From contig JACZXA010000001.1 of the NCBI GenBank assembly GCA_022571865.1, positions 1 to 64,000 of the forward strand: DNA of 64,000 nt, read 5' to 3'. Below the pieces are notes generated by a model. It had not been told where the DNA came from. It searched no databases and was given only the letters and a program-made list of their open reading frames with translations. The translations under genes and the position numbers were made by a program. Every line of letters starts with the position of its first letter. Position 1 is the stretch's first letter. Shown here in pieces: positions 1 to 64,000 of this stretch. The DNA comes from Pseudomonadota bacterium (GTDB lineage: Bacteria > Pseudomonadota > Gammaproteobacteria > Pseudomonadales > Azotimanducaceae).

Positions 1-245
1 CTGATGCTCACGGAATTTGCCTTCCGCTCTTCGAAGGTGATTACAGCGTGTAACAATTCGACTCGCCGTTGACCCAGGAAATTGCGTAGTTAAGTGACGC
101 CGCTGCGTACGGCAATGACGCAACGAGCCGCCGGGTCGTGTGCGAAGCACCGCCACCGCGTGTATCCACTCCTTCTCTCAGTAGGCCTACTTGGCATGGA
201 TCTTGAAGTTTTTTGTCCCGTGGATACCGATGTGGAAGAAATCCT

Positions 246-1067
246 ATGAGTAAAGAGCTGGTTTTACTTGCCATTCACGGAATGGGTGATACTCAAGAAA
301 ACTTTGCCGACGATTTTCAGGAGAAACTTGCTGATCGGCTCGGAGACAGCAAATGGGACAATATTCTGTTTGACACAATTTTTTATCAGTCTGTTCTGCA
401 ACCTCATCAAGATCGAGTCATGAAGGCCATGCGCAGAACAGAAATAGATTGGATTCGGCTGCGCAAATTCTTACTGTTTGGATTCTCGGATGCCGCAGGA
501 CTTGAGCGTCGAGCGGCGAGCCAGGGTAGCCCGTATGAGAAGGTCCAGCAGATAATTCGGACTGCGTTGAAGAAAGCGTTCAACTTTATTGGCGAATCCA
601 AACCTGTCGTTCTAGTCGCCCATTCTCTGGGTGGCCAAGTAATCTCTAACTATATTTGGGATGCCCAACAAAACTCGGCAACCAGAGGTGTGTGGAAGAA
701 CCCGACTACCCAACGAGGAACACCGGTCGACGATTTTCTCCGCTGTAAGCAGCTCAAATTTTTCTACACCACTGGCTGTAACATCCCCATTTTTGTCGCT
801 GGATTTCCAGAGCTGGACATTAGAGCCATAGATACGTCAACCAACGGATATGCATTTCGTTGGAAGAATTTCTACGACGAAGATGACGCGCTAGGGTGGC
901 CGCTCAAACCGTTGAGTACTTCATATCGAAGCGCCGTGTTTAGGGACAAAGAAGTCAATGTCGGAAACGTCGCCCGCTCATGGAACCCCTTGAGCCACAA
1001 TGGTTACTGGACGGATTCCGATGTGCTGAAACCGCTAGCGCGAGATATCCGAGCGTTATTGCCATAA
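246..1067 (+). CDS. Alpha/beta-hydrolase (lipase-like) protein
   Basis: A 273-residue protein with an alpha/beta-hydrolase outline. The first strand is followed by an oxyanion-type HGMGD near residue 8, and the nucleophile elbow AHSLGGQ lies near residue 125, as in lipases and thioesterases. I see no signal peptide, so it is probably cytoplasmic. The ATG at 246 is preferred over the upstream in-frame start at 213, because the hydrolase fold begins directly after it (KELVLLAIHG). The substrate cannot be told from sequence. It stands alone, with about 400 bases of empty DNA downstream. The fold is fairly sure; the function is not. Confidence 0.75.
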   Translation: MSKELVLLAIHGMGDTQENFADDFQEKLADRLGDSKWDNILFDTIFYQSVLQPHQDRVMKAMRRTEIDWIRLRKFLLFGFSDAAGLERRAASQGSPYEKVQQIIRTALKKAFNFIGESKPVVLVAHSLGGQVISNYIWDAQQNSATRGVWKNPTTQRGTPVDDFLRCKQLKFFYTTGCNIPIFVAGFPELDIRAIDTSTNGYAFRWKNFYDEDDALGWPLKPLSTSYRSAVFRDKEVNVGNVARSWNPLSHNGYWTDSDVLKPLARDIRALLP

Positions 1068-1468
1068 AGAAGACATTCCTGAAATTCCTGCTGTGTTTAT
1101 CAACAGGGCTAATCTGGACGCACTTTACTATCGGGAGGTATTTGTCTTGACGACTTCCACAACAGAAACGAAACAGATACCCAGCAACCGAAGAGGTTCT
1201 TCCAGTAGAGGACCACGCCGTTCACGGTCGTAGAATCCAAAATGGTATCGACAAGTTAACGAAGCTCGCAACGTAAAAGTAGGAATTCGAGTTCATTTTA
1301 TCGCTTGGAATAGGCAAAAAGTGGAAGTATGTGTTAGATAAAACGTTCCAAGTTCGCCAATTGTGTAACTCTAGCCCACAGAAAAAGTTAACTTGTCAGT
1401 ACCCTCCGTTGCTTACTATTTCGATTAGAAGACCTCTAGTTGGCACAATCGTTGCTCTCTAATAATAC
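1068..1468. other. Intergenic region, no gene seen
   Basis: About 400 A+T-richer bases between the hydrolase and a convergent small gene. No ORF with coding character, no RNA gene and no clear terminator could be recognised. Confidence 0.5.
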
Positions 1469-1786
1469 TCAAGGACGCCATTGCCCAGGGACGGGCGTAC
1501 CAAACCGACAGTCAGGCCATTCGCCCTTCGTCATTTCAAAGATCTTGTGACGTAGTTTCTCAGAAGCATCTTTCTTGGAGAACGTTTTCTTGGGCGCTCT
1601 CCTCTTGTGAGCAGCAACCTTGACTGTGTCGCCTCTCCCCGGCATCGGGACGTGCTCGCGGACAACCGTTTTCCTACTCGACGCTCGTTGGGTGACGAAC
1701 CTACCCGTACGGGTATCTCGATGTGCGACGTAGCATCCTTTCTTGGCTCGAGTCTTTCTGGTGCTTGTTTGTTCTCGTTTCGCCAT
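1469..1786 (-). CDS. Small, very basic hypothetical protein
   Basis: A 105-residue, Lys/Arg-rich protein. The N-terminal half (RDTRTGRFVTQR, then SSRKTVVREHV) resembles the short 'RD-x-KTGRFV...TTVTE' proteins common in bacterial accessory regions. The C-terminal half contains a second short basic segment. It has no signal peptide and no membrane segment; the charge suggests nucleic-acid binding, but that is inference. It lies between two unrelated hypothetical genes in an island-like region. It is probably a real gene, of unknown function. Confidence 0.5.
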   Translation of the reverse strand: MAKREQTSTRKTRAKKGCYVAHRDTRTGRFVTQRASSRKTVVREHVPMPGRGDTVKVAAHKRRAPKKTFSKKDASEKLRHKIFEMTKGEWPDCRFGTPVPGQWRP

Positions 1787-1937
1787 GGTGCCTATGTATC
1801 AGAAAGGCCGAAATTCGGCGGCGATGCTATGCGCGGCCGAAGCGTTAGCGTAGAATTTGGCCAGCGACGGAGATTTCGCCGAAAGCCCATGACCTGTCGT
1901 TCCAGGGTAGGCGAGCCGGAAATCCGAATTCTGGTCG

Positions 1938-2318
1938 CTACCTACAAAAACTCAGTCTATCTACGATAGATGAAACATCTGCTTCTACAGCCAAGCTATA
2001 GAGTTCCGCCATGCTAATGGCAGAGCCAGGATCACCAGGCAGCCCTATTGATTCTAACTTCAGCAAACGATCGTGAAACAACGCCAGCCTACCGGCCGTT
2101 AATGCTAACTGGGCTTCCTTGTGGGCTATCGCCCATGCTCGCCAACCTGGGAAAACGTCAATTGTTCCGTCACGTTCAGCTGCTCGATAGGTATCTAAAA
2201 GTACCCCGACCTCACTAACAGTTGGTGTGTGATCGTACCCGAAAGCAGGAAGGGAGGCGCAAAGGACCGTCCATATCACCATATACACTCTAGATCTAAT
2301 CATCATCGAAACCGCCAC
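1938..2318 (-). CDS. Hypothetical secreted protein
   Basis: A 126-residue protein with an N-terminal hydrophobic segment of signal-peptide type (short basic start, then VYMVIWTVLCASLPAFG, with cleavage plausible after AFG). The mature part is largely helical (repeated AERDG, AIAHKEAQLAL, LFHDRLLKLES) and ends in a Cys-Arg. I do not recognise the family. The first Met of several (MAVSMM) is used; the Met a few codons later would give the same export signal. Confidence 0.5.
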   Translation of the reverse strand: MAVSMMIRSRVYMVIWTVLCASLPAFGYDHTPTVSEVGVLLDTYRAAERDGTIDVFPGWRAWAIAHKEAQLALTAGRLALFHDRLLKLESIGLPGDPGSAISMAELYSLAVEADVSSIVDRLSFCR

Positions 2319-2855
2319 GAAACAAATTAGTTAAGGCTCAGGCTCATAGTACCCATCCCAGGCGCTTGTGGCACATTTTGGAGAGTCGCTTAGGAATCAT
2401 GTTGTCACAGCGACAAAGTTGATACATGGTCAATTGCTCGGTGCGGCCGGTGTCATAGGGCTCATCACCGCAATCGTCAGTGTGGCGAAAGGATTTGTAC
2501 CGAGAATCCATGGAATGGAGGAAGTAGGGGAAATATCCTAACGTACGCCAGCTTTGCATTATTCAAATTCGAACCGGCAAAACCAACTGTGGACAAAACA
2601 CGCATAATGTCCACAGTTGCGAAGCAGGATTCATCTCTAACAAAAGCACCCTTCATTCGATTGTTTTCAACCCGTCAATATAAACCAACTTACTTTTCAA
2701 TGGATTTCCACTTTGCAAAATCAAAGTGATGACACGGCAGCTGTACCGATAACAAGCAAGAATTCTCCTTTGCTTACGCCATAGCATCTTCGGATCCAAA
2801 GAACCTCTAACAAATTCATTCCAATGGTTTCGTATCCGACAAAGGAAACTGACGT
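2319..2855. other. Intergenic region before the IS element
   Basis: About 540 bases. A 71-codon minus-strand reading frame at 2344-2559 with four Cys residues is the only candidate coding stretch, and I cannot support it. Otherwise nothing is recognisable up to the left end of the IS3-family element. Confidence 0.4.
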
Positions 2856-2882
2856 TAGAGGTGGTCCCAGAAAACTGGACAC
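2856..2882 (+). repeat. IS3-family left terminal inverted repeat
   Basis: Begins TAGAGGTGGTCC and ends TGGACAC. It matches the reverse complement of 5734-5760 at both of these blocks, with a diverged middle of 8 bases. Confidence 0.75.
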
Positions 2883-2936
2883 TCGCATAAGTGGGATGGC
2901 TGCTTGAAAATAGGCGCAAGCCTTTGAGGAGCAGAC

Positions 2937-3265
2937 ATGAGAAGACCACGACGAAACCACAGCGCCAAGTTCAAGTCCCGGGTGGCGCTGGCGGCACTAA
3001 AGGGCGAAAAGACGTTGGTAGAGCTATCGGAGCAGTTCGACGTACACGCCAATCAGATCACGGACTGGAAAATCCAACTACTGAAGAGTGCAGAAGAAGT
3101 GTTTCTGACCAAGGCAGAACGTCGTGAACTGGAATCAGGACCCAGTGTGAAGGACCTGCAGGCGAAGATCGGTCAGCTGACGATGGAGAATGATTTTTTG
3201 GCAGGCGCGCTTTCTTTGAAAGCGACGCGCTCGGTCGAAGCGACGATGCGAGCGCCAAGCGATGA
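2937..3265 (+). pseudogene. IS3-family OrfA (helix-turn-helix), frameshifted
   Basis: The N-terminal part is a normal IS3 OrfA. A basic start (RRNHSAKFKSRVALAAL) is followed by a helix-turn-helix (LSEQFDVHANQITDWK) and a leucine-zipper-like segment ending ENDFLAGAL. A 20-base insertion at 3211-3230 then shifts the frame. Deleting exactly those 20 bases restores the expected C-terminus AGALGRSDDASAKR, with the stop at 3263-3265. That stop overlaps the orfB start ATG at 3262, the usual IS3 arrangement. The uninterrupted reading frame instead runs on out of frame. The protein would normally bind the terminal repeats and form the OrfAB transposase. Confidence 0.85.
3211..3230. repeat. 20-base palindromic insertion in orfA
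   Basis: The inserted bases form a hairpin, CTTTC-TTT-GAAAG, continued by GCGCG/CGCGC with a short bulge (about 3205-3230). CGCGC stands on both sides of the hairpin, like a short target duplication. Removing the 20 bases restores the orfA frame exactly. Confidence 0.65.
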
Positions 3266-3409
3266 TCGATCGGGAGGAAGCTTTGCCGGTTACTCGCCAG
3301 GCACAGGTGTTGAATCTCTCGAGATCGAGCGTGTATTACCAACCGGTAGAAGTCTCACAGTCGGATCTTGCCTTGATGAGACGCATAGACGAACTACACC
3401 TGGAACATC

Positions 3410-3435
3410 CGTCTCCTGCTCCGCAGGAGCAAACG
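3410..3435. repeat. 26-base palindromic repeat, copy 1 (inside orfB)
   Basis: Core CCTGC-TCC-GCAGG hairpin flanked by CGT/ACG. It is identical at 25 of 26 positions to 5628-5653. It adds eight codons (SPAPQEQT) between HP and FA of the transposase; without it the frame reads HPFA, as expected for IS3 OrfB. Confidence 0.7.
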
Positions 3436-3899
3436 TTTGCACGGTAGCCGGATGCTCAAAAAGTTGCTGCGTGCAGACGGTTTTTCGGTGGGACGCACGC
3501 ATGTACGCACATTGATGCGGCGGATGGGGATTGAAGCGATCTACCGACGGCCTCGGACCTCCCAGCCACACCCGGGACATCGGGTTTATCCGTACCTGTT
3601 GAGGGACAAGATCATTGACCGGCCAAATCAGGTCTGGGCCCTGGATATCACGTTTTTACCCATGAAGCGGGGGTTTGTCTATCTGGTGGCGGTGCTGGAC
3701 TGGGCAACTCGCAAGGTACTGGCCTGGCAGTTATCCAATACCTTGACGGCCGATTTCTGTGTGGAGGCATTGGAGACGGCTTTTGATCGCTATGGGATAC
3801 CCGAGATCGTCAATACCGACAGTGAGAATATAACTGCCGGTTCCTTCTGGTGGCCTGACTCTCACGATGTTAGATATAACCGGGATAATGGGGCCGGTC

Positions 3900-4070
3900 G
3901 CCCCCGGGCGGCCTGACCCGAATACTGACCGACCGAGGTGTCATTCCCTGGACTTGTCGGCCACCCGAGGGCAATCGGTTGAGGTTCCGACCTCGCCCGA
4001 TTTCGTGACCTGATGAGAGCCTGGCCATAGGTGCCCCTTCACTGTCGTGTCCGATTCGGATGAGATCGGT
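3900..4070 (+). ncRNA. Predicted IS110 bridge RNA
   Basis: Three hairpins can be drawn. (1) Target loop: stem CGGG-GGCC-GAC (3905-3917) with GTC-GGCC-CCCG (3956-3967). The loop holds AATACTGACC (3921-3930), which matches the left target AATACCGACC with one U:G wobble. It also holds TCCCTGG (3945-3951), the reverse complement of the right target CCAGGGA. (2) A central hairpin AATCGG-GAGGT-TCCG-ACCTC-CCGATT (3973-4002). (3) Donor loop: stem CGTGAC/GTCGTG (4004-4009, 4044-4049). Its loop holds ATGAGAGC (4013-4020), identical to the element's right end at 5158-5165, and TCACTG (4039-4044), complementary to the left end CAGTGA (3820-3825). Published bridge RNAs of IS110 elements have this two-loop design. 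The exact RNA ends are inferred. Confidence 0.82.
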
Positions 4071-4111
4071 GCCGCTTTATTCGCACTAGATCCGTAGGAG
4101 GCGACCTATCA

Positions 4112-5152
4112 ATGTTAAAAGCTGATACAAGAACGGTCATCGGTGGGGTTGATACTCACCAAGACCTACATGCCGCGGCCGTAGTCGATGATAACGGGAC
4201 CGTACTCGGTAGTGATTCATTTTCAACCACTAGAGCCGGCTATCGCGCAATGCTGCGCTGGTTCCGTTCTTACGGTGACGTCATTCGAGTGGGCGTGGAA
4301 TCCACCGGCAGTTACGGAGCCGGGTTGACGCGTCATCTGGCACTCGCTGGTATACCCGTCTTGGAAGTTACTGGCCCGGATCGATCGATGCGGCGCGCTA
4401 AAGGTAAGGACGACGAAATTGATGCGATTGCTGCCGCTCAAGCAGCTCGTACCGGACAACGTGTGCAGGTTGCGAAAGATCGTAGTGGCGCTGTGGAAGC
4501 GTTACGCGTGCTTCGTACCACCCGAAAAACAGCGATCAAATGCCGACGAGCCACGCTCCAGCAACTGCACAATACGATTGTCGCGTCGCCTGACGAACTG
4601 AGAGATCAGGTTCGAAATCTGACGCGTATGCAGCTACTGCGTACCTGTGCATCCTGGCGGCCCGATACCCTGGGTTATCGAGATCCGGTTGTGGCAACCC
4701 GAATCGCGCTCAAGTCGTTGGCTCATCGTATCCTGGATCTCAATGATGAAGTTGCTGATCTAGACCGTCTGATTGATCCTTTGGTCGAAGAGCTTGGAGC
4801 AAAACTTACGCAACTTGTGGGCGTCGGAACACATTCTGCAGGCGAGTTCATTGTGACTGCTGGAGACAATCCCGACCGACTACGCAGCGAATCCAGCTTC
4901 GCCAAACTTTGCGGTGCGTGTCCGATACCCGCATCGAGCGGAAAAATACAGCGCCATCGATTGAACCGAGGCGGAAATAGGCAAGCGAACAGCGCGTTGC
5001 ATATCATCGTTCTGAGTCGGATGCGTATCGATCCCAGGACCAAGAAATATGTCGAACGCCGACTAAAAGAGGGACGCACCAAACGAGAAATTATGCGCTG
5101 CTTGAAACGATACGTTGCCAGAGAGATTTATCATGTACTAGTGGCTACTTGA
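4112..5152 (+). CDS. IS110-family transposase (DEDD/serine recombinase)
   Basis: A 346-residue, full-length IS110-family transposase. The N-terminal RuvC-like DEDD domain shows the first Asp in GGVDTHQDLHAA, Glu in GVESTGSYG and the Asp pair in KGKDDEIDAI. The C-terminal Transposase_20 domain follows (LVGVGTHSAGEFI), with the catalytic-serine region CPIPASSGK and then LNRGGNRQANSALH. A good ribosome site (GTAGGAGGC) precedes the ATG. It probably acts as an RNA-guided recombinase with the bridge RNA encoded directly upstream. The frame is intact, so the element may still be active. Confidence 0.95.
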   Translation: MLKADTRTVIGGVDTHQDLHAAAVVDDNGTVLGSDSFSTTRAGYRAMLRWFRSYGDVIRVGVESTGSYGAGLTRHLALAGIPVLEVTGPDRSMRRAKGKDDEIDAIAAAQAARTGQRVQVAKDRSGAVEALRVLRTTRKTAIKCRRATLQQLHNTIVASPDELRDQVRNLTRMQLLRTCASWRPDTLGYRDPVVATRIALKSLAHRILDLNDEVADLDRLIDPLVEELGAKLTQLVGVGTHSAGEFIVTAGDNPDRLRSESSFAKLCGACPIPASSGKIQRHRLNRGGNRQANSALHIIVLSRMRIDPRTKKYVERRLKEGRTKREIMRCLKRYVAREIYHVLVAT

Positions 5153-5627
5153 CAAACATGAGAGCGTCCAGGGATCGCAATTCACGAGTGAGGATTTTGT
5201 CGAGGCGGTTCTAACGCGTGGCGTGAAACTCAGCATGGATGGCAAGGGCGCGTGGCGGGACAATATCTTCATCGAGCGCTTCTGGCGGACGATCAAATAC
5301 GAAGAAGTGTATTTGCGCGCTTATGAGAACATGGGCGCTGCTCGGCGCCACATCACCAAGTACCTGGAATTCTATAACGGCCGTCGCCCCCACAGCTCGT
5401 TGGCGGATCGAACGCCGGATACGGCGTACTTCGGATCTGAGTTGATGGTGGCATGAAGGGCAGCAATCCGGGGTATGTCCAGGTATGGACGGGGTGACGA
5501 AAACGGCTTACAGCGCATTACCGGAAGCCGAATCTCGACAGGAGATGAGAAAACGGGTCAGATGAATACTAACGACGTAACTATGCGGCAAGTAACATCG
5601 TATGATCAAGCCGGGTTACCCGCCGAT

Positions 5628-5653
5628 CGTCTCCTGCTCCGCAGGAGCAGACG
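5628..5653. repeat. 26-base palindromic repeat, copy 2
   Basis: Same sequence as 3410-3435 except one base. It lies in the non-coding right end of the IS3 element, where CGTCT and AGACG extend the stem. Two copies in one element suggest a small mobile or REP-like palindrome. Confidence 0.65.
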
Positions 5654-5733
5654 AGCGCTTGGCCTGTGAGGGGCCGCGCTCGCTCCGTGGAAAACCCTTA
5701 TCCGCAGCCAATCCACTTAACAATGGCGGATAT

Positions 5734-5760
5734 GTGTCCAAGGAAACCGGACCACCTCTA
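5734..5760 (-). repeat. IS3-family right terminal inverted repeat
   Basis: Ends GGACCACCTCTA at 5749-5760, the exact complement of the left tip, and begins with GTGTCCA, complementary to the inner block of the left repeat. Confidence 0.75.
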
Positions 5761-5930
5761 GCTTCTTTCCGCAGTCGGTAATTGGTGTAAACACCAAGCG
5801 CTGCATGCATTGGTCGGGCGGTTTGGAGAGCCAGGCTTTCGGACGCGCTTTTCGCGCAGCGGACATCAACGGCTTCATCCAGACCTCGTCCACGCGGTGG
5901 ACGATCCCGCTGGGGATCGAGTGGACTAAC

Positions 5931-6011
5931 TCATGTGTTTGCCCCCTCGGTTCCCCATTGGAACTCAGTGCCGTCGATCCACATGCGATGCAGGATGACG
6001 GCCAGATCAGA
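5931..6011 (-). pseudogene. 3' remnant of a second IS110-type transposase
   Basis: The minus-strand reading SDLAVILHRMWIDGTEFQW resembles the extreme C-terminus of many IS110-family transposases. Nothing upstream in that frame matches the rest of the protein, so only the tail survives. It lies beyond the IS3 right end and is a different element from the intact one at 3821-5168. The rest of 5761-6147 holds no gene I can recognise. Confidence 0.4.
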
Positions 6012-6147
6012 ACCGATATATGGGTTAATGATGAAGGGATCACTATAGATGCGCCGCTGTGAGACTATGCACAGGAGAGAGTTACGCTTGTAGTTGTATC
6101 GGAGAGCTTCTGAGCGCATTTCTATTTGGAGAAATACATTGGCTGCT

Positions 6148-6573
6148 ATGACTAAACTTGTACTCCTTTTCCCCGTTTTTGCTTTGATGGGATGTTCCAT
6201 CGTTCAGACTGTCGATCCCATTGAAGGTGTCAGCGGATTAGAGGAAATATGCATCATCGAAGATCCGGCTGTGAGGGAGGGATTCTTAATTGAGTACCGC
6301 AAATCAGTTGAAGCCAAAGGTATAGCCGTAAGGTTGCTGGAAAATGGTTCATCAATAACTGATTGTGAATGGACCTCAACTTATTCGGCGCGGTGGTCAT
6401 GGGATCTAACGATCTATATGTCTTATGCGGTCATTCGCGTATTTCATAATGGACAAGTGTCAGGAGAAGCCCTCTACGACGCAACTCGGGGAGGTGGTCG
6501 TTTGGACAAAAAATTCATCAAAGCTGATGCCAAGATTCGAGAAATAGTTGATGAGCTATTTCGAGCTATCTAA
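6148..6573 (+). CDS. Sbal_3080-family lipoprotein
   Basis: A 141-residue lipoprotein with signal peptide and lipobox FALMGCS. The body matches what I recall of the Sbal_3080 lipoprotein family: IEEICII-type strand (LEEICIIEDPAVREGF), Cys near the middle (SITDCEW), the YSARWSWDLTIYMSYA block, and the GEALYDATRGGGR...KFIKADAKI tail ending in DELFRAI. The function of the family is unknown. The ATG at 6148 is chosen because the signal peptide starts there; the in-frame ATG at 6094 would add 18 residues without export character. Probably anchored to the outer membrane. Confidence 0.75.
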   Translation: MTKLVLLFPVFALMGCSIVQTVDPIEGVSGLEEICIIEDPAVREGFLIEYRKSVEAKGIAVRLLENGSSITDCEWTSTYSARWSWDLTIYMSYAVIRVFHNGQVSGEALYDATRGGGRLDKKFIKADAKIREIVDELFRAI

Positions 6574-6719
6574 GTCGCGTGAAAGAGCGGGCAGGCTTAT
6601 CAGCAAGATATTGAAACGAACCAGAACGCGGTTACCGTAAATAGCGGTAATGTACTGCGATACCTTTACCAGACCCAGGCAATATACTCGAAGCTATTAT
6701 TTGTGTTCGGAGGGTTGGT

Positions 6720-6845
6720 GTGGGCCTTAGAAACTTGGCGATAGGGATTGCATGTTTGCTACTCGCCGGGTGTGCAAACACGAGAAGAAATGACGTGTAC
6801 TTCCGTTATTCGCGGAAGGAAAGGGTTGGTAGGGGTATAGGGTAA
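6720..6845 (+). CDS. Very small lipoprotein-like ORF, possibly a remnant
   Basis: A GTG-started 41-codon frame after a GGAGG-like site (6709-6714). It encodes GLRNLAIGIACLLLAGCANT, a clean lipoprotein signal with lipobox LLAGC, followed by only about 20 residues rich in Arg. It may be a small entericidin-like lipoprotein, or the 5' stub of a longer lipoprotein gene lost in this decaying region. Confidence 0.4.
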   Translation: MGLRNLAIGIACLLLAGCANTRRNDVYFRYSRKERVGRGIG

Positions 6846-6963
6846 AGGAGCCGTGATCAGACGGTCGACGGGCGATAATTCTCTTTGAATGATCAGCTTC
6901 TAGAGCAGATTGACAAAGCACAGGCCTACGCAGCTACGGACTTGGTCTCTTAAGTTGGTCTAG

Positions 6964-7328
6964 CTAAGCTAGAGTGACTGCCGCAAGTAATGTATCGGAT
7001 GTGAACGGTTTTCCAGAAAATCAACGGCTCCACATTCCGTGGCTTTTCTTCGATAGCTTTTGTCGCAGCTTGCCGTAATGAATATTTTCTTTACGGGTCT
7101 TGCACAGATCACATCAATTCTTTTAGCCAGCTCGAACCCATTACCACTGGGCAGGCAGATATCCAGCAATGCAATATCCGGGTTGATCTGGCGCGCTTTC
7201 ATAGCACCGCTCGCGCAATCACGCGCTGTGTACACGTTGAACTTGGCGCTTTCCAGCCTAAAAGCTATTGCTTGCAATACTGGAAGGTGGTCTTCGACGA
7301 CCAGCACTGTCGGGGAGTTGTTTGGCAT
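6964..7328 (-). pseudogene. Single-domain response regulator (CheY-like), frameshifted near its end
   Basis: A receiver domain with the acidic pair (VLVVEDH), phospho-acceptor Asp (IALLDICLPSGNGFE) and Thr (IFITASC). Where the conserved Lys-Pro should follow DFLE, the frame reads ENRSHP. Adding one A in the GAAAAC run gives DFLEKPFTSDTLLAAVTLA with a stop at 6964-6966, which is the canonical end. It is therefore one base away from an intact CheY-type regulator. This could be a real mutation or a sequencing error in an A run. As written, the conserved Lys is lost. Confidence 0.8.
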
Positions 7329-7635
7329 CTTGACGTCTCCAGTTTTACTTCGACGACCAAATTGAGGGGAATGCTGTTACGACCGCGAGATGAACAATCC
7401 TGACGCAAAGCACCCGCTCACCAATACAGTTTAGTCCATAAAAAGCCGATACTTGGAAGTAATCGAAAACCTGTGACACAGGGGTTGTAATCGTCGAATT
7501 CTCATCCAGGCCGAACCGTTTCATTCGATTTCTGGCGTATGTGAACAACTCCAGATAGGCGTGTACCGAACAGTAGAACACCGAGCTCACCCTACCCGTC
7601 ACCCAGCAATCGAGTGCAATATTTCGCTTTCACAC

Positions 7636-7848
7636 CTACGGTTTCAGCCGAGGAAAACGCCCGATACAAGCACGCGCAAGCGATGAACCTCGCCTGCGCT
7701 GCATTGCAGTCAAAAATTCGACGTTGGCCTTTCCCGCGTGGCGGTCGTCAACAATGTTCGCGCCGGCGCCGAAAAAACGCTTCCACTGTTCTTCGGTTTC
7801 GACACCAGAGGACCACGCGGCCCAATTGTCAATCACTATGGGTAACAT
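7636..7848 (-). pseudogene. N-terminal fragment of a beta-ketoacyl synthase (aryl-polyene type)
   Basis: The frame MLPIVIDNWAAWSSGVET...EEQWKRF, then VEFLTAMQRRRGSSLARA, resembles the start of the chain-length-factor-like beta-ketoacyl synthase (Ketoacyl-synt_2) found in aryl-polyene clusters. There the consensus is roughly WAAWAPGL and FLPAMxRRRLSxLARM. About 70 of an expected 240 residues remain, and no other aryl-polyene gene is nearby. It lies directly downstream of the serine-hydrolase gene on the same strand. The minus-strand frame 7345-7602 further on shows no recognisable similarity. Confidence 0.5.
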
Positions 7849-7864
7849 CGTCTTGAGGGTTACC

Positions 7865-9241
7865 TTAGTTCTGAATTTCGACAATCGCCTGATAAGTCAG
7901 ATTCTTGAAGTCCGAGCCGAGTCGCGTACGGTGGGGAATACTCTGTACCATGAATATGCCAATAAGCTGTTCTTCGGGGTCGATCCAGAACCGTGTCCCC
8001 GCAGCACCTCCCCAGTTGTACTCACCCACCGAACCGAGTTCTCCGATCCGACCCTGATCCAGCGCTACGGCAAAGCCGAGGCCAAATCCGACTCCGCGTC
8101 TGCCAAAGCCCATCTCCATGTCGCCGAGGTGGTTGATGGTCATCAGTTCCACCGTTTTGGGCGACAGGATGCGCACCCCGTCGAGCTCACCGCCATTCAA
8201 CATCATCTGGCTGAAACGCATGTAGTCGCGGGCTGTCGACACCAGTCCACCACCGCCGCTTTCGAAGGTTGCACCTTCCATGAAGCTATCGTTGACGCTT
8301 GCCGGAGAAACGACCAGGGTTGACGAGGTGTTGGGGGTCAGGAACGCACTGGCTCCCTCTTCTGTGCCTTCCGGGCTATAAATCTGTGCAAGGCGATCGA
8401 GTTTTTCTTGCGGTACGGTGAAGCTCGTATCCACCATGTCCAATGGCTCGAAAAGACGTTTTTGGAGGAACTCGCCGAACCGCATACCCGAGACTACTTC
8501 CACCAGACGGCCCTGAATGTCAACCGAGACGCTGTAGTGCCAACGCGTGCCGGGGTCATATTGCAGCGGAATCTTGCCCAGTTGGGTCACGAATTGCTCC
8601 AGCGTATCACCCGCTTGCATCAGATCCGCCGCTCGATATTGCTTATCAACCTCAGTGTTGCCAAAAAATCCGTAGGAGAACCCGGCGGTATGCGAAAGCA
8701 GGTCCCGTATTGTCGGCTGCCGGCTCGGTTTGCGTGTCTGACCCTCTTTGGATTCATCCCCGACGCCCACGGTGCTACTGGTCGTACCGTCCGAGACAGC
8801 CACGGTTTCTCCATCCGCCGTGGAGGTCGCAACGACCAGGTTGGCGAGTTCGGGGATGTATCGAGCCACCGGATCATTCAGAAAGAAGTGGCCTTCTTCG
8901 TACAGCATCATGACAGCGACGCTGGTCATGGGTTTGCTCATCGAATAGATCCGGAAAATGTCATCCATCTCCATCGGCTTTGCGGCTTCACGGTCGCTTT
9001 GCCCGTAGGTTTCACGGTAAACGATTCGACCGTTGCGAGCGATCATACCCAGCCCGCCAACCATGACACCTTGTGCTACGGCTTGATTCATGTGATCGGT
9101 CAGACGTTGTAGCCGTTCGCTGGACATTCCCACTCGCGACGGCTGCGTGGTCGGCAGTTCGCGGCCGAAAGCAAGAGGGACGGCCGAGACGAGTATTACG
9201 ATCGACCAATAGATTTTTAAAATCCTGAGAGGCGTTGACAT
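7865..9241 (-). CDS. Serine hydrolase, beta-lactamase/class C type
   Basis: A 458-residue exported protein of the beta-lactamase (PF00144) family, which includes esterases, D-aminopeptidases and class C enzymes. A signal peptide (YWSIVILVSAVPLAFG) is followed by the SxxK nucleophile motif YSMSKPMTS and then DLLSHTAGFSYGF. The Tyr motif is HYSVSVD. The third conserved region near the end reads YNWGGAAGTRFWIDPEE, a frequent HxG-like position in these esterases. The long Ser/Thr/Gly insertion before the SHTAG segment is unusual. The ATG at 9241 is used because the export signal begins there; the upstream extension is not coding. Divergent from the Rieske gene. Confidence 0.85.
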   Translation of the reverse strand: MSTPLRILKIYWSIVILVSAVPLAFGRELPTTQPSRVGMSSERLQRLTDHMNQAVAQGVMVGGLGMIARNGRIVYRETYGQSDREAAKPMEMDDIFRIYSMSKPMTSVAVMMLYEEGHFFLNDPVARYIPELANLVVATSTADGETVAVSDGTTSSTVGVGDESKEGQTRKPSRQPTIRDLLSHTAGFSYGFFGNTEVDKQYRAADLMQAGDTLEQFVTQLGKIPLQYDPGTRWHYSVSVDIQGRLVEVVSGMRFGEFLQKRLFEPLDMVDTSFTVPQEKLDRLAQIYSPEGTEEGASAFLTPNTSSTLVVSPASVNDSFMEGATFESGGGGLVSTARDYMRFSQMMLNGGELDGVRILSPKTVELMTINHLGDMEMGFGRRGVGFGLGFAVALDQGRIGELGSVGEYNWGGAAGTRFWIDPEEQLIGIFMVQSIPHRTRLGSDFKNLTYQAIVEIQN

Positions 9242-9446
9242 ATGAATGGCTCCAAGAGTCTTCGTTGTTGGGCAATCCCACAGGCTAATCGGTTGCAGGC
9301 ACTCGCACAATAATGGAGTGACGCGGTGCTCACATCGACGAGATGAACCGGGACGCCTTTGGGGATATCGTAGGTGCTGGAGATTCCCGCGGGTGGTAGG
9401 CTCACCTCGCCCGTTAAGCAATCAAGCACCGACGTGGAGGAACGTG

Positions 9447-10583
9447 ATGGCCGGACTCTTGAGCGATGCAGCCGTAATCGAGCGCGTATTCAAGCACATT
9501 GACGACAAGACCACCGATGTCGGTGACGAGCTCTGGCGAGAACCCGTTGAAAATTACCGTTCGATGGATCGACATCTAGCCGAGCTTGAACTTCTGCAAC
9601 GACTGCCAATTCCGTTCTGCCCGTCAGCGGCACTGCCGGACACCGGCTCCTATGTTGCTCGCAGCGCGGCTGGCACACCGCTCGTGGTCGTTCGCGGTGA
9701 AGACGGGGTGGTGCGGGCATTTCGAAACGCCTGCCGGCATCGCGGCATGCAAGTGGCTCAGGGCAGCGGCTGCGTGAAAGCATTCGTGTGCGGTTACCAC
9801 GGTTGGACCTATCGACTGGACGGGCGACTTCGACATATCCCCCACGACGACGGATTTCCCGATCTTGACAAAGCCGAGCACTCCCTCGTCGCTGTCGACG
9901 TCTCTGAACGTCATGGTTTGATTTTTGTGACTCAGAAAGAACCGTTGGATGACGGGGCGCTCAATGGCCTTGACGACCTGCCGGACCTGATCACACCCGA
10001 CCAGCAGATCTTTGCCTCGGGCGACAACGTTTCGGATGTGAACTGGAAGCTCAGCATGGAAGGCAACCTGGAGGGGTATCACATCAAACCCACCCACCGG
10101 GAGACGTTTTATCCCTACGGCTTCGACAACCTGAACGTTGTTGAAACGTTCGGCAACAACAGCCGTGTGACCTTTCCATTCCGGCGCATCGAGAAGCTAC
10201 GTAACGTGACCCCGGCGTCGCGCAAGATCGCTGGAATGGTCACTTACGTTTATCATCTCTTTCCCAACGTCTCGATTGCGGTATTGTCCAACCACACCAT
10301 AGTGACGATCTCCGAACCCCTGTCACCCACAAAGACACGCTTCATCAATTACCGCCTGACCAACGTAGGTACTTTAGGAGATACGGATAGCGAGCGGGCA
10401 GAACGAGACGCGACCTTCGTTGCTGATACCGGCGGAAAGGAAGACGCCGCCAGAGTGCGGGCAATACAGGATAGCATTGCAAGTGGCGCCAACGAACATT
10501 TTACCTACGGTAAATTCGAGAAGGCGATCGTGCACTTCCACAAATCGTTGACTGGCATGTTGCATAGATTGGAGTCGGGTTAG
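9447..10583 (+). CDS. Rieske non-haem iron oxygenase, alpha subunit
   Basis: A 378-residue aromatic-ring-hydroxylating type oxygenase. The Rieske [2Fe-2S] site is C96-R-H98 (NACRHRG) with C115-G-Y-H118 (VCGYHGWTY), spaced as usual. The mononuclear iron region reads EGNLEGYHIKPTHRETF, with the two His. The C-terminal half has the star-type catalytic fold. The enzyme would use electrons from a separate reductase, not encoded nearby, to oxygenate an organic substrate that cannot be named. The start at 9447 follows GTGGAGGAACG, a good ribosome site. Confidence 0.9.
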   Translation: MAGLLSDAAVIERVFKHIDDKTTDVGDELWREPVENYRSMDRHLAELELLQRLPIPFCPSAALPDTGSYVARSAAGTPLVVVRGEDGVVRAFRNACRHRGMQVAQGSGCVKAFVCGYHGWTYRLDGRLRHIPHDDGFPDLDKAEHSLVAVDVSERHGLIFVTQKEPLDDGALNGLDDLPDLITPDQQIFASGDNVSDVNWKLSMEGNLEGYHIKPTHRETFYPYGFDNLNVVETFGNNSRVTFPFRRIEKLRNVTPASRKIAGMVTYVYHLFPNVSIAVLSNHTIVTISEPLSPTKTRFINYRLTNVGTLGDTDSERAERDATFVADTGGKEDAARVRAIQDSIASGANEHFTYGKFEKAIVHFHKSLTGMLHRLESG

Positions 10584-10781
10584 AATAGCCGCTCACGACC
10601 CGAACGCGACGTTCGACTCCGACCTATACAGACGCATATAGGAAAGTTGACAACGGCCACTGGACCACGGGAAATGCATGCGACTGCGCAAAAAGCAATT
10701 CATGGAACTCGGGGCATCGGAAACGCGAGCGGCCGAGTTTCGGTCTGCCTGAATCGACTGCTCCCAGCCAACGACATCGAA

Positions 10782-11420
10782 CTAAAACTGATGGGCCCGG
10801 TTGATCGCCAATGCGTTTACCGGTTTAGAAGCGCTTAGATATCGCGCCGTCGTTCGGATGTCCGCAAGCCCCAACATAATCCGCACGGCCTCCATATTTT
10901 CGGTTTTGTTGAGTATATGGATGGAGCGGGTTCTGCGCAGGGACTCCATTCCATACAAACTTGCATCAAGCCCGATGTCTTCTGTCCAGGATTTGACGAG
11001 ACGGCTTACCTGGCGGACCGACATAGGAGTCAAGCCACCACCGAGACGCCCCGTGAACAGATAACCGCCTGGTTTTTTACCGGATTGATCTATCCACCTC
11101 GCAAGGGTTTTTTTCGTTGCTTTCGACAACACACATTGGACGCGCTCTCCAAATTTAGCCGTCGTCAGTTCAAGCGGATCCCGCATCACGCGATCACGCT
11201 TCCTCACATCTTTCACGGTCAATACAAGAAGATCCTGGGCCCGTAACATGGTGTCGATTGCGGTTGAGAACAACGCCAGGTCTCGTAAGGCGCCGTCACC
11301 TCGTTTCGTCAGCATCTTCTTGATGCGTGTTACTTCAGCAAGGCTCAAGGGAGCACGTTGTCCGACTTCGCGCCCCTTGTTCCAAGGGGACGGTTTCCTC
11401 TTCACTTTCCTCTTTGCCAT
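10782..11420 (-). CDS. Tyrosine-recombinase/integrase-like protein with degenerate active site
   Basis: A 212-residue protein resembling the short integrases whose C-terminus reads SLRRTKAT...NLRAVQLLLGH...TTVRYL. Here the segment is YGMESLRRTRSIHILNKTENMEAV, then IMLGLADIRTTARYLS. The first catalytic Arg region (TMLRAQDLL), the second Arg and the final Tyr are present. The His before SLRR is Glu, and the LGH motif is LGL. The N-terminus is Lys/Arg-rich (AKRKVKRKPSPWNKG). It may be inactive or regulatory, and no attachment sites are visible. The ATG at 11420 is preferred over 11459 because the basic N-terminus typical of the family starts there. Confidence 0.75.
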   Translation of the reverse strand: MAKRKVKRKPSPWNKGREVGQRAPLSLAEVTRIKKMLTKRGDGALRDLALFSTAIDTMLRAQDLLVLTVKDVRKRDRVMRDPLELTTAKFGERVQCVLSKATKKTLARWIDQSGKKPGGYLFTGRLGGGLTPMSVRQVSRLVKSWTEDIGLDASLYGMESLRRTRSIHILNKTENMEAVRIMLGLADIRTTARYLSASKPVNALAINRAHQF

Positions 11421-11868
11421 GATCCTGATCCCTCTGATGATGCTCAGACCGGCTGCCAAAAACTATCGAACACGAACCCGATACTTTTTGCCGTCAGCAA
11501 CAAACGCTACCAACCGACGTTCAGCCAAATTTCCCCGACTAAGTATAGCTCGCATCGGCGAACCTGCCAGCTTTAACCTCCATAGACAAAAGCAGACGTT
11601 CAACAACCACTATTGAGAGCCCGCAACCCGCTATTCGCGTATACGTTACTCAAACGCGTACTTGGAAGAACGCCTGACACGATCCGACAATCTACCGAGT
11701 CCGGCTGCCGAGTGGTTTCCCGATTGAACAGCCGTGGCCTCAGGATAAGTCGTTAAGACCGTGGCTTTCGGCACTTCGATCCAAAGGGTGGGCGGCTCCG
11801 GTCTTTTCAGTACAATGTTCTACTACACAGTTACAGATGCTGTTTGAATTGATGGACGGGTGATTACG
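11421..11868. other. Intergenic region, no gene seen
   Basis: About 450 bases between divergent genes. No ORF with coding character, RNA gene or repeat was recognised. It must contain the promoters of both neighbours. Confidence 0.4.
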
Positions 11869-12324
11869 ATGAAATGCACGCTGGCAGTGACGCTGCTATT
11901 AACCACACTTGGAGCAGTGGTCGCACCAAGCTTCGCAGATAGCAAGCCCGAAGAACAAATTCTGCAATCGCTGCAGATTTACTTTCAAGCCTGGAACGAG
12001 CCCGTAGCAGATAAACGTGATGCGCTGTTGAAGGACTGCTGGGCCGACAACGCCGAGTACACCGACCCCAGCACCCATGCGAAAGGTCGAGCGGCGTTGT
12101 CCATTGAAATTGGAAAATTTCTGGGCAACGAACAACTCAAAGGATTTTCCATCGTGCAGGCGTCAAATATCGATGTGCATCATCGGGTGTTCCGGTTCCA
12201 ATGGGAGATGCGCGATCCAGATGGCAACACAGTATCACCCGGCATGGACTACGGTGAGTACGATGATCAAGGTCGTATCACCAAAATCGTCGGGTTCTTT
12301 GGGCCGTTTCAGGAGTCACAATAA
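11869..12324 (+). CDS. Exported SnoaL-like (NTF2-fold) protein
   Basis: A 151-residue protein with a signal peptide (LAVTLLLTTLGAVVAPSFA) and an NTF2/SnoaL-type body. The helix is LQIYFQAWNE, followed by WADNAEYTDPSTHAKGRAAL, the hallmark 'dark centre, YTDP' loop, and a C-terminal sheet ending MDYGEYDDQGRITKIVGFFG. Such proteins bind small hydrophobic ligands or act as cyclases or isomerases; the substrate is unknown. The ATG at 11869 is chosen over GTG 11860. Five bases separate it from the next gene, so the two are co-transcribed. Confidence 0.8.
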   Translation: MKCTLAVTLLLTTLGAVVAPSFADSKPEEQILQSLQIYFQAWNEPVADKRDALLKDCWADNAEYTDPSTHAKGRAALSIEIGKFLGNEQLKGFSIVQASNIDVHHRVFRFQWEMRDPDGNTVSPGMDYGEYDDQGRITKIVGFFGPFQESQ

Positions 12325-12329
12325 GAGAC

Positions 12330-13046
12330 ATGGCCTTGAAAAATACGATCGAGAAGATCGGCTGGGTGGTGGTTATCCTCCTGGTGTTCGTTGGGCTGAT
12401 GAGTATTGCTGGTCGGCTTTACGTCGTTGTAGGTACGATGCTTGATGCTTCTTTTATAGAATCCGACCCGACATCGTTCGATGGCCGCTATAACGTCAAC
12501 CCGGTCTTGACTTTGTCGCATCTTGTTCCCGGGTTTTTGTTCATGTTGTTAGGCCCGTTTCAATTCATCAAAAACGTGCGTGCTAAATGGATACAGCTAC
12601 ATCGCTGGTCCGGCAGGGTCTTTATCGTCTCGAGCCTGATTGCCGGTGTGGCGGCGTTGGTCGTCACCGTGCGGCTGCCGGTTTTTGGAAACCTGTCGGC
12701 GCTGGTGGGCGTTACGCTATTTGGAACAATATTTCTGTTCGCATTACTCAAGGCCTACTTTCATATTCGAAAACGCGAAATTGCGCAGCACCGCGAATGG
12801 ATGATTCGCGCCTTTGCGCTGGGGTTAGGTATTGCGACCTTTCGTGTTCAACTCATACTTCTTCAGTCTTTTACCGACTATGGGTTTGTTGAAATATGGG
12901 ATACCGTGGCATGGTTCGGGTTCGCCACGAACCTGATCGTCGCGGAGATCTGGATCAATGTGTCCAGGGGGGGAGTCAAAAATAGCAAAGCTCAACCACA
13001 GATGGAGTTGCCTTCATCGCTTCCGCAGCCATCTGCCCAGCCGTAA
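12330..13046 (+). CDS. DUF2306 membrane protein
   Basis: A 238-residue integral membrane protein with about six transmembrane segments: VVVILLVFVGLMSI, HLVPGFLFMLLGPFQF, VSSLIAGVAALVV, LVGVTLFGTIFLFALL and two more. The QLHRWSGRVF and QHREWMIRAFALGLG motifs are characteristic of DUF2306. Role unknown, though a haem- or electron-transfer-related function has been suggested for relatives with such His pairs; that is inference. Its last 55 bases overlap the convergent TPR gene. Confidence 0.8.
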   Translation: MALKNTIEKIGWVVVILLVFVGLMSIAGRLYVVVGTMLDASFIESDPTSFDGRYNVNPVLTLSHLVPGFLFMLLGPFQFIKNVRAKWIQLHRWSGRVFIVSSLIAGVAALVVTVRLPVFGNLSALVGVTLFGTIFLFALLKAYFHIRKREIAQHREWMIRAFALGLGIATFRVQLILLQSFTDYGFVEIWDTVAWFGFATNLIVAEIWINVSRGGVKNSKAQPQMELPSSLPQPSAQP

Positions 13047-14605
13047 CGGCGCCAATAGTTGGTCAAACCCACTGTCCCCATCAGTTCCGAAAAACGAGGG
13101 TCCTGGCGAAAACCAGCCAGCTTGTCGCTCCAGAGTAAATGAAGGGGTAAGCCGCGTTGCCGCGCTAACGCTTCGGCAAGGCGAAAAGCGCTATCCAGGT
13201 CGCCTTCGACAACCAAGGTGAGGAATTCGGACCCGACCTCTACTTCCATTTTCCCGTCAGGTAAGGTTTCAAACCCCAGAATTTCCGCGCGTGCCATGGC
13301 TTCCTCGGCTTGCGCATCCAGACCAACCGCACCCAGGATCATGGAGAGGTTGGCCTGTATCACCGCACTGTTTTTGTCCAGCTCCACCGCCAGCCTCGCC
13401 TCTTCGAGGGCCGCTTCAAATCGGCCGACCGAGCTCAGGTGAAGGCTGTACCAATGGTGTGCCGTCGGTTCACTCGGATCCATTGAGGTTGCGAAATAAA
13501 ACCCGGTTTGCGCATCGCTCCAGGACCAGCGATCGTCCGAAATGCGCGCGAGCACCGCATGGGCTTCGGCAAGACTCTCGTCAATTGTCAATGCCTGATA
13601 GGCAGCCTCACTCGCCAACTCGAAAAAAACCTCCGGGGGTTCATGCGAATAGTTGGGGATCAGCACATAGGCCGCAGCAAGGTTGGAGTAAGCACGGGAA
13701 AACCCCGGATCCCTCGCGAGCGCAGCCTGAAACAGCTCCACACTTTCCTCAATGGCCTCGAGGCCGCGTTGTTTCCACAACGCTCGACCACGTAGATACA
13801 GCGTATAAGCCTGCGCATCTCGAGTAGGTGGAGCGGTAAGGGAGAATGCTTCGACTCCGGTCAACTGGATCTGCAGATTGGTTACTATTGCTCGTGCAAT
13901 CTCGTCCTGAACCGCGAAGATATCTTCGAGCTTGCGATCATAGGTTTGCGACCAGAGGTGGTAACCGCTTCTCGCATCGATGAGCTGTGCCGTGATCCGG
14001 ACCTCCTTTGCGTTGTCAGACCAGCGCACGCTGCCTTCCAGCACCGTCGCAACCCCAAGTTGGGCTGCGATTTCGCGGATGTCCATGCCTTGATTCTTGT
14101 ATGCGAAAGAGGAAGTGCGTGCCGCAACCTTCAGCCCGGGAACTTTGCTGAGCAGGTTCAAGAGTTCTTCGGAGACCCCATCGCTGAAGTAGTCACTGGT
14201 ATCGCTTCCTAGATTGACAAACGGCAACACGGCAATGGAATCAAGAGGAACTTGTTCGGAATCGCTAAATCTCCAGAAAAACAAGCTTGCGAACAATGAA
14301 GTGGCAAGCACGATCAATCCGATGGAAGACAATCGTCCTTTGGCGCTGTGAACGACCGCTGCCACTTCCGGAGTACTTTCGGTTCGATGAATTCCATCGG
14401 GATTGATATCGAATATCCACGCAAGCACCAATGCGATTGGAAATCCGGCAATGAGCAGAACCACGATGATCGTGATCAACTCTTCGGGCAGGTTGAGTGC
14501 GGGTAACACCGTGGCTGATACTTCGGTGACGATCCAGGCTGTCACTCCGTATACCCCGGCCACGCGAAACACCCGTCGGCGTTTGAGTTCTGTCATCAGC
14601 GCCAT
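12992..14605 (-). CDS. Membrane-anchored TolB/FlgO-domain TPR protein
   Basis: About 537 residues. The N-terminus (LKRRRVFRVAGVYGVTAWI) has two membrane segments, then a proline-rich linker and a third (SSIGLIVLATSLFASLFFW). A FlgO/TolB-like domain follows (SIAVLPFVNLGSDTSDYFSDG, SEELLNLLSKVPGLKVAART, VLEGSVRWS...VRITAQLIDA, LWSQTYDR). The C-terminal half is tetratricopeptide repeats. Proteins of this build are common in marine proteobacteria and often carry a transcriptional or adenylate-cyclase domain, which is missing here. Probably an envelope scaffold or sensor. The ATG at 14605 begins MALMTELKRRR. Confidence 0.8.
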   Translation of the reverse strand: MALMTELKRRRVFRVAGVYGVTAWIVTEVSATVLPALNLPEELITIIVVLLIAGFPIALVLAWIFDINPDGIHRTESTPEVAAVVHSAKGRLSSIGLIVLATSLFASLFFWRFSDSEQVPLDSIAVLPFVNLGSDTSDYFSDGVSEELLNLLSKVPGLKVAARTSSFAYKNQGMDIREIAAQLGVATVLEGSVRWSDNAKEVRITAQLIDARSGYHLWSQTYDRKLEDIFAVQDEIARAIVTNLQIQLTGVEAFSLTAPPTRDAQAYTLYLRGRALWKQRGLEAIEESVELFQAALARDPGFSRAYSNLAAAYVLIPNYSHEPPEVFFELASEAAYQALTIDESLAEAHAVLARISDDRWSWSDAQTGFYFATSMDPSEPTAHHWYSLHLSSVGRFEAALEEARLAVELDKNSAVIQANLSMILGAVGLDAQAEEAMARAEILGFETLPDGKMEVEVGSEFLTLVVEGDLDSAFRLAEALARQRGLPLHLLWSDKLAGFRQDPRFSELMGTVGLTNYWRRYGWADGCGSDEGNSICG

Positions 14606-14698
14606 GTCGCGAGTATACCCCCCGACGCTCGCGAGGGACCAAACGGACTGCATCGTCATCATGGCGGGTATCTTTTAAAGGCAGTCAGCCCGGACGAG

Positions 14699-15595
14699 CT
14701 AAGATTCTTCCGCGCAGAGTTCGATTTCTCCATTGAACGTTTTCAACCGAACGGTGCGGTCTCCATCACCCCGGCTGAAACGCAGCAACCGCCCAGGCCC
14801 GTACCGACTCTTGCGTTCGACTTTTTCGCCAAAACAATTTTCGATGTCTCCGTTGAAGGTTTCGATGTCTACCTTGAGGTTTGCACCATTGGCCAGATTC
14901 ACGGTGATTTCGCCGTTGATGGATTCGCAATCGATGCGTCCACCCGCTGCTAAATCTGCAGTAATTTCAACGTCACCCGCGGTAGTCCTCAAGCGAGCGC
15001 GCGAGATTGTCCCGGCATGGATCTCTACATCGCCGCTAACGGTAGATGTCTCGAGTTCACCTGCGACTCCGAAAATTTCCGTATCACCACTTACGGTAGA
15101 AACCGTGAGCAAGCTCTCGTGACCATGACCTTTGATTACTATGTCACCACTGACGGACTTGGCTTCGAGATCGCTCGCGAACGTTTCGGCGGTAATCTCG
15201 CCTGAAATCGTTTCCAAACGCTGCACACCTTTGACGCCGGTTACCTCGATGTCGGTAGCCACACCGTTGACCGCCAGCTCGCTGCCCTGGGGCACGTGAA
15301 CGATGAGATGGCTGCTCTCGGAACGATGGGAGCCTCGCTGATAGAGCACCTTGATCGTCGTGTGGCTCCCCTCACGTTTGAACTCGAGCCCCTTTGTTCC
15401 GTCACCCAGCGTACCCGTCACCTCGACGGTGTCTTCATCCCAACCAATCACGGTGATGCTACCGGCGGTGTTGGATATATGGACGTGGCCATTCGGGTCA
15501 GCCGAATCTCGTTCATCAATATCCTCCGCGTGTGCACTCGGTGCCATCGCGAACAGTGCAGTCGCGACGAATGGCAAAATAATTCTGCGAATCAT
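14699..15595 (-). CDS. Exported DUF4097 beta-repeat protein
   Basis: A 298-residue protein with a signal peptide (IILPFVATALFAMAPSAHA) and a right-handed beta-helix-like body. Repeats of the type TVSGDVEI, SVSGDIVIKG and TTAGDVEIT recur about every 20 residues, the DUF4097 pattern. The family lies beside anti-sigma/ECF genes in many genomes and probably senses or shields the envelope. The start overlaps the stop of the anti-sigma gene by four bases, so it is translationally coupled in the ECF operon. Confidence 0.85.
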   Translation of the reverse strand: MIRRIILPFVATALFAMAPSAHAEDIDERDSADPNGHVHISNTAGSITVIGWDEDTVEVTGTLGDGTKGLEFKREGSHTTIKVLYQRGSHRSESSHLIVHVPQGSELAVNGVATDIEVTGVKGVQRLETISGEITAETFASDLEAKSVSGDIVIKGHGHESLLTVSTVSGDTEIFGVAGELETSTVSGDVEIHAGTISRARLRTTAGDVEITADLAAGGRIDCESINGEITVNLANGANLKVDIETFNGDIENCFGEKVERKSRYGPGRLLRFSRGDGDRTVRLKTFNGEIELCAEES

Positions 15596-16152
15596 AATTG
15601 GGTCCTCTCACTCTCATTAACGCGACGGGTCATGCCCTCGATCGTGCCGAGCAGCGTCAGCTGATCGGTGTAGGTGGATAACAACAGATGTATCAACAAG
15701 GCACTGTCCGGATTACTTGCCAGAGCCGTGTTGATCTCCCTGATCGCCTCATCGATATTTTCCAGATTGTCCGCAAGTACCTGGCGGGATTCCGGGGATA
15801 GCTCGTCGAGTTGTTTTTCCAACGATAAAACGAGGTCCGTTCTGGCTTGCACAAACTGCGGCCCCAGGACCAGGTAGTGTGGCTTGAGCGCAACATCCAC
15901 GTAAGCAGGGTTCAAGTCGTTCGACTTTTCGCCCAACTCACCGCCGAGCCACACCGTCAACGCCGACGAGAGACTCACCAGCAAAACGGCTGCGACGGCG
16001 AGTCGTGATGAGGTCCAGATTGAACGGGGGCGTTCGGTCAATCGATTGTGTATGGAAGGCCAAAGATCCTTCGGCGGTAAAACCTCCCTATTCAACGCCC
16101 GGGCACGCTGTAACAGCGGATCATTCTGATCGATGTCACTCACCTTGCTCAT
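15592..16152 (-). CDS. Putative membrane anti-sigma factor
   Basis: A 186-residue protein. A soluble N-terminal region (QRARALNREVLPPKDLWPSI, an anti-sigma-like WPxI segment) precedes one membrane span (LAVAAVLLVSLSSALTVWL). A periplasmic helical part follows (LEKQLDELSPESRQVLADNL). Its start overlaps the sigma-factor gene by 17 bases and its end overlaps the DUF4097 gene. The arrangement is that of a sigma/anti-sigma pair; the zinc-binding HxxxCxxC motif of ZAS anti-sigma factors is not present. Function from context. Confidence 0.7.
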   Translation of the reverse strand: MSKVSDIDQNDPLLQRARALNREVLPPKDLWPSIHNRLTERPRSIWTSSRLAVAAVLLVSLSSALTVWLGGELGEKSNDLNPAYVDVALKPHYLVLGPQFVQARTDLVLSLEKQLDELSPESRQVLADNLENIDEAIREINTALASNPDSALLIHLLLSTYTDQLTLLGTIEGMTRRVNESERTQL

Positions 16153-16690
16153 CTCTTGCTCCCAGCGAGCCCTGTAACAACCGGCGCGCCTGATGGTAGT
16201 GTGCTTTGCTCGTTCCTTCGGCGATCTCGAGCAGACTCGCCGTTTCCTTATGGCCGTAGCCGTATATGCCAAACAGCACGAACACCTCTCGCGCCCGTTG
16301 TGGCAATGCGCCGATAGCACGCTCGAGGTCGACGTCCACTGAGAACCTTTCAGCTATCGCCGTCACGTCTGCCTCCTCATGTCGATGGCGTTTCTCGCGG
16401 CGATAGGCGCCAAGAACCTCATTGACCGCGATGCGGTGTAACCAGGTCGTTATCCCACTCTCGCCACGAAATTCAGCCAATTTCTGCCAGGCTCGCAGGT
16501 AAGTGTTCTGAGTACAGTCCTCGGCGAGGCTCGGGTCCGCCGTCATACGAAGACACAACCCATATATTTTCCCAACGGTTGCCCGATAGAGGGCCTCGAA
16601 TGCCGAGTCGTCGCCCGTTTTCGCCCGCTCGCACAGCCTTTCGACGTCCGCTCTGGAGATTACCGGGGATGGGTTCGGTAATTCTTTCAT
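16136..16690 (-). CDS. ECF-type RNA polymerase sigma factor
   Basis: A 184-residue group 4 sigma factor. Region 2 reads DDSAFEALYRATVGKIYGLCLRM and AEDCTQNTYLRAWQKL. Region 4 reads ALPQRAREVFVLFGIYGYGHKETASLLEI with GTSKAHYHQARRLL. It heads a three-gene operon with its probable anti-sigma factor and a DUF4097 protein. The start at 16690 follows an AGGTGG site; the Met codons at 16720 and 16702 are alternatives. It is divergent from the gamma-glutamyltransferase gene with only 70 bases between starts. Confidence 0.88.
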   Translation of the reverse strand: MKELPNPSPVISRADVERLCERAKTGDDSAFEALYRATVGKIYGLCLRMTADPSLAEDCTQNTYLRAWQKLAEFRGESGITTWLHRIAVNEVLGAYRREKRHRHEEADVTAIAERFSVDVDLERAIGALPQRAREVFVLFGIYGYGHKETASLLEIAEGTSKAHYHQARRLLQGSLGARDEQGE

Positions 16691-16760
16691 GACCACCTGC
16701 ATGATCCTTAGATGGCGCAAAACCGCAAATGGTTTAGCGTGATTCGGGTATTATCGACCC

Positions 16761-18374
16761 ATGACCAAAGGCATGGTTTGCGCACCCCAACCGGAAGCCG
16801 TCGAAGCTGGCGTACTGGCGCTGTCCAAAGGCGGTAACGCTGTCGATGCCGCGATCGCCTGCGCGCTGGTGCAGACGGTGGTAGACCCACAGATGTGTGG
16901 CATTGCCGGCTTCGGCTCCATGCAGCTGTTCGGTCCGGAAGATCAAAAAGGTCACCTTTTCATCGATTTTCACGGCCGGGCTCCCCTGGCCGCCACCGAG
17001 ACGATGTGGGCCGAGGAGATCGTTCGAGAAACCGAAGACGGTTTCGGGTTCATTCTCAAGCGTCATGTCAACGATATCGGTTATCGGTCCATCACGACTC
17101 CCGGGACGTTGATGGCGTTCGGCGAGGCACTGCAACGGTATGGGACACTGTCGTTGAAAGAAGTTCTCGAACCGGCTATCGAGTATTGCGAGAAGGGATT
17201 CGTCGTACGACCCCGGGTGAGCGGCTATTGGAATCTGGTGGAATCGGCTGGAAGGCTGGCACATTCTGAACGTCTCCGTCGCGATCCCGCGACCCGGAAG
17301 ATTTACCTGAAAAGTGATGGCTCGTTGTTCGAACCCGGGGAGCGGTTGATCAACAAAGACATGGGGCAGACCTACCGGCGCATAGCGAACGAAGGTATAG
17401 ACAGCTTCTATACCGGAAAGCTTGCGAAAGAGATCGATGCCGACATGAAAGCCAATGGTGCTTTGCTGGCTTACGCCGATCTTGCGAGCTATCAGACCGA
17501 ACATCAAACACCACTGTGGGGCGAATATCGTGGCTATCGGATAGCGACCAATCGGCTACCGGGCGGCGGCACCATGGTTCTCGAGATGCTCAACATACTC
17601 GAGCACTTCGATCTGCGTGAACTCGGACACAATACCCCGGGTTATATCGCAACCGTGGCAGAGGCGATGAAGATCGCCACCGTCGATAAGGATGAGCGCA
17701 TGGGTGATCCTCGATTCGTAGAGGTTCCTATGGATGAGTTGTTGTCAGCGGACTATGCACACATGCAATCGGACAAAATCAAACGAGGCGAGAAAACCCA
17801 TGTCCCGCGCTATCTCCACGGTGCTGACAACAAAAACACAACCCATGTCTGTACTGTCGATGAGCATGGGGCTTGCGTTTCCATGACCCACTCGCTCGGT
17901 AACCCTTCCGGCGTGGTGACCGAAGGGCTGGGCTTCATGTACAACGGCTGCATGAATGTCTTTGACCCCCGACCCGGCCGGGTCGATTCAATCGCGCCTG
18001 GGAAATCACGATTCACCGCCATGTCGCCAACCATGGTGTTCAAAGCCGAAAAACCCTATCTGCTCATCGGCGCACCCGGAGGAACGTTCATTACGATGGG
18101 AGTTCTGCAGGGGATCTTGAATGTGATCGATTTCGACATGGACGCACAGCATGCCGTCTCGGCACCGAGGTTTTGCGTGACATCGGACGTCATCGACCTG
18201 ACCAATCGAATTCCCCACTATGTGGAAGCAGAGCTGAACACCCTGGGATATCCAACGCGGCGTTCCCATTTTTCTTTCGGCTTTGCCGGCGTTCATGCTA
18301 TCCGCATCACGGATCGTGGCTGGGATGGGGGTGCCGATCCAGGCCTGGATGGAATGGCGCTTGCCACACCTTAG
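16761..18374 (+). CDS. Gamma-glutamyltransferase family protein
   Basis: A 537-residue Ntn-hydrolase proenzyme of the gamma-glutamyltransferase family. The catalytic Thr that starts the small subunit after self-cleavage is Thr360 in NKNTTHVCTVDEHG. Substrate-site segments are GNAVDAAIAC near the N-terminus, GGGTMVLEM and the C-terminal GAPGGTFITMGVLQ. There is no signal peptide, so it is a cytoplasmic member, unlike classical periplasmic Ggt. Such forms act on glutathione conjugates or other gamma-glutamyl amides. The start lies soon after GACCC without a strong ribosome site. Confidence 0.9.
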   Translation: MTKGMVCAPQPEAVEAGVLALSKGGNAVDAAIACALVQTVVDPQMCGIAGFGSMQLFGPEDQKGHLFIDFHGRAPLAATETMWAEEIVRETEDGFGFILKRHVNDIGYRSITTPGTLMAFGEALQRYGTLSLKEVLEPAIEYCEKGFVVRPRVSGYWNLVESAGRLAHSERLRRDPATRKIYLKSDGSLFEPGERLINKDMGQTYRRIANEGIDSFYTGKLAKEIDADMKANGALLAYADLASYQTEHQTPLWGEYRGYRIATNRLPGGGTMVLEMLNILEHFDLRELGHNTPGYIATVAEAMKIATVDKDERMGDPRFVEVPMDELLSADYAHMQSDKIKRGEKTHVPRYLHGADNKNTTHVCTVDEHGACVSMTHSLGNPSGVVTEGLGFMYNGCMNVFDPRPGRVDSIAPGKSRFTAMSPTMVFKAEKPYLLIGAPGGTFITMGVLQGILNVIDFDMDAQHAVSAPRFCVTSDVIDLTNRIPHYVEAELNTLGYPTRRSHFSFGFAGVHAIRITDRGWDGGADPGLDGMALATP

Positions 18375-18538
18375 CCCGGGCGCTTATACCGAATCCCCCA
18401 AGCCTGATCGCGGCAGTCCGCTTAGAAAAAAAACCGTTGTTTCGACCAGCGACACGGCGCGCTCCGATAGCTGATAACTGGATCACGTCCATCGTACCTG
18501 CAGTTCGGCAAACTCCATCTCTAGCCTTGTCTGCAAGG

Positions 18539-19327
18539 ATGCACTTCCCGTTGTTTCGAGTTCAGGTCAAAACTCGCGCTCACATTCGGGGGTTGACAAT
18601 GGTGGCAACGGCCTTCTCGATCTGTGCCACCGAACTCATCGTGCTGAGTATCTGGAACATTTTCGGTGCCAACGCGTTTTCAGAATCAAACATCTTCCTG
18701 GTGGGTGCAGTAATTTCACTTTTCGTGGCCCTTCCAATAACGTATTTCATGGGCTGCATAATCTACCAACTATCAATCAATCAGGCAGATCTGCGCCGGC
18801 TCGCAGAGACCGATGAACTCACGGGGCTGTCCAACCGCCGATCGTTCTTTCACCGAGCAGAGGATCAACTCACAACCTCACGTGAGCTCGGTAAGCCAAT
18901 TGCGCTACTGGTCATCGACGCCGACCACTTCAAGCAACTCGACGACACCTACGGCCATGCGACAGGCGATGCGGCGCTCAAATTCATTGCAGAGAAACTG
19001 GAATATGGATTTCGCCAACGGGATCTGGCCTGCCGCCTTGGCGGCGAAGAGTTCGCTGTGCTCGTTCCGGGACTCAACGCGCAACAGGCAGAGAGTCTGG
19101 CCACACGATTCCTCAAAGCAATTGCCAGCCAACCGATGATCTTTGACAATAAGATCATCGAGATGTCGGTGAGTTGCGGTGTCGCCGATACCGATACCGG
19201 CTACGACATGACAACGCTTTTCAAGGCTGCCGATGAGGCGCTCTACGCAGCCAAAGCCGCCGGCCGCAATCAAACCGTTCTCTACGGAACGGATCAGTTC
19301 TTTGCCAGCGAGCCCGTTCGAACCTGA
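18539..19327 (+). CDS. Membrane diguanylate cyclase (GGDEF)
   Basis: A 262-residue protein. Two membrane helices near the N-terminus (MVATAFSICATELIVLSIW and IFLVGAVISLFVALPITYF) are followed by a GGDEF domain. It begins DELTGLSNRRSFF and carries the active-site signature LGGEEFAV. RQRD stands five residues before GGEEF and is a complete RxxD inhibitory site, so product inhibition is expected. It would make cyclic di-GMP at the inner membrane. The ATG at 18539 is chosen; upstream in-frame starts run into the preceding gene. Confidence 0.88.
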   Translation: MHFPLFRVQVKTRAHIRGLTMVATAFSICATELIVLSIWNIFGANAFSESNIFLVGAVISLFVALPITYFMGCIIYQLSINQADLRRLAETDELTGLSNRRSFFHRAEDQLTTSRELGKPIALLVIDADHFKQLDDTYGHATGDAALKFIAEKLEYGFRQRDLACRLGGEEFAVLVPGLNAQQAESLATRFLKAIASQPMIFDNKIIEMSVSCGVADTDTGYDMTTLFKAADEALYAAKAAGRNQTVLYGTDQFFASEPVRT

Positions 19328-19399
19328 CCCTGGCTCCCGCCTCTGGTCTGTCCCGTTGATAGCCGCTACGATGCCGGGAATTTCCTTCATGGCCGTTAC

Positions 19400-20170
19400 G
19401 TGGAACCCTTTCAACTCGCCAACAAGAACATCGCGATCACCGGCGCATCCTCCGGATTTGGCCATCACTTTTCCGGTGTGCTGGCCAGGGCCGGGGCGCG
19501 CGTGGTCCTCGGCGCAAGGCGTATGGACAAAATCGAAGCTCGAGTTGCGGAGCTTCGCGCTGCGGGCGCAGAAGCGTTGGGGGTATCGCTCGATGTGCGC
19601 AACCAAGACAGTATCGACGATTTTCTGGAGGCTGCCGAGCAGGCCTTTGGGCCCGTCGACGTCGTAATCAACAACGCAGGTGTACAGGCGGGTGCCAAAA
19701 CCTACATGATGATCGATGAAGCGGATTGGGATTTCGTCATGGAAACCAATCTCAAAAGTGCCTGGCTGATGGCCAAAACCTATACCGAGCGGGTGATAAA
19801 AAACGCGCAGACCGGCGGCAACATCATCAACATCTCGTCGATCACCGACACACGCACCATCAAAGGTCAGTTTCCGTACGCCGTCTCAAAGGGTGCTTTG
19901 ACCCGCATGACCCAAGTGCTTGCTCTCGAAGCCGCTAAATACGGCATTCGGGTGAACGCACTGGCACCGGGATACATTCTCACCGACGTCAGTCGCCTGC
20001 TGCTGGAAAGTGAAGGCGCGCCTGAGTTCGTCAACGGGATACCCATGCGACGAGTGGGTGAATTTTCCGATCTCGATGGCCCGTTGTTGTTGTTGGCATC
20101 CGATGCATCGAGTTACATGACCGGTTCCGTCCTCGTCGTCGACGGCGGACACATCTGCGCATCACTTTAA
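19400..20170 (+). CDS. Short-chain dehydrogenase/reductase
   Basis: A 256-residue classical SDR. The Rossmann motif is ITGASSGFGHHF, NNAG occurs in VVINNAGVQAG, the catalytic Ser is in NISSITDT, and the Tyr/Lys pair is in YAVSKGA. The C-terminal end reads YMTGSVLVVDGG. Its initiator appears to be GTG at 19400. It is the first gene of a compact operon with an epoxide hydrolase and acetoacetyl-CoA synthetase. That suggests a beta-hydroxy or keto intermediate in a catabolic route ending in acetoacetyl-CoA (inference). Confidence 0.9.
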   Translation: MEPFQLANKNIAITGASSGFGHHFSGVLARAGARVVLGARRMDKIEARVAELRAAGAEALGVSLDVRNQDSIDDFLEAAEQAFGPVDVVINNAGVQAGAKTYMMIDEADWDFVMETNLKSAWLMAKTYTERVIKNAQTGGNIINISSITDTRTIKGQFPYAVSKGALTRMTQVLALEAAKYGIRVNALAPGYILTDVSRLLLESEGAPEFVNGIPMRRVGEFSDLDGPLLLLASDASSYMTGSVLVVDGGHICASL

Positions 20171-20186
20171 AAGATCAGGAGCACAC

Positions 20187-21326
20187 ATGAGTGAAATAAC
20201 CCCCTTTCGGGTCGAAATTTCCGACGAAGAACTCGACGATCTCAGGACCAGGCTCAAGAACACTCGCTTCCCGGAGTCTGAAACACCCGACGACTGGTCC
20301 CAGGGAGTCCCACTCGCATACATTCGCGAACTTACCGAGTACTGGGAAAAAGACTATGACCTGAGGCGTGTCGAGTCACGATTGAACCAGCACCCCCAAT
20401 TTCGTACCGAACTCGACGGGCTCAACATTCACTTTCTACACATCCGTTCACCAGAAGCGAACGCCTTGCCGATGATAATGACTCATGGCTGGCCAGGATC
20501 TGTGGTCGAATTCCTCAAAGTGATCGAGCCCCTCACCGATCCTGTCAGTCGCGGGGGGGATGCGAAGGACGCATTTCATCTGATCTGCCCGGCGCTTCCC
20601 GGTTACGGATATTCCGACAAGCCAGCCGAGCCCGGCTGGGGAGTAGAGAAAATCGCCGAGCAGTGGGCGCGTCTGATGAACCGGCTCGGTTACGAGCGTT
20701 ACGTCGCGCAGGGTGGCGATTGGGGTTCCGCGGTCACAACCGCCATCGGCCTCACCGATCAAGAACATTGCAGCGCCATACATCTCAACATGGTCTCAGC
20801 ACCACCCGATCCCGAGACCATGGACGACCTGACACCACTCGAGCAAAACGCAATAGCGGGTATGAAACACTACCGCGATTGGGATTCGGGTTACTCCAAA
20901 GAGCAAAGTACGCGACCACAGACCCTGGGCTACGGACTCGTGGATTCCCCCGTGGGCCAATTGGCTTGGATCATCGAGAAATTCTGGGCATGGATGGACT
21001 GCGACGGACATCCGGAAAACGCGCTTACCCGCGACGAGTTGCTCGACAACGTGATGATGTACTGGCTCACCGCTACGGGTGCATCTTCCGGACGGCTGTA
21101 TTGGGAGAGCTTCGGTGGTGGCGGGCGGGCGGACGAAGTTACTGTGCCCACGGGCTGCAGCATCTTCCCGAAAGAAATTTTCACCTGTTCGAAACGTTGG
21201 GCGGAGAAAAGGTACACAAACCTCATCTATTGGAACGAACTCGACAAAGGCGGGCACTTTGCCGCCTTCGAACAGCCCGAATTGTTCGTCAACGAAGTGC
21301 GCAACTGCTTTAAATCCGTGCGATAG
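20187..21326 (+). CDS. Epoxide hydrolase
   Basis: A 379-residue protein with the N-terminal EHN domain (FRVEISDEELDDLRTRL) and an alpha/beta-hydrolase core. The oxyanion motif is HGWPGSVVEF, the nucleophile Asp178 is in GGDWGSAV, and the base His357 is in GGHFAAFEQPE. This is the microsomal-type epoxide hydrolase pattern. Its stop codon is followed immediately by the next gene, so it is translationally coupled. It probably opens an epoxide to a diol in the same catabolic operon. Confidence 0.92.
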   Translation: MSEITPFRVEISDEELDDLRTRLKNTRFPESETPDDWSQGVPLAYIRELTEYWEKDYDLRRVESRLNQHPQFRTELDGLNIHFLHIRSPEANALPMIMTHGWPGSVVEFLKVIEPLTDPVSRGGDAKDAFHLICPALPGYGYSDKPAEPGWGVEKIAEQWARLMNRLGYERYVAQGGDWGSAVTTAIGLTDQEHCSAIHLNMVSAPPDPETMDDLTPLEQNAIAGMKHYRDWDSGYSKEQSTRPQTLGYGLVDSPVGQLAWIIEKFWAWMDCDGHPENALTRDELLDNVMMYWLTATGASSGRLYWESFGGGGRADEVTVPTGCSIFPKEIFTCSKRWAEKRYTNLIYWNELDKGGHFAAFEQPELFVNEVRNCFKSVR

Positions 21327-23264
<1,938 letters not shown>

Positions 23265-23435
23265 AAGTAAATCGTTGACCCTAATCTCTACCGGCATGCC
23301 CGAGTTGTCCGGTGCATGGTTCCTGTGAGGAACCTGGCCGCAGATCACCAGACCGGCTGAGTACCATTACGGTAGGACCGTGCCCTCATCTGCCGGATCG
23401 GCTACGCTTAAGCCTTGTCATCCGCGGAGGGGACG

Positions 23436-25334
23436 ATGCGCAAGTTCCTGCTACCAGTTGTCCTGGGGTTAATAGCCTGCAGCCCAGCCAGTGAGCAATC
23501 GACCTCGCCAGATCCATCGAGTGAAGTAAACGCCTCCACCGACGTTTCCGCCAACATCTCCCCCGAAGAGTCTGCCGGTTCAAGCGTAGACACCGACTCT
23601 GGCCGCCACGTGTACTTTGGCGACCTCCACGTTCACACCTACTACTCGTTCGATGCGTTCATCTTTGCGACGAGGGCAACACCCGACGATGCCTACCGTT
23701 ATGCCAAAGGCGAGGCGATCCGCCATCCGGCGGGTTTCGACGTACAACTCAAGCGGCCGCTCGATTTTTATGCCGTTACGGATCACGCGATGTTTCTCGG
23801 CAACCTTGCGGCCTGGGCGGATGGCACTTCTGTCAAGTCCGAGGATCCCGTGGCGGTGCGGGTCGCTGCGGCTAAAACGACATCGGAACGGCACGCTGCG
23901 TTCCTTGGTATGCGGCCTTACCTCAAGGAAGGTGCCGACAACAAACTGTTGGACCTCGACGTGGTTCGCTCCGCCTGGGCAGATATTCAGGCCGCGGCGG
24001 AACGCCACAACGATCCTGGTGAGTTCACGACGTTTGTCGCGTATGAATACACCTCCAGTCCGGAGTCACAGAACCTGCATCGCAATGTCATCTTCCAGGG
24101 AGCCGCAGCGCCATCGACACCGTTCAGCCGCCTGGACTCCGCCAATCCAGAACAACTGTGGGCATGGATGGACAACCTGCGCGACCAAGGCATCGAGTCA
24201 CTTGCCATTCCCCATAATTCGAACGGTTCAAACGGGCAGATGTTCAAGCTCACCGATTGGGATGGAAATCCGCTGGATGCGGCGTACGCAGAGGTCAGAC
24301 TCCGTAACGAACCACTCGTGGAGATCACCCAGGTGAAAGGCACATCGGACACCCACCCGCTGCTTTCTCCTCACGACGAATGGGCCGATTTCGAGATCAT
24401 GCCTTACCGCATCGGAACCTGGATCGACAGCGACCCAAACGGCAGCTACGTGCGCCAGGCGCTTCTGAACGGCATTCGCATGGAAGATCGCGGCGGTTTC
24501 AATCCATACCAATTCGGAATCACGGGTGCGAGTGACAGCCATACGGGGGCCGCCTCCCTGGATGAAGCCAATTTTTTCAGCAAAGTGGGGCTGCTGGATG
24601 CAACCCCGCAATTGCGGGGTTCGATTCCGCTGGATGAACCGGGTGCCGACGGGAATATCTACGCCAACACCTATTACAACACCTGGGGCGCAAGCGGTAT
24701 CACCGGGGTGTGGGCCGATGCCAATACACGAGGCGACATCTACGATTCGTTGCGTCGAAAAGAGACCTTTGCCACCAGTGGAACGCGGATCACGCTGCGT
24801 TTTTTCGCAAGTTTCGAGTTCCGGGAAGATCTGCATGACGAACCCAACATGGCGGAAATTGCTTACGAACTCGGTGTGCCGATGGGAGGCGATCTGCTCC
24901 CCGGTACGGGCTCTCCCAGATTTGTTGTCATGGCGCTTCGAGACCCGGCAAGTGCTCCGCTTGAACGCCTACAAATCATCAAGGGCTGGGTGAACGACCG
25001 AGAGCCTTTTGAACAGGTCTACGACGTCGCCTGCTCGGATGGTTTGCAAGTGAATTCAGATACCCACCGCTGTCCTGACAATGGCGCACGGGTCAATATA
25101 TCGGACTGTTCGATCACCGAAGGCGTCGGCGCTTCGGAGCTGCTGGCCACCTGGGAAGACCCGGAATTCGATGCAGACCAACAAGCCTTCTACTACGTGC
25201 GCGCGCTGGAAAATCCCACCTGTCGCTGGTCTACCTGGGACGCGGTGCGCGCGGGTGTTCCGCCTCGAGATACCCTGGCAAAGACAATTCAGGAACGGGC
25301 CTGGTCATCACCCATCTGGATTCACCCGAATTAG
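23436..25334 (+). CDS. DUF3604 lipoprotein (PHP-like metal hydrolase)
   Basis: A 632-residue lipoprotein. Lipobox GLIACSP is cleaved before Cys15, followed by a Ser/Thr/Glu-rich linker to about residue 55. The DUF3604 domain then begins YFGDLHVHTYYSFDA, a PHP-type His-x-His metal site. VTDHAMF and FVAYEYTSSPE carry further ligand-type residues, and GASDSHTGAAS the C-terminal Asp-x-His. The family is widespread in marine bacteria; its substrate is unknown. The ATG at 23436 follows GGAGGGGAC, an excellent ribosome site. A perfect 20-base palindrome lies within it at 24602-24621. Confidence 0.88.
   Translation: MRKFLLPVVLGLIACSPASEQSTSPDPSSEVNASTDVSANISPEESAGSSVDTDSGRHVYFGDLHVHTYYSFDAFIFATRATPDDAYRYAKGEAIRHPAGFDVQLKRPLDFYAVTDHAMFLGNLAAWADGTSVKSEDPVAVRVAAAKTTSERHAAFLGMRPYLKEGADNKLLDLDVVRSAWADIQAAAERHNDPGEFTTFVAYEYTSSPESQNLHRNVIFQGAAAPSTPFSRLDSANPEQLWAWMDNLRDQGIESLAIPHNSNGSNGQMFKLTDWDGNPLDAAYAEVRLRNEPLVEITQVKGTSDTHPLLSPHDEWADFEIMPYRIGTWIDSDPNGSYVRQALLNGIRMEDRGGFNPYQFGITGASDSHTGAASLDEANFFSKVGLLDATPQLRGSIPLDEPGADGNIYANTYYNTWGASGITGVWADANTRGDIYDSLRRKETFATSGTRITLRFFASFEFREDLHDEPNMAEIAYELGVPMGGDLLPGTGSPRFVVMALRDPASAPLERLQIIKGWVNDREPFEQVYDVACSDGLQVNSDTHRCPDNGARVNISDCSITEGVGASELLATWEDPEFDADQQAFYYVRALENPTCRWSTWDAVRAGVPPRDTLAKTIQERAWSSPIWIHPN
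24602..24621. repeat. Perfect 20-base palindrome inside the DUF3604 gene
   Basis: AACCCCGCAA followed by its exact reverse complement TTGCGGGGTT, encoding part of ATPQLRGS. It keeps the frame. Confidence 0.6.
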
Positions 25335-25345
25335 GCGAAGGTCAT

Positions 25346-27010
25346 ATGCCTGAACCCGTACTGACCGTCTACCCTGCCCGCTCGGTCATCACCATGAATC
25401 CTTCGCTGCCGCGTGCGGAAGCCGTGGCTGTGCGCGGTGATCGAATTGTCGAGGTTGGGACGCTCGCGTCCATGCAACCCTGGTTCGATGCCCATGAGCA
25501 CATCGTGGATGATCGCTTCTCAAGCAACGTGATCGTGCCCGGATTTATCGACCCCCACCTGCACCCCACCATGGCGGCAGTGCTGTTGCCGATGAATTTC
25601 GTTACCGCGACGGAGTGGAAACTCCCCTGGGGCACAGTATCACCATCGATGACACCCGAAGCGTTCCTCAATCGTGTAGCGGAAATCGAGGCCGCTGTGG
25701 AGAATCCGGAAGAGCCGGTTTTCATCTGGGGTTATCATCAACTCTGGCACGGGTCCATGTCGCGGCCATTGCTCAACAAGATCAACGCGACGCGTCCGAT
25801 TATTGTCTGGCATCGATCGTTTCACGAACTCTATCTAAATGATGGTGCACTGAAATTTTTGCACATCACCGAGGCGGAGGTAGGAAACCGCAAGCAGATC
25901 GACTATCCGAACGGTCATTTTTTTGAAGCCGGTCTCGGCTATGCCGTCAATCGACTAAACCCGACTATCCTCGCTCCTGAAAAATATGCTGAAGGTCTCG
26001 AACGGCTGAAACAGGTGGTTCACTTCGGTGGTCACACCACCATAGCGGATATGGCCACAGGGTTATTCGATTTCGATGCCGAGTGGCTCATGTTAAAACA
26101 AGTGATCGAACGGGACGATACGCCGTTCCGGGTGGAACTCGTTCCGGATGCTGCCAGACTCAGGGCATCCAAAGGCAGCAACGAAGCGGCCCTCGCTTTC
26201 GCGAAATCGCTACCCGAACAAAATACCCACAGGCTGCGTTTCTCCGACCACATTAAACTTTTTGCAGACGGCGCTTTCTTCTCCCAGCTTGCCCAACTTC
26301 AAGAGCCGGGTTACATCGACGGCCATCACGGCGAGTGGATCACGCCACCGGAAAAACTCGAAGAGGCCATGCGAATCTACTGGAACGCGGGGTTCAAAAT
26401 TCATCTCCATGTGACCGGTGATCTAGGTGTCGAACTCGGGTTGGATCTGCTCGAAAAACTGCAATGGGAACGGCCCCGTTTCAATCACGGCTTTACCTTC
26501 GAACACTTCGGCTTCTCGACCCCCGAGCAGGTGGAAAGAATCGCGAAGCTCGGAGCGAGCGTGTCGGCCAACGTGTATTACCTCTACGAACTCAGCGATG
26601 CTTATGCGAGACATGGCATAGGCTTCGAGCGTGCAAGCCAGATGGCTCGATTGAGCGCCTGTTTCGCGAACGGTATCACCACGGCCTTGCACTCGGATTT
26701 CACGATGGCGCCCGCTGAACCACTCAACAACGCCTGGGTTGCGGTCAACCGGATAAATTCGACCGAACAACTCATGGGTCCCGAAGAGCGGATAACGGCA
26801 GAGCAGGCGCTGGCTGCCATTACCATCAATGCCGCCCGGGTCATCGGTCGGGCCGACGACATCGGCAGCCTGCGCGCTGGCAAAAAAGCAGACTTCACAG
26901 TTCTTCGGGACGATCCTCTGACAACCGACCCAATGCATCTCAAAGACATCCCAATCGTTGCAACTGTCTTTGAAGGTCGACCGTTCCCAATCGAGCGTAC
27001 CGGCCGATGA
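25346..27010 (+). CDS. Amidohydrolase, YtcJ-like
   Basis: A 554-residue member of the Amidohydro_3 branch. The metal-binding start is VPGFIDPHLHPT, with internal IHLHVTGD and NHGFTFEHFGF and the terminal segment ALHSDFTMAPAEPLNNAW. The C-terminal strand LRAGKKADFTVLRDDPL is typical. No signal peptide. It would hydrolyse an amide or ester bond of an unknown compound. It sits 11 bases after the DUF3604 gene and overlaps the CobW gene, so the three form an operon. The CobW partner suggests metal delivery to these hydrolases (inference). Confidence 0.9.
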   Translation: MPEPVLTVYPARSVITMNPSLPRAEAVAVRGDRIVEVGTLASMQPWFDAHEHIVDDRFSSNVIVPGFIDPHLHPTMAAVLLPMNFVTATEWKLPWGTVSPSMTPEAFLNRVAEIEAAVENPEEPVFIWGYHQLWHGSMSRPLLNKINATRPIIVWHRSFHELYLNDGALKFLHITEAEVGNRKQIDYPNGHFFEAGLGYAVNRLNPTILAPEKYAEGLERLKQVVHFGGHTTIADMATGLFDFDAEWLMLKQVIERDDTPFRVELVPDAARLRASKGSNEAALAFAKSLPEQNTHRLRFSDHIKLFADGAFFSQLAQLQEPGYIDGHHGEWITPPEKLEEAMRIYWNAGFKIHLHVTGDLGVELGLDLLEKLQWERPRFNHGFTFEHFGFSTPEQVERIAKLGASVSANVYYLYELSDAYARHGIGFERASQMARLSACFANGITTALHSDFTMAPAEPLNNAWVAVNRINSTEQLMGPEERITAEQALAAITINAARVIGRADDIGSLRAGKKADFTVLRDDPLTTDPMHLKDIPIVATVFEGRPFPIERTGR

Positions 27011-27894
27011 CGCCGCTTACGGTTCTTGGAGGGTATCTCGGCGCGGGTAAGACGACGATCATCAACGGACTGCTGGCGAGCCTGGCGCAAGCAACGGGCA
27101 ACCCGCGAATTGCCGTGCTGATCAACGACTTCGGCGCGATCAACATAGACGCCAAGCTGATCCGTAAACACCAGGGACGCACGGTGGAATTGACCAGCGG
27201 CTGTGTATGCTGCGACATTCAAGATGATCTGGGGAGCGCGTTGGACGCCTTACGCGGAGCGTCTTTTGAACAGGTGCTCGTAGAAGCGAGCGGCGTTGCC
27301 TACCCGGCCAAGGTGGCCAATTACGCGCTCACCTGGCCCGGATATCGCCCAGCCGGAATTCTGGTTGCCGTGGACGCACTCAACGTCGAGGACCAGAAAA
27401 AGGACAAATTCATCGGTCACCTGATCGACGCGCAGATAACCGAAGCGGATCTGCTGCTCCTGACCAAACTCGACCAGCTTGATTGCAATCACAGGCAGAC
27501 TCTCCGGGATTCATTGCCAACCCGCGCCGTACGTGTCGACCACGGCTGCGTTGACGCAGACATTCTGCTTGCGGCAACTCTCAGCCGGCCCGATAGCCCC
27601 GTTGTGAAAGACCATAGTGACCAATTCCGGACACTCGACTATCAATCTGACCGAATACTCGACCACGATCGCCTGCTCACCTTCCTCGACGAACTACCGG
27701 AACCCGTGGTGAGAGCAAAAGGCTGGATTCACGACAACCAGGGTGCCTGGTGGCTCCAGTCGGTTGGCAAGCGCTGGACGCTGGAACCCGCCACGGCAAT
27801 ACCAGACGGCACCAACCTCGTTTTTATCGCACTCGCCAAACCCGGGACCGGGGCAATGTTGAGCGGGCTGAAACATGCCCTGCAAGGCCTCTGA
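27007..27894 (+). CDS. CobW/COG0523-family metal-chaperone GTPase
   Basis: A 295-residue GTPase. Walker A is GGYLGAGKTTII, the metal-binding CxCC motif is GCVCCDIQDD, and the base-recognition region is LLLTKLDQLD. The shorter C-terminal CobW_C-like part begins near WIHDNQGAWW. COG0523 proteins load zinc, cobalt or other metals into partner enzymes. It overlaps the amidohydrolase stop (ATGA), which makes the two metallo-hydrolases upstream its likely clients. Confidence 0.9.
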   Translation: MTPLTVLGGYLGAGKTTIINGLLASLAQATGNPRIAVLINDFGAINIDAKLIRKHQGRTVELTSGCVCCDIQDDLGSALDALRGASFEQVLVEASGVAYPAKVANYALTWPGYRPAGILVAVDALNVEDQKKDKFIGHLIDAQITEADLLLLTKLDQLDCNHRQTLRDSLPTRAVRVDHGCVDADILLAATLSRPDSPVVKDHSDQFRTLDYQSDRILDHDRLLTFLDELPEPVVRAKGWIHDNQGAWWLQSVGKRWTLEPATAIPDGTNLVFIALAKPGTGAMLSGLKHALQGL

Positions 27895-27928
27895 ACCCAC
27901 ACCCGCATGGACGGATCGGGTATCGTCC

Positions 27929-28297
27929 TCAGGCATCCTCGCGGAGCTGTCGATGAGCGAAAACCAGCAACACCACGAAAACGACTTCAAAAATAAATGG
28001 TGTCAGCACACTGGATTCAACGCCATCGACAACGAAGCCGACCAGACGGCCCAGCGCAATCATTCCCATGAGCACGGCCACCGCAAGAAACCACAGCGTC
28101 TGACCCCGCACGATACCCAGCACCAGCAACACGGTACCGGTAACGAACATTCCTCCGATATCACCACGCAGCGTGCTCAAACCCAGAATGCCTTCCGGCG
28201 TCACCCCCATGTTGGCGGCCGCGCTCGATGGATCGATTACCGCACTCACACCCCCGAACAGTAATAGTGCCGCGATCAGTCCAACGACTATTTTCAT
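27929..28297 (-). CDS. Small membrane protein, DUF4345-like
   Basis: A 122-residue protein with four membrane segments (VVGLIAALLLFGGVSAVI, MFVTGTVLLVLGIV, LWFLAVAVLMGMIALGRL, PFIFEVVFVVLLVFA). The ALGRLVGFVVDG signature fits the DUF4345 family. Function unknown. Convergent with the CobW gene, about 34 bases apart. Confidence 0.75.
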   Translation of the reverse strand: MKIVVGLIAALLLFGGVSAVIDPSSAAANMGVTPEGILGLSTLRGDIGGMFVTGTVLLVLGIVRGQTLWFLAVAVLMGMIALGRLVGFVVDGVESSVLTPFIFEVVFVVLLVFAHRQLREDA

Positions 28298-28666
28298 GTG
28301 TTTCCCCCGTTATTGTCTTTCTTTTCACCCGACCCGCGCCCTTATTAGAACCCCGGCCGCCCGACCATGAACAATTGTGCCATGAGGCGCAGTTTGGCGT
28401 CTTGCGCTCGTGAAGTCTGCACGAGACCTGTGTTGCAGATTTTCGCCATCCTCGGCGATCAGCCATCTTGCGGGTAAAACGATGTGTCTCTACTACGCTT
28501 AAACAAAGCATCGGGTCACTGCGTGAGAAGTAGAAAGATTCAGCTACTCGAGCGGCACGCTCAATCGGTGCGGCTATCGGCACCTGAACACTGAACTTGA
28601 GTGTGTGTTCCATCGGTGTTGCGACTATGTCCCAGTTGCTAAGCACCTATGGCGCACACTCAGGTT
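28298..28666. other. Intergenic region, no gene seen
   Basis: About 370 bases between two minus-strand genes. The longer frames on both strands lack coding character, and no RNA gene was recognised. Confidence 0.4.
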
Positions 28667-29179
28667 TCAAGACAGTGCAGCCACCACATCGTCAAAAACC
28701 GCGTCAGCCAACTGACGCATCTCCGCGTCGGTCCTATCCTGGATGGGATGCGCGACGAAACAGCGTTTTGCGTCCATTCCGAGCGCTTCCGCCTGGGCCT
28801 GTGCGGCTTCTTCAAACTCTTGCGAAGCGATCGAAACCGCCGGTGTTCCCTGGATCTCAAACCATACCGTGTCATGCAAACTGCACGTGGTACAGGATCC
28901 TCAGTCGGCCAGACCTTCTATGATGAAGTCGTTGTTTTCCTGAATCTCGCGGCGCAGCGCATCCGGCGCCGGTTTGGTAAACGTCGGTTTCGAATACCGA
29001 TTTACCGTAATGCCTTCTAAACGTTCGCTCAACAGCGTTTCCAGCCGGTCGAGCAGCACGTTGCCGCGCGGCTTGGAAATATCCAGCAACGCCACCCGTC
29101 CGGTAATCACACCGCTACGGGGGGTAATCTGTCTCGCGACGGGTTCGGCCTCATTCGTGGGATCCAATATAGTGGTCAT
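28667..29179 (-). CDS. UGSC-family selenoprotein (in-frame UGA)
   Basis: A single 170-residue frame once the UGA at 28901-28903 is read as selenocysteine (codon 93). The protein reads EGLAD-U-GSCTTCSLHDTVWFE, the defining U-G-S-C motif of the UGSC family, with a further Cys three residues on. The N-terminal half is GRVALLDISKPRGNVLLDRLE. The C-terminal half, with the QAQAEALGM and VAHPIQDRT segments, is normal for the family. Both halves share one frame, and a SECIS-like hairpin follows the UGA. It starts two bases after the stop of the thioredoxin-fold partner gene. The family's biochemical role is not established; a selenol redox function is likely. Confidence 0.9.
28865..28892 (-). promoter_or_regulatory. 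SECIS-like hairpin for the UGSC selenocysteine codon
   Basis: On the minus strand, UACC (28892-28889) pairs with GGUA (28868-28865). GUGCA (28886-28882) pairs with UGCAU (28878-28874) around the tri-loop GUU (28881-28879). The loop begins 19 bases after the UGA and starts with G. This fits the bacterial SECIS consensus of 16-37 bases spacing with a G in the first two loop positions. Confidence 0.72.
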
Positions 29180-29181
29180 TT

Positions 29182-30762
29182 CTACACCTCCTCGATTTTC
29201 CTCGAGACCGATATGCTACCGATCTCCCCGGTGGCCCAGCCGTGAAACGCGCCGGAGAATTTACCAGCGTCGGCACCGGCCACCACGATGTGAATGTCTG
29301 CATCGCTCTTGAATTTTGGCAGCTCTTTCTGCAGAGCTTCTTCTGTCATTGATGCCGCAGCGGATTTCGGAAACCCTACCGCTGAAACTTCATTCTCAAC
29401 CAGTTCACTGATGGGCCGTTTGGTTACTTCCTGAATGCGCGCCCGTATATCGGCTTTCGTATACCCGTCCCGGATCAGCGTATCGACGTGCTCAGGACAT
29501 ACGACCAATAACACCTCGGTTGCATAATGGGCTTTCGGGTGGAAGGCGCTTTCGAGGCCAAGCCCCAGACTTCCCGCCAATTGAGACGCGGTACGTGAAG
29601 ACTGATCGACAATCAGCGTTGGTCCACTTGTCATCGCGAACACTGTCACTACGCAATCATCCGCCCCAAATCCACGTTCAACATGCAACGGATCCCAGGG
29701 ATTACGTTCTTCCCACTCGGGAAAACACATGGTGAACTTCATGGGATTGCCGAGCGTCGATCGCTCGGTGCCACCGGGTTTCGCACCGCCAATATTGCGA
29801 ATGGCGAGCCTGAGCGCGCGGCCGATGGTGGCGTTGGCGCGGGATCCCTGCCCCAGCACACCGAGCTTCATGTTCATGCCAATACGTTCGCGTATGGGCC
29901 CATTGACCACCATCACCGGACTCGCACCCATGGTTGTGGCCATCACACCGTGAATGTTGTATTCATCCGTGCAAACCGCCTCCACCGCCGCGAGGATGAC
30001 TCCTAGATATTCCGGTTTAGCGCCTGCCATGACCGCATTGATGGCGATCTTCTCAACGGTGGCGTCACCCATGTTCGGCGGCATCACGGCAACCACCTCC
30101 TGAGGATCGCGCTTCGTGCCGGTAAGCATGCGCAGCACCCTCACTGGCGTTGGCGGCACAAGCGGCAAGCCGTCGCTGAAGCCCTGATCGAACATGAACT
30201 CGAACTCATCGTCAGCCGGCGCGATCTCTATCTTGCGTGCCCGCAACGGGCTGTTCTCCGCTTCGGCGCGCAATCGATCTGCAATGAGCGGATCCACCGA
30301 AAGCGAGCCACATCCGACACGCCATTCCGGTAACGCCTCCCAGTCGAGTTCCGGCGCCTCAGTATCGAGCGAGTCACTCAAGTCCCTGGCAAGTTGTTGC
30401 CACTCACGACGCACAAATCCGGTGAGTTGCTTGGCGAGATTACCTTGGTCATCGCTCAAGAAAAGCGACGGAACTGTGTCGATGTCATAGGCAAAAGAAA
30501 CTTTGAGCGAGGTATCGTCGAGAATGGAAAACGATGGGTTGTGGCGCTCGCGCAAACGCGTGTTGCCTTCGAGCGTCTGGCCGGCGACATAAAAATCTAC
30601 CCGATCGCCGAAAGCGCGATAAAAGCTCTCCAGCACCGGCATGACCTCGTTGCAGGTCGGGCAGTCCTCCTTCAGGAGGCAAATCAACGCCGCTTTGTCA
30701 CCGGGAAAACTGATGCTTTCGCCATTTTCGTCGCTAAGCAGAAACGCCGGTAATTGGCTCAA
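29182..30762 (-). CDS. Thioredoxin-fold fusion protein, partner of the UGSC selenoprotein
   Basis: A 526-residue protein. Residues 1 to about 140 form a thioredoxin-like domain with a CxxC site (LLKEDCPTCNEVMPVLESF) and the cis-Pro-like TVPSLFLSDDQG. The rest, beginning near EFEFMFDQGFSDGLPLVPPTP, is a conserved domain I know only from proteins encoded with UGSC genes. It holds PPNMGDATVEKIAINAV, GASPVMVVNGPIRERIGMN and GQGSRANATIGRALRLAIRNI. No signal peptide. It lies two bases upstream of the UGSC gene in the same operon. The CxxC domain could reduce the selenol/thiol of the partner (inference). Confidence 0.8.
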   Translation of the reverse strand: MSQLPAFLLSDENGESISFPGDKAALICLLKEDCPTCNEVMPVLESFYRAFGDRVDFYVAGQTLEGNTRLRERHNPSFSILDDTSLKVSFAYDIDTVPSLFLSDDQGNLAKQLTGFVRREWQQLARDLSDSLDTEAPELDWEALPEWRVGCGSLSVDPLIADRLRAEAENSPLRARKIEIAPADDEFEFMFDQGFSDGLPLVPPTPVRVLRMLTGTKRDPQEVVAVMPPNMGDATVEKIAINAVMAGAKPEYLGVILAAVEAVCTDEYNIHGVMATTMGASPVMVVNGPIRERIGMNMKLGVLGQGSRANATIGRALRLAIRNIGGAKPGGTERSTLGNPMKFTMCFPEWEERNPWDPLHVERGFGADDCVVTVFAMTSGPTLIVDQSSRTASQLAGSLGLGLESAFHPKAHYATEVLLVVCPEHVDTLIRDGYTKADIRARIQEVTKRPISELVENEVSAVGFPKSAAASMTEEALQKELPKFKSDADIHIVVAGADAGKFSGAFHGWATGEIGSISVSRKIEEV

Positions 30763-30926
30763 GCCTCGTTTCCTCCCCTTTTAACATCAACACCGACGTT
30801 AGCATGAATGGCACCTTCCTCAAACGACCCTTCATCAGGTTGCAGAGGATACGTCGACGAGGCAGTATCCACGAGGTGTCGCATTGGCGATGTCAGCGCG
30901 AGGCTCAAACTCGACGGGAGAAGCTC

Positions 30927-32021
30927 ATGTTAGTCACCTCACTCGAAATCGGGCGGGCGGAATTCGAATCCGGCACCGGTTGGGAACTCAAACCCGAAGG
31001 CGCCTGTAAAGGTGAAGTATGCATACCGTTGACAGAAACCTCGGGTGACACCGTTGATGTTGCCAGTCTTGCTGAGCAGATGGGTCTACCCGTGGTGGAA
31101 GATTCGACTTACGGTTTGTGGGCCATCGGTCCCGAATCCATTGGTGCACGGTCACTCACCACCGCCGAGGCACCCGAGTTGTGTCTGCCGGACATGAACG
31201 GCGTTGAGTTCCGCCTCTCGAGCCTGCGTGGACAGAAGGTACTCGTTTACGCCTGGGCTCCCTACTGAGGATGTGCACGTGACCTGCCCGTGTGGCAGGC
31301 CTTACGCGAAGAACTGCTTCCCGAGGGGCTCGAGATCGTTACCGTTGGCCTCGACACGCTGGGGGTGGAGGGTTGTGGAGGGTTCATCCTGGCGGCCAAC
31401 CCCCAGCACCCGTCGCTCATCGACCAGCATCATGTGCTCGCAGAAAAGTTCGGCGTCATCAACATACCCAGCAGCATCTGGATCGACGAGCAAGGCTTGA
31501 TTGTCCGCCCGGCAGAGACCGCGCCCGCACCGCCCCGGCCATCATCGGGACCGACCGAGATGCCTGCGGGGACCCCGCCTCGATTTGTCGACATCATGGC
31601 GGAAGCGGCAAAAATCCAGAGCAATCCGGAGGCTTATCACGACGCCCTGCGCGACTGGGTTGCACTGGGCTCAGAGAGTGAGTTTGCCTTGTCACCCGAT
31701 GAAGTGATCGCACGGTCCCGGCCGCGGGATGCCGACACCGCTCGGGGGCACGCCCACTTTGAACTCGCCTCCCATCTCGAGGCGGACGGCCACCATGAAG
31801 CGGCCATAGAACATTTTCGTACCGCGCACCGTCTGGTTCCGGATAGTTGGACCTTTCGCCGTCAAGCGTGGTCGCTCGAAACGTCCATAGAGGGACCACT
31901 CGCTAGATTCTGGCAAGGCCCTTCCACCGACGATCCCGAGCGTTGGCCCTACGAAGGTGACTGGCTGAGCGATATTCGTGCGTGTGGTCCTGAAAACTAC
32001 AACGAATCCTGGGAGCCGTAA
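30927..32021 (+). CDS. Selenocysteine-containing thioredoxin-like (TlpA/ResA-type) protein
   Basis: A 364-residue frame if the UGA at 31266-31268 is selenocysteine (codon 114). The active site then reads VLVYAWAPY-U-GCARDLPVWQALREEL, where cysteine homologues have W-C-G-C. The next segments are standard for the fold: IVTVGLDTLG, PSLIDQHHVLAEKFGVINIPSSIWIDEQG (cis-Pro) and LIVRPAET. The C-terminal part is helical, with a tetratricopeptide-like stretch (AHFELASHLEADGHHEAAIEHF). Both parts are in the same frame. The ATG at 30927 follows GGGAG. No signal peptide is visible. It is divergent from the UGSC operon, so the two may share regulation. Confidence 0.9.
31283..31299 (+). promoter_or_regulatory. 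SECIS-like hairpin for the UGC redox-site selenocysteine codon
   Basis: A perfect six-base stem, CCUGCC (31283-31288) with GGCAGG (31294-31299), encloses the loop CGUGU. The loop begins 20 bases after the UGA and has G at its second position, as bacterial SECIS elements do. It lies entirely within the coding sequence. Confidence 0.82.
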
Positions 32022-32081
32022 ACGCATTGTCTGCAGGAATTTTAGTCGTTAAGCTTTAGCGGCGAGTGCAGGAGACCCACC

Positions 32082-32915
32082 ATGAGCTATCGGACTATCG
32101 ACATAACCACGCTAACGCCGCACCTCGGTGCGGAAGTGCACGGGGTGGATCTGGCGACGGAGCTATCCAACGAGCAGTTCAGCGAGGTGTATCAGGCATG
32201 GCTCGATTGGAAGGTACTGGTGTTCCGCGATCAGCACCTCGACCGCGACCAGCACAAGGCATTTGCCCGACGTTTTGGTGCGCTGCATGTACATCCGATG
32301 CAACACAGTTATGGTGGCGACCCGGAGATTCTCACGGTCAAAACAACCAAGGATTCGAAATACACCGCCGGTAACGGCTGGCATACCGACGTGACCTGTG
32401 ATGAGATCCCACCGTTAGGCTCGATGTTGTATATGAAAGAGACCCCGGAGTGCGGCGGGGGTGACACGTTGTTCGCCGATATGTATCTCGCCTACGACCT
32501 GCTCTCGGATACCATGAAGGAGATGCTCGAAGGGCTCATCGCCGTGCACGATGGCGCCATCCCCTACACAGGCGGCTACGGTGTTGCACCGCCCCCCGGT
32601 GAGAAGTACCCCAGGAACGAACATCCCGTGGTGACCACTCACCCCGAAACAGGCAAAAAGGTTCTTTTCGTCAACGCCGGGTTTACGTCGCATATCAAGG
32701 GGCTCGCGCCCTGGGAAAGCCGGATGCTGCTTCAGGGCCTGACACAGCACATCGCCACCACGCCAAGCCTGGTCGGCCGGGTGACGTGGCAACCCAACAC
32801 CCTCACCTTCTGGGACAACCGCTGCACCCAGCACCATTCCGTTTGGGATTACCAACCCCATTCGCGTTATGGGGAACGAGTGTCCATCGTCGGAACCGTA
32901 CGCCCGGCCGCGTAA
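32082..32915 (+). CDS. TauD/TfdA-type 2-oxoglutarate dioxygenase
   Basis: A 277-residue Fe(II)/2-oxoglutarate dioxygenase. Iron ligands are H101-x-D103 (GWHTDVTCD) and the distal H251 (RCTQHHSVWDY). The 2-oxoglutarate-binding Arg lies in the C-terminal RYGERVSIVG. The N-terminus (PHLGAEVHGVDLATEL) is typical. The substrate is not evident; relatives act on taurine, phenoxyacetates or alkyl sulfates. It begins 60 bases after the selenocysteine redox gene on the same strand, so co-transcription is possible. Confidence 0.9.
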   Translation: MSYRTIDITTLTPHLGAEVHGVDLATELSNEQFSEVYQAWLDWKVLVFRDQHLDRDQHKAFARRFGALHVHPMQHSYGGDPEILTVKTTKDSKYTAGNGWHTDVTCDEIPPLGSMLYMKETPECGGGDTLFADMYLAYDLLSDTMKEMLEGLIAVHDGAIPYTGGYGVAPPPGEKYPRNEHPVVTTHPETGKKVLFVNAGFTSHIKGLAPWESRMLLQGLTQHIATTPSLVGRVTWQPNTLTFWDNRCTQHHSVWDYQPHSRYGERVSIVGTVRPAA

Positions 32916-33078
32916 ACGATAGAGAAGTGGGTGCAACGAGCTCGCCGTTGCGATGAAGCCGGTGACCCGAGCCGCCCTCGAAGAAGGCGATTGTAATCAG
33001 GGGATTCTATAAATCCCAAAGAAGGCGGTAACGTGTCACCTGTACAGTTTGTCGCCAACCTGCCCGGATTGATGCTGA

Positions 33079-34084
33079 ATGAGTGAAACCAATTCCTGGA
33101 CACTGTGGCCGTTGAAGCTCGTTCTGCCCGGGCGCTGGATCACGGCCTTGGTCTTGTTTGGACTGCTCCTGGTCCTGTTTTTACCAGATTCTTTTTTTCA
33201 ACGTCGAGATCGGGAGCTCCGAATCCGCCACGGCGGTGTTCTTTTGTATCCTCATCGCCTACATCGTGCCGGTGTTTCACTACATCACTGAACGCACCGC
33301 ATCGGTACTGGCTGAACTAAGACCGCAGTTGCCTCATGAAGGCCCGTCCATCGAGCAATCGATGGTGTACGTTAGGAGTCGGAGCTGGACGTTGCGGACC
33401 TTGTTAGTCGGAACCGGGTTGTGGCTGGCTCATCTAACCCTGGTGTTCGGATCTCCCGTAAACGCTTTTTGCCACCATTACCCAACACAACTCGCAGCCG
33501 GCGTTAATCACCGGCATGATGGCGACATGGATGACAATGACATTTGTCATCACCGCGGTTGTTGAAAACGCTCTGCTGTTCCGCCAACTCGCAAGCGTTG
33601 TCGAGATCGATCTATTGGATACGGGGCCTCTTACGCCTTTTGCTCGAGTGGCTGTTTTTTCCACGCTCGCCTTGATCGGTGCACAAGCCGCGTTCCCCAT
33701 CATGTTGTTAAAAGGGAATTTCATTTCTCGCCACGGTCGGACCGCTGTTTCTGCTACTTGGGCTACCGATATGGCCGCTGCATCGTCGGCTGCGAGCCGC
33801 AAAACAATCCGAGCTTGCGAGCATCAACAAGCAGCTTGCCGCTTGCGCAAAACCCAATCCACTCCAACCGGAAACGCTGGAGAAGATCGCTCCCTTAGTT
33901 AAGGAACCTCTGATCAATTATCGTTTGCTCAGAGGTTCCTTAACTACCGACAAGAAATTCGTCAGGCGCACGAGTGGCCATTCGATGTATCCGTTGCTTC
34001 CCGACTCGCCTTCTGCCTTGTTATTCCGCCTCTGACCTGGATCGCTACCGCGTTAATCAAAAATCTGGCTGATTCACTCATATG
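33079..34084 (+). pseudogene. Membrane-protein pseudogene with several frameshifts
   Basis: Consecutive frames give one plausible membrane protein of about 330 residues. First is MSETNSWTLWPLKLVLPG with LVLFGLLLVLFL, then ESATAVFFCILIAYIVPVFHYI and LRTLLVGTGLWLAHLTLVFG. After these come ATWMTMTFVITAVVENALLF and ARVAVFSTLALIGAQAAFPI, and the last part reads FDVSVASRLAFCLVIPPLTW. At least four shifts are needed, near 33190, 33470-33500, 33740 and 33900. A perfect 17-base inverted repeat sits at the last one. No family recognised. The number of lesions argues against sequencing error alone. Confidence 0.7.
33897..33945. repeat. 17-base perfect inverted repeat with 15-base loop
   Basis: AGTTAAGGAACCTCTGA (33897-33913) and its exact complement (33929-33945). 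It lies where the reading frame of the membrane pseudogene breaks for the last time. It could be a palindromic insertion or a small stem-loop element. Confidence 0.7.
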
Positions 34085-34238
34085 ACCACGGCTCGTGCCA
34101 GCTTGCGCAGATCACTTGCAAATGAATACCCGATAGGTAAAATGCGCGCCGCTATGAAACGATTAACCATGCGAACTATCTGGGAGGCGAACTTCGCGGG
34201 CGTGGCCTCACACCTGCTGTTCAAACTCTAGTTGCATC

Positions 34239-34270
34239 GTTATCTCCCGGTGCAACGCCGGCGAGATAAC
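34239..34270. repeat. Strong hairpin in an intergenic region, with a third arm copy
   Basis: GTTATCTC-CCGG (34239-34250) pairs with CCGG-C-GAGATAAC (34258-34270) around TGCAACG. A further GTTATCTC copy is at 34287-34294, followed by ACCGGC. The otherwise empty 34085-34379 region contains this hairpin. It could act as a terminator-like structure or be a palindromic repeat; there is no T run for a classical terminator. Confidence 0.55.
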
Positions 34271-34379
34271 TCCCCCTTCCCCTCCCGTTATCTCACCGGC
34301 TTTTGCATCGGGCGTTTCGTAGTTCCGCTGCCCAAGTCACCTTGGTAACGGGTACGAAAATTCACAGGAGCCAAGTCTC

Positions 34380-34661
34380 ATGGAACTGATCATCGCAATC
34401 TGCGCGATAAGTCTTACCGTCACATTCGGCATCGTCCTGGCCGTTGGCATCGAAAAAGGAAAGCCGTGGGCATACGAAATAACAAAATCGCTTGCGATGA
34501 TTGATCCCCACGCGACCAACCTGCCTCCCAGAGATCCGAGAGAACCTTCAGCGGTGGAAAAAGAGCCCTCAGCGGCTGCAAAAGAGCCCTCAACGACGGA
34601 AGAAGATCCTTCAGTAAGACAGACGGCTGAGGATGGAGGACTCGCCAAGCTGGTTGCCTGA
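34380..34661 (+). CDS. Small membrane-anchored protein with acidic repeats
   Basis: A 93-residue protein. The N-terminal membrane helix (LIIAICAISLTVTFGIVLAVG) is followed by a low-complexity tail of four imperfect repeats: EPSAVEK, EPSAAAK, EPSTTEE and DPSVRQ. No family recognised. The repeats and the single membrane segment look real, but the gene could be a recent duplication product. Confidence 0.5.
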   Translation: MELIIAICAISLTVTFGIVLAVGIEKGKPWAYEITKSLAMIDPHATNLPPRDPREPSAVEKEPSAAAKEPSTTEEDPSVRQTAEDGGLAKLVA

Positions 34662-34688
34662 AGCGATGTCGCCTTGAGTCCGTTGGTA

Positions 34689-35258
34689 TTACGGCATGGT
34701 CTCGCCGAAAAAGTGGGTGAAGCGTTTCTGCCACGCAAGCACCCAGTGGGGTGCGGAAGTGCCTGTGCCCGCCAGCTCAGCACGAGGATGATCGCGGACA
34801 ATACGCTCGAGGATCGCCTCCTGGCCGGGTTCGAGATCGCAGAAAAACACGTGTTTGCCTTCGTTGAGTACCGCTTCGAATCGTTTGAAGTGGTGGTTGA
34901 TCGTCTGTATGCCGATAAATCCGCCTTCCCAGGTAAAAAAGCCGAGGCAGATGACGGCAAGGAAGATAAACGGCATCCAGCCAAGCGGCGTGGTATGCCA
35001 CTCGAATAGAAACGCCATCGACAACACCATGACCGCCGCAACCGCTCCAACGATTGCGCCAATGCTGGCAGAGTGAATGACGTCCTTTTTCATCAACGAC
35101 TTGACGTCGTGGAGATGGTGGTGGTTTTCAACCTCCGTGTCGTCGAGGCTGAGAACGTGAATCTGCGGAGTCGGCACGCCGCCGCGTTCCAGATCCTCCT
35201 CGAACGCTTCCAGATCGTCCAGATCCTCGCTGACAAAGTAGTGACGCAACATCTTCAT
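34689..35258 (-). CDS. Hypothetical membrane protein at the end of the oxidase operon
   Basis: A 189-residue protein. The soluble N-terminus (MLRHYFVSEDLDDLEAFEEDLE) leads to a His-rich stretch (TEVENHHHLHDV). Two membrane segments follow (IGAIVGAVAAVMVLSMAFL and MPFIFLAVICLGFFTW), then a soluble C-terminal part (VLNEGKHVFFCDLEPGQEAIL). The N- and C-parts look like the halves of a small regulatory alpha/beta domain split by the membrane hairpin. It lies 75 bases after the oxidase subunit IV gene and may belong to the operon. Function unknown. Confidence 0.65.
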   Translation of the reverse strand: MKMLRHYFVSEDLDDLEAFEEDLERGGVPTPQIHVLSLDDTEVENHHHLHDVKSLMKKDVIHSASIGAIVGAVAAVMVLSMAFLFEWHTTPLGWMPFIFLAVICLGFFTWEGGFIGIQTINHHFKRFEAVLNEGKHVFFCDLEPGQEAILERIVRDHPRAELAGTGTSAPHWVLAWQKRFTHFFGETMP

Positions 35259-35333
35259 ATGCGCTCCTCGGTAGCAGCGGTTTTTAGACCACCGCGCCCA
35301 ACCGTGTGCCTATCGGCGCCAAGTCAAGCTCGC

Positions 35334-35675
35334 TCAACCACTGGAGGGTAGTCCAAAAAACAGAAAACGGGTAACTTCCGTGTAGTCCCCTTCTATCCAC
35401 ATGAGGCCGATCAGGACCAACAGTGCCAACGGAGGCACCAGTATGGCTGTTCTAAGCGCCAGCCGTTCCCAGGCCATGTGCATGAAGATGGCGATGATGA
35501 ATCCGGCTTTCAGAAACATGAACAGCAGGATGAGAAACCACCGCAAATAACCCTCGAACTGAAAAAAGTCGACCAGGTACGAAAAGGTACTCAACACGAA
35601 CAGCAGTAGCCAAATCCAAAGATACATGGCAATTGGATGCTGCTGACCTTCTCCGTGAGTATCCGCTTGTGCCAT
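35334..35675 (-). CDS. Cytochrome c oxidase subunit IV-type protein
   Basis: A 113-residue protein with three membrane helices (YLWIWLLLFVLSTFSYLVDF, FLILLFMFLKAGFIIAIFMHM and ILVPPLALLVLIGLMWI). The 'LKAGFIIAIFMHM' segment is characteristic of the prokaryotic subunit IV (COX4_pro) family. It probably stabilises the oxidase complex. It is the last recognised oxidase gene of the operon, eight bases after subunit III. Confidence 0.85.
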   Translation of the reverse strand: MAQADTHGEGQQHPIAMYLWIWLLLFVLSTFSYLVDFFQFEGYLRWFLILLFMFLKAGFIIAIFMHMAWERLALRTAILVPPLALLVLIGLMWIEGDYTEVTRFLFFGLPSSG

Positions 35676-35683
35676 TTACTACC

Positions 35684-36376
35684 TCACCACAGATAAAAGA
35701 ATGCGAAAATGAAGACCCAGACCAGATCCACGAAGTGCCAATAAAGCCCCGTGATCTCCACCATGTCGTAGTTACCCTTCCTGTCATAGAAGCCGGTCCG
35801 CACCCGGTTCGCCACGACGACTAGAAAAATCACCCCCCCGCTCACGTGGAGTCCGTGGAATCCGGTGATCATGAAGAAGCAGGCACCGAACTGAGGCGCG
35901 CCCATGGGATTGCCCCATGGACGCACACCCTCTCCGATGAGCTTGGTCCACTCGAAGGCCTGCATGCCGACGAACATAGCGCCGAATGCCGCCGTGGCGA
36001 GCATCAGCGCTACCGTTTTCTTCTTGTCACGCCGATAACCCATGTTCACGGCCATGGCCATCGTACCGCTCGAACTGATGAGTACGAAGGTCATGATGGC
36101 AATCAAAATGAGCGGCAAATGCTGGCCGCCAATAGTCAGCGCAAAAACCTCACTAGGATTTGGCCACGGAATGGTGGTCGACACCCGCACCTTCATATAA
36201 CTGGTCAGGAAGCAGGAGAAAATGAACGTGTCACTCAGAAGGAAGATCCACATCATGGCCTTGCCCCAGGGGACCCCGAAGGCCTGCTTATCAGCAGACC
36301 AGTCGCCGACTATCCCCTGCCAGCCCGTGCCTTCCGCGAACCCCGGTGCGGTGGTCGTCATCGCATCGTTTGCCAT
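35684..36376 (-). CDS. Cytochrome c oxidase subunit III
   Basis: A 230-residue haem-copper oxidase subunit III with about six helices. Signatures are WGKAMMWIFLLSDTFIFSCF, ATAAFGAMFVGMQAFEW, MITGFHGLHVSGGVIFL (the 'FHGLHV' motif) and ITGLYWHFVDLVWVFIFAFFYL ('YWHFVDxVW'). It forms part of the membrane core with subunits I and II. A second, shorter subunit III-like gene lies directly upstream. Confidence 0.92.
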   Translation of the reverse strand: MANDAMTTTAPGFAEGTGWQGIVGDWSADKQAFGVPWGKAMMWIFLLSDTFIFSCFLTSYMKVRVSTTIPWPNPSEVFALTIGGQHLPLILIAIMTFVLISSSGTMAMAVNMGYRRDKKKTVALMLATAAFGAMFVGMQAFEWTKLIGEGVRPWGNPMGAPQFGACFFMITGFHGLHVSGGVIFLVVVANRVRTGFYDRKGNYDMVEITGLYWHFVDLVWVFIFAFFYLW

Positions 36377-36389
36377 AAAAAATTATCCC

Positions 36390-37010
36390 TCAAGTCGACA
36401 GCAACACCCAAAATACAGCCAGCCATACCAGCAGCAGGAAGTGCCAGTAAACGGTACACAACTCAACGCTCAAGCGAATCTGATAGGCTTCGGCTCCGCG
36501 CCAGACCCGGGTTGCAGTGCGGATCCAGACAAACAGACCACCCGCAATATGCACGCCGTGTAGGGCGGTAATCAGATAGAAAAACGCGTTGGCCGGATTG
36601 CCGACCGCGTAATATCCGTCAGCCATCAGTTGTTGCCAGACCCACAACTGGCCGCCGAGAAAAGCCAACGTCAACGTCATGCCCGCAAGCAAACCGAGCT
36701 TGATCTGCGTTAAATTCTCACCATAGGTCGCCTGGCGTGTCCATTGCAGCGCGACACTTGCCAGGAACAACACTCCCGTATTCACCCACAACAGCCCCGG
36801 CTCCGCCAGCGGTCGCCAGTCCGGTACTTCCATGCGGACGTAATAAGCCGCCATGAAAAGCGAAAATAACGTCGCGACAACGGCAAGAAATATTCGCAGC
36901 GCAATCTTGGCCGAGTGCAACACCACCGCCCCATCGGGATGAATCTCGACGATGGAGTCGTCTTCATCAGGCAGCCACGGCTTTTGCGTCAACGCTCGAA
37001 AGATGTTCAT
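36390..37010 (-). CDS. Second, shorter subunit III-like oxidase protein
   Basis: A 206-residue protein with five membrane helices and the subunit III signatures ALHGVHIAGGLFVW and CTVYWHFLLLVWLAVFWVLL. It differs in its N-terminal cytoplasmic part (PWLPDEDDSIVEIHPDGAVV). Two subunit III genes in tandem are known in some bacterial aa3/caa3 operons. It starts three bases after the subunit I stop and is clearly co-transcribed. Confidence 0.88.
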   Translation of the reverse strand: MNIFRALTQKPWLPDEDDSIVEIHPDGAVVLHSAKIALRIFLAVVATLFSLFMAAYYVRMEVPDWRPLAEPGLLWVNTGVLFLASVALQWTRQATYGENLTQIKLGLLAGMTLTLAFLGGQLWVWQQLMADGYYAVGNPANAFFYLITALHGVHIAGGLFVWIRTATRVWRGAEAYQIRLSVELCTVYWHFLLLVWLAVFWVLLST

Positions 37011-37013
37011 CGA

Positions 37014-38756
37014 TTAGTCGGCCTCGCTGGCCACAACATCCCGAGGCACGTTCTGAGGCACAAAATCTTCTTCCGCACCCGGCACGCTGTAGTCGTAAGC
37101 CCAGCGATGTACCACAGGCAGCGTCGGCCCCCAGTTGCCGTGCACCGGCGGGGTCTGGGGCGTCTGCCACTCGAGGGTAGTCGCCTGCCAGGGATTACCG
37201 CCCGATGGTTTGCCTTTCCTCAGGCTGACGATGAGGTTGTAAATAAACAGTATCTGCACGACACCCACGATGAGCGCGGCCACGGTAATGCTCGCGTTCA
37301 ACGTTGCAACGGAATCCGGAATGAAGCTGGTATCACCGAGGGCGTAGTACCGGCGCGGTAAACCGAGGAAGCCTAAGTAATGCATCGGGTAATAAATGGC
37401 ATACGTGCCAAGGAAGGTGACCCAGAAGTGAATCTTGCCGAGGGTTTCATTCAACATTCTGCCCGTCATCTTCGGATACCAGTGGTAAATCGCCCCGAAC
37501 ACCACAAGGATAGGCGACACACCCATGACCATGTGAAAATGGGCAACGACGAAATAGGTATCCGACAAGGGCAGGTCCACCACCACGTTGCCGAGAAAGA
37601 GCCCCGTCAGCCCCCCGTTGATGAACGTGAACACGAAGCCGATCGCAAAAAGCATGGGTACATTCAGCCGGATGTTGCCTTTCCACAACGTCAGCACCCA
37701 GTTGTAGACCTTTATTGCCGTTGGCACCGCGATGATGAGCGTGGTGGTGGCAAAGAAGAATCCGAAATAGGGATGCATGCCGCTCACATACATGTGGTGA
37801 GCCCAGACGACGAAGCTCAAACCACCGATGGCGATGATGGCCCAGACCATCATCCGGTAGCCGAAGATATTCTTACGCGCGTGGACGCTCAAAAGATCCG
37901 AAACGATACCAAAAGCCGGCAAAGCGACGATGTAGACCTCGGGATGGCCAAAAAACCAGAACAGATGCTGGAACAACACCGGGCTACCACCATTATAGTC
38001 GAGCTGATTGCCCATCGACAGTATTGCGGGCATGAAAAAGCTGGTACCGAGGGTACGGTCCAGCAACATCATGATGGCGCTAACGAGTAACGCGGGAAAT
38101 GCGAGCAGGCCAAGTATCGTTGCCATGACGATACCCCAAACGGTCAAAGGCAATCTCATCAAGGTCATACCGCGAGTCCTTGCCTGGAGTGCGGTGGTTA
38201 CGTAATTCAGCCCGCCCATCGTGAAAGCGACGATAAAGAGCGCAAGGGACACCAGCATGAGAACGATGCCCCCGTCGGCCCCGGGCGTTCCGGGCAGAAT
38301 CGCTTGAGGTGGATAGAGCGTCCAGCCGGCACCGGTGGGACCGCCTGGAACGAAGAAACTCGCCATCAACACCAGCACGGAAACCAGGTAAATCCAGTAA
38401 CTCATCATGTTCATGTAGGGGAAAACCATGTCTCTGGCGCCGCACATCAGCGGGATGAGGTAGTTGCCGAATCCACCGAGGAAAAGGGCCGTCAACAGGT
38501 AGATCACCATGATCATGCCGTGCATCGTGACAAACTGATAATAAGACTGTGGGTCGATGAACGAGAAGCTGTTGGGGAAACCCAACTGCAGGCGCATCAT
38601 CCCCGAGAGCACCAGCGCCACCAACCCCACCGCGATTGCCGTGATGGAATACTGAATCGCTATGACCTTGTGATCCTGGCTCCAGATGTACTTGGTGATA
38701 AAGCTCTGGGGATCGTGAAGTTCCTGACCTTGATCAGCAATTGCTACATAAGCCAT
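37014..38756 (-). CDS. ctaD: Cytochrome c oxidase subunit I
   Basis: A 580-residue type A haem-copper oxidase catalytic subunit with about twelve helices. HGMIMVIYLL has a low-spin haem ligand. FWFFGHPEVYIVALPAFG has the CuB His, the proton-path Glu and the cross-linked Tyr. VWAHHMYVSGM carries the CuB His pair and VAHFHMVMGVSPI the haem a3/a His pair. The GHPEVY sequence marks an A1-type D-channel enzyme that reduces oxygen and pumps protons. It follows subunit II in the operon. Confidence 0.95.
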   Translation of the reverse strand: MAYVAIADQGQELHDPQSFITKYIWSQDHKVIAIQYSITAIAVGLVALVLSGMMRLQLGFPNSFSFIDPQSYYQFVTMHGMIMVIYLLTALFLGGFGNYLIPLMCGARDMVFPYMNMMSYWIYLVSVLVLMASFFVPGGPTGAGWTLYPPQAILPGTPGADGGIVLMLVSLALFIVAFTMGGLNYVTTALQARTRGMTLMRLPLTVWGIVMATILGLLAFPALLVSAIMMLLDRTLGTSFFMPAILSMGNQLDYNGGSPVLFQHLFWFFGHPEVYIVALPAFGIVSDLLSVHARKNIFGYRMMVWAIIAIGGLSFVVWAHHMYVSGMHPYFGFFFATTTLIIAVPTAIKVYNWVLTLWKGNIRLNVPMLFAIGFVFTFINGGLTGLFLGNVVVDLPLSDTYFVVAHFHMVMGVSPILVVFGAIYHWYPKMTGRMLNETLGKIHFWVTFLGTYAIYYPMHYLGFLGLPRRYYALGDTSFIPDSVATLNASITVAALIVGVVQILFIYNLIVSLRKGKPSGGNPWQATTLEWQTPQTPPVHGNWGPTLPVVHRWAYDYSVPGAEEDFVPQNVPRDVVASEAD

Positions 38757-38844
38757 AGAATCCTCCGTATCACTGAGTGCTTTCTCTTCATTCGCTTACT
38801 TCCTCTATTTCAGCCGCTCAGGGCTGTTTCCATCACAAGCCGGT

Positions 38845-40197
38845 TTAGAGCGTGTTGACATACGCAACCAGGTCGTTGATGTCTTCGTCGTCGTGCAATA
38901 TGTCGGCCATCAACTGCATCTGAATACCATACATATCTTTCTCATGTGATCCTCGGATCCGCGCCTTGAAGTTCTTCAACTGGGTCACCAGGTACCAGTC
39001 GCTCATCCCCGCCTGCCTCGGCGCGTTCAACGCCTGAATGCCCATACCGTCGTGACCATGACAATTTGCACAGACCCGAAAAATTCTCTCACCATGTTCG
39101 ACATCACCTTCAACGGTCGCTTCGGGCGCATTGTCCGGTAGCGTCTGCACGTAGGCGATGACATTGTCGATGGCTGCCTCGTTCGTAAGAGTCAACGCCA
39201 TCGGCGCCATCTGTCGGCCGTAAATGTCGTCGGGGTGTGAGCCGCGCACACCACTGCGGTAATACTGGATCTGGCGTTTCATGTACCAGGCGCCCTGCCC
39301 GGCAATTTTTGGCGAGTTCAAGGCCGCGTTGCCTTCACCCTGAACGCCATGACACGCGGAGCAGATGGCATAAAGCGCACGACCCGCCTCCGGGTCGCCA
39401 GGCAACTTTGCGGCGTGTTCGGCATAGGTCGGATGACCCGCCAACCAGGCATCGAATTTTTCCTGGGTTTCCACAACGACCTTACCACGCATCGTGAAAT
39501 GGGCGATGCCACACAATTCCATGCAGAGAATGTCGAACGTCCCTGACCTGGTCGGCGTCAACCAGACGTAGGAAACCAGCCCCGGCACCATGTCCATCTT
39601 CACGCGAAACTGCGGTACCGCAAAATTATGGATTACGTCTTTCGCCCGCAACAGCACCTTGACAGGAACATCTAACGGCAGGTGCACCTCAGAATTGAAA
39701 ATGAGTACATCATCCTGACCGTTCGGATCTTCCGGATTCATGCCGAAGGGATTTTCATTCGTCATGAGCCTGGCGTCGGTGGTGCCCATGACACCATCTT
39801 CCCCTGGAAACCGAAAACTCCAATGCCACTGTTGACCGACGACTTCGAACTCGGTCGCGTCTTCCGGCACCTCGACGAACTGTGCCCAGACAAAAAGCCC
39901 GGGGGCGAGCATTGCCACTACGCCTACCGTGGTAATGCCGATGAGCCAATTCTCAAGCTTGGCATTTTCCGGCTCATAGTGCGCCCGAACGCCATCTTTG
40001 TGGCGATACCTGATCACGGCATAGGCCATGAACAAGTTGACCGCGACAAACACGATGCCAGTAACCCAAAATGTAAGGTTGATGGTGAAGTCGATGGCGC
40101 CCCAGTTTGAAGCCAACGGGGTAAGCCACCACGGGCTTAAAAAGTGGAACGCCACCGAACCGATGACCAACAAAATTAAAGCAACTGCGAACGCCAT
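38845..40197 (-). CDS. Cytochrome c oxidase subunit II fused to two cytochrome c domains
   Basis: A 450-residue protein. Two N-terminal membrane helices lead to a cupredoxin domain with the CuA site (IHNFAVPQFRVKMD, then ILCMELCGIAHFTM with C-x-E-x-C and His/Met ligands). Then come two cytochrome c domains with haem motifs CSACH and CANCH, about 95 residues apart and with distal Met segments (MAPMALT, MQLMADI). This makes it a caa3-type oxidase with an extra haem compared with the usual single-haem tail. It is the first gene of the oxidase operon. Confidence 0.93.
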   Translation of the reverse strand: MAFAVALILLVIGSVAFHFLSPWWLTPLASNWGAIDFTINLTFWVTGIVFVAVNLFMAYAVIRYRHKDGVRAHYEPENAKLENWLIGITTVGVVAMLAPGLFVWAQFVEVPEDATEFEVVGQQWHWSFRFPGEDGVMGTTDARLMTNENPFGMNPEDPNGQDDVLIFNSEVHLPLDVPVKVLLRAKDVIHNFAVPQFRVKMDMVPGLVSYVWLTPTRSGTFDILCMELCGIAHFTMRGKVVVETQEKFDAWLAGHPTYAEHAAKLPGDPEAGRALYAICSACHGVQGEGNAALNSPKIAGQGAWYMKRQIQYYRSGVRGSHPDDIYGRQMAPMALTLTNEAAIDNVIAYVQTLPDNAPEATVEGDVEHGERIFRVCANCHGHDGMGIQALNAPRQAGMSDWYLVTQLKNFKARIRGSHEKDMYGIQMQLMADILHDDEDINDLVAYVNTL

Positions 40198-40730
40198 GCA
40201 CCAGCCCCTGCACGAAACTCATCGCGCGTCATATTGTAATTACAGAAAATGCGGGTTGAATCAACCCACCCTCCATCAAATTGCTACCCATACTCCGTGC
40301 TAGATATCCAACCCCTTCATGAAGTTATCGACGGAATACGGGTTCATCAGGCGGCGTGTTCCGAATCATCATTCGGACAGGCCGCCGAAATATCAAAGGC
40401 AAACGGGGAAGTCCTAAACGACGGAAAACCGGCGAACAGCCCCGAAATGGGGGAAGTTCGGACAGTCGCTCGGCTTGGCTGACAATGCTCTGCAAGACCC
40501 ACGGGTCACCTCCGCGGCGCATTCTGTCAGACATTTACCCTTCAGGGCAAGGTCGGTAAACACCCGGGAGCCAAGATCGCAATATCGGCGGGTTCGGCAA
40601 TTATGAACAACTGCCATCATTGCGGCCCCACGGAGATTTCAGACCATGCAAAAGTCGAGAAATTAACTTATACGAGTATGCCCTAACCCCCTGTTAATTC
40701 TCGTTTTCGCAATCGTTCGGAAACCGCGAC
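40198..40730. other. Intergenic region upstream of the oxidase operon
   Basis: About 530 bases between the oxidase operon and a minus-strand lipoprotein gene. It must hold the oxidase promoter, but no FNR-like or other operator was recognised. Reading frames on either strand lack coding character. Confidence 0.4.
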
Positions 40731-41147
40731 TTATCGATAACAACCGTCATAATTCTGATTGTCACCCCACGCACGCACACCATTTTGATGGTTGGCAACA
40801 ACTGCATAACCGGTATGGCTGATGGTCCCATATTGCCATATCTTCTGCGCCCAACCCGGCGCATTGCGCCTTTCCATCAAATCAGCGACCAACTTGTGGG
40901 CCATGGCGGTACCCACCCCCCAAAGCAGCACACTGGCATCGCTCGGCTGCTCGCCAATCATCCGTCTGGTCATCCAGGCTTTCTCCCGGTAACAGGGATC
41001 ACTGGCGGCGTTCAGAGTCTGCGCCACATCGACCGCGTGCAGGGTCTGCCAGGTGAGTTCATTGCGATCCATCGTCTGGCAGCCACCAGCCAACAGTCCC
41101 AGTAGCAGGACGACCGGAATGCCGATCATCCGGTAGGCACAACGCAT
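40731..41147 (-). CDS. Hypothetical lipoprotein
   Basis: A 138-residue lipoprotein. The signal (MIGIPVVLLLGLLAGGCQTM) has lipobox LAGGC. The mature part has conserved-looking segments (LTWQTLHAVDVAQTLNAASDPCYREKAWMTRRMIG) and a Trp/Tyr/Asn-rich end. Function unknown. The start at 41147 is chosen because the export signal begins just there; the upstream Met at 41195 adds an unlikely leader. Confidence 0.75.
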   Translation of the reverse strand: MRCAYRMIGIPVVLLLGLLAGGCQTMDRNELTWQTLHAVDVAQTLNAASDPCYREKAWMTRRMIGEQPSDASVLLWGVGTAMAHKLVADLMERRNAPGWAQKIWQYGTISHTGYAVVANHQNGVRAWGDNQNYDGCYR

Positions 41148-41334
41148 GGCCGCAAAGTACGGTGGCACACGACGAGAGTCGAAAGTCTTGAGCATTGGGT
41201 TACCGATTTCTGGGGTCGGGAGGTAATACTCGCCAAATCAGCGGCCGAACACTGTCACCGGTTTTTAGCCGAATTGTTCGCCAGACGTAGAAAAACGTGA
41301 ATAACCCGATGCAACTCCCCTATGCTCTCCGGTC

Positions 41335-42573
41335 ATGGCCAGTAGCAACGTCAGCAAAAAACTCGCCCTGGCCTTTATATTCATCACCGTGCTGCTCGAT
41401 GCCATCGGCTTCGGCATCATCCTGCCGGTCTTGCCGGAACTCGTGATGGAAGTGACCGGCGAGGGGCTTTCTCAGGCTGCGAGGTACGGCGGCTGGCTGA
41501 TGTTCACCTACGCCGGAATGCAATTCGTATCGGCACCGGTCATGGGTAACCTGTCGGACCGTTTTGGCCGCAGACCCGTGCTGTTGTTTTCACTGGTGGC
41601 GTTCGGCCTCGACTACCTGTTGATGGGCTGGGCGCCAAGCCTCGGCTGGCTGTTTCTCGGACGTTTCATCGCGGGTATATCGGCGTCGACCTATGGCATT
41701 GCAAACGCCTACATTGCCGACGTGTTCCCGCCCGAGGAGCGTGCTCAGAACTTCGGTCTGCTGGGCGCCGCATTTGGTGCGGGTTTTATCATCGGTCCCG
41801 TCATTGGCGGCTTCTTAGGCGAATTGGGTCCTCGAGTTCCTTTCTACGCGACGGCGGCCATCGCATTTTCAAACGCTCTATACGGCTTCTTTCTGCTCCC
41901 GGAGACGCTCAAGAAAGAACATCGCAGGCCTTTCGAAATCAAGCGCGCGAACCCTATTGGCGCAATGAGTCAACTTGGCAAATACCCGATAGTCATTGGC
42001 CTCATCGGCGCCAACTTCCTTTATCTGCTCGGTCACCACTCGCTGCCCGCAATCTGGTCCTACTACATGATCGAGAAGTTTTCCTGGGGCAACAGCGACA
42101 TCGGGCTCTCCCTGGGTGCCGTTGGCGTTTTGATGTTGTTCGTCCAGGGTTATCTGATCCGGCTGGTCATTCCAAAATTCGGTCCGGAGCGGGTGGCCTA
42201 TATCGGGCTGGTATTGACGACGGTGAGCTTCGTCGGCTACGCGCTTGCCCCCTTTGGATGGGTGGTCTACGTCTTCATCGTTTTTGGCGCCGGCCAGGGA
42301 TTTGTGGGTCCTGCCGTGCAAGCCATTGTCTCCGCACGCATACCCGCTGACAGCCAGGGCGAACTGCAAGGCGCCATCGGCAGCATCGGCAGTCTGGCTT
42401 TGATCTTGAGTCCCCCCTTCATGACTCAGCTGTTTGGCTACTTCACCGAGGCCGGTGCCCCCGTTTACTTTCCCGGAGCCGCATTCATGGCCGCCGGGAT
42501 TCTCACGCTCCTTAGCCTGACAGTATTCGTAAGAGTGCTGTTTCGACATGACACAATCCAACAGACCAGTTAG
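41335..42573 (+). CDS. MFS drug exporter, TetA-like (DHA1)
   Basis: A 412-residue transporter with twelve helices of the major facilitator superfamily. The loop 2-3 signature [17 protein letters not shown] and the motif C region [22 protein letters not shown] mark a proton-coupled drug antiporter of the tetracycline-resistance subgroup. The N-terminal [17 protein letters not shown] is the family start. The substrate is unknown, and no TetR-type regulator lies beside it. Confidence 0.9.
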
Positions 42574-42769
42574 GAGACCCGATGGACAGTGCCGTGCAGA
42601 TTGGCGTCGGATTTGTATCGGATTGGCTTTTGTGAAGAACAAAGAAGAAGACGCCCGGTTCCCTTTCCACTCAGTAAGATCAACCTGATCTCCAATATGC
42701 ACCCACCAGTTCGTTTTAGGTACTATCCGCATTTCACCTGTTCAACTCCCAGATCAATCGGACCAAAAC

Positions 42770-43468
42770 ATGCTGACTCACCTGCCTCGAACGTATGCGA
42801 AGGTTTTGCTGACAGCCGGATTGCTGATCTGCCCCGCGACGTACCCGGATGAAGCCATCGACTACTTTGGCCTGGTCGTCGCCAACACCCCGGCACTGGA
42901 TGAAACACTCTGCAGCTACACAACGTCGGGCACTACCAAGGAAGGTTCGTTCGAAGAGCGATTCACCGCAGGTGCGACGAACGCCTGGCAACTCATGGCG
43001 GTGAACGGTACCACCCCATCTGCGCAGGCGATCGAAGCCTACGCCGACGCTTCCGGACAACGTGAGAGGCGCAGTCATCCACTGGCGTTCGATATGGCAA
43101 AGCTCGCCCAGATGGAAACACTCGAGATGACTGCGCAGGATGTCGACACGGCCACCTTTACCTTTCTCCTTGAACCCGATGAAGAACAGGAAAATCAGCG
43201 GTTCATCGATAAGATGCGGGGCTTACTCATCGTCAGTAAAACCGAGTTACGACCCCTCACGTTCATCCTCGAATCCTCCGAGCCCTTCTCACCCGCCGTC
43301 ACTTTCAAGATCAAGGAATTCCGCCAGGAGATGACCTTCCGGTACGATGAGACGCTGATGACCTCGGTGGTGGTGGAAATCAAATCTCACTTTCTCGGCA
43401 AGGCGTTCATTTTCAAGACCATCAAAGACGATCGCGTGGTGAAGCTGTCCGACTACGACTGCCGATAG
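42770..43468 (+). CDS. Hypothetical exported protein
   Basis: A 232-residue protein with a weak signal peptide (AKVLLTAGLLICPATYP). The body suggests an outer-membrane-associated or periplasmic beta-rich fold (VDTATFTFLLEPDE, FSPAVTFKIKEFRQEMTFRYDETLMTSVVVEIKSHFLGKAFIF). No family recognised. It stands alone between the MFS gene and an HD-GYP gene. Confidence 0.65.
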   Translation: MLTHLPRTYAKVLLTAGLLICPATYPDEAIDYFGLVVANTPALDETLCSYTTSGTTKEGSFEERFTAGATNAWQLMAVNGTTPSAQAIEAYADASGQRERRSHPLAFDMAKLAQMETLEMTAQDVDTATFTFLLEPDEEQENQRFIDKMRGLLIVSKTELRPLTFILESSEPFSPAVTFKIKEFRQEMTFRYDETLMTSVVVEIKSHFLGKAFIFKTIKDDRVVKLSDYDCR

Positions 43469-43662
43469 AGCCGCTTCTTCGTAATCGAGGGCCGAGACTT
43501 TATTATCTGACACATGAATAACAATCAATAGGTTATAGCAATATATCTCGAAACAACATTAAATTCCAAACGAATCGGGTTCCCGTGCAAAGGAGAACTG
43601 GTTAACGGCGCCTGAAATCCTATCCGCTAGTCTATTCAGCGAGTTTCCCCCCACGGTGGTAT

Positions 43663-44943
43663 ATGGACGGTAATCAGAGCAACCATGGGCTGGACAAGCT
43701 GCTGATTGCGCAGCTCGAGTTCGGCATGTACATCACCAAGCTCGACCGCCCCTGGCTTAAAACGAGCTTTGCTGTCCAGGGCTTTTACCTGAGAGACAGA
43801 GAAACCATCGAGCGCCTTAGCTCCGAGTGTGCGTACGTTTACGTAGATCCGCGCCGTTATAAAAGCCAGTACGCCATGCCGAAGTTACGGGTTGTGGCGT
43901 CCAACGACTCTCCCCAACCCGCGCGCAATCCTCTCGCGGTCACGAGCATCAGACGCATCGCGCCACGCACACCCAAGGTCTATGAAGATCAGGTCGTCAC
44001 CGGTGACGAGCTCGTTCCAGCGCGCACGTCAATCGACGAAGCGGTCGCAATTCTCGGACCCATCATCGATAAAATACGAACATCCGGTCGATTTGAAATC
44101 GATGAGATTCAAGCCGCCGTGACACCCCTCGTCGAAAGCGTGCTCCGCAACAAAGACGCGGTCGCGGCCTTGCTTCGTATCCGTTCTCTGGATAATTACA
44201 CCTACTCCCATTGTATTTCCAACGCCGTTTGGGCCGCCATCCTCGGTCGTCACCTCGGCTACACGGTAAAACAAATCAATAAGCTCGCGATGGGTTGTGC
44301 GTTGTTGGATATCGGCAAAGTCTGTATTCCACAAGAACTGCTGGTAAAACCCGGTCCACCCACGGAGGCGGAGTGGGAAGTTATTCGTGAACACGTTGCT
44401 GCCGGACTCGCCATCCTCGACGCTTCCAGCATCGCCGACCAGGACGTATTGATGATGGTTGCCATGCATCACGAGCGCTACGACGGGTCCGGCTATCCCA
44501 ACAACCTCGAAGGGCCGTCAATTCCCGCCTACGGACAGATCGCCGGGATCATCGACACTTACGATGCAATGATCACCGAGCGTCCCTATGCCGCGGCGTT
44601 GTCATCCTATGATGCCGTCAACAAACTCCACCAGTGTGCGGATGTGCTGTTTCAAAGCGAACTCGTCGAGCAACTCACCCAGGCGATCGGCGTTTTCCCG
44701 AGCGGCACGTTGGTGGAACTGAATACCGGTGAAGTGGGCATCGTCACCGCTCAGAACGCGGATCGTCGGCTTCGACCGAAAATCAAGCTGATTCTCAACG
44801 AGAACAAAGAACGTCGCGCGCAACCCATCATCACCGATCTCAAAGAGATGGATACCGACCGTGACAAGGCACCCACCGTCTGGATCACCAAAGAGCTGCC
44901 TCAAGGCGCCTACGGCATAGACGGCGCTCTGTTTCTCGGCTGA
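43663..44943 (+). CDS. HD-GYP protein with DUF3391 and a degenerate HD pair
   Basis: A 426-residue protein. An N-terminal DUF3391 domain (LEFGMYITKLDRPWLKTSF) precedes an HD-GYP domain. The GYP part is intact (MHHERYDGSGYPNNL), as is the following IDTYDAMITERPYAAAL. The HD motif itself reads LLDIGKVCI where the family has HDIGK, so the His metal ligand is Leu while the Asp is kept. The upstream His (YTYSHCISNAV) is present. Such a change is expected to weaken or abolish c-di-GMP phosphodiesterase activity. No N-terminal membrane segment. Confidence 0.85.
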   Translation: MDGNQSNHGLDKLLIAQLEFGMYITKLDRPWLKTSFAVQGFYLRDRETIERLSSECAYVYVDPRRYKSQYAMPKLRVVASNDSPQPARNPLAVTSIRRIAPRTPKVYEDQVVTGDELVPARTSIDEAVAILGPIIDKIRTSGRFEIDEIQAAVTPLVESVLRNKDAVAALLRIRSLDNYTYSHCISNAVWAAILGRHLGYTVKQINKLAMGCALLDIGKVCIPQELLVKPGPPTEAEWEVIREHVAAGLAILDASSIADQDVLMMVAMHHERYDGSGYPNNLEGPSIPAYGQIAGIIDTYDAMITERPYAAALSSYDAVNKLHQCADVLFQSELVEQLTQAIGVFPSGTLVELNTGEVGIVTAQNADRRLRPKIKLILNENKERRAQPIITDLKEMDTDRDKAPTVWITKELPQGAYGIDGALFLG

Positions 44944-44963
44944 GGAGAGGAGCGAGCCTTCTC

Positions 44964-45899
44964 TTAGTTTCCGGACCGACGTCGGAAGCCCAACAGCGAG
45001 GCCTTTGCGGTATTGAGGTGGCCGAAGTAGACGAGGCGGGAATTGTCATCTGCCGCCATCGCCAGTAGTACCTCCCGATCCCCCGCGAGATTCACAACCT
45101 CATCACAACTGAGATCAACTTCCGCCAGGTATTCGAGCAGTCGCTTACCCAGCGTATGCAGATGCATCGGCACCTGGCTTGCGCCTATCAACGTTCGCGT
45201 GCCACAGGTCGCAACAAAGGTTCGAAAATATTCCGGGCGTTGTAAATCGCGTTCGGAAATATCCAGCAAGCCTTCCTCCACGATACCGGGACCCACTTGT
45301 AACGCGGACTCGAACATGCCCGTATGGTACTCACGACTGGCGACGACTGCGATGCCCTCGCTGCGAACGCCTAGAATGCGCGTGTAGCCGTAACGTTGCA
45401 GCTCGCTGAGAACTGAACCATTTATCTGCAGCAGTCCCACCGGGGACAGAGAATTCAACTCCGTCACGAAGCCGCTGCCGATAACCAGGCTGAGATCGAA
45501 GCGGGTGATGGCATCCCCCGCGGAAATCCCTTCCGGCGTGTCAATTCCAATACCCACCAACAAGGGTTCAAACAACGCAAGATCGATTTCCAACACGAGC
45601 ATGCTCGGTTCCCCGTCAAGCTCGATCAGATGAGTGTGGACCCCGGGTCGTTCGATTCGTTTGAATGCCTCGAAGAGTGCTCGAGGCGCCATCGTCTGCT
45701 CCGCGGCAGCCGCGACGGGCAGCAGGGATTCACCGGCAGCTACCCGATCGGCAGGCTCGCGCGGCGACACGCTGAGAACCGATTTTCTGGTATCGCATGC
45801 CGACAGGACGGCAACCAACATCACCAAACCCGTCCAGCTAATTCTACTCAGCAACTCCACTCCCGATCTCCCCGACAGATTCTCATTATGACATTTCAA
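44964..45899 (-). CDS. Putative phosphodiester glycosidase (NAGPA-like) lipoprotein
   Basis: A 311-residue protein. The signal segment LVMLVAVLSACDT has a lipobox-like LSAC. The fold signals are SPVGLLQINGSVLSELQRYGYTRILGVRSEG and ALQVGPGIVEEG. These resemble the DUF2233/NAGPA phosphodiester glycosidase family ('INGGFF', 'QSGP'). HLIELDG and MLVLEIDLALF would be the first strands. The relationship is remote; it could instead be another beta-rich hydrolase. Convergent with the HD-GYP gene. Confidence 0.55.
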   Translation of the reverse strand: MKCHNENLSGRSGVELLSRISWTGLVMLVAVLSACDTRKSVLSVSPREPADRVAAGESLLPVAAAAEQTMAPRALFEAFKRIERPGVHTHLIELDGEPSMLVLEIDLALFEPLLVGIGIDTPEGISAGDAITRFDLSLVIGSGFVTELNSLSPVGLLQINGSVLSELQRYGYTRILGVRSEGIAVVASREYHTGMFESALQVGPGIVEEGLLDISERDLQRPEYFRTFVATCGTRTLIGASQVPMHLHTLGKRLLEYLAEVDLSCDEVVNLAGDREVLLAMAADDNSRLVYFGHLNTAKASLLGFRRRSGN

Positions 45900-45979
45900 C
45901 GGTTCCTAGAGTCAGTCTCTATTCGTCGAGAATTGAGGGTACAATTCCCGGCTTCGAGATATCCACCAGCGAGTGCTCA

Positions 45980-47443
45980 ATGGCAGTCATTTCTCTTTCC
46001 CGTATTTTAAGTTTCTGGGCGGATCAAAAACCGGATGACATCGCTATTTATCATGAAGGCACCACAATCACCTGGGCAGAACTGGAGGCGCGCTCAAACC
46101 GGCTCGCGCGCGCCTATGCACAACTGGGTGTCGGCTTCGACGATTTCGTCACGATCGCCTTATCCAACAGCATCGAGTTTTTCACAGCCTGTTATGCCAC
46201 CTGGAAGCTGGGTGCCACACCACAGCCCGTTTCCGCGAAACTGCCAAAATTCGAACGCGACCAGATCATCGAGATTGGCAAACCCGTGCTGGTGGTCGGC
46301 GTTGCCCGGGGCGAGCACCCCAAGCTGACAACCCTTGCCTCGGGTTTTGAACCCGACTCGACACTCTCTGATGAACCGCTCGAAGAACTCACCGCGTCCT
46401 CTTACAAAGCCATGACCTCAGGCGGCAGCACGGGTCGTCCGAAGCTGATCGTCTCGAAACATCCGGCCGCAACCGATCCCGATGTCGAAGCACTGAATTT
46501 CCAGAAAGAAGGCTCTGTCTTGATTCCCGGACCCCTGTACCACAACGGTCCGTTCATGTGGGCAATGGCCGGGCTCGGAAAAGGCAATCAGGTCACCATC
46601 ACCACCCGGTTCGATGCCGAACAGACACTGCAACTCATCGAGTCACAGGCCGTCGATACGGTTTACATGGTGCCCACCATGATGCAGCGTATCTGGAATC
46701 TGCCAACCGAGGTGCGATTGCGATACGACCTTTCCTCGCTTCGTACGTTATGGCACCTCGCCGCACCCTGCCCGATGTGGTTGAAGGAGGCTTATATCGA
46801 CTGGCTCGGCGCCGAGGTCATCTGGGAACTTTACGGCGGCACTGAAGGCACGGGGGCCACAATTCTGGACGGCGTTGAATGGCTCCAACACCGCGGTTCC
46901 GTCGGCAAGCCGACCGAAGCCTGTGAAATGAAGATCGTCGGTGAAAACGGCGAAACCCTGCCCGCCGGTGAAATCGGCGAGGTATTCATTCGCCCGAAAA
47001 GCGGCGCCGGTACCACTTATCGTTACATCGGTGCCGAAGCCAAGACGATAGCGGATGGTTGGGAAAGCCTGGGAGATATCGGCCATATGGATGCAGACGG
47101 TTATCTGTTTTTATCTGACCGTCTCACCGACATGATTCTTTCCGGCGGTGCCAACATCTACCCCGCGGAGGTCGAGGCGGCAATCGACGCCTGTGAAGGG
47201 GTGCGTTCATCCGCAGTCATCGGTCTGCCTCATGCCGATCTTGGCAGTGCCCTACACGCTATTGTCGACGCACCCGACGGCAACCTGACCGAAGACTCAC
47301 TGCTCGATCACCTGGCAGAACGTCTGGTGCGCTACAAAATTCCACGCACGATCGAATTTGTCAGCGAGCCGTTGCGGGATGACGCGGGGAAGTTACGACG
47401 CAAAGCGCTGAGGGAAGAACGGTTGCAGGCAAATTCTGCTTAA
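45980..47443 (+). CDS. AMP-dependent acyl-CoA synthetase/ligase
   Basis: A 487-residue adenylate-forming ligase. The ATP loop is TSGGSTGRPKLIVSKH, with YGGTEGTGATIL (A5), SLGDIGHMDADGYLFLSDR (A7) and ILSGGANIYPAEVEAAI (A8). The last catalytic Lys is in AGKLRRKAL. It is shorter than typical acetyl-CoA synthetases and resembles bile-acid- or fatty-acid-CoA ligases. The substrate is unknown. A strong inverted repeat follows its stop. Confidence 0.9.
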   Translation: MAVISLSRILSFWADQKPDDIAIYHEGTTITWAELEARSNRLARAYAQLGVGFDDFVTIALSNSIEFFTACYATWKLGATPQPVSAKLPKFERDQIIEIGKPVLVVGVARGEHPKLTTLASGFEPDSTLSDEPLEELTASSYKAMTSGGSTGRPKLIVSKHPAATDPDVEALNFQKEGSVLIPGPLYHNGPFMWAMAGLGKGNQVTITTRFDAEQTLQLIESQAVDTVYMVPTMMQRIWNLPTEVRLRYDLSSLRTLWHLAAPCPMWLKEAYIDWLGAEVIWELYGGTEGTGATILDGVEWLQHRGSVGKPTEACEMKIVGENGETLPAGEIGEVFIRPKSGAGTTYRYIGAEAKTIADGWESLGDIGHMDADGYLFLSDRLTDMILSGGANIYPAEVEAAIDACEGVRSSAVIGLPHADLGSALHAIVDAPDGNLTEDSLLDHLAERLVRYKIPRTIEFVSEPLRDDAGKLRRKALREERLQANSA

Positions 47444-47488
47444 ACCATGATCCGTAATTAGTTTGGACCGCCGGTGGCAACCGCATTT

Positions 47489-47585
47489 AGGGTGGAGAAT
47501 GTTGCTATCCGCGCCACTGCTCAGCCCCTCCGGGGTGCCCTCAATCCCTTCGCTCGAGGTCACGAATAGCAACATTCTCCACCCT
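47489..47585. repeat. 20-base perfect inverted repeat enclosing 57 bases
   Basis: AGGGTGGAGAATGTTGCTAT (47489-47508) pairs with its exact complement at 47566-47585. The loop contains a smaller CCCC-TCC-GGGG hairpin. It lies between convergent genes. It may be a non-autonomous palindromic element; a simple terminator rarely has such a long spacer. Confidence 0.75.
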
Positions 47586-47632
47586 GAACGCTGACGATTT
47601 CAGTCTTCTGGCGCTGTGCGATTATCGGGGGT

Positions 47633-48565
47633 TCAGTGGATGGCGATCGGGTTGATGATCATCTGCACGGCGCCACGTACCTTGGCTTGACCCAGGACAA
47701 ATAGGAATTCGAACGCCTCATCGCGCACTAGCGGTCCGGTATTCATGGTCTCCAGAAGGTAAATGCCGTTTTCTTTGAGCAAGATCACATGCCCCTGGTA
47801 GGGCCGGTCGGCAAACTGAGGTGGCACCACGTCCACGCCCCAGGTATCGGCTCCCACGGCGACAACATTGAGATCCGCGAGGTACTGCGCCACCTCCTCC
47901 GATTGGCCCGGTTCGGAAGCGACCCACTTGGCCGGATCCGAGTCTAAATAAGCATCCGTCCAGCCGGTATGAAACAGCACCACATCCCCCTCACGGATCG
48001 GCGTATTCTGGCTCTTCTCGACCGCCTTGACGTCTTCAACCGAAAAATATTTACCCGCTTCCATGGCGTCGACGCCAAAATAACCCGCCATGTCGAGCAC
48101 CACGCCGCGGGCAACGATGGGTGGCACTTTTTCGATGCCGAGCTTCGTCAGCCCGGTCAACTCTGCAAAATCCTCCGCACGGTTACAGTTGTAATACATC
48201 CCGTCATAACCCAGATGACCGAGACCGTCGATCTGGGAGCCAATACCGAACCAACCGAAAAACACGTCATCGTTGTAGGTATTGATGCCCAACGGCCGCG
48301 CGCCTTCCTGCTGTCCGGGTTGTACAACCATCAGCGACAGACTGCGTGGCGGAAATGCCGGTGTGTTGCTGTCGATGGTGATCCCGAGGCTGTATGTTTT
48401 GCCGGTTTTTATGAGTCTCGATGCCTTCAATACGGTTGCAGATGTAATGAGATTGGCGTTGCCAATTTCATCAATGGCGCCCCATTTGGACGGCTGACAG
48501 GAATCTTCGGCCAGCGCGCTCGATGCGACGACTAAAACAACAATGCCCACAAATTTCTGTAACAT
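47633..48565 (-). CDS. Exported cyclase-family protein (kynurenine-formamidase fold)
   Basis: A 310-residue protein with a signal peptide (FVGIVVLVVASSALA) and the cyclase/kynurenine formamidase fold. The metal region reads FGWFGIGSQIDGLGHLGYDGMYY, in place of the usual HxGTHxD. KYFSVEDV and GDVVLFHTGWTDAYL follow, and the final GADTWGVDVVPPQ segment is typical. Members are hydrolases or cyclases acting on small amides or lactones. Start at 48565 after GGGAGGGATT, a strong ribosome site. The longer upstream frame is not coding. Confidence 0.85.
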   Translation of the reverse strand: MLQKFVGIVVLVVASSALAEDSCQPSKWGAIDEIGNANLITSATVLKASRLIKTGKTYSLGITIDSNTPAFPPRSLSLMVVQPGQQEGARPLGINTYNDDVFFGWFGIGSQIDGLGHLGYDGMYYNCNRAEDFAELTGLTKLGIEKVPPIVARGVVLDMAGYFGVDAMEAGKYFSVEDVKAVEKSQNTPIREGDVVLFHTGWTDAYLDSDPAKWVASEPGQSEEVAQYLADLNVVAVGADTWGVDVVPPQFADRPYQGHVILLKENGIYLLETMNTGPLVRDEAFEFLFVLGQAKVRGAVQMIINPIAIH

Positions 48566-48672
48566 AATCCCTCCCCGATTTTTGTTCCGTTTGGCCCAGC
48601 CTACCTCAGACCGGCCGTCCTGGACCAGCGGTCTGAAACCGATCCACCGGGATATAAGGGTGCAGGCAGTTT

Positions 48673-48882
48673 TTACAACCGTTTCGTGGCAAGAAGTATA
48701 TCGGCTTCCAGTTCCGTCGAGTTGTCGGCGCAAAGCTCCAGAAACTGCTTGCGCATGTTCGGCGTCCAGAACCGCCGGAGATGATTCGCGATCGCTTCGG
48801 CGCTTTCCGCTGTTGTTTTCCCGGATCGGATGTTATTCACGATATCGTTTGCCATCCGCATGAGATGATCTTTGCTACTCAT
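48673..48882 (-). CDS. fdsD: Formate dehydrogenase delta subunit
   Basis: A 69-residue protein matching the FdsD family: DHLMRMANDIVNNIRS, then IANHLRRFWTPNMRKQFL and a short tail. FdsD helps assemble or stabilise the soluble NAD-dependent molybdenum formate dehydrogenase. Its ATG overlaps the end of the fdhD remnant (ATGA), preserving operon order. The alpha subunit and fdhD upstream are broken, and no beta or gamma subunit is present, so the gene is probably an orphan survivor. Confidence 0.8.
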   Translation of the reverse strand: MSSKDHLMRMANDIVNNIRSGKTTAESAEAIANHLRRFWTPNMRKQFLELCADNSTELEADILLATKRL

Positions 48883-49302
48883 GAGGTGGTATATACCGAA
48901 TGTCGGTCTTCGCGCACGAAGGCGATGAGGGTCACACCCGATTGTTCCCCTATTTCAATCGCAAGCCGGGTGGGTGCGGAGACCGCGGCTCTTCACCTGT
49001 TCGATCACACCACGCCGCGCCGTGTACCGAGCGGATGATCCGCCAGATTCACGTCATACAACTGGCTCACCTGTTCAATGATGTTCTCGGTCAGGCTGAA
49101 ACCGAATGCAAAGTCTTCCAGGTCATCCGGCGTCGCCATCATCACCGCGTGGGAAACTCCGTTGTATACCAGGGCGAACGCGCCAGTGACCCCAGCAACT
49201 TGTCGAGCGCGCGGCACGCTCTTCGGCGACGACCTCTTCGACTTCGCGCAATTCTCCGTGCTCCCAACGGCGCACGGATGCCGTGTTGCTGTGGGAAATC
49301 AC
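48879..49302 (-). pseudogene. fdhD: fdhD remnant (sulfurtransferase for formate dehydrogenase)
   Basis: The N-terminal part starts at GTG 49302 ([27 protein letters not shown]). It then shifts frame into [32 protein letters not shown]. After a break, the C-terminus APTRLAIEIGEQSGVTLIAFVREDRHSVYTTS follows in another frame. FdhD is normally about 270 residues; here about 140 codons remain, so the middle has been deleted. Sequence near 49200-49250 ([10 protein letters not shown]) is not expected and may be inserted. The order fdsA-fdhD-fdsD is the ancestral operon. Confidence 0.85.
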
Positions 49303-49306
49303 CCGT

Positions 49307-49648
49307 TTACACTGAATCCGGTTGCAGCAACCCTTGCTGGTTGTTTGCAAAGGCCTTGTAGCGCTGCTGCCAACTCGAAGGGCTCCGGACTTTTTCGGCC
49401 TGCACGGCGGTGACTTTGTATTCCGGACAATTGGCGGCCCAATCCGAATTGTCCGTGGTAATGACATTGGCGCCACTGAACGGATGGTGGAAGGTCGTGT
49501 AGACGACGCCGGTCGGTAAACGCTCGGTCAATTTTGCCCGTAACACCGTCTCACCCGCACGGCTCGTGATGCCAACCCAGTCGCCTTCCTCGATACCGCG
49601 CTCTTCCGCGTCATGGGGATGAATCTCGAACAACTTTTTGACGGTCGA
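49307..49648 (-). pseudogene. fdsA: 3' end of the formate dehydrogenase alpha subunit
   Basis: Only the C-terminal molybdopterin-dinucleotide-binding domain is left. It reads KKLFEIHPHDAEERGIEEGD, WVGITSRAGETVLRAKLTER and FSGANVITTDNSDWAANCPEYK, about 110 of more than 900 residues. The upstream end stops at an inverted-repeat element (49651-49700). It therefore lacks the haem/Fe-S and catalytic regions, including any Sec/Cys active-site codon. Confidence 0.85.
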
Positions 49649-49650
49649 AA

Positions 49651-49700
49651 AAAGGGGCCAGATTAACTTTCGGCTGCGGAAAAGTTAACCTGACCCCTTT
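49651..49700. repeat. Inverted-repeat element at the junction of two truncated genes
   Basis: Two 20-base arms (49651-49670 and 49681-49700) match at 18 of 20 positions around a ten-base GC-rich loop. The right arm contains GTTAACCTGACCCC. Similar 'GGGGTCAGGTTAAC' palindromes are scattered in proteobacterial genomes, often with REP-type transposases. The fdsA fragment ends on one side and a cheY-like fragment on the other. Confidence 0.75.
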
Positions 49701-49827
49701 GCACTCGCGACCAGGTTGAAGAATCCTGCTTCCTGACTACCACTTCATAACCCTCTCCTTCGAGCGCTTGGACCACCACCTTCCTGAAGGCCGTTGAATC
49801 ATCGACGATAAGTATTCTCTTGCTCAT
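49701..49827 (-). pseudogene. N-terminal fragment of a CheY-like response regulator
   Basis: Starts MSKRILIVDDSTAFRKVVVQ and continues ALEGEGYEVVVRK, the first alpha/beta units of a receiver domain. After about 35 residues it runs into the inverted-repeat element and stops. The phospho-acceptor Asp and the rest are missing. Confidence 0.75.
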
Positions 49828-50007
49828 AGTTACTCTTGATTAAAGAAGTCCACGGACGTTCCCGTTTCAGCGTAGCCTATATGTGGAAACCTGCTGGTTT
49901 ATCTCGTCTGACAAACTCAAGCCAGGAACGAAGTCACTCTGGTCGCCGAGCGGAAGCCGGCGAAGAACTCCTTTCTGCAGCCGATCAACAAACAGTTCTT
50001 CTTATGA

Positions 50008-50778
50008 CTACTTCCAGCCGCTGCGTGCGTTGGGTCCAGCCGGGAACGGTCCCGCGGGCCAACGGAATCCAAGGGTCATGGCAAGGTTCACGTCCTCCTT
50101 TGTACACACCCCTTCTTCGACGATTTTCATGGCCTCCCTTCTTACCGCGGCCATGATGCGATTGCCCACGAAGCCGGTATCGCCCGGCACATCCTTGAGT
50201 ACGATGGGTGTTTTGCCCCAGCTCTCCATCAACTCGACAATCAGCTGCACGACGTCATCCGTGGTGTCTTCGGTTGCGGTGACTTCGACCAGTTTCATGA
50301 TGTTCGCAGGGCTGAACAGGTGCATTCCGATAAACCTGTCCTTCCTGGACGTTACCTCAGCCAGATCGGCTATGGTGAACATGGACGTGTTGCTGGCAAA
50401 AACGGCCTCTTTGTTGACTAACTCGTCCAGTTCTGCCCAGACTTTGAGCTTCAGTGGCTTGTTTTCGATCGCTCCGTCATCCCCGCCACCGATCGCCTCA
50501 ATGACGAGGTCACATTCACTCAGATCTCGGACGTCCGTCGTAAAGCTCAGGCGCGCCATGGCTTCGTCCTTGGCCTCGGATGTCATCTTGCCGAGTTCAA
50601 CCGCTTTGTTGAAACCGAAACGGCTGTTCAGGATGACGTCCCTGGCGTTTGCACAGATTTCGTCGGTGAGATCCCGGACGATCACTTTGCACCCGGCGAG
50701 TATGGCGCACTGCGCTATGCCCCCGCCCATGATCCCTGCTCCCAATATTCCAATGTTCTCAATGTCTGCTAATTTCAC
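50008..50778 (-). CDS. 3-hydroxyacyl-CoA dehydrogenase
   Basis: A 256-residue protein. The NAD-binding start is IGILGAGIMGGGIAQCAI, SNTSMFTIADLA bears the catalytic Ser/Asn, and MHLFSPANIMKLVEV has the catalytic His. The C-terminal domain segment is VLKDVPGDTGFVGNRI, ending in a family-typical FRWPAGPFPAGPNARSGW. It oxidises 3-hydroxyacyl-CoA to the 3-keto form in fatty-acid breakdown. It seems intact in the middle of decayed DNA. It is slightly shorter than the usual 280-310 residues, so a shortened second domain is possible. Confidence 0.85.
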   Translation of the reverse strand: MKLADIENIGILGAGIMGGGIAQCAILAGCKVIVRDLTDEICANARDVILNSRFGFNKAVELGKMTSEAKDEAMARLSFTTDVRDLSECDLVIEAIGGGDDGAIENKPLKLKVWAELDELVNKEAVFASNTSMFTIADLAEVTSRKDRFIGMHLFSPANIMKLVEVTATEDTTDDVVQLIVELMESWGKTPIVLKDVPGDTGFVGNRIMAAVRREAMKIVEEGVCTKEDVNLAMTLGFRWPAGPFPAGPNARSGWK

Positions 50779-50915
50779 TTGTCTATGATTCTCTTTTTAA
50801 CCTGGGATTTACCGTGACGGCTTCCGTCACCGCGAAAGCCTCGGCGGCAGATATTACGCAAATCAGCGCGGGAATGCGCGACCCGGATGTATAGGAGACC
50901 CAGAGGTACAGGAAA

Positions 50916-50991
50916 TGGAGCGGGAAACGAGATTCGAACTCGCGACATCCACGTTGGCAACGTGGTGCTCTACCAGCTGAGCTATTCCCGC
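50916..50991 (-). tRNA. tRNA-Gly (GCC)
   Basis: On the minus strand the 76-base gene has acceptor GCGGGAA/TTCCCGC, the D arm TAGCTCAGCTGGTAGAGC, anticodon stem CCACG/CGTGG with loop TTGCCAA (anticodon GCC), T loop TTCGAAT and an encoded CCA end. The discriminator is U, as expected for bacterial tRNA-Gly. Confidence 0.97.
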
Positions 50992-51199
50992 ATCTCAAAA
51001 AGACGCAGCGCAGAAGACCACGCATTGTAAATCAGGCCGTCCCATTATCAAGCGCAATGCGCGAATCTGAATGACTGGCGCGTGACTCAAGCGTTTGCAG
51101 GAGCTAATCCAGGATACAAAATCCCAACCGACCGTGGCCGTAGCCCTTCATATCCACATTGAAGGTCGCCCTATTCGGCCGCTGTCAACGCCGTCCATA

Positions 51200-51507
51200 T
51201 CATCGGCTTTCTTCAATTCGCTCAAGCGCAGGTGAAGTCGTTTCGTCCATGAACTGACTCGACAGGATGTTCATCACTGCATAGAGATTGCCTTGCATGA
51301 TGTCGGTCAGTTCACCAGATTTTTTTCCTCGTTGACAAGATCGACGGGGAACATCGAAAGTGCGCCACCGGCTCCGAAAGCAAATTCAATATCACCGTAA
51401 CAAAGTGCCGCGAGATCGTCGTCGTCATCGACGTAGAGGGGCACATGGTGTTTTTCCGTTTCGGCGAGGCCGGCAGCCTCAACGATGTCACAGCCTCCGC
51501 TGAACAA
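51200..51507 (-). pseudogene. Frameshifted chemotaxis-associated (CheX/CheC-like) fragment
   Basis: The upstream frame reads FSGGCDIVEAAGLAE, then DDDDDLAALCYGDIEFAFGAGGALSMFP, and ends early at EEKNLVN in an A-rich run. One base shift there gives KKSGELTDIMQGNLYAVMNILSSQF, then MDETTSPALERIEESR to a stop at 51200. The N-terminus is not identified. Together they resemble a CheX/CheC-type regulator often next to cheY-like genes; the family call is tentative. Confidence 0.5.
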
Positions 51508-51561
51508 CAGGGAACGATCTGGTTCAGCCTCTCTTCGTTGGGTAGCAAATATTCCAAGCGC

Positions 51562-51845
51562 CTAACCCAATACCGGCCGCAGAGCTTTTTCGAAGGATTG
51601 CGGCGTAAACAGTTTGGCAATCAGAAACTGCGCGCCTGCATCTCTGGCCTTCAAACGCATCTCCGAGGTAGATTCGGTAGTAACAAAACCAATCTTCACA
51701 TCACCCGAGTCGCGCAGCTCGGTCAGAAACTCCAGTCCATTCATTTCAGGCATGTTCCAATCGGAAAGCACCAGATTCGGCGATTCGCTGGCAACAACCT
51801 CGAGCGCTTCGCGAGCACTACCAAAAGCCAGCGGTCGACGTTTTA
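51562..51845 (-). pseudogene. C-terminal part of a CheY-like response regulator
   Basis: The protein reads AREALEVVASESPNLVLSDW and continues NMPEMNGLEFL with the phospho-acceptor Asp (SDWNM), VKIGFVTTESTSEM with the Thr, and GAQFLIAKLFTP with the Lys. The conserved Lys-Pro has become Lys-Leu-Phe. The N-terminus with the acidic pair is lost at a junction near 51845, where plus-strand cheB sequence begins. Confidence 0.75.
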
Positions 51846-52142
51846 TTTCGATCTGTCGTCAGAGCCGTAGGTGAAAAAGCGGTTGGCGTGGTGTTGACCG
51901 GCATGGGCCGAGACGGCGGCGACGGCCTGAAGGCCCTGCATGAAGCGGCCACGACCATTGCTCAGGATGAAGCCTCGAGCGTGGTGTGGGGCATACCGGG
52001 ACACGCGGTGTTTCTCGAGGCTGCCGATGAGATCGTATCGCTGAACTCCATGGCTGAATACATCGTGTCTGCCTTGACTGCTTGCAAAAGGCTTAGATTA
52101 GATAGTGCTTGTTGTGTTGGTCGTGCACCCGGATACGGGTAA
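51843..52142 (+). pseudogene. C-terminal fragment of a CheB methylesterase
   Basis: The frame LFRSVVRAVGEKAVGVVLTGMGRDGGDGLKAL continues with ATTIAQDEASSVVWGIPGHAV. This is the CheB catalytic-domain end, with the Asp in TGMGRDG and the family PGxAV segment. The Ser and His catalytic residues and the receiver domain are missing. It is truncated where it meets the reversed response-regulator fragment. The last about 15 residues are not homologous. Confidence 0.8.
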
Positions 52143-52227
52143 ATTCGACCGGTGACAACCGGGGCGGTTCGCGCGCGAATGACCCCGGACCCGACCTCGC
52201 CGTGGTACTTTCTCGTGACGGAATTTT

Positions 52228-53943
52228 CTACCGCGCAGACTCCTGGTCGGGATCACCCTCGCTTGATTGGCCGTAAATGTCTTTCGCGGCGCTTGGGCTG
52301 ACCAAACCTGCAACAACGTCTTCACGTACTTTGTCGGGGTCGCGGCTTAGAACCTCGCCGATTCCACCGCCGCCCGGGGTTTCCAATACGAGTATGGTGT
52401 CGGCGGGTACGATGTCTCGTCCCTTGCCTTTCAAGACCACGTCTTTCTCGACGCCTCGCTTGAGAAAGACTTTGCCAGGCGCGCCACTGCCCCCGCCACG
52501 CCGGCCGCGAGCGGGATGCTGGATTCGATCGAACATCTTCGAGATGATAAAGGGTGCACCCTCAATATGCCCAATCTCGATGCGCTGTCCGCACCCGCCG
52601 CGAAATTCCCCCGCTCCTGCTGAATCCGTCAGATATTCTTTGCTCCAGATCAGCAACGGTGTGGTTGCTTCACTGACCTCTGTGGAGGTGGTACGGACAC
52701 CCGAAGGAAAGGCCGTTGTGGATAGTCCATCTTTATGCGAACGAGCGCCCGTACCGCCGTTATAAATCGGATTGGTCACAAAATCTCTGTTTGTCAGGTT
52801 GTTGTCTCCTGCATCACCTGTCGGCATAGGGGCGCTCAGGAAAACAGGATTCCAGATACACGAAGCCCCTTCCGCAGGAACCAGTTCCGGCACGATCTCA
52901 TCGAGACAGCCCAGTATCACATCCGGCAGCATCTGGCCGATCGCATGACGAGCGGAGACGGCGCTCGGTGGAATTGCACTCAAGATACAGCCATCCGGCG
53001 CCGTCACTCTCACGACGCGCAACGAACCTGCGTTGTTCGGAATGTCATTGCCAACAACACACCGTACCCCGAATGACGCATAAGCCTGGGTATAAGGCAG
53101 CGGCACGTTGATTCCAAACTGTGACGCGGGTGAAGATCCGGCAAAATCGATGTCGATGCCGGTAGGGTCGACACTGACTTTGCAATAGAGATCCACCGGC
53201 TCATCGTAGCCGTCTACTCGCATGTGATTTTCATAAACGCCCACCGGCAACGTTTGAACTTCACGCAACATGGCGGCTTCGGATCTGCTCAGAATATCGG
53301 CACCAATGGCGTCGATAGAGTCGAGTGAGAAGTCATCCATCATTTCCAACAACTGCTTCGCCCCGGTGTCGTTGCAGGCAGTCAGCGAATACAGATCACC
53401 CTCAAGAACCTGGGGATCGCGCACGTTTGCCGCCAGTATTGTCATCAGGGTTTCGTTCAGAACACCACCCTGAAACAGATAGGAAATCGGTATGTTCAAG
53501 CCTTCTTCGAATACCTGATTTGCATCCGGACCAAATCCGCGTCCGCCGACATCGGCGATGTGGCAGGTGGAGGCGAACAATGCAATACAACGACCTGCGC
53601 GAAACACAGGAGTCACCACCGTGAAATCGTTCAGATGTCCGGTGCCGTCCCAGGGATCGTTGGTCAGCAAAACGTCGCCCGGTTGCAGGGTCTGAAGGGG
53701 GTATCGAATGAGAAACTTACCCACGGACGACGCCATGGCGTTCACGTGACCCGGGGTACCCGTTACCGCTTGAGCCAGCATGTTTCCGGAGCTGTCGAAC
53801 ACACCAGCCGATAGATCTCCGGCTTCCCGCACGACGGTCGAGAATGCCGTTCTCATCAGCGTCTGCGCCTGCTCCTCGACCAGGGCGAGAAGCCGATTCC
53901 AGACAAGTTGGGTACGCAACTCGGTGAGCGTGCGGTTACTCAT
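52228..53943 (-). CDS. Hydantoinase/oxoprolinase B-subunit family protein
   Basis: A 571-residue protein of the HyuB/acetone-carboxylase-alpha family. It starts RTQLVWNRLLALVEEQAQTLMRTAFS. Family segments are GHVNAMASSV, LLTNDPWDGTGHLNDF, STCHIADVGGRGFG and the C-terminal RGGGSGAPGKVFLK. Such subunits work with an ATP-binding HyuA to open 5-oxoproline or hydantoin rings or carboxylate ketones. The start overlaps the end of hyuA by eight bases. The exact substrate is unknown. Confidence 0.9.
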   Translation of the reverse strand: MSNRTLTELRTQLVWNRLLALVEEQAQTLMRTAFSTVVREAGDLSAGVFDSSGNMLAQAVTGTPGHVNAMASSVGKFLIRYPLQTLQPGDVLLTNDPWDGTGHLNDFTVVTPVFRAGRCIALFASTCHIADVGGRGFGPDANQVFEEGLNIPISYLFQGGVLNETLMTILAANVRDPQVLEGDLYSLTACNDTGAKQLLEMMDDFSLDSIDAIGADILSRSEAAMLREVQTLPVGVYENHMRVDGYDEPVDLYCKVSVDPTGIDIDFAGSSPASQFGINVPLPYTQAYASFGVRCVVGNDIPNNAGSLRVVRVTAPDGCILSAIPPSAVSARHAIGQMLPDVILGCLDEIVPELVPAEGASCIWNPVFLSAPMPTGDAGDNNLTNRDFVTNPIYNGGTGARSHKDGLSTTAFPSGVRTTSTEVSEATTPLLIWSKEYLTDSAGAGEFRGGCGQRIEIGHIEGAPFIISKMFDRIQHPARGRRGGGSGAPGKVFLKRGVEKDVVLKGKGRDIVPADTILVLETPGGGGIGEVLSRDPDKVREDVVAGLVSPSAAKDIYGQSSEGDPDQESAR

Positions 53944-56074
53944 CCCGTGAACCCAACCGCTCCAGAATAAGCCACCCGCGGTCATCAACGTGGGCTTCGA
54001 AGCCTGCCGTGACCGCGGTAGTGGTCTGGCCTTCCATGACCAGAGCCGGGCCGCTCACCTTCTCACCAGGTCGCAAAGAGTCGCGCTGGTAGTGTGCCGT
54101 CTCGAGCATTCGTTGTTCCACGGGATCGAACACTGCACTGCTTTTGACAGGAGTTATTACCGGAGCTTTCGAAAGAGTTTGGGCCGGAATCGCGGCGGAG
54201 CCCTCCCTCAATATCGCGGGGCTGAGTTTATGTGTGTTTGGTGCGCTCAAGCTCAGGGTCCAACTGAGAATCTCAACATCGAGGTTCGGAATCGTTCGCC
54301 CGTATATAGCCTCGTAGGCGCTGTCAAATGCACGGCGTAACTCGACAGCGTGCTGATCGGACAAGCCAGCTACGGGTAGGGATACCGCAATTTCATATCC
54401 TTGACCCAGGTAGCGCATGTAGGCGCGGCGGGATTCCGTCAACTCAGCGTCAGGTGCCGCGGCGTTGACTACTTCCAGCGCCTCGGCGTGCATGTCGGTC
54501 ATCACGGCGTTGGCAGCGGCAGCATCGAAGTCCGAAAGCCGCATGTATCGACTACGTACCACCTCATAGCTGATGGGTGCTATCAGGAAACCGATCGCAG
54601 AGCCAACACCTGCATCAACGGGAATCACCACCCGGTCCAGTTTGAGCTTGTTGGCCAGCTGCGCGGCATGCAGGGGTGCCGCTCCACCGAAGGCAATCAT
54701 CGTGCGCCCCGCGACCTCTCTACCCCGCTCCGTCGCGTGAGCCCGGGCAGCCGCGGCCATGTTTTCATCAACAACTTCGCTGATGCCATGTGCGGCAAGT
54801 TCGACTTCACTGTTGGCTGAACCAGGAGTAACAACAAGCGCGTTCACGATGGCCACGCGTGCCGCCTCTACATCCAATTTCATGCGCCCACTCGCAAACG
54901 ACTCAGGTTCGATTCTACCAAGAACCACATCCGCGTCCGTAACCGTGGCGTCTTGCCCACCCAGACCGTAACAAGCCGGTCCTGGCTCCGATCCCGCGCT
55001 TTCCGGTCCCACTTGAATACGTGCGAGCTTATCCACCCGGGCGATGGAACCGCCGCCTGCACCGATCTCCACCATCTCTATTACCGGAATTCGAACCGGC
55101 AAACCGCTGCCTTTTCTGAACCGATACACTCGATCGACTTCAAAGGCGCGCGACAGCATGGGTTCAGCACCGTCGATGACACATATTTTCGCCGTGGTTC
55201 CCCCCATATCGAAAGACAATACTTCGTCATATCCCCCTTCGGCTGCGATGCGCGCCGCGAACATCGCTCCTCCCGCGGGGCCCGATTCCACAAGTCGAAT
55301 CGGGTATTTACGAGCCGTGGCGAGCGCGGTCAGACCGCCGCCAGAAGTCATGAGCAACACCGGGCAAACAAAGCCGCGAGCACGCAGCTTAGTCTCGAGG
55401 CTCGACAGGTAGCCATCCATCAGCGGTTTTATATAGGCGTTAGCACATGCGGTGGACAACCGCTCGTACTCGCGGATCTCCGGGCATACATCGGAGGCCA
55501 GCGTAACGGAAATCTCCGGCAGCGCCTCTTTGAGCATCTCGCCAATACGCTGCTCGTGCGCCGAGTTGACATACGCGTGCAGCAATCCAACCACCACACT
55601 TTCCACCCCCTGATCACGAAGCGTGGGGATACAGGTCGAAACCGTCGCTTCGTCCAACGCCAGCAACACATTGCCATGGGCGTCTATGCGTTCGGCAATC
55701 CCAAGGCGCAAATGGCGAGGCACCAGTGGAGTCGGGCGATCAATGTTGATGTCGTACTGTTCAAAACGGTTTTCAAAAGCCATTTCGAGAACATCGCGAT
55801 GACCCTGGGTCGTAAGCAGTGCCGTGACCGCACCATGTCGTTCGATAATCGCGTTGGTGGCCAGGGTTGTGCCGTGAAGAACGAGGCTCGTCTCAGCGGG
55901 TTCGGCTTCAGCAACGGCCAGTACCTGCTCAATTCCTTCGAGCACGCCGTCGGCCGGATCGCGGTGAGTCGTCAACACCTTGGTGGTGAATCGCTCCGAC
56001 CCACGCTCGATGACGACATCGGTAAAGGTCCCACCGATATCCACCGCTAATCGAGTGTTGGTGGCCTGATCCAT
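53936..56074 (-). CDS. Hydantoinase/oxoprolinase A-subunit family protein
   Basis: A 712-residue ATP-dependent subunit. The phosphate-1 motif is LAVDIGGTFTDVVIE, with TLATNAIIERHGA, LMTSGGGLTA, ESGPAGGAMFAARIA (phosphate 2), SFDMGGTTAKICVIDG and GGGSIARVD. The end carries the ATP/acyl-binding MEGQTTTAVTAGFEAHVD. With the following gene it forms an HyuA-HyuB pair that couples ATP hydrolysis to ring opening or carboxylation. The start at 56074 begins MDQATNTRLAVDIGG. Confidence 0.92.
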   Translation of the reverse strand: MDQATNTRLAVDIGGTFTDVVIERGSERFTTKVLTTHRDPADGVLEGIEQVLAVAEAEPAETSLVLHGTTLATNAIIERHGAVTALLTTQGHRDVLEMAFENRFEQYDINIDRPTPLVPRHLRLGIAERIDAHGNVLLALDEATVSTCIPTLRDQGVESVVVGLLHAYVNSAHEQRIGEMLKEALPEISVTLASDVCPEIREYERLSTACANAYIKPLMDGYLSSLETKLRARGFVCPVLLMTSGGGLTALATARKYPIRLVESGPAGGAMFAARIAAEGGYDEVLSFDMGGTTAKICVIDGAEPMLSRAFEVDRVYRFRKGSGLPVRIPVIEMVEIGAGGGSIARVDKLARIQVGPESAGSEPGPACYGLGGQDATVTDADVVLGRIEPESFASGRMKLDVEAARVAIVNALVVTPGSANSEVELAAHGISEVVDENMAAAARAHATERGREVAGRTMIAFGGAAPLHAAQLANKLKLDRVVIPVDAGVGSAIGFLIAPISYEVVRSRYMRLSDFDAAAANAVMTDMHAEALEVVNAAAPDAELTESRRAYMRYLGQGYEIAVSLPVAGLSDQHAVELRRAFDSAYEAIYGRTIPNLDVEILSWTLSLSAPNTHKLSPAILREGSAAIPAQTLSKAPVITPVKSSAVFDPVEQRMLETAHYQRDSLRPGEKVSGPALVMEGQTTTAVTAGFEAHVDDRGWLILERLGSRDE

Positions 56075-56084
56075 TATTCCAATC

Positions 56085-57299
56085 CTACCCGACTTCCGCT
56101 GCGGCGACCTCCGGTTCACCCAGCTTCCACAAGGAGGAACGGAAACCGACAATCACCATGACCAACAGCATTATGCCAGCACAGATCAGCAGTGCGGTCT
56201 GTGGCCCGACTTGCTCGACAAGATATCCACTCAACAATGCGCCGATTGGGCCGGACCCCATAAATGAAAACGAATAGAAGCTCATCACCCTACCGCGCTG
56301 CTCATCAGGTGCCTGCTCTTGCATGATGGTGCGCGACATGGTCATCGCCAAGCCACCGCAGACACCCCAAAAAAACAACGCCATGACGAATATCGAAAAA
56401 CCCTGTACCAGGGCCGCGCAACCCAATACGGCAGCCCCGAGACCTTGCGAAAGAATCAGCGCCCGACCCAGGCGTCGAATATCGCCTATGCGCAACAACA
56501 AGAGTATCGTCAGCACCAGGCCGAAAGAGTTGGCACCGTTCATGAAGGCCAGATCCTGTGCGGATCCGTTGTACACCTCCCGCACGAGCAACGGCATCGT
56601 AACTATGTAGGAACCCATGAAAAACATACCCATGGCAACGTTCTGCAACACAACCATGCGCATCGATTTCGAAGAGAACACCGTACGTGCGCCTTCGATC
56701 ACCGATTGCAGCAACGCAGGAGTTGCCGACCTCGACATCTTCACCTGTGGTATGCGTCCAAACCCGAGAACACCAACCGCCAGAATCAACGATTGAGTTG
56801 CCAGTATGACAAGCGGTCCAATATTGTCTGCAAGCGATGCGATTAGAAAACCCAACATCTGCAGGCCAAACTGAACCATGCTGGTCAACATCACCGTGCG
56901 CTGCACGCGACCTTCAGCAACCTGGTTGAGCAGTCCGTCGCGTGCGGGCGTGACGAAAGCCTGAGCACAACCCATCAACACGGCATAAACCAGCATGGTG
57001 GAGAAGCTGAGTTGATCGAACCAGAGCAGTGCCAGCAGTAATATTGGCGCGAGCGCTCCGACGCTCTGCGCAGCCATTGCGATACGCCGGCCGCCAAACC
57101 GGTCCGAGTAGCTGCCCGCCACGAGAATCAGCAGCATGCCGGGCAACAACAAAGTCATTTGCGCCAACCCAACCATCTCCGGGGATTCACGCAACACCAT
57201 TGTGACCAGCCACGCGAACATGACGCTTTGGATGCCATAACCCATGAACCAGGTGCCCGTACCGAGCATGTAGTAGTGCAGGGAGCGCATAGAAAACAA
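56085..57299 (-). CDS. MFS transporter, EntS/MFS_3-like
   Basis: A 404-residue MFS protein with twelve predicted helices and a loop 2-3 signature GSYSDRFGGRRIAMAAQ. VTPARDGLLNQVAEGRVQRTVML is characteristic of the MFS_3/enterobactin-exporter-like group. It lies ten bases upstream of hyuA on the same strand, so it probably exports or imports a compound handled by the HyuAB pair (inference). Confidence 0.88.
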   Translation of the reverse strand: MFSMRSLHYYMLGTGTWFMGYGIQSVMFAWLVTMVLRESPEMVGLAQMTLLLPGMLLILVAGSYSDRFGGRRIAMAAQSVGALAPILLLALLWFDQLSFSTMLVYAVLMGCAQAFVTPARDGLLNQVAEGRVQRTVMLTSMVQFGLQMLGFLIASLADNIGPLVILATQSLILAVGVLGFGRIPQVKMSRSATPALLQSVIEGARTVFSSKSMRMVVLQNVAMGMFFMGSYIVTMPLLVREVYNGSAQDLAFMNGANSFGLVLTILLLLRIGDIRRLGRALILSQGLGAAVLGCAALVQGFSIFVMALFFWGVCGGLAMTMSRTIMQEQAPDEQRGRVMSFYSFSFMGSGPIGALLSGYLVEQVGPQTALLICAGIMLLVMVIVGFRSSLWKLGEPEVAAAEVG

Positions 57300-57449
57300 A
57301 TCCAGAACCGCGGCTAGACAGCTGAGCCACTAGATTCGCCATTGTGCACGGGCACGAACAGGAAAACGACTACATCCGTTTGGTGCCCGTCCAATCTGGA
57401 CAGGAACTGACTACAATTAGTCAGGCACCCTTAAGGGAGGCATCAGTCA

Positions 57450-57572
57450 GTGTGTGGCATTGTCGGCATCGTAAGCCCAGCTCCGGATACGGCCGAACAG
57501 GAGACGATTGCCGCCCGTACGGCGGCTACAATCAAAACAACTGATGGCATTTTTCAGCGCGAATTGGAGTGA
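57450..57572 (+). pseudogene. N-terminal stub of a class II glutamine amidotransferase
   Basis: A GTG-started 40-residue frame beginning (V)CGIVGIVSPAPDTAEQET. The Cys directly after the initiator, followed by GIVGI, is the signature of the Ntn glutaminase domain of asparagine synthetase/GlmS-type enzymes. The rest is missing. Its stop overlaps the ribosome site of the LysE gene. Confidence 0.65.
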
Positions 57573-57574
57573 AG

Positions 57575-58201
57575 ATGTCCATTGAGAATTGGATGTGGTT
57601 TTGCGCAATTGAATTTGTCCTGTGCCTCAGCCCGGGACCTTCCGTGTTGCTGGTTAGCTCGCTTGCAATTACTGGACACAGAAAATCTGCGCTGATCGCC
57701 ACCGTGGGTGTTCTCACGGCAAATGCCGGTTACTTTTTGGCCGCTGTCCTTGGACTTGCCGCGGTAATATCGGTGTCGATAGACGCCTTCAATATCGTCA
57801 AATGGGTTGGAGCTGGCTACCTTGTCTGGATTGGCTCAAAGATGATTATTCAAGCTTTTTCCCACCCGGAAAGCCCGCTGATCGAACCCAGCCCACTTAA
57901 AGCGCTGAGCCAGGGATTCGTAACGCAGGCGGTGAATCCAAACCTGATCTTCTATTTTTCGGCGATTCTTCCCCAGTTCGTCGAACCCACTTCGTCTGTT
58001 TGGATTCAAGTGTTGGTCCTGGGTGTCAGTTCACTCGCTATCGAGGGGTTGGTTCTGTATCTATACGCGAGGGTCGCCAATGTAGTCAAACAAGCGAGTA
58101 CCCCGTATGTCAGGAATATTCTCAATAAGGTCGGAGGCGGAATGTTCCTCGGTTCGGGAATCCTTCTGAGCGTGATAAAGAAATCCCAGAACGGTGTATA
58201 A
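57575..58201 (+). CDS. LysE/RhtB-family amino-acid exporter
   Basis: A 208-residue membrane protein with six helices and the family start FVLCLSPGPSVLLVSSLAI. TAFYLAA-type helices and GAGYLVWIGSKMI follow, and NPNLIFYFSAILPQFV is the conserved loop. It would export an amino acid or related metabolite. The ATG at 57575 follows GGAG; a GTG two codons upstream is an alternative. Confidence 0.9.
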   Translation: MSIENWMWFCAIEFVLCLSPGPSVLLVSSLAITGHRKSALIATVGVLTANAGYFLAAVLGLAAVISVSIDAFNIVKWVGAGYLVWIGSKMIIQAFSHPESPLIEPSPLKALSQGFVTQAVNPNLIFYFSAILPQFVEPTSSVWIQVLVLGVSSLAIEGLVLYLYARVANVVKQASTPYVRNILNKVGGGMFLGSGILLSVIKKSQNGV

Positions 58202-58237
58202 CATTTACCACGACAGGTCCGTTGTTGGCGATTTCTG

Positions 58238-59035
58238 GTGATATCGCCTCTCCGATTGTTTCATGATAAAGGTTGGTGCCGATTCGATTACGACGACGAC
58301 ATCGCCGCGTGGGTCCAGCATGCGTTGCCTCTGGCACGTATAGCGGTATCGGCACAAACCAACGCGCGATGGCTCCGGTGTGGTGGCACCTGGTTCGCCG
58401 GTATCAACGTGCTGCCGAATGATCCAACGGGTGAAATAGGAAACAGCGGACCATTGCTCGGGTCGGTAATCAGTTTCATCCGCAAAGAACTGAGCCTCGT
58501 CGAATTTGCCTGGGACAATGCACAGATATCTGTGTGTTATCCGGACTATCCGCAACCGATGCCACAAGAGCCACGTTCCGCATTCCGATATCGACGTGAC
58601 CGCGACGCGGCGCATGTAGATGGTCTGTTGCCGGAAGGAGCACGGCGACGCCGCCATCTCCGTGAGCACCACGGATTCATCTTAGGTCTACCGCTGGTTG
58701 AATTCGACGCGGGCGCTTCTCCGTTTGTCATCTGGGAAGGTTCTCATGAGATTATCCGCAGCGCACTGCAAGAACGATTCGAAAGACTTTCGGCGCAACA
58801 TTGGTGCGATGAAGATGTCACTAAAACCTACCATCAGGCTCGGCAAAAAGTGTTTGATGAATGTCATCGTGTGGAGATCTCGGCACGACCAGGAGAGGCA
58901 TACATCGCGCACCGATTGGCAGTTCATGGTGTCGCACCGTGGGCCGCCACCGCGACTGCCGGCACAGACGGACGGATGATATGTTACTTTCGCCCGGATT
59001 TCGGCGATCCCGTGAGTTGGTTGAACGCGCGATGA
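58238..59035 (+). CDS. Putative Fe(II)/2-oxoglutarate-type dioxygenase
   Basis: A 265-residue protein with a possible double-stranded beta-helix. AAHVDGLLPEG may be the His-x-Asp pair, and IAHRLAVHGVAPW carries the distal His, followed by GRMICYFRPDF with an Arg. HHGFILGLPLVEFDAGASPFVIWEGSHEI matches the sheet of PhyH-like dioxygenases. The initiator is probably GTG at 58238. Iron binding and substrate are inference. Confidence 0.65.
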   Translation: MISPLRLFHDKGWCRFDYDDDIAAWVQHALPLARIAVSAQTNARWLRCGGTWFAGINVLPNDPTGEIGNSGPLLGSVISFIRKELSLVEFAWDNAQISVCYPDYPQPMPQEPRSAFRYRRDRDAAHVDGLLPEGARRRRHLREHHGFILGLPLVEFDAGASPFVIWEGSHEIIRSALQERFERLSAQHWCDEDVTKTYHQARQKVFDECHRVEISARPGEAYIAHRLAVHGVAPWAATATAGTDGRMICYFRPDFGDPVSWLNAR

Positions 59036-59247
59036 TCATAATGGAAATTCAGCGAGGCCAGGTAGTTGAACCACTCGGTTCCATACCGCCTTAGGTCTAT
59101 CTGAAGGGGTAATCCTTGTCACGGAAGATGTCGGAAATCTCATCTCATATTGTCTGTTAGTCTGTTAAACGGGTACGCTTGGTGCGCTATCATCACCAAC
59201 CACGTCACCATCCACGCTTCCCCCAGGCGTTATTCGGAGTTGGCCTC

Positions 59248-59627
59248 ATGAAAAGAATTGCTGTCGCATTGTCGATATTGCTCAACGCCGCCATCGTTGC
59301 CGCTTTGCTGTGGGTATGGTTCGGCGGGGGCCAGGGTTTTCTATTGAACGCTTTCATACAACCGGCGCACCTTCGTGGGTGAGCCAGTTCGAGGTGTTGG
59401 GCGTCCTGCCACGAGCCGTCGAATATCGGGAACGCATCGAATCGTTGAATCGGGTTCTGGCACAGGCGGTCGCTGGCAGAGCGTCGTGGGTGGACCTTTA
59501 TCCTCTGTTCCTGGACGAACAGGATGGATCCATCGCCGACGCATTCAGCAACGACGAGTTGCACCTGCTCGGCGCGGGTTATGCGGTGTGGCGTGATGCC
59601 ATCGAGACGCTCGTGAATCGCGGTTAA
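59248..59627 (+). pseudogene. SGNH/GDSL hydrolase with an internal deletion
   Basis: The 5' part (MKRIAVALSILLNAAIVAAL, then FGGGQGFLLNAFIQPAH) is a membrane-anchor start. After a frameshift near 59385 it continues SQFEVLGVLPRAVEYRERIESLNRVLAQA. The end SWVDLYPLFLDEQDGSIADAFSNDELHLLGAGY is the C-terminal third of an SGNH hydrolase with its Asp-x-x-His. The middle, including the GDS nucleophile block, is missing. The deletion joint probably lies between SQFEVL and LPRAV. Confidence 0.75.
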
Positions 59628-59693
59628 TCGCCTCGATGCCTGGTCGGTGGACTCATCCGCGTGAGAAAGGGATTGACCGATTGATCGAGAAAG

Positions 59694-60125
59694 CTACCGT
59701 TCGCTCTTGTCCTCAGGATGATCCATTTCCTTGATGCCTTTCAGCAACTGACGGCAGGTAACCTGGCCGACAAGCGTACCGTGGCTATCGACCACCGGAC
59801 GCCGCCGGTGCTTGTGGTCGAGCATCGACATCGCAACGTCAATGATGTCTTCACCCACACCGACCGACTCGACGTTGGGTGTCATATAATCCTTGACCAA
59901 CATCACACCCACGTCCTCCTGGTAGTACTCGCGGGACACGATTGCTTTCAGCGCATCCAACTCAGATAACATGCCTACCGGTCTGTTGCGTTCATCGACC
60001 ACGGTTACGCCGGAAATCTTGTGCGCGAGTATCTGGTGAATGGCGTGATACAGGTCGTCGTCCGGTTTCGCCAGCACCGGGCGCTTGAGCATATGATCAC
60101 TGACTTTTACAGATTTATTGAACAT
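59694..60125 (-). CDS. CBS-domain protein
   Basis: A 143-residue protein of two CBS repeats (VSDHMLKRPVLAKPDDDLYHAIHQIL and LVKDYMTPNVESVGVGEDIIDVAMSML, each followed by a 'VVD..G...G' strand). CBS pairs bind adenine nucleotides and usually regulate a partner protein. It lies downstream of nuoN on the same strand, about 60 bases away. No other domain is present. Confidence 0.88.
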   Translation of the reverse strand: MFNKSVKVSDHMLKRPVLAKPDDDLYHAIHQILAHKISGVTVVDERNRPVGMLSELDALKAIVSREYYQEDVGVMLVKDYMTPNVESVGVGEDIIDVAMSMLDHKHRRRPVVDSHGTLVGQVTCRQLLKGIKEMDHPEDKSER

Positions 60126-60187
60126 TTTGTGTCTGTACCTCGTAGCTCGGGTCTGAGTTTATGCGAATGCCATACCCTAATAATAGA

Positions 60188-61645
60188 TCAACCTCCGGTA
60201 ATCCCAATCAGACTCCTGACGAAGTCGATGAGAGGTGACGGATACACGCCAAAACCGATCAGCGATATGCCGATCACAACCAGAACAGCCATGCCTTCAA
60301 CCCTGGGACTCGAGTGTGCGTAACCGGCGTCGCCACCGGGTCGCACCATCGTAAAGATGACCCGCATATAGTAATAAACCGCGATCGCACTGCCGATGAC
60401 CAGCGTCCAGAGTAACAGCCACATCCCCCCTTCCGCCCCGGTTGCCAGCATATAAAACTTGGCGACAAACCCGACGGTCAACGGGATACCTGTCAAAGAT
60501 AGTAGTGCCGTGGTCATGATTACGGCACAAAGTGGTTTTCTCCAGAACAGCCCCACAAACGCATCGATGTGTTCCGCGTCCACCTCCTCCGAAGCAGAGG
60601 ACAGGACCGAGACCACACCAAACGCGGCCAACGTCATTAAAAAATAGCCAGCCAGATAGATTAGGCTCGCTTCCACCGCTATCAGGCCGTCGGCCAATAC
60701 CGCGACCGCGAGCAAACCGATCAGCAGATAGCCGATGTGCGCTATCGACGAATAGGCAAGAAGGCGTTTGACGTTGTTCTGCATAAGCGCCAGCAGATTC
60801 CCACCAAGCATCGACAACACCGCAAACATCAAAAGAACCGTACTCACTACCGGAATTTCAAGCACATCCGTTATCAGCGCATATCGCAACACGAAAGCAA
60901 ATACCGCACCCTTGGAAACCGTGGCGAGGTACCCTGTCACCGGAGCGGGAGCGCCCTGATAAACGTCGGGTGTCCACATATGGAACGGCACCAGCGACAA
61001 TTTGAAGGCGATCCCTGCAAACAGCAGCCCGTGTCCAGCGACGTAATACAGTTCGTCGCGTGGTAACGAAAATTCACTCTGCCCTAGTTCCGAAAACACC
61101 AACGTGCCCGTTGCGTTATAGATGAGCGCCATACCGAACAACATGGTGGTGGATGCGACACCGGACAGCACCAGGTACTTGAGGGCTGCCTCCAGTGGCG
61201 GATGGCCTTCCTCCGAATAGCCGATGAGGACGTACAAAGAGATCGACAAAATCTCGAGGCCTAACAAAACGGCGGCAAAATGATGCGCAGCAGCCATTGT
61301 CATCGCGCCCAGCGTCGCCACCACCAACAGGAGATAGAACTCTTCGGGTTCGCCGCTACGGCCGCGCATGTATCCGTACGCCAACAGTGCGGTGACGATC
61401 GCCGCAATGACAAACATGATGTTGAACAGTGCAGCGTACCCATCGATCAGCAGAAAACCCGAAACGAGGTGCGGCGGGTTGTCAATGTTGGCGACAACCA
61501 ATCCCAGCGTCACCAGCATCACCAGCACCGTCATCGTCACCATAACCCGGACACTGCGCCAGAACGATACGAGCAACAGCATCAAAACCACGCCTCCGGC
61601 AATTGCGAGATACGGCGCGAGGACGAAGAAATCCTGCCTGCTCAT
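60188..61645 (-). CDS. nuoN: NADH-quinone oxidoreductase subunit N
   Basis: A 485-residue membrane subunit of respiratory complex I with about 14 helices. NuoN-type segments include EILSISLYVLIGY, SGVASTTMLFGMALIYNATGT, HMWTPDVYQGAPAPVTGYLATVSK and LLAYSSIAHIGYLLIG. It forms part of the proton-pumping arm. It overlaps nuoM by four bases (ATGA) and ends the operon in this window. Confidence 0.94.
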   Translation of the reverse strand: MSRQDFFVLAPYLAIAGGVVLMLLLVSFWRSVRVMVTMTVLVMLVTLGLVVANIDNPPHLVSGFLLIDGYAALFNIMFVIAAIVTALLAYGYMRGRSGEPEEFYLLLVVATLGAMTMAAAHHFAAVLLGLEILSISLYVLIGYSEEGHPPLEAALKYLVLSGVASTTMLFGMALIYNATGTLVFSELGQSEFSLPRDELYYVAGHGLLFAGIAFKLSLVPFHMWTPDVYQGAPAPVTGYLATVSKGAVFAFVLRYALITDVLEIPVVSTVLLMFAVLSMLGGNLLALMQNNVKRLLAYSSIAHIGYLLIGLLAVAVLADGLIAVEASLIYLAGYFLMTLAAFGVVSVLSSASEEVDAEHIDAFVGLFWRKPLCAVIMTTALLSLTGIPLTVGFVAKFYMLATGAEGGMWLLLWTLVIGSAIAVYYYMRVIFTMVRPGGDAGYAHSSPRVEGMAVLVVIGISLIGFGVYPSPLIDFVRSLIGITGG

Positions 61646-63099
61646 GGAACACCTACCCCGAAGCCTGCAAGCGTTGGGGCGGCCATATCCAGTACACCCT
61701 GTGGAAAGATACCGAGCCAGACCAGGGCGATGGCCATCAGCAGCATCATGGTCATCTCGCGCACGCCGAAATCAGCCATCGCCGCCACGTCGGCATTGGG
61801 CGGGCCCTGAAACGAACGCTGCATGAGAGAGAGCGAATAGACCGCGGCGATAACGATGCCAATCGCGGCTACAACGGTAACCGTCACGTTGACCTGAAAC
61901 GCGCCGAGCAATACCAGGAATTCTCCGACGAAGGTACCGAGTCCTGGCATCCCCAGGGACGCAACGACAAAAAACAGCGCAATGACCCCCATGCGTGGCG
62001 CTCTCACCCACAGCCCCCCCATGTCTGACATTTCGCGCGTGTGCAATCGCTCCTGCAGGGCGCCTGCGAGCATGAATAGCGCAGCAGAGGAAAACCCGTG
62101 TGCCAGCATCTGTACCACAGAACCCTGCAATGCCAGTTGATTCCAGGCAAAAATCCCCAGCAGTACAAATCCCATGTGGCTGACGCTGCTATAGGCAACG
62201 AGCCTTTTGAAATCCGACTGGCTGAACGCCATGTAACCGCCGTAAACGACGCTGACCGCACCGAGCGTCATCGCCGGCCAGCGAAAATCCAGGGCAGCCT
62301 CGGGGAACAGGGGCACCACAAAACGAATGAGCCCGTAGGCGCCCGTCTTCAACATGATGCCCGCGAGAATCACACTACCGGCAGTAGGTGCCTGGGTGTG
62401 CGCATCGGGCAGCCAGGTATGGAAAGGGACACCGGGTAGTTTGACGACAAAGGCGACAAAAAATCCAAGCATGATCCAGAACGCAATATCCGGATCGATC
62501 TCAGCGCCAAGCAACGCCTGGTAGTCGAAAGTGAGGACACCGCTGGAGGCGTAGTTCTGGTACACGAGCGCCACGATCGCAAGCAGCATCAACAAGCCAC
62601 TGACCTGGGTAAAGAGGAAAAATTTCATCGCGGCGTAACCGCGATTCTCGTGACCCCATATGGCGATGAGGAAGTACATGGGAATCAGCATCACTTCCCA
62701 GAAAAGGAAAAACAGGAACAAATCCAACGCGGTAAACACACCCACCACACCGGCAAGCGTCCAGATCAGGTTGAACTGAAAAAATCCCGTCCGTTCGCGA
62801 ATCTCCGACCAGGACGATGCGATCGCAACCAGCCCTAAAAACAACGTGAGCACGACGAGCATCAGGCTCAAGCCATCGAGGCTCAGGTAAACCGAGATGC
62901 CGAATCGCGCAATCCACGGGAATTTCGTTTCGGCATAGATGGGTCCATCGCCAGAGACCCACAATCCGATTACCCATAACCCGGCGGCCAACAAGACGAG
63001 CAACGCAACCCACCGCGGTGCCTTGGGATTGAACCGTTCGGAAATCCAGGCGATCCCTCCACCGGCGAGCATCAGCACAATGAGTGCCAGCAGGTTCAC
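61642..63099 (-). CDS. nuoM: NADH-quinone oxidoreductase subunit M
   Basis: A 485-residue proton-pumping subunit. LFLFFLFWEVMLIPMYFLIAIWG holds the conserved Glu, and VKLPGVPFHTWLPDAHTQAPTAGSVILAG is the family block, followed by RLVAYSSVSHMGFVLLG. The GTG start at 63099 overlaps the nuoL stop (GTGA). The upstream ATG at 63162 lies inside nuoL and would add a non-homologous leader. Confidence 0.94.
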   Translation of the reverse strand: MNLLALIVLMLAGGGIAWISERFNPKAPRWVALLVLLAAGLWVIGLWVSGDGPIYAETKFPWIARFGISVYLSLDGLSLMLVVLTLFLGLVAIASSWSEIRERTGFFQFNLIWTLAGVVGVFTALDLFLFFLFWEVMLIPMYFLIAIWGHENRGYAAMKFFLFTQVSGLLMLLAIVALVYQNYASSGVLTFDYQALLGAEIDPDIAFWIMLGFFVAFVVKLPGVPFHTWLPDAHTQAPTAGSVILAGIMLKTGAYGLIRFVVPLFPEAALDFRWPAMTLGAVSVVYGGYMAFSQSDFKRLVAYSSVSHMGFVLLGIFAWNQLALQGSVVQMLAHGFSSAALFMLAGALQERLHTREMSDMGGLWVRAPRMGVIALFFVVASLGMPGLGTFVGEFLVLLGAFQVNVTVTVVAAIGIVIAAVYSLSLMQRSFQGPPNADVAAMADFGVREMTMMLLMAIALVWLGIFPQGVLDMAAPTLAGFGVGVP

Positions 63100-64000
63100 A
63101 ATACCTCCAGCACGACAAGTAGCACCAGCGCCAGACCGAACGCCATGCTCGATGCATACCAACGCAGACGACCCGTCTGGGTTTTCGCAAGCAATCGGTT
63201 GCTGCTGCGCGCGAGTGCGGCGATTCCACGATATGCAAGATCCACAACATCGTTTTTATTCGCCCCCGCCAACAGCACAAAAGGCCGCACCAGCACGGCA
63301 TCGTAAAACGTGTCGAACCCCCATCCGCCAAACCAGAATCGCCTGAGGGTTTCGGCCAGTCCGGTCTGCAGCAGAGTATCCACCTTGATCTGCCTGCTGC
63401 CAAAAATCAGGATTCCGACGACGATGCCTACGATGGGAATTGCCGCAGTGATCCAGATAAGTGAGGTACTGTGTTCGTGGCCATTGAGCCCTCCATCGGG
63501 CAGGACGCCCGCTAAGGGGGCAAGACCGAACCAACCACCGCCAACGGCCAACAACGCAAGTACCACCAATACTCCCCACATGTTCGGACCCGACGAATCC
63601 TCAGGTTCGGTTTTTATGGTGCCGAAGAACACCAGGAAAATCATTCTCGCGCTGTACAGCGCGGTCACAAATGCGGCAGCCGAGGCAATACCCCAGAACC
63701 AGGGACCGCCTGCGTGAAAGTCCCAACTCGTCAACAGAATGATGTCTTTGCTGTAGAACCCGGAGGTGAGCGGTAAGGCGGCAAGTGCCGCGGATCCTAC
63801 CACCATGCTCCAGAACGGCACCGGGAGACGCCGCCACAGGCCACCCATCTTCCGCACATCCTGTTCGTGGTGTAAGGCCGAAATGACGGAACCCGCCGAT
63901 AAGAAGAGCAGTGCCTTGAAGAAGGCATGAGTCATAAGATGAAAAATCGCCGCTGACCAGGCACCCACCCCCAGTGCGAGGAACATGTAACCGATCTGGC
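63096..64000 (-). CDS. nuoL: NADH-quinone oxidoreductase subunit L, 3' part
   Basis: The gene runs off the right edge; about 300 C-terminal codons are present. They contain HLMTHAFFKALLFLSAGSVI, HHEQDVRKMGGL, LPLTSGFYSKDIIL and the terminal GWGFDTFYDAVLVRPF, the lateral-helix region of NuoL. NuoL is the distal antiporter-like subunit of complex I. The operon order L-M-N is standard. Confidence 0.93.
   Translation of the reverse strand, partial: QIGYMFLALGVGAWSAAIFHLMTHAFFKALLFLSAGSVISALHHEQDVRKMGGLWRRLPVPFWSMVVGSAALAALPLTSGFYSKDIILLTSWDFHAGGPWFWGIASAAAFVTALYSARMIFLVFFGTIKTEPEDSSGPNMWGVLVVLALLAVGGGWFGLAPLAGVLPDGGLNGHEHSTSLIWITAAIPIVGIVVGILIFGSRQIKVDTLLQTGLAETLRRFWFGGWGFDTFYDAVLVRPFVLLAGANKNDVVDLAYRGIAALARSSNRLLAKTQTGRLRWYASSMAFGLALVLLVVLEVL

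Follow-up and report, generated by a model that had tools for sequence, protein, structure and literature searches.

The DNA analysed here, referred to below as the window, is a stretch of 64,000 nucleotides from a gammaproteobacterial genome. It holds three genes arranged around a divergent intergenic region of 164 bases (30763..30926). On the minus strand are the gene of a 526-residue protein, hereafter the partner, which starts with TTG (30762..29182), and the gene of a 170-residue UGSC selenoprotein with selenocysteine (Sec) at residue 93 (28667..29179); the stop codon of the former and the ATG of the latter, at 29179, are two bases apart. The plus strand carries a divergent WAxxUGC redoxin selenoprotein (30927..32021), whose ATG at 30927 is the start given by the family model. 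This layout of a thioredoxin-fused partner, a UGSC gene and a divergent Sec-Gly-Cys redoxin had been described in an earlier note on this DNA, and the sequence and its open reading frames bear out all of its positions. Promoter and terminator scans of the 164-base region returned nothing, and no sigma-70-type site was seen in it.

Several other genes surround the three. A TauD dioxygenase gene follows the redoxin (32082-32915), as the note had also said, and was considered as a further member of the system; its neighbourhood is not conserved, TauD being found near few loci only, mostly gammaproteobacterial, and it was rejected. On the other side, 3′ of UGSC, lies a gene for a small DUF4345/DoxX-like membrane protein (27929-28297, minus strand), and similar-looking small membrane open reading frames are located downstream of UGSC in L031, the closest relative of the window, and in L046. 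Genes for an amidohydrolase and a CobW-type GTPase (25346-27894, plus strand) are convergent with the UGSC operon and adjoin it in L031 as well. Further away are a large DUF3604 protein (23415-25334, plus strand; 748.6 bits), a conserved protein of unknown function, and a cytochrome c oxidase subunit II-like protein apparently fused with two cytochrome c domains with the motifs CSACHG and CANCHG (38845-40197, minus strand).

Selenocysteine in UGSC and the redoxin

Both selenoproteins belong to families that have already been named. The UGSC protein scores 154.8 bits against NF041046 (cut-off 125) and 152.9 bits against PF24696 (cut-off 25), and the redoxin reaches 507.7 bits against NF041054, the long WAxxUGC ResA-like selenoproteins (cut-off 300), of which it is a clear member with the motif WAPYUGC. 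Since both proteins lie above the curated cut-offs, the in-frame TGA of UGSC (28903-28901, minus strand; context LAD-U-GSCTTC) and that of the redoxin (31266-31268, plus strand; WAPY-U-GC) are, as judged from sequence, Sec codons and not chance occurrences. The UGSC protein has the U/C-G-S-C motif of its family, its genome encodes a Sec machinery, with selC (tRNA-Sec) and selB on contig C185 and a gene next to them that is selA-like by sequence, and a bacterial SECIS-like hairpin is predicted by RNA folding immediately 3′ of the Sec codon (28852..28900, minus strand; minimum free energy -17.4 kcal/mol, z -2.2). By a bacterial-SECIS-like rule, such a hairpin is present in 75 of 79 homologous UGSC genes, compared with 39% of their synonymous-codon shuffles. 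The redoxin's own hairpin after the Sec codon is not significant (z -0.3).

The Sec/Cys column is invariant in all 80 aligned UGSC homologues. An in-frame TGA was found in 79 of 80 UGSC genes examined, and L023 (carrier G143) has Cys. The Sec codon of UGSC in Candidatus Blastococcus massiliensis is TAG (L093:9263-9265), which is consistent with the published Sec-UAG recoding of UGSC genes in Geodermatophilaceae (PMC5330540). UGSC is mentioned among the most abundant selenoprotein families of aquatic metagenomes (PMC2398784) and is given as uncharacterised in PMC13188914. In the literature found, the family has neither a function nor an assigned partner and was taken to be thioredoxin-like; the present analysis gives UGSC an obligate partner, an alpha/beta fold and a kinship with GrdB.

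The partner protein and its pairing with UGSC

The partner is composed of two parts. Its residues 1 to about 130 (30373..30762, minus strand), with a CPTC motif at 34-37, are AhpC-TSA/ResA-like according to family models, and in the AF2 model of the protein (pLDDT 94) this domain matches ResA 2h1a by Foldseek with an E value of 1.9e-8 and a TM score of about 0.8. Among the aligned thioredoxin-fused members, C34 is conserved in 56/56 and C37 in 53/56, and the linker residue Cys151 (30310..30312, minus strand) is invariant in all 57 aligned thioredoxin-fused N-termini. The second part, residues about 187 to 526 (29185..30204, minus strand), is strongly conserved, with D197, T277, N287, R315, N323, E349, E351 and H425 invariant or nearly so. 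Searched singly or as a family, it gave no match above cut-off in Pfam, NCBIfam or PDB sequences, and loose thresholds in Pfam and NCBIfam added chance-level matches only; in Foldseek searches of PDB and viral models, the matches listed for the partner (the top 50 in one search) are thioredoxin-like. The partner resembles ResA/TlpA-type thioredoxins in its N-terminal domain and CxxC motif and differs from them in the fusion of this domain to an unnamed domain of 340 residues. The fusion of a CxxC thioredoxin domain to a large uncharacterised one, proposed earlier, is confirmed.

The earlier note had made its reading depend on a neighbourhood conserved in other genomes, and a genome collection was surveyed for it in a single scan, using a profile built from six sequences of the large partner domain. 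At least 577 relatives of the partner were confirmed, and the analysis was made on the best 80 of them, which come from Gamma- and Alphaproteobacteria, Chloroflexi/Dehalococcoidia, Actinobacteria, Acidobacteria, Myxococcota, Gemmatimonadota, Desulfatitalea, Rokubacteria, Binatia and others. A UGSC gene adjoins the partner in 77 of these 80 loci, across many phyla; the remaining three either end near the partner gene or belong to a genome with UGSC elsewhere, and UGSC was indeed detected in the genomes of loci from which it had seemed to be missing. The gap between the two genes, over all loci fetched, has a median of 47 bp and is at most 250 bp in 111/113. Agreement is equally close in unbiased samples. 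In a phylum sample, UGSC and the partner occur in the same 3 of 249 genomes. In a class sample (289 genomes of another class), UGSC is present in all 27 genomes with the partner, and the only two further UGSC matches are marginal, TGA-less and about 65 residues long (Fisher 5.6e-36, for genomes that are not independent). The genome of the window itself has a second, divergent UGSC/partner pair on contig C134.

Natural single-chain fusions of UGSC and partner also exist. They were found as weakly scoring UGSC copies and are mostly followed by another partner gene. A 'UGSC/Unknown_1' fusion is recorded by Zhang and Gladyshev (2008; PMC2398784), and its 'Unknown_1' is probably the partner domain described here. 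Taken together, genomic co-occurrence, adjacency and fusion strongly support the view that the thioredoxin-fused large protein and UGSC are one conserved, obligate two-protein system. Apart from sel and thioredoxin reductase (TrxR)-like genes, no conserved third-party neighbour is fixed; CaiB-like and acyl-CoA-dehydrogenase-like clusters lie near 12-15 loci. Among open-licence papers, none was found on the partner, its pairing with UGSC, the reductant modules or the link to GrdB, and these four aspects are apparently new.

Fold of UGSC and kinship with GrdB

The AF2 model of UGSC (pLDDT 92) is a parallel alpha/beta structure of five strands, in which Sec93 stands just ahead of the helix that follows strand 85-91. 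The matches found by Foldseek include flavodoxin- and lumazine-synthase-like proteins, at TM scores of about 0.4-0.5. An earlier guess that UGSC is a thioredoxin-fold selenoprotein was discarded, given the alpha/beta model and an active site that does not come after the first strand of a thioredoxin fold. UGSC profiles gave nothing against PDB sequences.

The U-x-x-C-x-x-C motif of UGSC recalls GrdB of glycine reductase and PrdB of D-proline reductase, and the canonical GrdB of L117 has the motif UGSCNRC. Profile comparison of UGSC with proteobacterial GrdB-like proteins gave a P value of 4.5e-4 and outscored 60 column shuffles as well as 78 decoy families. When canonical GrdBs of other genomes were included with the GrdB-like proteins, hhalign returned a probability of 81, a P value of 1.2e-5 and a score of 42.3, and none of 100 column shuffles scored above 20.3; Sec is aligned on Sec and the UxxC motif is matched. 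Identity is 18-23%, and PF07355, the GrdB/PrdB family, is absent among the matches listed for 80 UGSC members in a plain Pfam scan. These profile alignments identify UGSC as remotely homologous to the selenol (Sec) domain of GrdB/PrdB. It differs from GrdB in its length of about 170 residues, without the N-terminal part of GrdB, and in a partner that is not GrdE-like: the partner was considered as a GrdE/pyruvoyl subunit and rejected for want of detectable similarity to GrdE, and PF09338 (the GrdE/PrdA pyruvoyl proprotein) was not found in the genome of the window. Therefore, if the analogy with GrdB holds, substrate activation must differ. The same genome encodes two GrdB/PrdB-like selenoproteins, on C213 (L111:1060-2019, VPVUPVCHQ) and C289 (L115:1357-2316, VPTUPVCHQ), without a detectable GrdE-type partner.

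Proposed electron supply and chemistry, and paralogues

The source of electrons appears to vary among loci. The thioredoxin domain is fused to the partner in 90 of 116 loci and lacking in 26. A TrxR-like gene is found within 2.5 kb of none of the 90 fused loci and of seven of the 26 thioredoxin-less ones (Fisher 1.4e-5, although the loci are not independent; both Fisher values overstate independence because the loci are related by descent). Four of these TrxR-like flavoproteins were tested: they have a Pyr_redox_2 domain and a CAxCDG motif, and their best NCBIfam model is TIGR01292 (thioredoxin-disulfide reductase), at 209-246 bits and below its cut-off of 343. In L138, L141, L142 and L144, the genes of such CAxCDG flavoproteins lie downstream of UGSC-partner fusions, and these flavoproteins may be specific to the system. 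The earlier note had suggested an electron flow from a thioredoxin-like donor to a selenol enzyme, which fits both the fusions and this apparent exchange of thioredoxin for a TrxR-like protein; the redoxin is only loosely involved.

The thioredoxin fusion and the TrxR-like neighbours would also suit a general role in antioxidant defence or thiol repair, in which UGSC would reduce peroxides or disulfides and be recycled by the fused thioredoxin domain, with the partner domain as an adaptor. Many bacterial selenoproteins are redoxins, and the WAxxUGC redoxin co-occurs by genome with UGSC. We consider this role unlikely: UGSC does not have a thioredoxin fold, the many invariant polar residues of the partner outside its thioredoxin part are those expected of an enzyme, and a generic antioxidant would not usually have as many as eight divergent paralogues with differing gene surroundings.

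The redoxin itself had been placed in a three-gene redox system, of which the UGSC/partner pair proved conserved and the redoxin, for the most part, did not. It adjoins the pair in the window and L031, and in L162/G514 and G430, which represent one distant alphaproteobacterial lineage where it is codirectional with the pair; it is thus linked in two lineages only and is near one of the 80 best partner loci. Among the genomes of the class sample, the long Sec redoxin occurs in 15 of the 27 with UGSC and in 3 of the 262 others, a co-occurrence that may stem from a common reliance on Sec machinery. That UGSC cannot do without the redoxin as its electron carrier, as these links by neighbourhood and by genome could suggest, is very improbable, since the redoxin is missing from nearly all the best partner loci and, in its long Sec form, from 12 of the 27 UGSC genomes. 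It is better seen as an occasional, loosely associated companion of the pair and not as a core part of it.

Some genomes contain up to eight UGSC and seven partner copies. The neighbours of the paralogues inspected include N,N-dimethylformamidase-like, amidase-like, amidohydrolase, phosphonate-binding, TctC, transport-receptor and asparaginase-like genes, among others, and these contexts suggest one chemistry acting on several substrates. In about 20 alphaproteobacterial loci, the pair adjoins selA-, selB- and selC-like genes, in some cases with an apparent NDH-SelD fusion gene next in line (the sel proteins were named by reading their sequences and selC by ARAGORN). From this position it could be argued that the pair delivers or reduces selenium for Sec synthesis. 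Such a role is improbable, given that sel genes do not adjoin the window copy or the pair in most loci and that selenium supply does not need several paralogues per genome. In addition, the travelling of sel genes with a sole selenoprotein gene is a known pattern of formate dehydrogenase (PMC5029168).

GrdB and PrdB carry out a thiol-fed selenol chemistry, and their paralogues act on different substrates. By analogy with them, the pair may be a two-component, thioredoxin-fed selenol enzyme that cleaves its substrates reductively, a proposal that we judge to have an even chance of being right. UGSC, as a selenol domain that stands on its own and is kin to its Sec-containing counterpart in GrdB/PrdB, would form a physical complex with the partner, whose large domain most likely binds and activates the substrate. 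Sec93 would attack the substrate and break a carbon-heteroatom (or similar) bond; Cys96 of the UxxC motif would then resolve the selenium-substrate adduct, giving a Se-S bridge that the fused thioredoxin domain (C34/C37) would reduce, possibly via linker Cys151. Electrons would reach thioredoxin from NADPH through TrxR, and some thioredoxin-less versions would have a TrxR-like gene of their own. The paralogous pairs would have diversified onto different substrates.

The carriers of UGSC include lineages that we take to be aerobic, as they are generally regarded. More tentatively, and with the balance slightly against it, the pair could represent a new enzyme class that cleaves bonds by means of a selenol and that corresponds, outside anaerobes, to the glycine and proline reductases. 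The place of the pyruvoyl subunit would be taken in it by a new, unrelated domain, and the class would have radiated onto several substrates per genome. For UGSC, which has been without a function for almost two decades, the pair makes function directly testable, the handles being its obligate partner, its dedicated source of electrons, its kinship with a characterised selenol-reductase family and the natural single-chain fusions. The partner delimits a large and so far unassigned family of proteins, and the pair may explain why many alphaproteobacteria retain the Sec machinery.
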